Origin: Bacteroidaceae bacterium
GTDB lineage: Bacteria > Bacteroidota > Bacteroidia > Bacteroidales > Bacteroidaceae
Direction of reading: 5' to 3'
Assembly (NCBI GenBank): GCA_017555845.1
Contig: JAFZFO010000065.1
Location: 1-32,450 of the forward strand
Length of the DNA stretch: 32,450 nucleotides
The notes beneath the pieces are model-generated. The model was not told where the DNA came from. It made no database searches and saw nothing but the letters and a program-made list of their open reading frames with translations. Shown piece by piece: positions 1 through 32,450 of this stretch. The position numbers and the translations under genes are program-made. Each line of letters begins with the position of its first letter. The first letter of the stretch is position 1.

Positions 1-1139
1 ATAGATACCTTAGCGCAGAACTCCTTGAAGCCCTCAGGAAGCTCGTGGCTCCAAAGAACTGTCATGTTAGGCTCTGGTGAAGGACCGAGGTTGTAAAGTG
101 TCTGCAAGAAGCGGAATGAAGTCTTTGTAACCTTTGTACGGCCATCGTTGAAACGACCACCGATTGCCTCTGTCACCCATGTAGGGTCACCAGCGAAGAG
201 GTCGTTGTAAGACTGCATACGCAAGTGGCGAACCATACGCAACTTGATTACGAACTGGTCGATAAGCTCCTGTGCGAATGTCTCGTCAATGTTACCGTTG
301 TCGAGATCGTACTGGATATAGATATCGAGGAATGAAGAAACGTTACCGAGTGACATCGCAGCACCGTCCTGCTCCTTAACTGCAGCAAGGTATGCCATGT
401 ATGTCCACTGTACAGCCTCCTGAGCGCTTGTTGCTGGACGAGAGAGGTCGAGACCATAGTACTCGCCAAGAACCTTCATCTCCTTGAGGGCCTTGATCTG
501 CTCAGAAACCTCCTCACGAAGACGGATTGTGTGCTCAGTCATTGGGCTTACCAACTTCTTGAGGTCAGCCTGCTTAGCCTCGATAAGACGGTCAACACCA
601 TAAAGTGCAAGACGACGGTAGTCACCGATTATACGGCCACGTGCATAGTTATCGGGAAGACCGGTAAGGAAGCCCAATGAACGGTACATACGGATCTCCT
701 CGTTGTAAGCGTCGAATACACCATCATTGTGAGTCTTGCGATAGTGATAGAAGATATCCTTAACCTTCTCGTCAACAGGAATACCGTTCTCGAGACAAGC
801 TTTCTCAACAACCTTGATACCACCGAAAGGCTTGATAGCACGTTTCAGCAACTCGTCAGTCTGCAAACCGACAATAAGCTCATTCTCCTTGTCAATGTAA
901 CCGGCCTTGTGTGATGTGATAGTAGAAACTGTCTTGTTGTCCAAAGCACGTACACCATTGTTTGCGCGCTCCTCAGCAAGAGCCTTTACACACTCGCCCC
1001 ATACCTTCTTAGTTCTTTCGGTAGGACCGACCAAGAATGAAGCATCTCCCTCGTAAGGAGTGATGTTCTCGTGAACGAAATTACCAACGTTAATTTCCTT
1101 GCTCCACAAGCCATCCTTAAAATTCAATTTCTTTTCCAT
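1..1139 (-). CDS. pflB: Pyruvate formate-lyase, N-terminal 379 residues (3' end outside window)
   Basis: Glycyl-radical enzyme that converts pyruvate and CoA to acetyl-CoA and formate in anaerobic mixed-acid fermentation; cytosolic. The reverse-complement reading frame starts at the ATG whose complement is 1137-1139 and begins MEKKLNFKDGLWSKEINVG. It continues without a stop to the window edge, with typical PFL blocks such as PYEGDASFLVGPTERTKKVW, NNGVRALDNKT and YARGRIIGDYRRLALYGVD. The catalytic Cys-Cys pair and the C-terminal glycyl-radical loop lie beyond position 1 and cannot be checked. The family is about 740-760 residues long, so roughly half is present. A Bacteroidetes-type promoter lies about 75 bases upstream. 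The activating enzyme gene pflA is often the next gene and would be outside the window. Confidence 0.95.
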   Translation of the reverse strand, partial: MEKKLNFKDGLWSKEINVGNFVHENITPYEGDASFLVGPTERTKKVWGECVKALAEERANNGVRALDNKTVSTITSHKAGYIDKENELIVGLQTDELLKRAIKPFGGIKVVEKACLENGIPVDEKVKDIFYHYRKTHNDGVFDAYNEEIRMYRSLGFLTGLPDNYARGRIIGDYRRLALYGVDRLIEAKQADLKKLVSPMTEHTIRLREEVSEQIKALKEMKVLGEYYGLDLSRPATSAQEAVQWTYMAYLAAVKEQDGAAMSLGNVSSFLDIYIQYDLDNGNIDETFAQELIDQFVIKLRMVRHLRMQSYNDLFAGDPTWVTEAIGGRFNDGRTKVTKTSFRFLQTLYNLGPSPEPNMTVLWSHELPEGFKEFCAKVS

Positions 1140-1212
1140 AGTTTTTATGTGATATATGGTTTAAAAGTCATTCCGTAACAAGGAAAGGAGCATTCCTTCC
1201 CCCATTGCTCCG

Positions 1213-1246
1213 CAAAGATAATAAATTTTGAAATAAAGCACACAAA
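1213..1246 (-). promoter_or_regulatory. Probable promoter of pflB
   Basis: On the minus strand a -7 box TATCTTTG (1213-1220) follows a TTTG at 1243-1246 with a 22-base spacer. The Bacteroidetes consensus is TTTG, about 19-21 bases, then TAnnTTTG. The surrounding DNA is AT-rich. The next stretch up to the tRNA-Ser promoter (1247-1650) holds only weak overlapping frames, in which I see no gene. Confidence 0.5.
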
Positions 1247-1652
1247 TTTTTCATATATAATTATGCTAAATTATCAATTTATTTCATTTTTGCAATGATT
1301 TCACTCTCCGTCATATTCATTCTTGCAAAAACCTACAGCAAAGGGTGCAGAAAAAGACTACTGAGAGCGACATAGAATAAAAAACAGCATTGCTGTGGAA
1401 AAGAAAAAAAACACTCAAAGCCCAATATTTTCACTTTGCAAAACGAAAACCCCAGTTTTCACAGTCCATGCAAAACCGCCATTATCCCACACCCCCAAAC
1501 AGCAAAATGCAACACAGCCAAGCAAACAGTAACATACACCGGCACACAACACAAAACAAGCCGCAAAAACTTAAAAAAGCATCTCTTACAAAGGCATTTT
1601 TCACACCAAAAACAAAAAAATCACGAAATATTCAAATTTTTCTCCATTTTGC

Positions 1653-1683
1653 TTGCATGGTATATTTTTTTGATATACCTTTG
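1653..1683 (+). promoter_or_regulatory. Probable promoter of tRNA-Ser(UGA)
   Basis: A -7 box TACCTTTG at 1676-1683 is preceded by an imperfect -33 element (TTG at 1653-1655). The predicted start is about 40 bases before the mature tRNA. The -7 box is identical to that of the other tRNA operon in this window (25059-25066, minus strand). Confidence 0.5.
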
Positions 1684-1730
1684 CACCATCAAACAAGAAG
1701 AGACCACATTCTTGTTGAAAAACAAACCTT

Positions 1731-1815
1731 GGAGAGGTGGCAGAGTGGTCGATTGCACCGGTCTTGAAAACCGACGTACTGAAAGGTACCGGGGGTTCGA
1801 ATCCCTCTCTCTCCG
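1731..1815 (+). tRNA. tRNA-Ser(UGA)
   Basis: An 85-base cloverleaf. The acceptor stem GGAGAGG pairs with TCTCTCC (one G-U pair) and the discriminator is G, as usual for serine. The anticodon loop is CTTGAAA, giving anticodon TGA with U33. A long variable arm typical of class II tRNAs is present, and the T arm contains GGTTCGAATCC. CCA is not encoded. A terminator follows directly. Confidence 0.95.
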
Positions 1816-1942
1816 CAAGAAATCAGGAAACAACGAAAGTTGCTTCCTGATTTTCGTTTTATAGCTGCGGGAAGCTCGCTTACCAGCAGATAGGAAACGA
1901 AAATCAGATGCAAACACCGATAGGTGGTTGCTGATTTCTTGC
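1815..1942. repeat. Inverted duplication of the tRNA-Ser terminator region
   Basis: GCAAGAAATCAG (1815-1826) is repeated exactly in inverse as CTGATTTCTTGC (1931-1942). CTGATTTTCGTTT (1847-1859) is repeated exactly in inverse as AAACGAAAATCAG (1894-1906). The region is therefore two hairpins facing each other: the terminator at 1821-1852, and a second at 1901-1937 with stem AAATCAG/CTGATTT. The apical parts differ and about 35 unrelated bases separate the copies. Confidence 0.75.
1821..1860 (+). terminator. Intrinsic terminator after tRNA-Ser(UGA)
   Basis: AATCAGGAA (1821-1829) pairs with TTCCTGATT (1844-1852), with an inner CAAC/GTTG stem closed by a GAAA loop, followed by the T-rich TTCGTTTT. 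It starts six bases after the tRNA end. Confidence 0.8.
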
Positions 1943-1960
1943 AAAGGATAACCAAACAGG

Positions 1961-2161
1961 GATGGGCGAGCAAAGCGAAGCCAATGCCTCCCAACCTAAC
2001 AGTCTCACGTTTTCACATTTCAGCTTTCTGCTTTCACATTTCCGCTGGGATGGGCGAGCGAAGCGAAGCCAATGCCTCCCAACCTAACAGTCTCACGTTT
2101 TCACATTTCAGCTTTCTGCTTTCACATTTCCGCTGGGATGGGCGAGCGAAGCGAAGCCAAT
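1961..2161 (+). repeat. Tandem repeat, 88-bp period, 2.3 copies
   Basis: Units 1961-2048 and 2049-2136 differ at one base (caaagc versus cgaagc). A third copy stops after 25 bases at 2161. Each unit starts GATGGGCGAGC and contains the phrases TTTTCACATTTCAGC and GCTTTCACATTTCCGC. No credible gene is encoded: the overlapping frames are only repeat translations. Confidence 0.9.
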
Positions 2162-2242
2162 CCCTACTCCTTATTTTAAAAAGCCACGAACCCGAAGAAG
2201 AGGAATGACCCACCTTCAATACAATAAACAATCTTCATTATG

Positions 2243-2273
2243 CAGCCACCGAGATTTTCGGTGGCTGTTTTTT
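2243..2273 (+). terminator. Rho-independent terminator-like hairpin
   Basis: A 10-bp stem CAGCCACCGA / TCGGTGGCTG around GATTT is followed by six T. It is oriented for plus-strand transcription, although no plus-strand gene lies between the tRNA-Ser terminator and this site. It may be a remnant, or may belong to a short transcript across the 88-bp repeats. It also separates the tRNA region from the AT-rich cassette. Confidence 0.75.
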
Positions 2274-2316
2274 GCCCGACGAAATAATTATTATTTGAAA
2301 ATCAGTTGGGCGCCAT

Positions 2317-2817
2317 TTATTTCGCCCTGTCTAACATTACAAATATCTTGTTCAATTTAATTATTGGCTTTCCTAAATAAGTTGAGATATTATAAGCGTT
2401 CTGCTTTGCATAATCAACAATTGTATTGCGGATGTCGTTGGTATAGTATATGCCGAGAATTTTCTTTTCAGCCAGTCCTTGCCAGTCTGCTGGTGTATTT
2501 AATTCTGTGATGATATTTGTTCTGCCAATCCCCAAGGCAAGAGCCACCAGACTATTGCAAAAATCGCCACGCTCGGCAACGGGTTCAATGCTAAAAGCAG
2601 ATTTTACATCATCAACAAACTTTTTTATCATTAACAAATCTTCAAACAAATTCAATTCTACAATACAGTCAAGTTCAGCCTTTACCATTTCGGTAATTGA
2701 ACCTTCGGGATTACCATAGATTTTCTTTATCCCCCAGTTTGTTTGAAAAATCAACGATTCAATCAATGCCTTTTGCTTAATGGCGTTACTTCTGTTTTGT
2801 AGATGCCTGTTCCTCAT
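2317..2817 (-). CDS. Small protein resembling a segment of DNA polymerase III alpha (DnaE), catalytic part absent
   Basis: A 166-residue protein starting MRNRHLQNRSN, of uncertain function. By eye, residues around KKIYGNPEGSITEMVKAELD and the following part up to NSLVALALGI align with the DnaE stretch that enters the palm: family pattern RYG-P, then RLEYEL-VI--MGF, then GPGRGSAAGSLVAYALGIT. Here the GRGS core reads ERGD, and the PDxDxDF catalytic motif that should follow is missing. DnaE is over 1000 residues, so this is either a fragment or a repurposed domain. It is transcribed away from the WYL gene, 186 bases apart, with similarly low GC. No catalysis should be assumed. The DnaE resemblance is my own unaided recognition and could be wrong. 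Confidence 0.5.
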   Translation of the reverse strand: MRNRHLQNRSNAIKQKALIESLIFQTNWGIKKIYGNPEGSITEMVKAELDCIVELNLFEDLLMIKKFVDDVKSAFSIEPVAERGDFCNSLVALALGIGRTNIITELNTPADWQGLAEKKILGIYYTNDIRNTIVDYAKQNAYNISTYLGKPIIKLNKIFVMLDRAK

Positions 2818-3003
2818 ATTAGTATTGTTTTATTACTCTATATTATACGAAAGAATCTGTTGCTTTCAATATGAAACAACACAAAGGTCTGCATAAACAA
2901 TGCATACCTCTATGAAAATTTAAATTTTGGAAAAACACTCAACCCTGTGTGATGATTTATTATAAAATTCCAATATATTTGTGGCATACAGTAGATGTAA
3001 ATT

Positions 3004-3909
3004 ATGATAAGCAAGACATTTAACCGTTACATTTGGTTGCTGAATACACTCCTTCAACATAAGCAACTTTCCTATGAAGAAATCAATGTTTTATGGAAGG
3101 GATGTCGCTTGGGAGATGGTGCTCCGTTGCCGTTACGCACCTTCCACCAACATAAAAATGCAGTTGAGGAGTTGTTTGGTATTGAAATAAAATGCAATCC
3201 TTCAAATGGATACAAATATTACATATCTACTCCCGATGCATTGAAAAATAACAGTATCCGCAAATGGCTATTGAATTCTTTCACCCTATCAAATATGATA
3301 ACAGCGGGGCATAATATGAAAGAGAGAATACTGTTTGAGGATATACCGCGTGGAACAGAATATCTGCAAACTGTTATTGAGGCAATGCAAAAATCAAAAG
3401 AACTGCAAATTGATTATCAGCAGTTCTATGGGCATAGGAAAATATATAATATTCAGCCCTATGCCATGAAGGTTTATCATCAACGCTGGTATGTAGTCGG
3501 TTATATTAAAGAGTTGGGCGCTATAAGGAACATTGCACTTGACCGCACTCTTGAAATGAATTTATTAGACACGCCATTTAAATTGCCGAAGAATTTCAAT
3601 GCAAAGAAGTACTATGCCAACACTGTTGGAATATATGTAAATGAAGGACTCAACCCCGTCAAGGTTAAGATAAGAGCCTATGGTATGCAAATAGAATATT
3701 TGCGCTCTTTGCCGCTCCATAGTTCTCAAAAGGAAAGTACTTCAAAATATGGCGAGTTCTGTGATTTTGAATACAAATTATGCCTGACACCCGAACTCTC
3801 AACCCACATACTTGCTATGGGCGAAAATGTAGAGGTATTGGAGCCTGTGGAATTGAGAGAGGAAATAAAGAGAAAATTAACAGAATGTTTAACTAAATAT
3901 AAATTATAA
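3004..3909 (+). CDS. WYL-domain transcriptional regulator
   Basis: A 301-residue DNA-binding regulator. The N-terminal part (about 1-75) looks like a winged helix-turn-helix (YEEINVLWKG, LRTFHQHKNAVEELFG). Residues 118-190 form the WYL domain with the signature RWYVVGY at 161-167 and the downstream IRNIALDRT motif. Residues about 215-295 fit the C-terminal WCX extension, ending ELREEIKRKLTECL. WYL proteins are ligand-sensing regulators, and several repress phage-defence operons (CapW and BrxR types). The nuclease gene starts four bases after this stop, so both are probably on one mRNA and the protein may control its own operon. The start ATG follows an AT-rich leader; no clear Shine-Dalgarno is seen, which is normal for Bacteroidetes. 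Confidence 0.85.
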   Translation: MISKTFNRYIWLLNTLLQHKQLSYEEINVLWKGCRLGDGAPLPLRTFHQHKNAVEELFGIEIKCNPSNGYKYYISTPDALKNNSIRKWLLNSFTLSNMITAGHNMKERILFEDIPRGTEYLQTVIEAMQKSKELQIDYQQFYGHRKIYNIQPYAMKVYHQRWYVVGYIKELGAIRNIALDRTLEMNLLDTPFKLPKNFNAKKYYANTVGIYVNEGLNPVKVKIRAYGMQIEYLRSLPLHSSQKESTSKYGEFCDFEYKLCLTPELSTHILAMGENVEVLEPVELREEIKRKLTECLTKYKL

Positions 3910-3913
3910 AATT

Positions 3914-4726
3914 ATGGATTTTACAAGTTTATTATCTCAAGCATATTCAGATGCTGGCATAAAGACAAAAGTTATGAATACGCAAATAGTTTGCATAGAG
4001 CCTATTATTCCTTTATCAAAGGAACAGCAAAATCAGTTATTGGAGGGTGATGGGCAAAAAAACAAAAATGAGTATAAGCAGATAAATTCTTCAACAGGTT
4101 TAGCAGTGAATTATTATAAAATTCTTGAAGATACAGGAAATATTGAAAAACTTCAGTTTGAAGAAAAAGTTGAGAAACCTCTTAAAATAAAAGGTGGAAG
4201 AAAGGCAAATTTAGATGTTGCATATAAGAGTGAGGGGAAACAATATTATATAGAAAGCAAATTCTTGGAGCCATATTATTCTGGTAATGAGCATAATACT
4301 GAATCATATTTCAATAAAGAATATTATGATGTTCCAGATAATGATATGGATGCTTGGTATGCTCTGTTGCTTGATGCCCAGAATTATAAGATTTACAATT
4401 TCTCGCAATTATGTAGGCATTTAATGGCGATATGGCGAAAGCATAAAGAAGATAAGCAATTGGATATAGTTTTCCAAAGTGTTATATGGAAAATGACCGA
4501 CAAGTTTATTGAAAATATAGATAACGAAGAAGATAAAGAAATACTGCGTTCGCGTATAATTGTAATTGACAAAGAAGCAAAATCTGCTAAAAGTAGAATA
4601 GATAAATTCCTTGCAGATATTGACTGGAAAAACATTACTTTTGAGAGTGTATACTATAATGATATTCTTGAAGATATTTCATTTTCAAAATATTGTTCTG
4701 AATTTAAACAACGGTATTTCTTGTAA
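3914..4726 (+). CDS. Putative PD-(D/E)XK restriction-type nuclease
   Basis: A 270-residue soluble protein without signal peptide or membrane segment. Residues 96-122 show a PD-(D/E)XK-like core: a strand with D101 (RKANLDVAYK), a turn, then the strand YYIESKFLEPY carrying E114 and K116, the D-x12-E-x-K pattern of this nuclease fold. The ESKFxEPY phrase reminds me of the PGN_0703-type putative restriction endonucleases of Bacteroidetes, recalled from memory only. The rest is helical and charged. It sits four bases after the WYL regulator and 46 bases before a sigma-factor fragment, in an AT-rich block that looks acquired. A role in defence against foreign DNA is inferred. No methyltransferase is adjacent, so it is not a standard type II restriction-modification pair. 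Confidence 0.55.
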   Translation: MDFTSLLSQAYSDAGIKTKVMNTQIVCIEPIIPLSKEQQNQLLEGDGQKNKNEYKQINSSTGLAVNYYKILEDTGNIEKLQFEEKVEKPLKIKGGRKANLDVAYKSEGKQYYIESKFLEPYYSGNEHNTESYFNKEYYDVPDNDMDAWYALLLDAQNYKIYNFSQLCRHLMAIWRKHKEDKQLDIVFQSVIWKMTDKFIENIDNEEDKEILRSRIIVIDKEAKSAKSRIDKFLADIDWKNITFESVYYNDILEDISFSKYCSEFKQRYFL

Positions 4727-4772
4727 ATAAATCTTTGTCTATGCAAAGTTTTTGCACACCATTGTATTCTCA

Positions 4773-5153
4773 ATGCCTATAAAGGAAAATCCTTTTCGTA
4801 TATATTATAGAGAAACCTATAATCAGCAATATATGGAAAAGATAAAAACAAAGGTGTGTGAGAATGAACAGTGCCTCTCTATTGAAGATGAATTGCAACT
4901 TATAAAGGATATAAAATCAAAGGGTACTGAAAGAGAGTTGGCAATAGAAAAACTTTCTCATTCAAATTTACGCCTTGTAACTGCTGTTGCAAAAATGTTC
5001 AAAGATTGCAACTTGTCTATGGAAGAACTTATAAGCACAGGTAATGAGGGATTAGTATTGGCCGCTGAAAAGTATGACGAGTCAAGTGGCTTTAAGTTTA
5101 TGAGTTATGCCGTTTGGTGGATAAGGCAAAGTATAATGCAAAAGATACAATAA
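4773..5153 (+). CDS. Sigma-70 family fragment limited to regions 1.2 and 2
   Basis: A 126-residue protein from the ATG at 4773; a TTG seven codons upstream is possible but less likely. Residues 32-60 match sigma region 1.2 (CLSIEDELQLIKDIK). Residues 61-100 match regions 2.1-2.2 (SNLRLVTAVAKMF, LISTGNEGLVLAAEKYDE). Residues 101-126 match 2.3 and the start of 2.4 (GFKFMSYAVWWIRQSIM). It closely follows the housekeeping RpoD of Bacteroidetes, then stops at IMQKIQ. Regions 3 and 4, which read the -35 element and contact the beta flap, are absent, and neither frame after the stop continues the family. It could bind core polymerase or -10 DNA, be a decoy, or be a truncated remnant. It lies 46 bases after the nuclease gene on the same strand. 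Confidence 0.8.
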   Translation: MPIKENPFRIYYRETYNQQYMEKIKTKVCENEQCLSIEDELQLIKDIKSKGTERELAIEKLSHSNLRLVTAVAKMFKDCNLSMEELISTGNEGLVLAAEKYDESSGFKFMSYAVWWIRQSIMQKIQ

Positions 5154-5296
5154 CCAAAACTCAATAATGAGAAATGCGGCAGCGTTATTTTTATTCACAA
5201 CGCTGAACCGCACAAGTCCCGGAGCGCCTGAATGGCAACGAGCTGCCTTTAATGGCAAACAACAGCCAACCGAGGGATGTCGCTTGCGACTCATAA

Positions 5297-5396
5297 ATTT
5301 GCTCTGCAAATCGACAATACCGCCAGCAGTTAGTCGTGCGTAGTGCAGGCGCAGTTTGCACCGCACGGGATGCGAGAAAGGCGGTGTTGTCAATCT
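5297..5396 (+). repeat. Structured intergenic repeat, copy 1
   Basis: Hairpin A is ATTTGC-TCT-GCAAAT (5297-5311). A closing stem GACAATACCGCC (5313-5324) pairs with GGCGGTGTTGTC (5380-5391), with one G-U pair. Inside it, GTGCG and GTGCA (5336-5347) pair with TGCAC and CGCAC (5357-5366) around the loop GGCGCAGTT. The same layout recurs at 24570-24675 with changed stems and conserved loop. The wider stretch 5154-5580 holds no convincing gene. Confidence 0.7.
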
Positions 5397-5428
5397 CAAA
5401 AGGCCTAAAGCCGGTAACGGGGCTTTTG

Positions 5429-5450
5429 GTTCTTTTGGCCACAAAAGAAC
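5429..5450. repeat. Small palindromic hairpin
   Basis: GTTCTTTTG (5429-5437) and CAAAAGAAC (5442-5450) form a perfect 9-bp stem with a GCCA loop. No T-tract follows on the plus strand, so it is unlikely to be a classical terminator. I recall similar hairpins as common in Bacteroidales intergenic DNA. Confidence 0.55.
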
Positions 5451-5587
5451 ATGAAAGAAAGACTTGAAACAAATTTAAGTGGACGATTAAGGTTGAGAAC
5501 AGCTGTCGAATATAACGGAGAGAGAAACTTTTGCAGGTGAGCCCCAACACACAGCCTTGCAAAACACAAATGGCTGAAAGCATAACA

Positions 5588-5622
5588 AAAAAAGAAGGAC
5601 AGCATCGCTATCCTTCTTTTTT
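5588..5622 (-). terminator. Terminator after the ribosomal-protein operon (usable in both directions)
   Basis: A 12-bp stem AAAAAAGAAGGA (5588-5599) / TCCTTCTTTTTT (5611-5622) encloses an 11-base loop. On the minus strand it ends in a run of T and lies 23 bases after the DUF4295 stop codon. The plus strand also ends in T, so it could stop transcripts from the nuclease/sigma cassette. Confidence 0.85.
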
Positions 5623-5644
5623 ATATCTAAGCCTCACGGCGTAA

Positions 5645-5797
5645 TTACTTCTTCAAAGCCTCATCTGCTTTTCCCTGAACCAACATTTCCTCAGAGAACA
5701 TATAAGCACCGGTCTTAGGTGATTTAACCAATTTTACAACCTTTACGAACTTCTCCTTATCACCAGTCTGGAGGGTTGCCACTGCTTTCTTAGCCAT
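5645..5797 (-). CDS. DUF4295 family small basic protein
   Basis: A 50-residue protein beginning MAKKAVATLQTGDKEKFVKV and ending GKADEALKK. It is a lysine-rich family found in Bacteroidetes next to rpmB and rpmG, with unknown function and probable ribosome association inferred from this position. The start is the only ATG in frame, and the stop (TAA, complement 5645-5647) is just before the terminator. The rpmG stop is six bases upstream, so it is the third gene of the rpmB-rpmG operon. The length is normal for the family. Confidence 0.9.
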   Translation of the reverse strand: MAKKAVATLQTGDKEKFVKVVKLVKSPKTGAYMFSEEMLVQGKADEALKK

Positions 5798-5803
5798 CTC
5801 TTA

Positions 5804-5992
5804 TTACTTAATTTCTTTGTGAACAGTTACTCTCTTCAAATATGGGTTGTATTTCTTCAACTCCAAACGCTCAGTTGTGTTCTTGCGGTTCTTTGTGGTG
5901 ATGTAACGTGACATACCTGGAACACCGCTGTTCTTCTGCTCGGTGCACTCAAGGATCACCTGAACACGATTTCCTTTTACCTTCTTAGCCAT
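5804..5992 (-). CDS. rpmG: 50S ribosomal protein L33 (bL33)
   Basis: A 62-residue basic protein, [16 protein letters not shown]..., with the family block [20 protein letters not shown] and the [13 protein letters not shown] end that identify bL33. It is a component of the large ribosomal subunit near the E site. This form has only one cysteine (in LECTEQ) and no paired CxxC motifs, so it is the zinc-independent type. It is the middle gene of the rpmB-rpmG-DUF4295 operon, with an 18-base gap to rpmB upstream. Confidence 0.95.
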
Positions 5993-6010
5993 ACTACTTT
6001 CCTCCTTTAA

Positions 6011-6271
6011 TTAATCGAGTACTTTAATTTCCTCCCAAGCAACGTGGCCATTCTTAACAGCAGCCTTCAACGCTGCATCGAGACCTACTCGGTTAATAGT
6101 TTTCAACCCCGCTGCACTCACGCGCAACTGAATCCAACAATTCTCCTCTACATAGAAGAATTTCTTCTTGAACAAGTTCACATTGAAAAGACGCTTTGTC
6201 TTTCTGTTTGAGTGTGAAACATTGTTGCCCACCATAGCTTTCTTACCGGTGATTTGACAAATCTTAGACAT
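6011..6271 (-). CDS. rpmB: 50S ribosomal protein L28 (bL28)
   Basis: An 86-residue protein starting [27 protein letters not shown] reduced here to its key pieces: the N-terminal CQITGKK motif, [12 protein letters not shown], and the [20 protein letters not shown] core of bL28. It is a large-subunit protein needed for assembly. It is the first gene of the operon, with a near-consensus promoter 50-80 bases upstream. The length is slightly above the 78-residue E. coli protein, as usual in Bacteroidetes. Confidence 0.95.
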
Positions 6272-6321
6272 CTCTATATATTTTTTTGTTTATTCTTTTG
6301 ATACCTACTCAAAACAGAGTG

Positions 6322-6353
6322 CAAAGATATACGATTTCGCACAACCTTGCAAA
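6322..6353 (-). promoter_or_regulatory. Promoter of the rpmB-rpmG operon
   Basis: The minus strand carries TTTG (6350-6353), exactly 20 bases, then TATCTTTG (6322-6329). This is the best match in the window to the Bacteroidetes sigma-ABfr consensus. Confidence 0.7.
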
Positions 6354-6417
6354 CAAAAACACAATTATTTTTCTTTTTTAGCAAAAACTACGACAGAACA
6401 CTGCCAGACTTTCGCAC

Positions 6418-6612
6418 ATAATATTAAGCAATAATATAGAAGTTGACCCAGCGACCCCTGTCATTTTTCGGGCAAGCCCTCAACAACACGTTTGAGCTAA
6501 GCGAAGTATCTCTGTTCTGCGTGGTTATGAGATCCTTCACATCCGTTCAGGATGACAAATTCGCGAATAATGTCAACATTGGGCCAACTGCTATATTATT
6601 ACCTAATATTAT
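6418..6612. repeat. MITE-like element with 33-bp terminal inverted repeats
   Basis: The arm 6418-6450 matches the reverse complement of 6580-6612 at 29 of 33 positions (core AATAATATAG then AGTTG and CCCA). About 129 bases lie between the arms and no gene is encoded. The right arm ends four bases inside tsaD, covering its stop codon. The interior includes a phrase (GAGATCCTTC...CAGGATGACA) that I recall as common in Bacteroidales intergenic DNA. A foldback RNA hairpin is an alternative reading. Confidence 0.7.
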
Positions 6613-7643
6613 ATAGTGGTACGCGAGAACGCAGGCTGGTCCATCGCGCAGAAATCACTGTCAAGATACTTGTAGTAACCCACAATACCAATCATCGCCG
6701 CATTATCGGTCGTGAAGCCGAACTTTGGAATGAAGATATCCCACTTGTAACGCTTTGCATAATCGGCATAAGCCTGGCGCAATGCAGTATTCGCCGACAC
6801 GCCACCCGACAGGGCAATACGTTTGATACCCAACGCTTTCGAAGCCTTATAGAGCTTATCCATGAGCACTGCAACCACAGTTGCCTCGAACGACGCAGCC
6901 AAATCCTCCTTGTGTTCCTCTACATAGTTCTCATTCTCGGCAACCAATTTGCGCAAGGTATAAAGGAACGAGGTCTTCAAACCACTGAAACTGTAGTCGA
7001 AGCCCGGGATATGTGGTTTGCTGAACTTGTAAGCCTCGGGGTTACCCTGACGCGCCAAGCGGTCGATGATGGGACCACCCGGATAGCCCAAGCCCATAAC
7101 CTTGGCACACTTGTCCATAGCCTCACCGGCAGCATCATCAATAGTCTGACCGATGATCTCCATATCCTTATAGCTGTTCACCTTTACAATCTGCGAGTTA
7201 CCACCCGAGACCATAAGGCACAGGAAAGGATACTCGGGTGCACGGTGCTCCACGCCATCCTCTTTTATAAAGTGAGCCAAGATATGCCCCTGCAGATGGT
7301 TCACTTCAATCATGGGGATGCGCAACGACGCTGCCAATCCCTTGGCAAACGACACACCCACAAGCAGTGAACCCATGAGGCCGGGACCACGTGTGAAGGC
7401 AATGGCTGTGAGTTGCTCCTTCTCGACACCCGCTCTTTTGAGCGCAGCATCAACAACCGGAACAATATTCTGTTCGTGGGCACGCGAAGCCAGTTCGGGC
7501 ACCACACCGCCATACTGCTCATGCACAGCCTGACTTGCTGTGACGTTCGACAGCACAACATCGTTTCTCATCACAGCAGCCGAAGTGTCATCACACGACG
7601 ACTCAATAGCCAATATGTATATATCTTTGTTTTCCATTTCCAT
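6609..7643 (-). CDS. tsaD: tRNA N6-adenosine threonylcarbamoyltransferase TsaD
   Basis: A 344-residue cytosolic enzyme that transfers the threonylcarbamoyl group to A37 of ANN-decoding tRNAs, working with TsaB and TsaE. Seen: the N-terminal ILAIESSCDDT ATPase-fold loop, GGVVPELASRAH at 45-56, the metal-binding pair H116 and H120 in VNHLQGHILAH, the SGGNSQIV loop around 146-153, GGVSANTALR at 280-289, and D313 in the TTDNAAM motif. The length fits the family. A start two codons later (MENKD) is equally possible. The stop codon lies inside the inverted repeat 6418-6612. It diverges from the GNAT gene. Confidence 0.96.
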   Translation of the reverse strand: MEMENKDIYILAIESSCDDTSAAVMRNDVVLSNVTASQAVHEQYGGVVPELASRAHEQNIVPVVDAALKRAGVEKEQLTAIAFTRGPGLMGSLLVGVSFAKGLAASLRIPMIEVNHLQGHILAHFIKEDGVEHRAPEYPFLCLMVSGGNSQIVKVNSYKDMEIIGQTIDDAAGEAMDKCAKVMGLGYPGGPIIDRLARQGNPEAYKFSKPHIPGFDYSFSGLKTSFLYTLRKLVAENENYVEEHKEDLAASFEATVVAVLMDKLYKASKALGIKRIALSGGVSANTALRQAYADYAKRYKWDIFIPKFGFTTDNAAMIGIVGYYKYLDSDFCAMDQPAFSRTTI

Positions 7644-7681
7644 AACTGCCCCACATAAAGAGGGAACATCAACTTATACTG

Positions 7682-7715
7682 CAAAGGTAGTAACAAACGA
7701 GCGAGATAATATCAA
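7682..7715 (-). promoter_or_regulatory. Possible promoter of tsaD
   Basis: The -7 box TACCTTTG (minus strand, 7682-7689) follows a weak TTGA at 7712-7715 with a 22-base spacer. A second -7-like TATCTTTG occurs at 7766-7773 without a clear -33 partner. Confidence 0.4.
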
Positions 7716-7828
7716 GTTTACTTGAATATCTCACAGCGAGTGAAGAAAACCTTCGCGCTTCAGCGCAAAGATAGTAAATTATTTCCATTTTTTCACTACC
7801 TTTACAATGTAAAAGAGAGGCAACCACA

Positions 7829-8821
7829 GTGCGCATAGAGATACACACCAGGAGCAATATGTTACCGGAACTCATCCAAGGGCCGGTATTCCACTCTGCG
7901 CTCGTATTCCATGCCTTCGAGTTGCGCAGGGGCTGCAAGCCCTATATGCTCATTGGCTACGATGAGCAGGGCAACGAACTTGGGCATCTGCTTGTCATCA
8001 AACGCCGCACAATGCGCCTCATCCCTCCCGTACTCAACTACTGGTACACCATCAACGGCGCCGGCACATACGCCCCCGGTTGCAGCAACGCCCAGCGCGA
8101 GGAGATCTTCGCAGCCTTCATTGACAGGATCTTTGACATGCTCGATTTCCGCCACACTTTCATTGAGGTGATAAACATTGAGGACTCGCGCTTTGCCTAC
8201 GGCACATTGAGTTCCCGCAACTTCGTACCCCTGCGCGACAGGCGCCTATACATATCGCTGCACAGCAAAGACCCGCACGAACGCCTCACACGTGCATACA
8301 AGGCACACATACGCAATGCAATGAACCGCGGTGTCACATACCGACAGGCCACTACTCCACAGGATATGGAAGAAGGAATCAGTTTGTTGCGCAACTACTA
8401 CCGCAGCAAAATACAGCGCGACCTCCCGTCAGCAAAGGCACTGCACTCTATGTTGCACAGCCCCGATGGAGCGCTCTCAAACCAGGCCAGGCTCTTTGTT
8501 GTCGAGTACAAGGGCAAACTCATCGGCAGCTCGCTCTGCCTCTATGAACAGGATCGCGCCTGCCTCGCATATAGCTGCGGCCTACGCAAGAGCCACCCCT
8601 TGCTCTATCCCGGCATCATGGCCATTTGGGCAGCCATAACAGATGCCCACAGCAGCGGGTACGCCCATTTTGAGTTCCTCGAGGCACGCGCACTGCCCCG
8701 CATCAAGCGTAAATTCTTCGCCACCTTGCTCAACTACGGCGGCAAGCAGGTAGGAACCTTGCGCTGGCAGCACTTCAGATGGAACTGGATAAATAAAATT
8801 TTACGCAGGATATACGTTTAG
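7829..8821 (+). CDS. GNAT/FemAB-type acyltransferase-like protein
   Basis: A 330-residue protein with no signal peptide. The C-terminal half (about 150-300) looks like an acetyltransferase domain of the FemAB/Acetyltransf_6 type: basic helices (RAYKAHIRNAMNRG), a central strand RLFVVEYKGKLIGSSLCLY, then ACLAYSCG and YAHFEFLEA. The N-terminal half is a related but degenerate fold. Such proteins attach acyl or aminoacyl groups to sugars or cell-wall precursors; the substrate cannot be told here. A GTG start at 7829 is preceded by AGAGAGG. An ATG at 7859 (codon 11) is preceded by AGGAG, and I cannot exclude it. The TonB receptor starts 26 bases downstream, so co-transcription is likely. Confidence 0.7.
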   Translation: MRIEIHTRSNMLPELIQGPVFHSALVFHAFELRRGCKPYMLIGYDEQGNELGHLLVIKRRTMRLIPPVLNYWYTINGAGTYAPGCSNAQREEIFAAFIDRIFDMLDFRHTFIEVINIEDSRFAYGTLSSRNFVPLRDRRLYISLHSKDPHERLTRAYKAHIRNAMNRGVTYRQATTPQDMEEGISLLRNYYRSKIQRDLPSAKALHSMLHSPDGALSNQARLFVVEYKGKLIGSSLCLYEQDRACLAYSCGLRKSHPLLYPGIMAIWAAITDAHSSGYAHFEFLEARALPRIKRKFFATLLNYGGKQVGTLRWQHFRWNWINKILRRIYV

Positions 8822-8847
8822 GCACAAAACTGCGTTATTAGAGAGAA

Positions 8848-11238
8848 ATGAGATTGAGGATATACATAACAATACTGATGCTTTTCGCCATCATTGCCGG
8901 GGCTGCTGCGCAGAAGGTCACCTTCAAAGGCCGCATCACCGACGAGAACCATAAGCCTGTGGAGATTGCGAGCGTCGGCGTATCGGGCGAGGCCAAAGGC
9001 ACTGTCGCCGACCTCAACGGCTACTACTCCCTTACCTGCGAGAGCAAGGACAGCATCACCCTCATCTACTCCATGGTGGGCTACCAGACCCGCAAGCGCA
9101 CCTTCAAGAACCCCACTGATACACTCATTGTCAATGTCATGTTGCCATCAATGAACGTAGCATTGCAACAGGTTGATGTCGTTGACCGCGAGAAGCAGAT
9201 GGGCAGCACGCAAAAGATTGAACTGCCCGACAAGCTCCGTCTGCAGCCATCGGCAAGTGGCAGCGCCATCGAGGACCTCATAAAGTCACAGGCCGGCGTC
9301 AGCTCACACAACGAGTTGAGCTCGCAATACAATGTACGTGGCGGCAACTTCGATGAGAACAGCGTCTATGTCAACGGTATCGAGGTATACCGTCCACTCC
9401 TCATACGTGCCGGGCAGCAGGAGGGACTCAGCTTCCTCAACCCCGACATGGTGAGCGCCGTATCCTTCTCAACCGGAGGTTTCGAGGCAAAGTATGGCGA
9501 CAAGATGTCATCAGTGCTCGATGTTACATACCGCAAGCCACGTGAGTTCGAGAGCACAGCCTCTGTCAGCCTCCTTGGCGCCAGCGCCTATGTAGGCTGG
9601 GGCAACAACAAGATAAGTATCTCCAACTCAGTGCGTTACAAGAGCAACAGCTACCTCTTTGGCACCTTTGACACCAAGGGCGAGTACAAGCCAAGTTTTG
9701 TTGATTATCAGGCATATATCGACTGGCGCATCACCGACAAGCTCAATGTCAGCGTCATTGGCAACATCTCGCAGAACAAGTACAACTTTACCCCCAGTGA
9801 CCGCACCACCACCTTTGGCACGCTCGAGGATGTCAAGCAGTTCAAAGTCTATTTCGGAGGTTGGGAAAGCGACATCTTCCGCACCTTCTTTGGCGCGGCA
9901 TCAGTCAATTTCACTCCCAGCCAATACCACCAGTTCACACTGCAGGCATCGGCATTCCAGACCGATGAGACCGAGACCTACGACATCATAGGCGAGTATT
10001 GGCTCGATGAGATCAACACCGACCAGACCATGGGTGTAGGACGTTATATGGAACATGCCCGCAACTACCTCAACGCCAACGTGCAGACCATAGCCTTTAC
10101 CGGCAAGCACTATCTCAAGAGCAACGACCTGCGTTGGGGCGTAGAGTGGAAACGCGAATCCTTCAACGACAACCAACGCGAGTGGGAGCTGCGCGACTCG
10201 CTGGGCTACAACGTACCCGTCGAGAACGACGGCCTGCGCCCCGTATATAGCCTTACCTCGCAGAGCGAATACACCAGCAACCACCTTAGCGCCTACGTGC
10301 AGGACACCTACAAGTTCAACAGCAGCATAGGCCTTGTATCCATCAACGCCGGCGCACGCCTCTCGTGGTGGGACTGGAACAACGAAGTCATCTTCTCGCC
10401 ACGCGCCAGCATCGGCCTCATTCCACAGTTCTGCGACGACCTCACATTCCGCTTTGCGACGGGAGTATATTACCAGACACCTTTTTACAAGGAGATGCGC
10501 GACACCACCACCGTTAACGGCATAACAACGGTGACACTGAACAGAAACATCAAATCACAGCGTTCTATCCATGTAGTGCTCGGCTGCGACTATCACTTCA
10601 AGATATACAACCGTCCATTCAAGTTCACCGCCGAGGCCTACTACAAGAAACTCGACAACCTTATACCTTATAATATAGACAACGTACGCATTGTCTACTA
10701 TGGCGAGAACTGCGCCAAGGGCTATGCAACCGGTCTCGACCTCAAGCTCTTTGGCGAGTTCGTTCCGGGCACCGACTCATGGCTCACCTTCTCGGTCATG
10801 GACACCAAGGAGCGCATCAACGGCGGCGACTGGATACCACGCCCCACCAACAGCACCTTCTGTGCATCGCTCTACTTTACCGACTACTTCCCCGGCACCG
10901 ACCGTTGGAAGATGAGCCTGCAGGGCACCTATGCCGACGGCCTGCCATTCGGTCCTCCACACAGCGGCCGCGAACGGCATGTCTTCAATGCCCCAGCCTA
11001 CCGCCGCGTGGACATAGGCATGTCCTACCGTCTTCTTGACAATGAGGAGCGCTACTACCGCACCGGCGTGCGCAGCTGGTTCAAAAATGTATGGCTGGGC
11101 GTCGACGCCTTCAACATCCTTGGCATCAACAATGTCAACTCCTACTATTGGGTAAAGGACATCAACAACTACAACTATGCCGTACCCAACTACCTCACCG
11201 GCCGCCTCATCAACGTAAGGGTATTGATGGAGTTCTGA
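8848..11238 (+). CDS. TonB-dependent outer-membrane receptor with carboxypeptidase-like N-terminal domain
   Basis: A 796-residue outer-membrane protein. Residues 1-21 are a signal peptide (cleavage near AAAQ). Residues 24-105 form the CarboxypepD_reg-like domain (VTFKGRITDENHKPVEIASV, NGYYSLT, YSMVGYQT). About 130-230 is the plug (SAIEDLIKSQAGVSS, YNVRGGNFDENSVYVNG), followed by a beta-barrel with many aromatic strands, ending in INVRVLMEF with the terminal Phe expected for barrel assembly. It would import a ligand with TonB-ExbBD energy. No SusD partner is adjacent, so it is not a typical polysaccharide-utilisation pair; the substrate is unknown. It ends at a strong bidirectional terminator. 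Confidence 0.92.
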   Translation: MRLRIYITILMLFAIIAGAAAQKVTFKGRITDENHKPVEIASVGVSGEAKGTVADLNGYYSLTCESKDSITLIYSMVGYQTRKRTFKNPTDTLIVNVMLPSMNVALQQVDVVDREKQMGSTQKIELPDKLRLQPSASGSAIEDLIKSQAGVSSHNELSSQYNVRGGNFDENSVYVNGIEVYRPLLIRAGQQEGLSFLNPDMVSAVSFSTGGFEAKYGDKMSSVLDVTYRKPREFESTASVSLLGASAYVGWGNNKISISNSVRYKSNSYLFGTFDTKGEYKPSFVDYQAYIDWRITDKLNVSVIGNISQNKYNFTPSDRTTTFGTLEDVKQFKVYFGGWESDIFRTFFGAASVNFTPSQYHQFTLQASAFQTDETETYDIIGEYWLDEINTDQTMGVGRYMEHARNYLNANVQTIAFTGKHYLKSNDLRWGVEWKRESFNDNQREWELRDSLGYNVPVENDGLRPVYSLTSQSEYTSNHLSAYVQDTYKFNSSIGLVSINAGARLSWWDWNNEVIFSPRASIGLIPQFCDDLTFRFATGVYYQTPFYKEMRDTTTVNGITTVTLNRNIKSQRSIHVVLGCDYHFKIYNRPFKFTAEAYYKKLDNLIPYNIDNVRIVYYGENCAKGYATGLDLKLFGEFVPGTDSWLTFSVMDTKERINGGDWIPRPTNSTFCASLYFTDYFPGTDRWKMSLQGTYADGLPFGPPHSGRERHVFNAPAYRRVDIGMSYRLLDNEERYYRTGVRSWFKNVWLGVDAFNILGINNVNSYYWVKDINNYNYAVPNYLTGRLINVRVLMEF

Positions 11239-11260
11239 CAATCACAAGGAGACATAAAAA

Positions 11261-11294
11261 ATCTCTCCCGTTGGTTTAAACCAACGGGAGAGAT
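11261..11294. terminator. Bidirectional terminator between convergent genes
   Basis: A perfect inverted repeat centred on TTTAAA with the arms ATCTCTCCCGTTGG and CCAACGGGAGAGAT. On the minus strand it is followed by TTTTTT, and on the plus strand by a T/A-rich tail ending in TTTT. It serves both the TonB receptor (plus) and the Cys-rich protein (minus). Confidence 0.9.
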
Positions 11295-11311
11295 TAATAT
11301 ATTTTCAAGTG

Positions 11312-12031
11312 TTACTTTTTACACTCTTTCTTGCAATCGGCAGCCTTGGGGCAGTCCTTCTTGCACTCGCCGTCCTTCTTGCATTCTCCGGCTTTTGGAC
11401 AAGCCTCGCCTTTAGCGCACTTGCCATCCTTCTTGCACTGTTCCTTGCACTCGTTCTTGCAAGCTTCGTTCTTCTTGCAATCGGCAGCCTTTTTGCAGCC
11501 AGGGGCCTTCTTGCACTCGCCACCCTTCATGAACTCCTTGGGGAATTTACCATTTGGCATGCCCGGTTTGCCAAAGTTACGTGGAGGCATCATCTTCATA
11601 TCCTTGCCTGGTGCCATTGGACGCTTGCCCATCTGTGCCTTGCTACCGAATATCATATCGAGCTGCTTGGCGTTAAGAACCTTTGCAAGTTTCTTATAAT
11701 ACTTCTTGTCAATCTCAAGGCTCTTTTCGCGGACATCCATCACTGCTTTGATGTTTGCCTCAATCTGAGCATCGGTAAGGTCGTCGCCCTGGGCAAGCTG
11801 TGGCTTGCAGGTTGCCTTCTCCTCGAGATAGGCCTGATACAATGGGATGAACTTTGCCTCCTTTGAATCCTCGAGCATGAACTTCTCGGCCATTTTCTTT
11901 GCGCGGAGTTCAATTCTACCAGGTGCCTTTGGCTCCTGAACCTCCTGTGCCTTCTCGGCTTTCTGCTCCTGTGCATTTGCGAATGATGTGAATGCCACCA
12001 TCATTGCCATAAATAATACGCGTACTTTCAT
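11312..12031 (-). CDS. Exported CpxP/Spy-like helical protein with a 13-cysteine, lysine-rich tail
   Basis: A 239-residue protein. Residues 1-20 are a signal peptide ending FANA. Residues 35-130 are a charged helical domain with an LTDAQ motif (85-89) and RELRAKKMAEKF-like helices, resembling the periplasmic Spy/CpxP group. About 131-170 is a Met/Pro/Lys linker. Residues 173-239 are a tail with cysteines at 173, 179, 185, 191, 195, 199, 205, 211, 217, 223, 227, 233 and 237, always 4 or 6 apart and usually followed by Lys. Spy/CpxP proteins act in envelope stress and metal response. The tail looks metallothionein-like, so metal or redox binding is inferred, not shown. The gene stands alone between two terminators. 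The start ATG gives a textbook signal peptide. Confidence 0.8.
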   Translation of the reverse strand: MKVRVLFMAMMVAFTSFANAQEQKAEKAQEVQEPKAPGRIELRAKKMAEKFMLEDSKEAKFIPLYQAYLEEKATCKPQLAQGDDLTDAQIEANIKAVMDVREKSLEIDKKYYKKLAKVLNAKQLDMIFGSKAQMGKRPMAPGKDMKMMPPRNFGKPGMPNGKFPKEFMKGGECKKAPGCKKAADCKKNEACKNECKEQCKKDGKCAKGEACPKAGECKKDGECKKDCPKAADCKKECKK

Positions 12032-12109
12032 AATATAATCAGTTTAATTGTTTGTCCTTTTATTGGACTAAAGTAATTGTAAAAAGTTTAATATGCAAAA
12101 TATCGGAAA

Positions 12110-12144
12110 CAAAAAGAGTGCGGCTAAATAATTTAGCCGCACTC
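12110..12144 (-). terminator. Terminator of the acyl-CoA synthetase gene
   Basis: A perfect inverted repeat GAGTGCGGCTAAAT / ATTTAGCCGCACTC (12116-12144) around one A is followed on the minus strand by TTTTTG. It lies 71 bases after the synthetase stop codon. Confidence 0.85.
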
Positions 12145-12215
12145 CAATATATAAGGTAATGAATTAAAAGGCGGAATACACGGTTTATGCAACAACGTGC
12201 TTTTTAGTCTACCTA

Positions 12216-14123
12216 TTAATTGAATGCATCCAAATTATGCTGTTCATAAAGATTCTTTCCCTCGGCGGTATAAAGGATGTCGATACGCTCCTGATAGAAT
12301 TTCTCAACCTTGCCACGGACAACCTTCATGGTACTGTTCATCATACCGTTCTGCTCGGTAAATGCCTCGGGCAACACTGCAAAGCAGCTTGGCAACCAAC
12401 GCTCGGGGAACATTCCTGCATTTACACCACCCTTCTTGAATGAATCGACATCGGCCTTCACAAGATCGCAGGCTGCCTTGCGTCCCTCCTCGGTTGTGAG
12501 GTCAAGGTTCTGCTCGGCGAGAGCACGCTTGATGTTATCCTTGTTTGGTACAATGAGCGCAGTGGTGTATGGCGACTGGTTGTTGTAGAGGATTACCTGG
12601 TCAACGGTTGGGCAAAGGCTCACGAATGCCTCTTCAATGCCCTCGGGGCTGTACTTCTCGCCGTCGCTCGAAATCAAGAGGCTCTTGAAACGTCCCTTGA
12701 CATAGAGCAGGCCTTCGCTTGACATGTACCCAAGGTCGCCGGTGTAGAGATAGCCGTCGCGCACAGTCTCGGCAGTGGCTGTAGGGTTCTTCCAATAACC
12801 TGCCATGACATTCTCGCCCTTGACAACGATCTCGCCAAGCTCGCCTGTAGGCAACTCCTTGCCGTCGGCATCACAAATCTTGAGTTCGATAGGCTTCACA
12901 AGCTTACCACTTGAACCGAAACGGTAGAGATCGGGGCCGTTGGATGAGATGACAGGGGTAGCCTCGGAAAGACCGTAACCCTGATACATTGGCATGCCAA
13001 CGCCAAGATAGAAGTTCTGCAGTTCCTTGTCGAGCAATGCACCGCCACCAACGAAGAAACGGAGCTCGCCACCGAAGTTCTCGCGTACCTTTGAGAAGAT
13101 GAGCTTGTCGAAGAGTGCAACGAGTGGCTTCAGGAGCACACGCATGCCCTTTGAATCGAGACTGCTCTCGCCGTAATATTTCTGACGCACAGCCATACCC
13201 CAGTTGAAGAGCGTCTCGGTAACCTTGCCCTTTGCACGGATAGCGCCCTCGATGTTCTTCTTGAAGGTCTTTGCCAACGATGGAACGGAGAGGATGAAGT
13301 GAGGACGTACCTCTTTGATATTGAGAGGGATATTCTTCAAGGTCTCGAGACCGGTGCGGCCAACCTGAACGGTAGCTGCGGTGGCACCCTTTGACATCAT
13401 GATGTAGAAGCCTACAACGTGCGCAAAGCAGTGGTCGAGCGGCAGTATGATGAGTGTGCGCCAGCTCTCATCGATGTGGACGAGAGTAGATGCCTGCTCC
13501 ACGTTGGCAGTGTAGTTGCGGTGTGTGAGCACAACACCCTTTGGGTCGGCAGTTGTACCGCTGGTGTATGTGATGGTTGCTATGTCATCATTGACGAGTG
13601 AGCGGCCAATAGCGAGAAACTCCTCCATTGTATGCTGCTGTAGATACTCATCACCCATGGCAAATACCTCATCGGCGTGGATTTCGCCCTCTTCGAGCTC
13701 GCCGGCATTGCCAAAGACAATGATTTTCTTGACATCGGCAAGTTTGTCCTTGATGGCACGGATTTTCTTGAGCTGGTAATTTGACACGAGGATATACTTT
13801 ACATCGCCGTGGATGAGACGGAACAACAAGTCGTTGCTCTCCTCGAGCTTGATTGAAAGGGGAACGTTGACTGCACCTGCATAGAACATGGCGAGCTCGC
13901 CGATGACCCACATGTTGCAACCCTCGCTGAGGAGTGCCATATTATCGCCTTTCTTTACACCAAGAGCCTGGAAACCTGCGCCCAAACGGTATACCTGTTC
14001 CTTTACCTGTGTATAGGTGGTTGGTTTGAAACCCTCTTTCTTGTCTGTCTTCTCCAGGAGGAAAGTGTTGTTTGGATACAATCTCACCGACTCCTCAAAA
14101 AGATCTACCAATGTTTTTTTCAT
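12216..14123 (-). CDS. Long-chain acyl-CoA synthetase (AMP-binding family)
   Basis: A 635-residue enzyme that activates fatty acids with ATP and CoA by way of an acyl-adenylate. Seen: the P-loop TITYTSGTTADPKG at 183-196, the adenylate motif YQGYGLSEATPVISS, the hinge block YLYTGDLGYMSSEGLLYVKG followed by the RFKSLLISSDGEKYSPEGIE core, and a C-terminal catalytic-lysine region (NSTMKVVRGKV). The start is the ATG at 14123 (MKKTLVDLFEES). The frame is open for 14 more codons, but those lack family similarity. No membrane segment is seen; such enzymes are cytosolic or membrane-associated. It is monocistronic between two terminators. The exact chain length of the substrate cannot be read. Confidence 0.93.
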   Translation of the reverse strand: MKKTLVDLFEESVRLYPNNTFLLEKTDKKEGFKPTTYTQVKEQVYRLGAGFQALGVKKGDNMALLSEGCNMWVIGELAMFYAGAVNVPLSIKLEESNDLLFRLIHGDVKYILVSNYQLKKIRAIKDKLADVKKIIVFGNAGELEEGEIHADEVFAMGDEYLQQHTMEEFLAIGRSLVNDDIATITYTSGTTADPKGVVLTHRNYTANVEQASTLVHIDESWRTLIILPLDHCFAHVVGFYIMMSKGATAATVQVGRTGLETLKNIPLNIKEVRPHFILSVPSLAKTFKKNIEGAIRAKGKVTETLFNWGMAVRQKYYGESSLDSKGMRVLLKPLVALFDKLIFSKVRENFGGELRFFVGGGALLDKELQNFYLGVGMPMYQGYGLSEATPVISSNGPDLYRFGSSGKLVKPIELKICDADGKELPTGELGEIVVKGENVMAGYWKNPTATAETVRDGYLYTGDLGYMSSEGLLYVKGRFKSLLISSDGEKYSPEGIEEAFVSLCPTVDQVILYNNQSPYTTALIVPNKDNIKRALAEQNLDLTTEEGRKAACDLVKADVDSFKKGGVNAGMFPERWLPSCFAVLPEAFTEQNGMMNSTMKVVRGKVEKFYQERIDILYTAEGKNLYEQHNLDAFN

Positions 14124-14269
14124 AATGGTTCTATTTTCATGGATAGGGGTTAGGCTTCCGCCCAAGATACCCCAGCCTTGTTAAACTGGCGCTAAGATAC
14201 TAAAAACCCGATATATTATGCCATCATGGAAGGATTTTGTTCACATTTGTTTAATCTTTAGTCAAAAAA

Positions 14270-14316
14270 GGACAAAAAAGATAAAAAAGAGAGCCACTGT
14301 ACAAACAGCAGCTCTC
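14270..14316 (-). terminator. Terminator of the phosphohexomutase gene
   Basis: On the minus strand GAGAGC...GCTCTC (14289-14294 / 14311-14316), with an inner CTGT/ACAG pair, is followed by TTTTTTATCTTTTTT. It lies downstream of the mutase and of the intergenic repeat 14343-14525. An AT-rich near-palindrome (14316-14339) adjoins it. Confidence 0.8.
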
Positions 14317-14342
14317 ATACTTATATAATATAAGGTATGATA

Positions 14343-14525
14343 ATTTACCTTTAACCGCACTGCGTGTGCTTAAAACAGCTCACGCCCGCAGTTTTAACCT
14401 TTCACTTCGTGCAACCCGCTCTAGCTCGGCATAGCATCAAGCAAACTTGTGCTCTGCGCTCGCTTACTCGCGGCTTTCACTTCGTGCTCGCGGCTTTCAG
14501 TTTTCCGTTTTTACCTTTCACTTTT
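14343..14525 (-). repeat. Dispersed intergenic repeat mosaic (GTGAAAGG type), copy 1
   Basis: Read on the minus strand, it begins about nine bases after the mutase stop and contains AAAGGTAAAAACGGAAAAC, GCGTGAGCTG and CACGCAGTGCGGTTAAAGG. All of these recur, with small changes, at 30797-30990. TTAAAAC and GTTTTAA form a local inverted repeat. I see no gene in 14124-14532. Confidence 0.65.
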
Positions 14526-14532
14526 CGCCTTA

Positions 14533-16272
14533 TCAGATACCCATTGCCTTCTTCATTGCCTCAATGGTAGCATCGGCCTTGGCAACAGCATCGGCGTAGC
14601 AGTTGCGGCAACCCATCTTGCCCTTAGCCTCCATGTAGAACTTGATCTTAGGCTCTGTTCCCGAAGGACGTACAGATACCTTGTGACCGCTCTCGGTGAA
14701 GTACTGGAGCACGTTAGATGGCTCTGGCATGTCGATATCAGTTACATTGCCATCAACATCGGTCTGCTTCATAGCCTTGAAGTCCTTGTAGCAAACGACT
14801 TTCTCGCCAGCCATCTCCTTGAGAGGATTAGCACGGAAGTTCTCCATCATCTGACGGATTTCGTCGGCACCGCTCTTACCAGGCTTTACAACGTTCACTG
14901 TAACCTCCTTTGAGAAGCCATACTCTACATAGATATCCATGAGCATCTCATAGAGTGTCTTGCCGTTGTCCTTTGCCCAAGCAGCAACCTCGGCAATGAG
15001 GCTACAAGCCGATACAGAGTCCTTGTCGCGGCAGAAATCCTCGGCCAAGAAACCGAAGCTCTCCTCGCCACCACCGATATACTTTGCAATACCCTCGTTG
15101 TCACGGATTACCTTGGCAATCCACTTGAAACCGGTGTAGCAGTCGTACATAGTGAGGTTGTTCTTCTCGGCAATCTCCTTGATGACCTCGGTTGTCACGA
15201 TGGTCTTCACAACGAACTCCTTGCCGGTCATCTTGCCCAATGCACGGTACTGGGTGATGATGTAGTAAAGGAAAATCATACAGGTCTGGTTACCGTTGAT
15301 GATTACCCACTCGCCCTTGCTGTCCTTGCAAGCGATTGCAAGACGGTCAGCATCAGGGTCAGATGCCATAACGAGGTCGGCATCGATCTCCTTTGCAAGG
15401 TTAACGGCCATTGTCATAGCCTCGGGGTTCTCGGGGTTAGGAGAAACGACTGTTGGGAAGTTACCGTCCTTTACCATCTGTGCCTCTACGGTGTGGATGT
15501 TCTCGAAGCCCCAACGACGCAATGAAGCAGGGATGAGTACGCGGCCGCAACCGTGGATTGGAGTATAGACAATCTTGAGGTCCTTGTGACGCTCAATGAC
15601 AGCAGGATCAATGATGAGGCCCTTGACTGCATCGAGGAATACGTTGTCGACATCCTCGCCGATAACCTCGATGAGAGCAGGATTACCTGTGAACTTGATA
15701 TCCTCGACCTTCACACTCTCGACATGCTTGATGGTGTTGACATCGTGTGGAGCAAGCATCTGTGCACCGTCATCCCAATATGCCTTGTAGCCGTTATACT
15801 CCTTGGGGTTGTGGCTGGCAGTGATGTTTACACCGCTCTGGCAACCCAAATGACGGATAGCGAATGAAATCTCTGGTGTTGGACGAAGATCCTCGAAGAG
15901 ATATACCTTGATGCCGTTGGCCGAGAAGATGTTTGCAGAAATCTCGGCGAACAGACGGCTGTTGTTACGGCAGTCGTGACCTACTACAACTGAAATCTGC
16001 TCCAGATCCTTGAAGCACTCGTTGAGGTAGTTGGCAAGTCCCTGTGTAGCCTTACCTACAGTATAGATGTTCATGCGGTTGCTGCCGGCACCCATGATGC
16101 CACGCAAACCACCGGTACCAAACTCGAGTTCGCGGTAGAAAGCGTCGATGAGAGGAGTCTTGTCCTCATTGTCGAGCATTGCCTGAACCTCTTTTCTTGT
16201 CTCTTCGTCATAGGCAGGAGAAAGCCACTCTGTAGCCTTGTCCGTTACCATTTTAATAAGTTCCTGATCCAT
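14533..16272 (-). CDS. Phosphoglucomutase/phosphomannomutase family enzyme
   Basis: A 579-residue cytosolic alpha-D-phosphohexomutase that moves phosphate between C1 and C6 of hexoses (glucose, possibly mannose or pentose), feeding glycogen, nucleotide sugars and glycans. All four family loops are visible: the catalytic S153 in ITASHNPKEYNGYK, the Mg-binding DPDADR with D305, D307 and D309, the sugar-specificity loop GGGEESFGF, and the phosphate-binding loop RPSGTEPKIKFY near the C-terminus. Length and sequence fit the long PGM type common in Bacteroidetes. The start MDQELIKMV is the first ATG. It lies 104 bases after the dipeptidase gene with a possible promoter in the gap. Confidence 0.95.
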   Translation of the reverse strand: MDQELIKMVTDKATEWLSPAYDEETRKEVQAMLDNEDKTPLIDAFYRELEFGTGGLRGIMGAGSNRMNIYTVGKATQGLANYLNECFKDLEQISVVVGHDCRNNSRLFAEISANIFSANGIKVYLFEDLRPTPEISFAIRHLGCQSGVNITASHNPKEYNGYKAYWDDGAQMLAPHDVNTIKHVESVKVEDIKFTGNPALIEVIGEDVDNVFLDAVKGLIIDPAVIERHKDLKIVYTPIHGCGRVLIPASLRRWGFENIHTVEAQMVKDGNFPTVVSPNPENPEAMTMAVNLAKEIDADLVMASDPDADRLAIACKDSKGEWVIINGNQTCMIFLYYIITQYRALGKMTGKEFVVKTIVTTEVIKEIAEKNNLTMYDCYTGFKWIAKVIRDNEGIAKYIGGGEESFGFLAEDFCRDKDSVSACSLIAEVAAWAKDNGKTLYEMLMDIYVEYGFSKEVTVNVVKPGKSGADEIRQMMENFRANPLKEMAGEKVVCYKDFKAMKQTDVDGNVTDIDMPEPSNVLQYFTESGHKVSVRPSGTEPKIKFYMEAKGKMGCRNCYADAVAKADATIEAMKKAMGI

Positions 16273-16336
16273 AGTTTTATTATAGTAGTTATTCTTTTGT
16301 TATATCTACAGAATATCATAAACTGCAAACTATCTG

Positions 16337-16366
16337 CAAATATAGCGAATTCTTGGAATCTACAAG
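16337..16366 (-). promoter_or_regulatory. Weak candidate promoter of the mutase gene
   Basis: A minus-strand TATATTTG (16337-16344) fits the -7 pattern TAnnTTTG. The -33 partner (CTTG at 16363-16366, 18 bases away) is poor. Read-through from the dipeptidase operon is an alternative. Confidence 0.3.
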
Positions 16367-16376
16367 GGATTTTACA

Positions 16377-18023
16377 TTATTTTGCAGCAGGGATGAGATA
16401 ACGGTCGCCGGTTTCCTCAACAACCTTTCTCCAATAGTCGGTTGAATATCCCGGGCGTGTCATTTTGCCGGCGAAACCGCTCTTTGAACGCTGTATCTTG
16501 CCGTCCTTCTCGCTCTTGACAACAAGGTCGTTATACTTTACAATGACCTTTTCACCGAAAGCCTTCCATGCCGCAAGTGTCTCCTCGCCGCTTGTTGCTG
16601 TGAAATCGGTAAGCATCTTGATGGCATACTTGGGCGATGTGCCGATAACTGCCAAAGCCTCGGCCTCAACAACCTTGCTTCTCTCGTAGATGGCTGTCTC
16701 GAGTTCGCTCTGCACCTGGCGCATGTCATCGATTACAAGAGAATACTTAGGATAGATCATGTTTGATACCCAGTTGAACACCCAGAACGATGATTTCCAT
16801 GAGAAAACAACAGGGTCAGCATATTGCTGGGCATAGCAGTCGGGAACAGATGTTGCGCAACAGTATACCGGAGTGTAGACAACCATGTTTGAGTCATCGG
16901 TACCGAACCACATGACACCACCAACGGCATTGGGGAGCCAATTACGCAACTGCGCAACAAAGGTAAACGCAGTCTGGAATGTTGAGATTGGGCGCTCGTT
17001 GAAATACTCCTTGCCGTCGACCTTGAAGCTGAGTGGCGATGGACGGTATGGCATGTTGTATGGGCCGGCACCAAGATCATCGGTAATGGCAAATGGAGTA
17101 CCCTCGTAGTGGTCACGCATACCGCGCTGGACATCCTGCAATGAGAGTGGAGCCTTGGGCTTCATATAAAGCGGCATTGGCTCTGCTGTTGCATCGCCCT
17201 GTGCCCATGCGAGATATTCGTTCATATCGGCCTGGCCAAACATGTTGAAGAAGCTCCATACGCGGGCATCGCAGTAACGGAGGCCACCGAAATCGGCAGG
17301 GCAATATGCCGCTGCAAAATCAAAGTCCTCGTCCTTGCCATCGAAGTAACCCATCTTGCGTGCGAACTTGATGACATCCTTTGAGTAGCGTACGTTCTCC
17401 TTATCCTTCATGTCGAACTTGCGGATACGTGCCTGGTTGGCGTGAGCCGAAATGCAGTCATCGGGGATGCGGATTGCAACCCACACAGCACCTTTTTCCT
17501 TGCCACCCTTGCCAATCATCTCCATGATCCAAGCCTCGTTAGGATCGGCAATGGAGAAGCTCTCGCCGCTGCTGTAGTATCCATACTCGGCAACAAGAGA
17601 GGTCATCACGTCGATAGCCTCACGTGCTGTGCGTGAACGCTGCAATGCGAGATAGATGAGGTTACCGTAATCGACAACACCTGTTGTATCGACAAGTTCC
17701 TCGCGGCCACCGAAAGTTGTCTCGGCAATGGCAACCTGGTGCTCGTTGATGTTGCCAAGGACGTTGTATGTGCGGCGTGCCTCGGCAATCTGACCAAGGT
17801 ATTCGCCTGAATCCCAGTTGTAGATATCGCGCATTGTGCCCTCGGGGTACACAGCTGCAGGGAAATGAGCTACATAGCCGCTCATGCCATAGCTGTCGGC
17901 ACTGTATGAGATGAACACTGAACCGTCGGCCGACGCCTTCTTGCCAACAATGAAGTTGGTGCAGGCAACACCCTCGGTCACAAAAAGCAGCACTGCTGCC
18001 AAAGCAAACAAAATCTTTTTCAT
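16377..18023 (-). CDS. C69-family dipeptidase, exported
   Basis: A 548-residue N-terminal nucleophile hydrolase of the peptidase C69 (PepD-like) group, which cleaves dipeptides. Residues 1-20 are a signal peptide ending EGVA. The next residue, C21 in ACTNFIVGKKASADGS, is the family nucleophile, freed by removal of the leader. Other conserved blocks include NEHQVAIAETTFGGR, ALQRSRTAREAID and NEAWIMEMIG. An exported form fits uptake of peptides in the periplasm or at the surface. It is the last gene of a minus-strand operon, 15 bases after the M23 peptidase stop. Lipobox-like reading (VAC) is also possible, but the family assignment makes catalysis the more likely role of this Cys. Confidence 0.9.
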   Translation of the reverse strand: MKKILFALAAVLLFVTEGVACTNFIVGKKASADGSVFISYSADSYGMSGYVAHFPAAVYPEGTMRDIYNWDSGEYLGQIAEARRTYNVLGNINEHQVAIAETTFGGREELVDTTGVVDYGNLIYLALQRSRTAREAIDVMTSLVAEYGYYSSGESFSIADPNEAWIMEMIGKGGKEKGAVWVAIRIPDDCISAHANQARIRKFDMKDKENVRYSKDVIKFARKMGYFDGKDEDFDFAAAYCPADFGGLRYCDARVWSFFNMFGQADMNEYLAWAQGDATAEPMPLYMKPKAPLSLQDVQRGMRDHYEGTPFAITDDLGAGPYNMPYRPSPLSFKVDGKEYFNERPISTFQTAFTFVAQLRNWLPNAVGGVMWFGTDDSNMVVYTPVYCCATSVPDCYAQQYADPVVFSWKSSFWVFNWVSNMIYPKYSLVIDDMRQVQSELETAIYERSKVVEAEALAVIGTSPKYAIKMLTDFTATSGEETLAAWKAFGEKVIVKYNDLVVKSEKDGKIQRSKSGFAGKMTRPGYSTDYWRKVVEETGDRYLIPAAK

Positions 18024-18038
18024 AGTATTTTCAATTTA

Positions 18039-19724
18039 TCAATATCTTATTTCCTTTTCAAAAACGGCGGTATTGCCACAGGCATCGGTAGCAACGACCT
18101 TGAGCTGATGCGTTCCACGCTTTATGTTCTCCTGTCTAAGATCCAATGTCAGGCGACGGTCCTTGCGGTTATAGGTAAAAAGCACGAACTTGCCGTTGAG
18201 AGTGCCATGGAACGAGGTGGGCTTTGTCTCCTTGTCATCGAGCATGAGCACGACCTTGGCTTCCTGTCCCCAAGCTGACTCCTTGACAGGCTTGAGTACC
18301 GGGGGCACGGTGTCTACCGCAATGTCATACACACCCTGAGAGGAGATGGTGGCAGTGAGCCAACCATCGGAATATTTTCCACCAATCCAAGAGCTGCTCT
18401 TCGGGGTCTTTTTACATACATAGAGCTTGCCGGTGTCGACACCTGACAACTCTTCGCCGACCTTGAGCGAGAGCTTTGCGCCGTGCCAGAAGATGACGTC
18501 CTCATCGGTTGAGCGGCAACTGCCCGAGATGGTGCAGCTGTCATCGCACGCAATGTCAAGACAGGCATCATCGAACATCTCGCCACGGGGAATGAACAGA
18601 CGTGCGCCGTCGGCAACAAGGAAGTGTTCCCTGTTCCAGCGCAATGGCGCCGACTCTCTTTTGGGCTGCGGGATGGGGCAAGGGTTGCCACGGACAACAA
18701 AGCGGCAGATGGAGAGGTTGCCATGATAGTCGGCAAGGTGGCACTCTACATTATAGAGACGTGCGCTGTCAATGGTTACCCAGCCACGCCTTGCATTGCT
18801 CTTGTAACGTGCAAAGGGGTTATTGGGCATGCGATAGAGCTTTTGGAAGGTTCCTTCACCGCGTCTTTCACGCGCCTGGTCGACACATGCCAAGATGAGT
18901 TTGTTCTGTGCGAAAGTAAAGCTGTCCATCTGCATCTCGAAATGCGACACGCTGTCCACAAAGAGCTCCACGCGATAGAGGCCGTATTTGTTTGTGGTAT
19001 TGTCCATGTAGTCGAGAGCCTCAATGCCAAAGGCTATATCGCCCCATGCCTCAATGGTGTCGGGGAGTGCATTACCCTTGAGAGGAAAGGCCCGTGATGC
19101 TTCGCTGCCGAAAAGTGCGCCCTTGCCAATGCGTGGATAGACTGCAACAGAGGTTGCCCTGGGGGCACGGGTATCGGTAACGAGCTGCTTGTAATAGGGC
19201 AATGGGTTATAGAGCTTGTTGCCACTCTCATCGCGCAACTCAAAATGGAGGTGCGGACCGAAAGAGTAGCCCGTGTTTCCGGCACTGGCAAGGAACTCGC
19301 CACGTGTCACGGGATAGTCGCCGGGAGCGAAATAGAGATCGGCCTCGAAACACTCATTATCATACTGGTATTTGCGGATGCGCTCGGCTATGGCATCGGG
19401 GAAACGGTCGAGATGGGCATAGACGGTCATGTAGCCATCGTGCTTGACATAGAGCGCCTGGCCATAGCCTGCAGCCTCGACCTTGGCGCGGTAGATGTAA
19501 CCGTCGGCAACGGCCATGATGGGCTTGCCCACTACTCCACAGGTCTTGAAATCGAGTCCCGAATGGAAATGGTTGGAACGCAGCTCGCCGTAACTTGCGC
19601 TCAGCAGGATATCGAAATCAAAGGGAGAGCGCAGCTCCTCATGGGCGGCAGGTTGCGCAAAGGCACGTACCACAGCAAGGAGAAGGGCGAGTGTGAGGGT
19701 TATTCTATTGAGTATATTCTTCAT
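18039..19724 (-). CDS. M23-family (LytM-type) metallopeptidase, exported
   Basis: A 561-residue zinc endopeptidase-fold protein. Residues 1-23 are a signal peptide (ending AFAQ). The LytM domain spans about 48-170: H54 and D58 in NHFHSGLDF, H104 in VYAHLDRF, and H158 and H160 in GPHLHFELRD, the complete metal and catalytic set, so activity on peptidoglycan cross-links is plausible. The C-terminal 390 residues are beta-rich and of unknown role. The start at 19724 is chosen because it gives the signal peptide; the longer frame upstream lies inside the flippase gene. Its ATG overlaps the flippase stop as ATGA, which suggests translational coupling. Confidence 0.9.
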   Translation of the reverse strand: MKNILNRITLTLALLLAVVRAFAQPAAHEELRSPFDFDILLSASYGELRSNHFHSGLDFKTCGVVGKPIMAVADGYIYRAKVEAAGYGQALYVKHDGYMTVYAHLDRFPDAIAERIRKYQYDNECFEADLYFAPGDYPVTRGEFLASAGNTGYSFGPHLHFELRDESGNKLYNPLPYYKQLVTDTRAPRATSVAVYPRIGKGALFGSEASRAFPLKGNALPDTIEAWGDIAFGIEALDYMDNTTNKYGLYRVELFVDSVSHFEMQMDSFTFAQNKLILACVDQARERRGEGTFQKLYRMPNNPFARYKSNARRGWVTIDSARLYNVECHLADYHGNLSICRFVVRGNPCPIPQPKRESAPLRWNREHFLVADGARLFIPRGEMFDDACLDIACDDSCTISGSCRSTDEDVIFWHGAKLSLKVGEELSGVDTGKLYVCKKTPKSSSWIGGKYSDGWLTATISSQGVYDIAVDTVPPVLKPVKESAWGQEAKVVLMLDDKETKPTSFHGTLNGKFVLFTYNRKDRRLTLDLRQENIKRGTHQLKVVATDACGNTAVFEKEIRY

Positions 19725-21238
19725 CTGTTTTTCCTGAAAATGCGTTTGAGGAGTGATTTCATAAGGTTGCCGTGCTGCGACAGGCGACGGAGTGAAACGA
19801 CAACCGACACTGCAGCAATGGCAAAACCCGCAAAGCGGAGCCATGGAAAGCGGACGGCATAGAATGCCGAGAAGATGACAGCCAAGCCGGCAAACAATGC
19901 AAACACAAAGCTGCGGAGTGCCCTGCCCGACAGGTAGAACCCATAGCGGAAACGGGCGATGGAATAGACTACTGTCAAATCAATCATCCTGGCAAACAGC
20001 ATGCCGGCACCGGCACCTGACCAACCATAAAGACGGTAACCCAAAAGGGTCAGCAACACGAAAGAGAGGTTGTATACTGTCTCCTGGGCTGCAAAGGTAA
20101 GTGTATCGCCCTTTGAGACGGGGAGGAAGGAGATTGGGTAGGTCATTATGTGGAACAGCAGTCCAAAGACAGCCAGTTGTGTCATCTGGAGCGCCGGCAT
20201 GAATTCATGTTTGAAAAAGAGCGGGAAGAGCCATGGGAGCAGCATAATGACGCTATAGATGATGGGCGGCTGCACAAGCAGGTGCGCCTCGATATGCTCG
20301 TTGACCATGGCATTGCGCTCGGCAGTACGCGAGAAGATGCCCGAGAGACGTGGGTAGTAATCGGAGTCGAACGCGGCAAAGAGTATTGATGGCAGCATGC
20401 CGACAAGCAGGTAGCCGGCCGAGAAGATTCCGACAGCGCTGTCACCACCCCAACGGGTAATCATAAGGCATATGAGCCACACTGAGCCGGAAACAAGGAC
20501 CGTTGCATATATGTAGCCCGCACCGAGTTTGATGATGTCGACACCCTCACGCAGAAGAGTACGCGAGAAGGGCTTTGCACGATAGGCATAGAGTCTTGTA
20601 GAAAAATAGAGAGCCCCGGCCATCTGAAACAGTGCGACAAGGAATATTGACGGGATTATTCCCGCTGTGCCAAGAAGGAAATAGAGCGGGAGGGTAACGA
20701 GGAGTGCGCTGACGGCTGTCCACAAGGTGTAGAGCGCTATCTTGACAGGTTGCTTGACACCACGCAGCACTGCAAGCTCACCTCCTGACACGGCAATAAA
20801 AAAGACTGCCGGCGCGACAAGAGAGAGGTGCAAAGCCGAGGCTGCACTGCCGTCGAACATCCACTGCGAGAGCAGCGGAGAGAGAAGAAGCATCAACGCC
20901 ATGCCCACAATACCCGTAAGCAGCGCTATGCTACGCACAACCTTGATGCAGTGGCGTACCTCGCTGTCGTTGCCATTGCTGTATGTATCGGACAGACGGC
21001 GTACGGCGCTCAAGGAGAGGCTCAAACCAGTGGTGTCGCAAAAGAGCTGGATGGTACGGTTGTAGAGGGCAATGATTCCGAAGCCCGCCGTACCAAGGAG
21101 CACTGAGGCAAACTTGTTGCGGACCATGCTCAACAGCACAGAGATGCCTTGCGCGCCACCGAATATGCCAAGATATCGGATGACACGCCCATAGTCGCCA
21201 GTAGATGTATTCGTATTGTTGTCCCTGTTTTTGCCCAT
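19721..21238 (-). CDS. Polysaccharide flippase (Wzx/MOP superfamily)
   Basis: A 505-residue inner-membrane protein with about 12-14 hydrophobic segments (for example GIVGMALMLLLSPLL, VFFIAVSGGELAVL and ALLVTLPLYFLLGTAGI). The opening RVIRYLGIFGGAQGISVLLS and the VRNKFASVLLGTAGFGI block are typical of O-antigen/lipid-linked oligosaccharide flippases. It would move undecaprenyl-linked glycan across the inner membrane. It diverges, 199 bases apart, from three glycosyltransferase genes, which supports a glycan export role. It is the first gene of the operon with the M23 and C69 peptidases, overlapping the former by four bases. The cargo is unknown. Confidence 0.88.
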   Translation of the reverse strand: MGKNRDNNTNTSTGDYGRVIRYLGIFGGAQGISVLLSMVRNKFASVLLGTAGFGIIALYNRTIQLFCDTTGLSLSLSAVRRLSDTYSNGNDSEVRHCIKVVRSIALLTGIVGMALMLLLSPLLSQWMFDGSAASALHLSLVAPAVFFIAVSGGELAVLRGVKQPVKIALYTLWTAVSALLVTLPLYFLLGTAGIIPSIFLVALFQMAGALYFSTRLYAYRAKPFSRTLLREGVDIIKLGAGYIYATVLVSGSVWLICLMITRWGGDSAVGIFSAGYLLVGMLPSILFAAFDSDYYPRLSGIFSRTAERNAMVNEHIEAHLLVQPPIIYSVIMLLPWLFPLFFKHEFMPALQMTQLAVFGLLFHIMTYPISFLPVSKGDTLTFAAQETVYNLSFVLLTLLGYRLYGWSGAGAGMLFARMIDLTVVYSIARFRYGFYLSGRALRSFVFALFAGLAVIFSAFYAVRFPWLRFAGFAIAAVSVVVSLRRLSQHGNLMKSLLKRIFRKNR

Positions 21239-21401
21239 GTTTCAACGTGAGCCGCTGCATGCGGTCATATTAGATGCGAAGATAGCGAAAAAAGAGCGAA
21301 AAACATGCCGGGAGGGCGCAAGAAATTGAGAAAGCACGACAATTAATTCAAGAAAAGAAAAAAACAGCACTTTTTATCGGGGGGATATGTGGATTATTTT
21401 A

Positions 21402-21409
21402 TATCTTTG
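21402..21409 (+). promoter_or_regulatory. Possible -7 box for the glycosyltransferase operon
   Basis: TATCTTTG lies 28 bases before the first glycosyltransferase ATG. No convincing TTTG is found at the right distance upstream, so this is only a partial promoter match. Confidence 0.35.
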
Positions 21410-21437
21410 TCATTAACCGCAAAAACGAAAAGAAAGA

Positions 21438-22409
21438 ATGAAACTGAGCATCATAGTACCGGTATACAAAGTAAGACGTCATTTGCAGAGATGCATCGAG
21501 AGTATCCTGCAGCAGACATACACCGACTATGAGCTTATTCTCGTTGATGACGGTTCGCCCGACAATTGCGGCGCGATATGCGAGAGGTATGCACAGGAGT
21601 GCGACAAGGTAAAGGTCATACATAAGAAGAACGGTGGTCTCTCATCGGCACGAAACGCCGGTATTGCAGTGGCACGTGGAGAGTATATCACGTTTGTAGA
21701 CGGCGATGACACGGTGGCATCGGGAACATACTACTACAACATGCACATACTGCAGACAAACCCCGACATCGACATCCTTGAATACCCCATAATAAAGTAC
21801 TACGAGTCGCCACGCAGCGAAATCATATCGTTCAAGCCTGAGAAGATAAAGGGCAACGAGAATGTCTTTACAGACTGGATAAAGCGCAAGGGATACAACC
21901 ACTGCTTTGCCTGCAACAAGATTTACCGCGCCGACATGTTCATGTTCGTACGCTACCCCGAGGGCGAGGTTTTTGAGGACATCCTTGTAACTCCACAGCT
22001 TTATGAAGGAAGCGAGAATGTGTACTACTCGGACTGTGGTTTCTACTACTATTATGACCACCCCGAGAGCATTTCGAACACATATAGTTTCAAATCGAAA
22101 TTTTTCATATACCGCAACTTCGTACAGTTGCACGAAAAAGTGGCAAGCAACCCCGAGTTGAAAGAACAGGCGCACGACATTCTGTTCCACTGCACCGACA
22201 ACCTGATTGACCTGCTGCGTTGCAGGGACGGGGAGAAAGAGCAGTACAAGGAAGCCGTTGCAATGATTAAGGGCAAGGGCATTTCACTGCCGGAACTGTA
22301 CAGAATGAGCCTGTCGATAAAGAAGAAAATCAAATATACGACATTAGCACTGTTCGGTGCGGTTATACACTGCCACTTATACGCTTTTTTACACAAGAAG
22401 CTAAATTGA
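21438..22409 (+). CDS. Family 2 glycosyltransferase
   Basis: A 323-residue inverting GT-A transferase that adds a sugar from a nucleotide donor during surface-glycan synthesis. Seen: SIIVPVYKVRRHLQRCIESI at 4-23, the nucleotide-binding ILVDDGSPDN with D37-D38, the KKNGGLSSARNAG block at 63-75, and the metal-binding VDGDD at 87-91. The C-terminal 200 residues carry the acceptor domain, and the end has a short hydrophobic stretch (TTLALFGAVIHCHLYAFL) that may touch the membrane. It is the first of three genes; the next starts seven bases after this stop. Donor and acceptor cannot be read from sequence. Confidence 0.92.
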   Translation: MKLSIIVPVYKVRRHLQRCIESILQQTYTDYELILVDDGSPDNCGAICERYAQECDKVKVIHKKNGGLSSARNAGIAVARGEYITFVDGDDTVASGTYYYNMHILQTNPDIDILEYPIIKYYESPRSEIISFKPEKIKGNENVFTDWIKRKGYNHCFACNKIYRADMFMFVRYPEGEVFEDILVTPQLYEGSENVYYSDCGFYYYYDHPESISNTYSFKSKFFIYRNFVQLHEKVASNPELKEQAHDILFHCTDNLIDLLRCRDGEKEQYKEAVAMIKGKGISLPELYRMSLSIKKKIKYTTLALFGAVIHCHLYAFLHKKLN

Positions 22410-22416
22410 CACTACG

Positions 22417-23418
22417 ATGTTCCTGTCAATAATAATTCCACATTACAACCTACAAAGGGAACTGCTTGAGCGATGCATAGAAAGCATTGTGGAGCAGGAG
22501 ATGCCAAGCGACGATTATGAGATAATCATTGTCGACGATGGCTCCATTACCCCGCCTGTGTGGGTTGAGGAGTTGTACCCTGGCACGAACATCAGGCTGT
22601 TGAATGAACCCCACGGCGGACCGGGAGCAGCCCGCAACAGAGGAATAGAGGAAGCCAAAGGAACATATATAGAGTTTGTGGATGCCGACGACACACTTGT
22701 CACCGGCAACGAATACAAACAGTGTCTGGAGGTGTTGCGCAGCGACATGCCGGAAATACTGCATTTCAACTACCGCGTAATACCCGCAGGCAACGAATTG
22801 CCGGACGACAGGAAGGAATACCAAGTCCACTTCAGCAACATCATTAGCGGAGCAAGATACATGAGGGAGTTCAACCTCTCGGGCAGTCCATGCCGCTATT
22901 TTGCACGCAAGGAGCTCATTCTTGAGAAGGACATCCTCTTTCCGGTGAACACATTCCACGAGGATGAGGAGTTCAACACAATACTGCACTTCCACGCCCG
23001 CACATTGGTATACAGCGACGCTGTGCTATACAACTACTTCATACGAGAAGGTTCAACGACGGCAAACAGCAAGGCCGAATTCGAGGAGAAGCGCATAAAC
23101 GACATGCTGCACGTCATCGAGAGGCTTTTCTATTTCAGAAGGACACAGGAGCATTGCAGCAAGACACAAAGCGAGGGTTTCAGCCACAAGTTCGCAATGC
23201 TTGGAGTGGATGCCACCCTGAACATGATGTACAATGGTATGAGTGCAAAGACAATTGTTGCAAAATGCCGCAAGCACTTTGAGCCAATAGGGCTATATCC
23301 ACTGCCTAAAGCAGGCTATTCAATGAAATACCGCATATTCCGCACACTCGCAAACAGCAAGTGCGGAATGAGATTGCTGCGACTGTTCATTCCATCAAGA
23401 AAACCGATAAAGAGATGA
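22417..23418 (+). CDS. Family 2 glycosyltransferase
   Basis: A 333-residue GT-A enzyme, distinct from its upstream neighbour but of the same fold: SIIIPHYNLQRELLERCIES at 4-23, IIIVDDGS with D40-D41, the GGPGAARNRG block at 67-76 and FVDADD at 87-92. It probably performs the second sugar transfer in the same glycan. The stop overlaps the ATG of the next gene in an ATGA junction, a sign of translational coupling. No membrane segment or signal peptide is seen. Confidence 0.92.
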   Translation: MFLSIIIPHYNLQRELLERCIESIVEQEMPSDDYEIIIVDDGSITPPVWVEELYPGTNIRLLNEPHGGPGAARNRGIEEAKGTYIEFVDADDTLVTGNEYKQCLEVLRSDMPEILHFNYRVIPAGNELPDDRKEYQVHFSNIISGARYMREFNLSGSPCRYFARKELILEKDILFPVNTFHEDEEFNTILHFHARTLVYSDAVLYNYFIREGSTTANSKAEFEEKRINDMLHVIERLFYFRRTQEHCSKTQSEGFSHKFAMLGVDATLNMMYNGMSAKTIVAKCRKHFEPIGLYPLPKAGYSMKYRIFRTLANSKCGMRLLRLFIPSRKPIKR

Positions 23419-24506
23419 AGATTCTGCTCATAGGCGAATACAGCAACGTCCACTGGACACTTGCCGAGGGGTTGCGCTCACTGGGACACACGGTGTGCGT
23501 GGTAAGCAACGGCGATTTCTGGAAGGACTACAGACGCGACATTTCACTTGTGAGGGAATATACCAAGCTGGGCGGCATGAAATATCTGCTAAAGCTGTAC
23601 ACCCTGTTGCCCAAGCTACGCGGATATGACATAGTGCAGATAATAAACCCCATGTTCCTGGAGTTGAAAGCGGAGCGCATAGCGCCAATATACAGATATC
23701 TCAAAAGACACAACGGCAAGGTGTTCATGGGAGCATATGGCATGGACGCCTACTGGGTAGAGGCCTGCACAAGCACGCCATACCGTTTCCGCTACTCGGA
23801 TTTCAACATTGGCGAAAATAGAATAACGAACGATTATGTCAACGAACAGGAGGCCGACTGGAAGGAGACACCCAAGGCACACCTGAACCACCATATAGCA
23901 AATGACTGTGACGGCATCATTGCAGGACTGTATGAATATTACGCCGCATACGAACCTGCTCACAAAGACAAGCTCACTTACATCCCATTCCCCGTTCCAA
24001 GCGACAGGAACGCGAAGGCAATATACGACAAGGAACGTAAAATACGTTTTTTCATAGGAATACAGAAGACACGCAGCATATACAAGGGAACGGACATTAT
24101 GCTACGTGCGCTTGAACGCGTTGCACATGACTACCCAAACGAATGCGAGATTCTGAAGGCCGAGAGTGTGCCTTTTGAACAATACTCAAGGATGATAGAG
24201 GGTTGCGATGTTCTGCTTGACCAGCTTTACGGCTACTCGCCTGCAATGAACGCTCTGCTTGCAATGTCAAAGGGTAAGATTGTCGTAGGCGGTGCCGAGC
24301 CCGAGTGCTACGATATCCTTGGCGAGCAGACGCTGCGCCCAATGGTAAACGTAACCCCAAGTGAAGAGGATGTATACAACAAACTGGAATGGCTTGTAAA
24401 GAATAAGGAGCAGATTGCCACAATGCAGCAGCAGAGCATTGAGTTCATAGAGAAGCACCACTGCCCCATCAAGGTCGCGAAACAGTACCTTGATTTCTGG
24501 AAATAA
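23415..24506 (+). CDS. Glycosyltransferase, GT4-like (GT-B fold)
   Basis: A 363-residue protein starting MKILLIGEYSNVHWTLAEGL, with the glycine-containing N-terminal loop typical of GT-B enzymes. The C-terminal half carries a GT4-like donor site: RFFIGIQKTRSIYKGTDIML (residues about 215-235), then CDVLLDQLYGYSPAMNALLA and GAEPECYDI with the usual acidic pair region. It is a retaining transferase by family. The start is the ATG at 23415; the frame is open 18 codons further but overlaps the previous gene. It ends at the tRNA region. The donor is unknown. Confidence 0.85.
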   Translation: MKILLIGEYSNVHWTLAEGLRSLGHTVCVVSNGDFWKDYRRDISLVREYTKLGGMKYLLKLYTLLPKLRGYDIVQIINPMFLELKAERIAPIYRYLKRHNGKVFMGAYGMDAYWVEACTSTPYRFRYSDFNIGENRITNDYVNEQEADWKETPKAHLNHHIANDCDGIIAGLYEYYAAYEPAHKDKLTYIPFPVPSDRNAKAIYDKERKIRFFIGIQKTRSIYKGTDIMLRALERVAHDYPNECEILKAESVPFEQYSRMIEGCDVLLDQLYGYSPAMNALLAMSKGKIVVGGAEPECYDILGEQTLRPMVNVTPSEEDVYNKLEWLVKNKEQIATMQQQSIEFIEKHHCPIKVAKQYLDFWK

Positions 24507-24515
24507 TCACTTAAA

Positions 24516-24562
24516 ACAAAAAAAATTAGAACCTGATAAGGTTCTAACTAGCGTAGCGCCTA
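24516..24562. repeat. 47-bp direct repeat, copy A
   Basis: Identical over 47 bases to 24690-24736. It contains the A8 tract, the TAGAACCT/AGGTTCTA hairpin and TAGCGCCTA, which is the 3' end of tRNA-Glu read on the minus strand. In copy A no intact tRNA follows. Confidence 0.95.
24518..24546 (-). terminator. Duplicated tRNA-operon terminator (distal copy)
   Basis: TAGAACCT (24527-24534) pairs with AGGTTCTA (24539-24546) around GATA. On the minus strand eight T follow. It also lies 11 bases after the convergent GT4-like stop. Confidence 0.75.
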
Positions 24563-24569
24563 ACGGATA

Positions 24570-24675
24570 ATTACCGCAAGGCGGTAATCGACAAGGCTTG
24601 CAGCGATTGGTCGCACGCAGTGTGGACGCAGTTCACACGCCGGGCGGGTCGCGATAAGCAAGGCTTGTCAATCTT
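24570..24675 (+). repeat. Structured intergenic repeat, copy 2
   Basis: Hairpin A is ATTACCGC-AAG-GCGGTAAT (24570-24588). Closing stem GACAAGGCTTGC (24590-24601) pairs with GCAAGGCTTGTC (24658-24669) except for one G-G. The inner hairpin is GTGTG (24620-24624) / CACAC (24634-24638) around GACGCAGTT, and the element ends in CAATCT. The same order, spacing (80 versus 79 bases between stem ends) and inner loop occur in copy 1 at 5297-5396. Confidence 0.7.
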
Positions 24676-24689
24676 CGAGGCCCGTAGGC

Positions 24690-24736
24690 ACAAAAAAAAT
24701 TAGAACCTGATAAGGTTCTAACTAGCGTAGCGCCTA
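24690..24736. repeat. 47-bp direct repeat, copy B
   Basis: Identical to 24516-24562. Its last nine bases are the true 3' end of the first tRNA-Glu gene (24728-24799, minus strand). The two copies are 174 bases apart, and the intervening DNA is filled by the structured repeat. Confidence 0.95.
24692..24720 (-). terminator. Terminator of the tRNA-Ser/Glu/Glu operon
   Basis: TAGAACCT (24701-24708) pairs with AGGTTCTA (24713-24720). On the minus strand a T8 tract follows. It lies eight bases beyond the 3' end of the last tRNA-Glu. Confidence 0.85.
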
Positions 24737-24799
24737 CGGGAATCGAACCCGTGTTCCATGCGTGAGAGGCATGTGTCCTAGCCACTAGACGAAAGCGCC
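24728..24799 (-). tRNA. tRNA-Glu(CUC), copy 1
   Basis: A 72-base cloverleaf on the minus strand. The anticodon loop CTCTCAC gives CTC with U33. The D arm GTCTAGTGGCTAGGAC and T arm ACGGG-TTCGATT-CCCGT are typical of glutamate tRNA. Acceptor GGCGCTT pairs with AGGCGCT, including an unusual G1-U72 pair. The discriminator is A. CCA is not encoded. Confidence 0.93.
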
Positions 24800-24845
24800 A
24801 TTTCAATATGTTTACTACCTTTAGACTCTGTAGCCGTGAGTTTTG

Positions 24846-24917
24846 TAGCGCCTACGGGAATCGAACCCGTGTTCCATGCGTGAGAGGCATGTGTCCTAGC
24901 CACTAGACGAAAGCGCC
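24846..24917 (-). tRNA. tRNA-Glu(CUC), copy 2
   Basis: Identical in all 72 bases to the copy at 24728-24799, 46 bases away, with the same G1-U72 acceptor pair. It probably arose by tandem duplication and is kept identical by gene conversion or recency. It is co-transcribed with tRNA-Ser upstream. Confidence 0.93.
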
Positions 24918-24933
24918 ATGTGCAAAAAATAAG

Positions 24934-25020
24934 CGGAAGCTGGGGGATTCGAACCCCCGGTACGGTTACCCGTACGGCAGTTTAGCAAACTGCTGGTTTC
25001 AGCCACTCACCCAAACTTCC
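24934..25020 (-). tRNA. tRNA-Ser(GCU)
   Basis: An 87-base class II tRNA on the minus strand. Acceptor GGAAGTT pairs with AGCTTCC (one T-G), the discriminator is G, the anticodon loop TTGCTAA gives GCT, the long variable arm is CGTACGGGTAACCGTACC-like, and the T arm is GGGGG-TTCGAAT-CCCCC. It is the first gene of the tRNA operon. Confidence 0.95.
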
Positions 25021-25058
25021 TTGTGTAATTAGCTTACTCCGCTCTTATTTTTGCGGTG

Positions 25059-25090
25059 CAAAGGTAGCACTTTACTTTGGATTTACCAAA
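25059..25090 (-). promoter_or_regulatory. Promoter of the tRNA-Ser/Glu/Glu operon
   Basis: The minus strand shows TTTG (25087-25090), exactly 20 bases, then TACCTTTG (25059-25066), about 39 bases before the tRNA. It matches the Bacteroidetes consensus well. Confidence 0.7.
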
Positions 25091-25177
25091 TATTCGGGCA
25101 ATGTTTTTTCAAAAAAGTTCTTTTTTAAAAGAAAAATGGGCAAAACGCCAAGTTCTACACTGCTACAAACCCGTAAA

Positions 25178-28100
25178 TTACTTTACCAGAACCTTTTTAC
25201 CGTTGACAACATAAACACCGGGATTGTCAATCTGCACAAGGCTACAACCGGCGAGATTGTATATTTCGGCACCATAGCCACAATCCTCGACAACATTGGC
25301 AATATGTGTAACGGCGTTTACCATTGCAAGCAGGTCGTCATATGCCTTTTGGAGATTTTCCTTTGTTGCTGTAACGTGTGCCGCTGTTGTTCCGTGTTCA
25401 TAAACAGCCTTGGCAGAGAGCAATACATCATATTTTGCCGCAGCATAACTGTTATTGAGCGATGTTCCCTGGAACTGATTGAAGACAGATGCTATAGAAG
25501 TCATATGATAGAGTTCAAACTCTCCCATATGCCAATATACCCTTTCGGCATCGACCCTGAAACGAAGATAGCGGTATGGCTGCACACAACTGAACACAGA
25601 TGACCTGTAGGTTGCATTTGCAGTTTGGGGCAAGCCCGAAGATACAGCATAGACATTGCTGTACGCAGCCTTATCGTTACTTCCCATCACAGTTATGGCA
25701 TCGGGAAAATCGTTGGCACTGTTTGCACGTGTATGATATGCAAAACGGAGCGATGTAATGCAGCTCGCAGCACCTAGATCAACCTCTATATAATGATAAC
25801 CATCGGAAGTGGAAGCATTATGCCAGTTTGTATGGAAGAAATTCGAGCCATTACCCTTGACACCATCAATGAGATGAGCAATGTTGCCTTCACTTGTTTC
25901 AACAGAGTTGGCCCAAAGATAGTTGACAGCATTGGCGTTTGTTACCTGCAATGCAATCTTGTTAGACTTTCCGGTGGGATTATATGTCGCCACTTGCGCA
26001 GTGAGTGCTTCCATCTTTTCTATAAGCTCGGCAAGTTCCCTGCGCGACACACCCATCGGAACCGACACGAGCACACCTTGGGAATTATAGAGGCAACCAT
26101 CGGCATCCACATAATAGTTGGGACAACCGGAGGCTACGGTAATCTTGTCGAGATTCACACAACCATCAAATGGATCACGCTCATTCGACGACTGCACATC
26201 GGTGCTCAAAAACTCTATTGTCTTGGGCAAAGCGATTGAGCACAACGCCTTGCTACCATTGAACAAGCCATTGTCAAAACCCACAACTGCGTGCTGCTGA
26301 CCAAGAATCTCAACGTTCCCGGGGATTGCAAGGTCGGCACTACCGGCGACATTCACTTTGCTGAGAACAACACCGTTCTGCGCGATACGATAGTCGAACT
26401 CCCAACCATCGACAACAAGACAACGACGGAAACGGGCGGTGTACACGGCATCCTCAATGGCCATGCCGCAGTATTCAAGTTCTGTTGCAAACAGACGGCC
26501 ATGGTGATCATACCATCCAAGAAACTCCACATCGGGAGCAGCCTTTGTAGCACGTAGATACATTGGGATATTTGCACTGACAACCCACTCTGTTCCGGTA
26601 GAGCCATCGGGCGTCTCATCGGTCCACACCTCTACGGTACCCCAAGCATCATTGTTGCTCTGCACCTTGATTGTCGCAGCCTTGTCCGACTTTTCGGTAA
26701 CATTGATTACAATCTCATAGACAGGGCGGATGGATGCGGCCTTCGCATCGTTGCCGGCAGGATTACTGCCATTGTCCCAAGCACCATCGAAACGCAGACG
26801 CATGTGGGTGATACCCAAGGGCATATCGTATGGCAAGAGAACATTCACGCTATTTGAGCATACTGCGCCATTCTGCGCGCCATTGCTACCTACAGACTTC
26901 AGGAGTTCGCCCTCATCGCTGAAATCGCCGTCGGCATTGAGGTCAATGAATGCACGGAAATAGCAGTACTTCAGACCATCCTTGTTACCGTTGTCATACC
27001 TCACTGTAAAGCTTGCACCTTGGGGAACATCAATAATACCAGGCACTGTATTGAAGATTCCCGACGGGGCTGCAGTTGTCTCAAGTATAGCCTCGGGCTC
27101 ACGGTTGTAATATGCAAAAGTGAGGTTATGCACGAACTGGCCATAGCTTGATATGTCGCCGCTGTACTCTCCGTTGCATGCAACCACTCCCCACTTGTCC
27201 TGGATGAAATTGGCTGTAAAGGAGGCTGCCTCCTTGCCGTAGTAAATGAACGGATTGTCGTTGCTCACGGTATTGCCGGCTGCGTCGGTCCACTTCTCGA
27301 AGTTATAGCCGGTATCGGGTGTTGCAATGAGTGTCACAGCATCGGTATTGGTAACGGAGAGTGCATCAATTCCTTCAATGGCCACAGTTCCATTGCCGGC
27401 AGATGCGACAGAGACCTTGCGTGCCTTGTCAATATCCTCAATGAGAGCGATATTGAATGTGATTACCGTACCGTCACTGTATGAAAGCATGGCAGTAGTC
27501 TTTCCAATAGCGGCATTGGCAGGGATTGCCACCTTATTGCCTTTGGCTGCAAGATGTTCGTTGTTACCGGCAGCACCATCGGCATTAAGGTCAATCCATA
27601 CTGCAGTAAGCTCCACATCCTTGCCTATCTCAACCGGCAGCGTCACTGTCTGACCACGATAAACCTCGGGGATTACATTGACCTTTGTAGCATTTGTCAC
27701 AACACCCATTGGAAAGATGTAGTTCTTCTCGGCACCCTTCACACGACCGAAATAGTTGCCGAAGGTCTCCTTTGCCTTTGCAGTAGCAGTCATATCTGTA
27801 GGGATTACGACCTTTGAATAGTCATAATCGGTATAGTTTACAGTCCAGGGATACTCAAAGCCATCGAACCATCCGCCATTGAACGAGCCACCATTGCTTG
27901 TAAAGAACTTCTCCCAACGCTTGTGGTGAAAATCCTTTATAAGACCGGCCCAACAACGGTTCGAGTAGTCATGCAGGTCGGTATTACCCTTTGACCACAC
28001 GGTTATCTGCGTACGGGCGTTCCACTCAAGCCAATTGCGGTCATTGACAGTTGTACCATCGACCTCATCGGCAATATTGCGTGCAAGACTTGTCCAACGT

Positions 28101-30046
28101 TCGAGCTTGAAGTTGGCATCATAAGAGAGCATTTCGTCAAGATCCAGCATAAGCTGCAGATAGAGCTTATACAGACGGGTATATTCAGCCGCGTCACCGG
28201 CATTGCGCGCAGCATTGATGAGCGGCAACAGCTCTGCCGCATAGTCAACCATAGCCTGGCGCACAACATCAATGAAGTCATAGTCATAGTTCGCCTTACC
28301 GTCGGCAGTTGTAACCAGTTCCTCAATAGAAGAAAGTTGGTCGGCAGCAAGACGCACATCCTGTGTATCCCAATAGATTGCCGATGTACTCCAGCTAGAC
28401 ACGCTGTTCACGGTCCAGTCAGGACGGGCAAGTATGACGGCTTCGGATGTTCCCTGCTGGTTTACCTTGCAATTCCATACCGATTTCCTGAGGTTCTGCA
28501 ATGCAGCAAGCGCTGTCTCGTTCTTCACGCCATAACGTGCATGGGCATAATCAGCCATCCACTCGTCAACCGATGGGCGGCTGTTCACATCCATCCAAGG
28601 AAGTTCAAAGAGCATATCATAAAGTATGGGATTGGTCTCGATACCCTCGGGAGTCGCACCCACACCCTGCATATTGTTGCCTTTGGCAAGTGCCTCGAAG
28701 TAACCGTTCATCGTTGTCTCCAGACGACCATGCAGACCGCTACGGCCACCGAAGTTGTGAAGCATACAGTACACATACGGGCGGCCATTGTAATAGTTTG
28801 TTCTCCATTTTGCAGCATTGTCGGCATATATATTGTCGGCAAACAAGTCAAGACCGATGAAGCGGTTGCCATACTTGCTCATAGCGCTGAACGCACCGCT
28901 CTGCGGCACTCCCTGCCAATACTGTATAATCCATTTTGGCTGCTCATCGACATTATTCTTGGCCTTATCCTCCTGACTGACACCATTGAAATAGTTGTCA
29001 AGCTCAACCATTATATTTGGATAACATGTCTCGTTTGTCACACCACCGGGGAGTGAACCTTCATGGAACGGGTCAATGCTATAAAGCTCCGAAACGCCCA
29101 TAACATCGTGCAAATGCTTATAATAGACACCGGCAAATGTACGGTAGCTCGCAGTGTTGGGCTTTAGGATATCGGGGCGTGTGTAACCACCTGCCCAAGT
29201 TCCGTTGTTCACAACATCGCCCTTGTTGAAGCCTTCTATCGCGTAGTTGACAATGCAGTTGGGCACCTGACCACTGAAACCAGGAATCACGGGCTGCATA
29301 CCTAGCTCACGCATACGCTGCAGCATATTGCGACACAACTGCTCCTGGCGTGTATACCACCATTCGGGGTTACCGTTCATCTTCACATCGGCAGCATTGA
29401 TTGTACCGCCCCATCCCTCGAGGTTGTTCATCGCAAACCATGCAATGAAACCGGGGCCGGCAATGTATGCATTGATATCACTCTCGCTCACACCAAGCTC
29501 ACGCAGGAAATTACGTGTAACGACATCCAAGCCCACAAGGTTAAGCGGAGCGTTTATACCGTGCAGTGCCATCCAGTCAATCTCCTGCTGCCAGCGCTCC
29601 CAAGTCCAGAAAGCCATTGAGTAAGAGAATGTACAGGTATTGAAATTGTAGCGGTATGCAGTGTTACAAACGTGCATCTCCTCGCCTGCAGGTACAGGAA
29701 GTTCAACCTTTGAAAGATCGGTTGTAAGATTATTCCATGTAAGATTTATATGGGCATAGTGGTTCAAGTACCAGTTGATACCTGTCGCCACCGCCAACTG
29801 GCTGTTACCCTTGATACACGGCTTGCCGTTCTGCGCAGTGATGACAAAGACATCCTTGCCGTCCTGAGCAAGGCCTGCATCAATCACAACTTCAAATTTG
29901 TCGGCCGCGCCGTTACCACCAATACGGTTCAGGAGACCCGCAATAGCCTCCTGTGGAGTAGCTACCGGTGTCTGGGCTTCAACCGCCTGCGGCATAAGAA
30001 CAACGAGCAACGCAAGTATCAATGTCACAAAAAGATTTCTTCTCAT
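25178..30046 (-). CDS. Secreted multidomain GH89 alpha-N-acetylglucosaminidase
   Basis: A 1622-residue exported glycosidase releasing terminal alpha-linked GlcNAc, as on gastric-type mucin or heparan-derived glycans. Residues 1-24 are a signal peptide. About 30-115 is the NAGLU N-terminal domain, and 125-465 the catalytic barrel with E329 in IDPFHEG and E467 in ATPEGIETN as likely catalytic pair, plus CMLHNFGGRSGLHG at 427-440. About 480-740 is the NAGLU C-terminal domain. Then come GEVED-like modules (around 816-832 and 1034-1050, IDLNADG in both), InlB B-repeat-like segments (872-946 and 1122-1206), a BspA-like leucine-rich piece (1209-1335), a CBM32/F5-8C-type domain (1360-1515), and a short C-terminal motif IYNLAGC...GVYVVNGKKVLVK resembling type IX secretion tails. 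The start at 30046 is set by the signal peptide. It is monocistronic. Confidence 0.92.
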   Translation of the reverse strand: MRRNLFVTLILALLVVLMPQAVEAQTPVATPQEAIAGLLNRIGGNGAADKFEVVIDAGLAQDGKDVFVITAQNGKPCIKGNSQLAVATGINWYLNHYAHINLTWNNLTTDLSKVELPVPAGEEMHVCNTAYRYNFNTCTFSYSMAFWTWERWQQEIDWMALHGINAPLNLVGLDVVTRNFLRELGVSESDINAYIAGPGFIAWFAMNNLEGWGGTINAADVKMNGNPEWWYTRQEQLCRNMLQRMRELGMQPVIPGFSGQVPNCIVNYAIEGFNKGDVVNNGTWAGGYTRPDILKPNTASYRTFAGVYYKHLHDVMGVSELYSIDPFHEGSLPGGVTNETCYPNIMVELDNYFNGVSQEDKAKNNVDEQPKWIIQYWQGVPQSGAFSAMSKYGNRFIGLDLFADNIYADNAAKWRTNYYNGRPYVYCMLHNFGGRSGLHGRLETTMNGYFEALAKGNNMQGVGATPEGIETNPILYDMLFELPWMDVNSRPSVDEWMADYAHARYGVKNETALAALQNLRKSVWNCKVNQQGTSEAVILARPDWTVNSVSSWSTSAIYWDTQDVRLAADQLSSIEELVTTADGKANYDYDFIDVVRQAMVDYAAELLPLINAARNAGDAAEYTRLYKLYLQLMLDLDEMLSYDANFKLERWTSLARNIADEVDGTTVNDRNWLEWNARTQITVWSKGNTDLHDYSNRCWAGLIKDFHHKRWEKFFTSNGGSFNGGWFDGFEYPWTVNYTDYDYSKVVIPTDMTATAKAKETFGNYFGRVKGAEKNYIFPMGVVTNATKVNVIPEVYRGQTVTLPVEIGKDVELTAVWIDLNADGAAGNNEHLAAKGNKVAIPANAAIGKTTAMLSYSDGTVITFNIALIEDIDKARKVSVASAGNGTVAIEGIDALSVTNTDAVTLIATPDTGYNFEKWTDAAGNTVSNDNPFIYYGKEAASFTANFIQDKWGVVACNGEYSGDISSYGQFVHNLTFAYYNREPEAILETTAAPSGIFNTVPGIIDVPQGASFTVRYDNGNKDGLKYCYFRAFIDLNADGDFSDEGELLKSVGSNGAQNGAVCSNSVNVLLPYDMPLGITHMRLRFDGAWDNGSNPAGNDAKAASIRPVYEIVINVTEKSDKAATIKVQSNNDAWGTVEVWTDETPDGSTGTEWVVSANIPMYLRATKAAPDVEFLGWYDHHGRLFATELEYCGMAIEDAVYTARFRRCLVVDGWEFDYRIAQNGVVLSKVNVAGSADLAIPGNVEILGQQHAVVGFDNGLFNGSKALCSIALPKTIEFLSTDVQSSNERDPFDGCVNLDKITVASGCPNYYVDADGCLYNSQGVLVSVPMGVSRRELAELIEKMEALTAQVATYNPTGKSNKIALQVTNANAVNYLWANSVETSEGNIAHLIDGVKGNGSNFFHTNWHNASTSDGYHYIEVDLGAASCITSLRFAYHTRANSANDFPDAITVMGSNDKAAYSNVYAVSSGLPQTANATYRSSVFSCVQPYRYLRFRVDAERVYWHMGEFELYHMTSIASVFNQFQGTSLNNSYAAAKYDVLLSAKAVYEHGTTAAHVTATKENLQKAYDDLLAMVNAVTHIANVVEDCGYGAEIYNLAGCSLVQIDNPGVYVVNGKKVLVK

Positions 30047-30324
30047 ATTTTTGTCTTTAACTGTTTCATTACGGGGATACGCACATGTACCACCGCCACA
30101 ACGGGCGTTCATACAGCACTTCATTCTTAATAGAATGATATATTCTGTAAAGTTATGACTTTTTTGCAGAACAAGCACTATACATACATATATTTTTATA
30201 ATTCAGCGACATAGACAAACTCTTTAGAGCACAAATGCGTTTAAGATATGACACTAAAGAGCATAACAATTTGTTTATACTATCCATTTAGTGTATTTTT
30301 ATAAAGTATTTAAAATTCTGGAAT

Positions 30325-30792
30325 ATGAATCATCTGGATTTTATGCGCAAAGCAATTGCGCTGGCTGTAGAAAATGTAGAGAACGGCGGCGGCCCGTTTG
30401 GAGCCGTCATTGTAAAGGATGGCGAAATAATAGCCACAGGAGTGAACCGCGTGACGCCCAACAATGACCCCACAGCCCACGCCGAGGTGTGCGCAATACG
30501 TGCAGCGTGCTCAAAACTAGGCACTTTCGACCTTAGCGGCTGCATCATATACACATCGTGCGAGCCATGCCCCATGTGCCTGGGAGCAATCTACTGGGCA
30601 CACATTGACAAGATTTTCTATGGCGCGAACCAACACGATGCCGCCGCAGTGAATTTTGACGATTCGTTCATATACCGCGAGCTTGAGCGCAAGCCACAGG
30701 AGCGCCACAAGCCCGTTGAAAATATTTTACATAATGAAGCTCAAGCACCATTCAACGCCTGGAGGGAAAAGAGCGACAAGGTAGAATATTAA
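30325..30792 (+). CDS. Nucleoside deaminase (guanine deaminase-like, CDA fold)
   Basis: A 155-residue zinc-dependent deaminase. The zinc site is complete: H52-A53-E54 (catalytic E54) and C82 and C85 in SCEPCPMCLGAIYWA. The opening MRKAIALAVENVENGGGPFG and the C-terminal part with HNEAQAPFNAWREKSDKVEY resemble B. subtilis GuaD, which converts guanine to xanthine in purine salvage. A tRNA adenosine deaminase (TadA) shares the motifs, but its C-terminus differs, so guanine deaminase is preferred. It diverges from the GH89 gene. A repeat mosaic starts seven bases after the stop. Confidence 0.85.
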   Translation: MNHLDFMRKAIALAVENVENGGGPFGAVIVKDGEIIATGVNRVTPNNDPTAHAEVCAIRAACSKLGTFDLSGCIIYTSCEPCPMCLGAIYWAHIDKIFYGANQHDAAAVNFDDSFIYRELERKPQERHKPVENILHNEAQAPFNAWREKSDKVEY

Positions 30793-30796
30793 TATA

Positions 30797-30990
30797 GGTT
30801 AAAGGTTAAAGGTGAAAGGTGAAAGCTGCGAGCAAGCGAGTGAGTGGAAGTTCACTTACACACAAAGCGAGCGAAAGCAGGTTCAAGCGCACGCAGTGCG
30901 GTTAAAGGTGAAAGTCCAAAGCCGCTAATAAGCGTGAGCTGATTCAAACACACGCGGTGTAGTTAAAGGTAAAAACGGAAAACGGAAAAC
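30797..30990 (+). repeat. Dispersed intergenic repeat mosaic (GTGAAAGG type), copy 2
   Basis: It opens with four tandem heptads GGTTAAA, GGTTAAA, GGTGAAA, GGTGAAA (30797-30824), which recur singly at 30900-30913. Two hairpin modules follow: CGCAC-GCA-GTGCG (30888-30900) and ACAC-GCG-GTGT (30950-30960), each followed by GTTAAAGGT or AGTTAAAGGT. It shares GCGTGAGCTG and AAAGGTAAAAACGGAAAAC with 14343-14525. It is not coding. Confidence 0.65.
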
Positions 30991-31028
30991 AAAATCGCGA
31001 CGTTTGCAATAGCATACGTCGCGATTTT
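30991..31028. terminator. Bidirectional terminator between deaminase and LytTR genes
   Basis: A perfect 13-bp stem AAAATCGCGACGT (30991-31003) / ACGTCGCGATTTT (31016-31028) with a 12-base loop. Both strands end in T, and it lies five bases after the LytTR regulator stop. Confidence 0.9.
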
Positions 31029-31033
31029 AATTT

Positions 31034-31765
31034 TCACTTATTCTTGCCGACAAAATACTTGTCGATATACTCAAAGAAAGTATCCTTGTACATATCTCCA
31101 ATGGGCACATATACGTTGCCATCGTAGACAATACGCATCTTCGAAACCTCCTTGACTTTGTTGAGGTTGACAAGATATGAGCGGTGCACGCGCATGAAAG
31201 TTTCGGCAGGCAAGCACTCCTCTATCTTCTTCATGCTCAACAGCGAGACAATGGGCTTAGGATTGTCTTCCACAAAAATGCGCACATACTCACTCATACT
31301 CTCAATGTATTTGATGGAACCGATGGGCACACGCAACATACGGTAATCGGACTTCACATAAAGGCAGTCATTGACAACGGAGTCGGCCAACTCTGCCGCC
31401 GGACGCGCAGCATTGAAAAAGCGGTTGAGTTTGTTGAATGCTTTGAGAAAATCATCAAAGGCTATCGGTTTGAGAAGATAGTCAACGGCATCGAGTTTGA
31501 AACCCTCAATGGCATACTCGGAATAGGCTGTAGTGAAGACAACCATAGGCGGGCGGGCCAACGAACGAACAAGCTGCACGCCATCAATATCGGGCATATT
31601 GATATCGACAAACATTGCATCTACATTGCCGGAAGAAAGGATTTCCATTGCCTCGGCTGCCGATGAGCACGACCCTACATTTACCAGGAACGGCACACGT
31701 TCCACATAATTCTCGAGCTGTGCTACCGCCAACGGCTCATCATCAACTATTATACACCTTATCAT
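31034..31765 (-). CDS. LytTR-family response regulator
   Basis: A 243-residue DNA-binding response regulator. The receiver domain (1-120) has D8-D9-E10, the phosphoacceptor D54 in MFVDINMP, T-loop VVFTTAYSEYAIEGF and K in DYLLKP. The LytTR DNA-binding domain (about 140-238) has LYVKSDYRMLRVPI, IKYIESMSEYVRIF and FMRVHRSYLVNLNKV. It is paired with the LytS-like kinase upstream; the genes overlap by 23 bases. The target genes are unknown. The kinase has lost its 5' part, so the regulator may be an orphan or wrongly signalled. Confidence 0.95.
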   Translation of the reverse strand: MIRCIIVDDEPLAVAQLENYVERVPFLVNVGSCSSAAEAMEILSSGNVDAMFVDINMPDIDGVQLVRSLARPPMVVFTTAYSEYAIEGFKLDAVDYLLKPIAFDDFLKAFNKLNRFFNAARPAAELADSVVNDCLYVKSDYRMLRVPIGSIKYIESMSEYVRIFVEDNPKPIVSLLSMKKIEECLPAETFMRVHRSYLVNLNKVKEVSKMRIVYDGNVYVPIGDMYKDTFFEYIDKYFVGKNK

Positions 31766-32312
31766 ATTGTGTTGGGATTTTCAGTTCAACATTGTACCAC
31801 TCGCCATCATTATCTATGCGCATGCTTGCCTTGCCACCATATAGCAGTTCAAGGCGTTTCCTTGCATTCTCAATACCAATACCGCCCTGAGACGGCAACG
31901 TAGTGGCCTTGGCTGCATCGGGCAATGTATTACGACAGACAAAAAGGACATACTCGCCAGCCTCATCAAGATCGAGTGACACATATATCAACGATTTCTT
32001 CTTGTATGTCACACCATGCTTGAAGGCATTCTCCACAAACTGCATAAAGAGCAACGAAGGAACAAGAACACCCTGAGGCTCGGTTGTGAAAGCGACATTC
32101 AGCTCCAGCTTGTTGGTGTAACGCAGACGCATGAGTTCTATATAGTTCCTCAAGAAGCAGATCTCCTTTTCAAGGGAAACATACATGGACGACTTGTCAT
32201 ACAGCACATATCGCATGAGCCCCGACAGTTCCTGAATTGCAGCCTGCGCCTTGTCCTTGTCAATATCTATGAGAGCATGGATATTGTTGAGACTGTTCAT
32301 GAAGAAATGAGG
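31743..32312 (-). pseudogene. LytS-like sensor histidine kinase, 5' part removed by insertion
   Basis: The frame is open from 32312 to 31743 and reads PHFFMNSLNNIHALIDI, the H-box of His_kinase family proteins (normal context NPHFLFNSLN), so the phospho-acceptor His is the second residue left. The catalytic ATPase part is intact: VPSLLFMQFVENAFKHGV (N box) and GGIGIENARKRLELLYGG. An in-frame TAA (complement 32313-32315) precedes the Pro codon, and then foreign-looking DNA begins. The membrane sensor and dimerisation parts are missing. An ATG inside the H-box (32300) could start a 185-residue remnant without the His. The gene overlaps the regulator by 23 bases. Confidence 0.85.
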
Positions 32313-32317
32313 TTACC

Positions 32318-32379
32318 TGGACAAAAAGTAGGATGATTTGAGTTGAAAAAACTCTTATTGGACAAAAAGTAGGATGATT
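32318..32379 (+). repeat. Two 21-bp direct repeats at the element end
   Basis: TGGACAAAAAGTAGGATG plus three further bases occurs at 32318-32338 and again at 32359-32379, offset 41. Between them lies GAGTT-GAAAA-AACTC, a small hairpin. They are possible transposase-binding sites. Confidence 0.85.
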
Positions 32380-32410
32380 CCCTCAGCAGAGCGCGCTCTG
32401 CTGAGGGAAT
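32377..32410 (-). terminator. 34-bp perfect palindrome after the transposase-like gene
   Basis: Arms ATTCCCTCAGCAGAGC and GCTCTGCTGAGGGAAT with GC at the centre form an uninterrupted palindrome, six bases after the stop codon of the partial gene. No long T-tract follows, so it could be a weak terminator or a block to outside read-through. Confidence 0.5.
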
Positions 32411-32416
32411 TCGCGC

Positions 32417-32450
32417 CTAATAATGCCTCATGATATATTCATCCAACAAC
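32417..32450 (-). CDS. C-terminal end of a probable transposase gene (5' part outside window)
   Basis: Only the last ten codons are visible, LLDEYIMRHY then TAG (complement 32417-32419). The frame is open to the window edge. Assignment to a transposase rests only on its position inside the insertion and the repeats beside it, so it is weak. Confidence 0.4.
   Translation of the reverse strand, partial: LLDEYIMRHY

What the first reader, a model, noticed from the sequence alone, without database searches (positions are those of the whole stretch)
2317..5153. AT-rich cassette: DnaE-like fragment, WYL regulator, PD-(D/E)XK nuclease and truncated sigma factor
Seen: a visibly AT-rich block between a tRNA-Ser region and a ribosomal operon, with WYL and nuclease genes four bases apart, a sigma fragment 46 bases later and a divergent small gene. 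Known: WYL proteins (CapW, BrxR) control phage-defence operons, and PD-(D/E)XK folds are common effectors. Inference: this may be an undescribed defence module in which the regulator silences a nuclease that works with, or is controlled by, polymerase-like and sigma-like mimics. No integrase, methyltransferase or known system signature is present.
Basis: partly seen in the sequence, partly recalled or inferred. Interest (0 to 1): 0.75.

Follow-up and report, generated by a model that had tools for sequence, protein, structure and literature searches.

The report
Nuclease cassette with dead host-enzyme copies
A gut bacterium carries a small, swappable gene cassette that pairs a probable DNA-cutting enzyme and its control protein with broken copies of the cell's own DNA polymerase and transcription factor, and a sister cassette does the same with copies of two other essential proteins, which suggests decoys in a so far undescribed virus defence.

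Summary
The cassette is real and conserved: pseudo-DnaE (-), WYL regulator, nuclease, truncated sigma. Among 44 genomes of the genus, 11 loci carry this WYL; pseudo-DnaE is adjacent in 8 of 9 assessable loci, truncated sigma in 9 of 10. Two genomes of another family carry the same four genes. The frame is fixed but the nuclease is swapped: five sequence groups share the slot, and loci with near-identical frames (dS about 0.2) hold nucleases without detectable sequence similarity. The pseudo-DnaE is the DnaE palm without its catalytic aspartates (motif in 0 of 16). The sigma fragment keeps its -10-binding face but lost E407, recalled as a core contact (16 of 16; kept in 12 of 12 RpoDs of the genus). 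Ten of ten cassette genomes tested also have a normal RpoD. Many mimic genes share an upstream operator/promoter-like element. A second WYL cassette type, one copy in the window's own genome, has a PD-(D/E)XK nuclease plus an FtsZ without GTP motif and, in three genomes, an ATPase-dead GyrB/ParE. Reading: WYL-controlled, nuclease-exchangeable defence cassettes carrying dead copies of essential host machines, most likely decoys or baits for phage takeover proteins. Decoy function is inferred, not tested. No match as a system in PADLOC or the papers searched.

The parts
2317..2817 (-). Pseudo-DnaE: 166-aa stand-alone homologue of the DnaE palm, catalytic Asp motif absent
   Evidence: dN/dS median 0.18
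2838..2853 (-). Promoter-like box CTTTCGTATAATATAG upstream of pseudo-DnaE (read on the - strand)
2886..2908 (.). Near-perfect palindrome GGTcTGCAT-aaaca-ATGCAtACC, candidate WYL operator, in the divergent intergenic region
2974..2981 (+). TATATTTG, conserved -7-type element of the WYL-nuclease transcript (TAnnTTTG consensus recalled)
   Evidence: present in 10 of 10 aligned intergenic regions
3004..3909 (+). WYL/WCX transcription regulator, 301 aa
   Evidence: PF13280 6.5e-12, PF25583 4.7e-08; dN/dS median 0.09
3914..4726 (+). PD-(D/E)XK nuclease, REase-ARP family PF22558; occupant of the exchangeable slot; NLD..ESK motif
   Evidence: slot exchange
4739..4760 (.). Imperfect second copy of the TGCA..TGCA palindrome, upstream of sigma (better palindromes at the same place in L020, L023, L101, L102)
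4793..4810 (+). Promoter-like box TTTTCGTATATATTATAG upstream of sigma, like the one before pseudo-DnaE
4833..5153 (+). Truncated sigma-70 paralogue, 106 aa, regions 1.2-2.4 only
   Evidence: dN/dS median 0.22
1959..2165 (.). 88-bp direct repeat (2 full copies and a partial one) between tRNA-Ser and the cassette; edge of the variable site

Best explanation
This is a mobile, WYL-controlled phage-defence cassette with a fixed frame (WYL regulator, pseudo-DnaE, truncated sigma) and an exchangeable PD-(D/E)XK nuclease. Proposed working: the WYL dimer controls the divergent promoters through the palindromes and responds to a ligand made in infected or damaged cells (ssDNA or nucleotides, by analogy with CapW, BrxR, DriD and PafBC). 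On induction the nuclease attacks DNA, and the dead copies of the replicative polymerase and housekeeping sigma act as decoys or baits: they offer surfaces that phage takeover proteins bind while not joining the host machine. Shown by sequence: gene content, conservation, co-location, nuclease exchange, loss of catalytic residues and of sigma E407, a shared upstream element before many mimic genes, recurrence with FtsZ and GyrB/ParE. Inferred: WYL binding, DNA cleavage, defence role. Least certain: the decoy step.
For: Frame: of 11 genus loci with this WYL, pseudo-DnaE adjacent in 8 of 9 assessable (one of the 8 with an interrupted frame), sigma in 9 of 10 assessable; the same four genes in 2 genomes of another family. 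Exchange: G031 vs G034:C50 have dS 0.18 (pseudo-DnaE), 0.23 and 0.12 (WYL ends) but a DUF6946 nuclease versus a 230-aa one without detectable similarity; window vs G401 dS 0.19 (pseudo-DnaE) and 0.17 (sigma) with different nucleases; G034:C50 and G401 share a nuclease group at pseudo-DnaE dS 1.40. DUF6946 was placed in the PD-(D/E)XK clan (PMC10584680). Dead mimics: PDxDxDF in 0 of 16 pseudo-DnaEs, 25 of 27 DnaE ORFs; E407 lost in 16 of 16 short sigmas, kept in 12 of 12 RpoDs of the genus and 3 of 3 longer paralogues, while F427, W433, W434 and Q437 are kept in 16 of 16. dN/dS medians 0.09-0.22. A normal RpoD coexists in 10 of 10 genomes tested. Recurrence: second cassette type with pseudo-FtsZ (GTP signature lost in 4 of 4) and pseudo-GyrB/ParE (N-box and lid lost in 3 of 3) beside WYL and PDDEXK_4 nuclease. 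Composite promoter/operator-like element before mimic genes. Defence link: the second-type nuclease matches PDC-S26 and an accessory phosphoesterase PDC-S10, candidate defence families.
Against: No assay and no structure model. No phage protein is known that binds the mimics. G014 has WYL plus nuclease without either mimic, so they can be kept apart. Other recalled core-contact positions of sigma are not all lost: N409 is kept in 13 of 16 and D403 is mostly E, so loss of core binding is not shown. Longer sigma paralogues of genus g24 keep E407; two of the three also keep region 3 and may be working sigma factors. PADLOC finds no named system for the four genes beyond generic WYL and partial MzaA/Cas3c-type matches. 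Some cassette genes are interrupted (pseudo-DnaE of G013, WYL of G034:C29 and of G401). The similarity of the two type-1 operator sites alone hardly exceeds shuffles. The TTTCGTA box is absent before the pseudo-GyrB and pseudo-FtsZ genes, and the type-2 palindrome beside FtsZ could be a terminator.
Confidence: 0.5

Rival explanations
1. Dominant-negative poisons: on induction the dead polymerase palm and sigma domain 2 jam host (and phage) replication and transcription while the nuclease cuts DNA, a three-fold abortive-infection toxin set.
For: Truncated, catalytically dead relatives of essential enzymes; shared upstream elements suggest joint control; -10-binding residues kept; N409 kept in 13 of 16.
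Against: E407, recalled as a core-binding residue, is lost in 16 of 16 short sigmas, the opposite of what a competitor for core needs; the pseudo-DnaE lacks the C-terminal regions that (recalled) bind clamp and tau; pseudo-FtsZ and pseudo-DnaE share no obvious poisoning surface.
Confidence: 0.2
2. Tethers: the mimics dock the nuclease on RNA polymerase, replisome, topoisomerase or divisome so that cleavage is aimed at active phage DNA.
For: Conserved co-location of mimics and nuclease.
Against: Five sequence groups of nuclease sit on one frame and are exchanged, so a conserved docking interface is unlikely; E407 is lost; FtsZ is not a DNA machine.
Confidence: 0.1
3. Regulatory parts: the sigma fragment (and perhaps pseudo-DnaE) helps the WYL protein control the cassette promoters, as PafBC works by adapting the housekeeping sigma.
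For: PafBC, a WYL protein, acts through sigma adaptation (PMC11804915, start of abstract in the listing); the sigma fragment keeps its -10 face; unusual promoter-like box before mimic genes.
Against: Does not explain dead DnaE, GyrB/ParE and FtsZ copies in like positions; G014 keeps WYL and nuclease without them.
Confidence: 0.12
4. Restriction-type selfish cassette or toxin-antitoxin-like element, with host-gene fragments picked up and kept for stability rather than defence.
For: AT-rich, variable site, transfer between families; nuclease without methyltransferase among the four genes; interrupted copies in some genomes.
Against: dN/dS medians of 0.09-0.22 and the same sigma end in 9 of 10 genus-type copies with a visible end (window) argue that each gene is used; partners belong to candidate defence families.
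Confidence: 0.08

Closest known systems
WYL-controlled defence operons (CapW/CBASS, BrxR/BREX)
   Same: WYL regulator gene next to effector genes with a palindrome in the promoter region (CapW: abstract read; BrxR: start of abstract in a listing)
   Different: Effector is an exchangeable stand-alone nuclease; carries dead host-enzyme copies; no CBASS or BREX signature among the four genes
REase-ARP (PF22558), DUF6946 (PF22187), PDDEXK_4 (PF14281) / PDC-S26 nucleases
   Same: Slot proteins of the two cassette types are members of these families
   Different: Families of single proteins; here several of them share one conserved frame
MZA system, protein MzaA
   Same: Also carries a sigma-70 region-2 domain in an anti-phage system (NCBIfam NF041931 matched at 2.8e-22)
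   Different: Score 79.4 against a cut-off of 800; the MzaA profile is 726 long; no other Mza match among the four proteins
Decoy ideas in prokaryotic conflict systems (inactive nuclease domains in BREX-related systems, PMC12839542; decoy interactions, PMC7159879)
   Same: Inactive domain or effector proposed to intercept phage inhibitors or invader interactions (passages read)
   Different: In the first, dead copies of the defence nuclease itself; in the second, decoys of no named host machine in the passage seen; here dead copies of essential host machines

Membership tests
REase-ARP nuclease (PF22558) | Profile score above the curated cut-off | tested here: met
   39.3 bits against 27
PD-(D/E)XK nuclease | D..(E/D)xK motif conserved in the family | tested here: met
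   NLD..E(S/A)K in 5 of 5 aligned relatives, one of them (G028) only 19% identical
PD-(D/E)XK nuclease | Fold of the restriction endonuclease superfamily; cleavage of DNA | not testable with these tools
   Structure jobs not accepted, interrupted or switched off; no PDB sequence match of this kind
WYL regulator | WYL and WCX domains | tested here: met
   PF13280 and PF25583 above cut-off
DnaE replicative polymerase | Catalytic PDxDxDF motif and the full domain set | tested here: not met
   Palm only; motif 0 of 16
Sigma-70 factor | Regions 2 to 4 | tested here: not met
   Only regions 1.2-2.4
MZA system | MzaA at full score with the other Mza genes | tested here: not met
   79.4 bits against 800; no other Mza family matched by the four proteins
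BREX / CBASS | Signature genes beside the WYL gene | tested here: not met
   PADLOC scan of the four proteins finds generic WYL and a Cas3c match on the WYL protein, MzaA and a weak NsnC match on sigma; genes further away in the window were not scanned
Phage defence system | Protection against phage | not testable with these tools
   needs experiment

The most novel reading that the evidence does not exclude
Bacteroidaceae keep a 'paralogue-decoy' immune system: WYL-switched cassettes that hold an exchangeable nuclease together with catalytically dead, trimmed copies of the very host machines phages attack (DnaE, RpoD, GyrB/ParE, FtsZ). The copies soak up or sense phage takeover proteins, a bacterial counterpart of plant decoy immunity, and the nuclease is the swappable killing arm.
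Probability: 0.4. Interest if true: 0.95.

Novelty: categorically new. Interest (0 to 1): 0.85.

Why it matters
If the decoy reading holds, bacteria use dead copies of their own essential proteins as bait, and each cassette would name a host protein that phages of gut Bacteroidales attack: polymerase, sigma, topoisomerase and FtsZ. That makes the little-known host-takeover proteins of these phages directly fishable with the mimics as baits. Even if the mimics act otherwise, a fixed frame with nuclease exchange is a useful model of how defence effectors are swapped.

Tried and rejected
Phage or plasmid origin: pseudo-DnaE none in viral contigs and plasmids, nuclease none in phages and viral contigs, WYL none in viral contigs. 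Decay of a pseudogene in the window: rejected, dN/dS well below 1 and no stops in the rows used (rows known to be interrupted or cut were not put in). Sigma fragment as the host's only sigma: rejected. Repeated recruitment of sigma from each host's own RpoD: tree inconclusive, long branches. A PHP piece of DnaE in L151 (7005-7568): Pfam E 0.0046, below cut-off, and no match to 27 DnaE ORFs better than E 0.57, so not claimed. The slot28-type genes (A6, 7 members) match no Pfam nuclease; only the D..ExK motif by eye and in alignment speaks for them. PDB sequence search with the nuclease gave only weak Rad50 matches, E 0.1 or worse. Paper searches by words (REase-ARP, DUF6946, WYL with sigma factor, polymerase, paralog, decoy or MBL terms, MzaA, E407, phage inhibitors, mimic phrases, CapW/BrxR/DriD) found no description of this system in titles, abstract starts and the passages opened; one search returned unrelated papers only. 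My script's tRNA scan of the G033 region and nine others printed nothing, probably a fault of the script, and is not used.
Full report
1. What is there. The window is contig C57 of a 2.08-Mb, 83%-complete genome. A 94%-identical nuclease relative sits in a named Bacteroidaceae MAG from water-buffalo colon. Between tRNA-Ser (1731-1816) and ribosomal-protein genes lies an AT-rich block (33.6% GC against 49.0%) with four genes: pseudo-DnaE on the minus strand, then WYL regulator, PD-(D/E)XK nuclease and a sigma-70 fragment on the plus strand. The sigma start at 4773 is open only in this window; the conserved start is 4833.

2. The cassette recurs. Counting the window's own genome, the nuclease is in 4 of 150 related genomes and the pseudo-DnaE in 11 of 150. 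Among 44 genomes of the genus, 11 loci hold this WYL (ten at 75-100% identity over the whole length, one cut by a contig end; ten further matches, 27-40% identical, are other WYL genes). Reading their surroundings: pseudo-DnaE is adjacent and divergent in 8 of 9 loci where it could be seen (absent in G014; two loci end at contig ends), and sigma lies downstream in 9 of 10 (absent in G014; one locus cut). Two genomes of another family of the order, G401 and G231, have the same four genes, the pseudo-DnaE of G401 being 95% and the WYL of G231 94% identical to the window: recent transfer. Not all copies are whole: the pseudo-DnaE of G013 and the WYL genes of G034:C29 and G401 have interrupted frames, and the pseudo-DnaE of G231 is cut by the contig start.

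3. The nuclease slot is exchangeable. Between WYL and sigma (in G014 after WYL; in G042 before sigma at a contig start) there are five sequence groups: REase-ARP of the window's type (window, G003, G034:C29), a second REase-ARP type (G043, G014), DUF6946 (G031, G013, G231, G042, G019), a 230-aa group without Pfam match (G034:C50, G401) and a 312-aa protein (G028). BLASTP at E<=0.01 among one representative of each finds no direct match; the G028 protein matches a distant relative of the window's nuclease (7.8e-06) and is probably a far member of that group. The two REase-ARP types meet only in the Pfam model. Each group shows D..(E/D)xK (by eye; aligned), and DUF6946 has been placed in the PD-(D/E)XK clan (PMC10584680, passages read). 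So the slot occupants are probably all of one fold, but of very different sequence. Synonymous distances show the exchange directly: G031 and G034:C50 are close in pseudo-DnaE (0.18) and WYL (0.23, 0.12) but differ in nuclease group; window and G401 likewise (0.19, 0.17). Conversely G034:C50 and G401 share a nuclease group on frames whose pseudo-DnaEs are at dS 1.40. Window and G003 share the nuclease (dS 0.19) while their pseudo-DnaEs are at 0.94.

4. The mimics are dead, trimmed relatives of host enzymes. The pseudo-DnaE profile matches 350 of 393 genomes of the order, the listed matches outside the cassette kind lying in long DnaE ORFs, and PDB 5lew residues 322-397 (E 3e-4). The catalytic PDxDxDF motif is in 25 of 27 DnaE ORFs (collected by their GPGRGS motif) and in 0 of 16 pseudo-DnaEs; GRGS is also in 0 of 16. 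Relatives in other genera have palm-plus-finger pseudo-DnaEs of 309-432 aa (L027, L148, L151) or a finger piece (L157). Sigma: the fragment spans sigma70 343-443. In other genera the cassette sigma runs from nearly full length (L148, L150; 79% to RpoD) through region 3 missing (L159) to regions 2+4 (L027; L157, by eye) and region 2 only (L107, L151, window). Of 16 short forms all have lost E407, which I recall as a core-binding position (Sharp et al. 1999, recalled, not read), while F427, W433, W434 and Q437 are kept in 16 and Y430 in 15; 12 of 12 RpoDs, all from this genus, and 3 of 3 longer paralogues keep E407. Against this, N409 is kept in 13 of 16 and D403 is E in 15 of 16, so loss of core binding is a guess. 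A separate normal RpoD exists in 10 of 10 cassette genomes tested, and a second sigma in 9 of these 10 (not G056). Median dN/dS: pseudo-DnaE 0.18 (9 rows, 29 of 36 pairs usable), sigma 0.22 (9 rows, 36 of 36), WYL 0.09 (8 rows, 21 of 28), nuclease 0.16 (3 rows, 3 of 3); interrupted or cut rows were not included.

5. A second cassette type repeats the design. Six more distant WYL loci of the genus (33-35% identity, one in the window's own genome, G000:C34) were read: L113-L118. Downstream of WYL stand a PDDEXK_4 nuclease (L113, L114, L117) or a weak uracil-glycosylase-like gene (L116; below cut-off), a small protein with HExxH by eye (L113, L114, L116) and a short FtsZ relative (L113, L114, L116, L117). 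Divergent from the WYL gene in G025, G035 and G040 (L113, L116, L115) is a 371-aa copy of the GyrB/ParE ATPase-transducer part; such copies were listed in 3 of 150 relatives, 37-47% identical to the long canonical relatives. Short FtsZ copies were found in 5 of 44 genus genomes plus a fragment in G013, beside canonical FtsZ. The FtsZ copies lost the GGGTGTG signature in 4 of 4 (kept in the FtsZ of 7 of 7 loci). The GyrB/ParE copies lost the N-box Glu/Asn and the GLNGVG lid in 3 of 3, against three aligned canonical relatives (motif names recalled). So the layout (dead host protein, WYL plus nuclease, dead host protein) exists with different host proteins, fully only in G025; in G035 the nuclease place holds the glycosylase-like gene. 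L114 and L117 have no GyrB-like gene at the divergent place, and L115 and L118 are cut by contig ends.

6. Common control. The pseudo-DnaE/WYL intergenic region has TATATTTG before WYL (10 of 10) and a palindrome GGTnTGCA-N7-TGCAnACC (window 2886-2908); a like palindrome, imperfect in the window, lies before sigma. About 46 nt further comes a box around TTTCGTA: exact TTTCGTA lies within 130 nt upstream of 7 of 13 pseudo-DnaE and 11 of 16 sigma genes, and before none of the 3 large pseudo-DnaEs, 3 pseudo-GyrBs and 4 pseudo-FtsZs examined. A pattern for the composite found 28 places in 53 sources (748,607 bases, both strands), 20 of them directly upstream of pseudo-DnaE or sigma genes (L018 and L030 are the same genome), 8 elsewhere; the only two in the window are in the cassette. 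I wrote the pattern after seeing the sites, so the count describes and does not test. The plain 22-base similarity of the two sites (17-19 matches) hardly exceeds shuffles (maxima 16-18). In the second type a palindrome ACCTCTGCC-N7-GGCAGAGGT or close to it lies before WYL/GyrB-like and before the HExxH-FtsZ pair in G025 and G035; in G000 and G022 it lies on the FtsZ side, with a weaker CTATGCCA palindrome before WYL. The FtsZ-side copy is followed by T runs and could be a terminator.

7. Wider setting. Using a metallo-beta-lactamase/RMMBL protein that follows sigma in G019 as anchor, 35 of 201 family genomes have it. In the 20 neighbourhoods fetched a gene matching one of my slot profiles stands just before it in 16, a phosphoesterase (PDC-S10 type) near it in 5, a WYL gene in 6, and pseudo-DnaE or cassette sigma in 5 (L148, L150, L151, L157, L159) (L157's sigma). 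Some of these slot families have only the motif to show that they are nucleases. The cassette site is variable: in G033, the closest match at this region, the stretch between the ribosomal genes and the tRNA-Ser region holds other ORFs and the same repeats, without the cassette.

8. Mechanism. WYL proteins repress or activate on binding ligands (CapW: abstract; PafBC and DriD: abstract starts). The proteins copied here, DnaE, sigma, type II topoisomerase and FtsZ, have little in common except being essential and, from recall, targets of phage inhibitors (for example AsiA for sigma70, T7 Gp0.4 and lambda Kil for FtsZ). Loss of activity and of a host-interface residue with retention of other surfaces is what a decoy needs. 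Poison, tether and regulator readings are given as rivals. My odds: real conserved system about 0.95; defence role about 0.75; decoy or bait role about 0.4.

9. Limits. Genomes are mostly fragmented MAGs, so absences at contig ends were set aside. No structure model could be made. The library of papers is open-access only.

Noticed in passing
G000:C34 (L114:5758-9501): The window's own genome holds a second WYL cassette with PDDEXK_4 nuclease, HExxH protein and pseudo-FtsZ.
   Followed up: yes
L110, L111, L112: Other WYL genes of the genus stand with two proteins that look like DUF262 (by eye, from memory), in L110 and L111 also with a DnaQ-like exonuclease; the one in L110 matches PDC-S48 in PADLOC.
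   Followed up: partly
window:1959-2165: 88-bp tandem repeat (two full copies and a partial one) after tRNA-Ser; related repeats at the same place in G033 and a short match near the pseudo-DnaE of G401.
   Followed up: partly
window:6418-6600: A dispersed repeat of about 180 bp upstream of the L28 gene occurs in many copies in this genome and its relatives, perhaps a MITE or REP-like element.
   Followed up: no
L101:9214-9685: Three similar copies of a TATCGTATAAT-bearing repeat beside the pseudo-DnaE of G401.
   Followed up: no
L140-L159: Metallo-beta-lactamase/RMMBL gene, usually with a preceding PD-(D/E)XK-like gene and sometimes a phosphoesterase, recurs across the family with or without the mimics.
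   Followed up: partly
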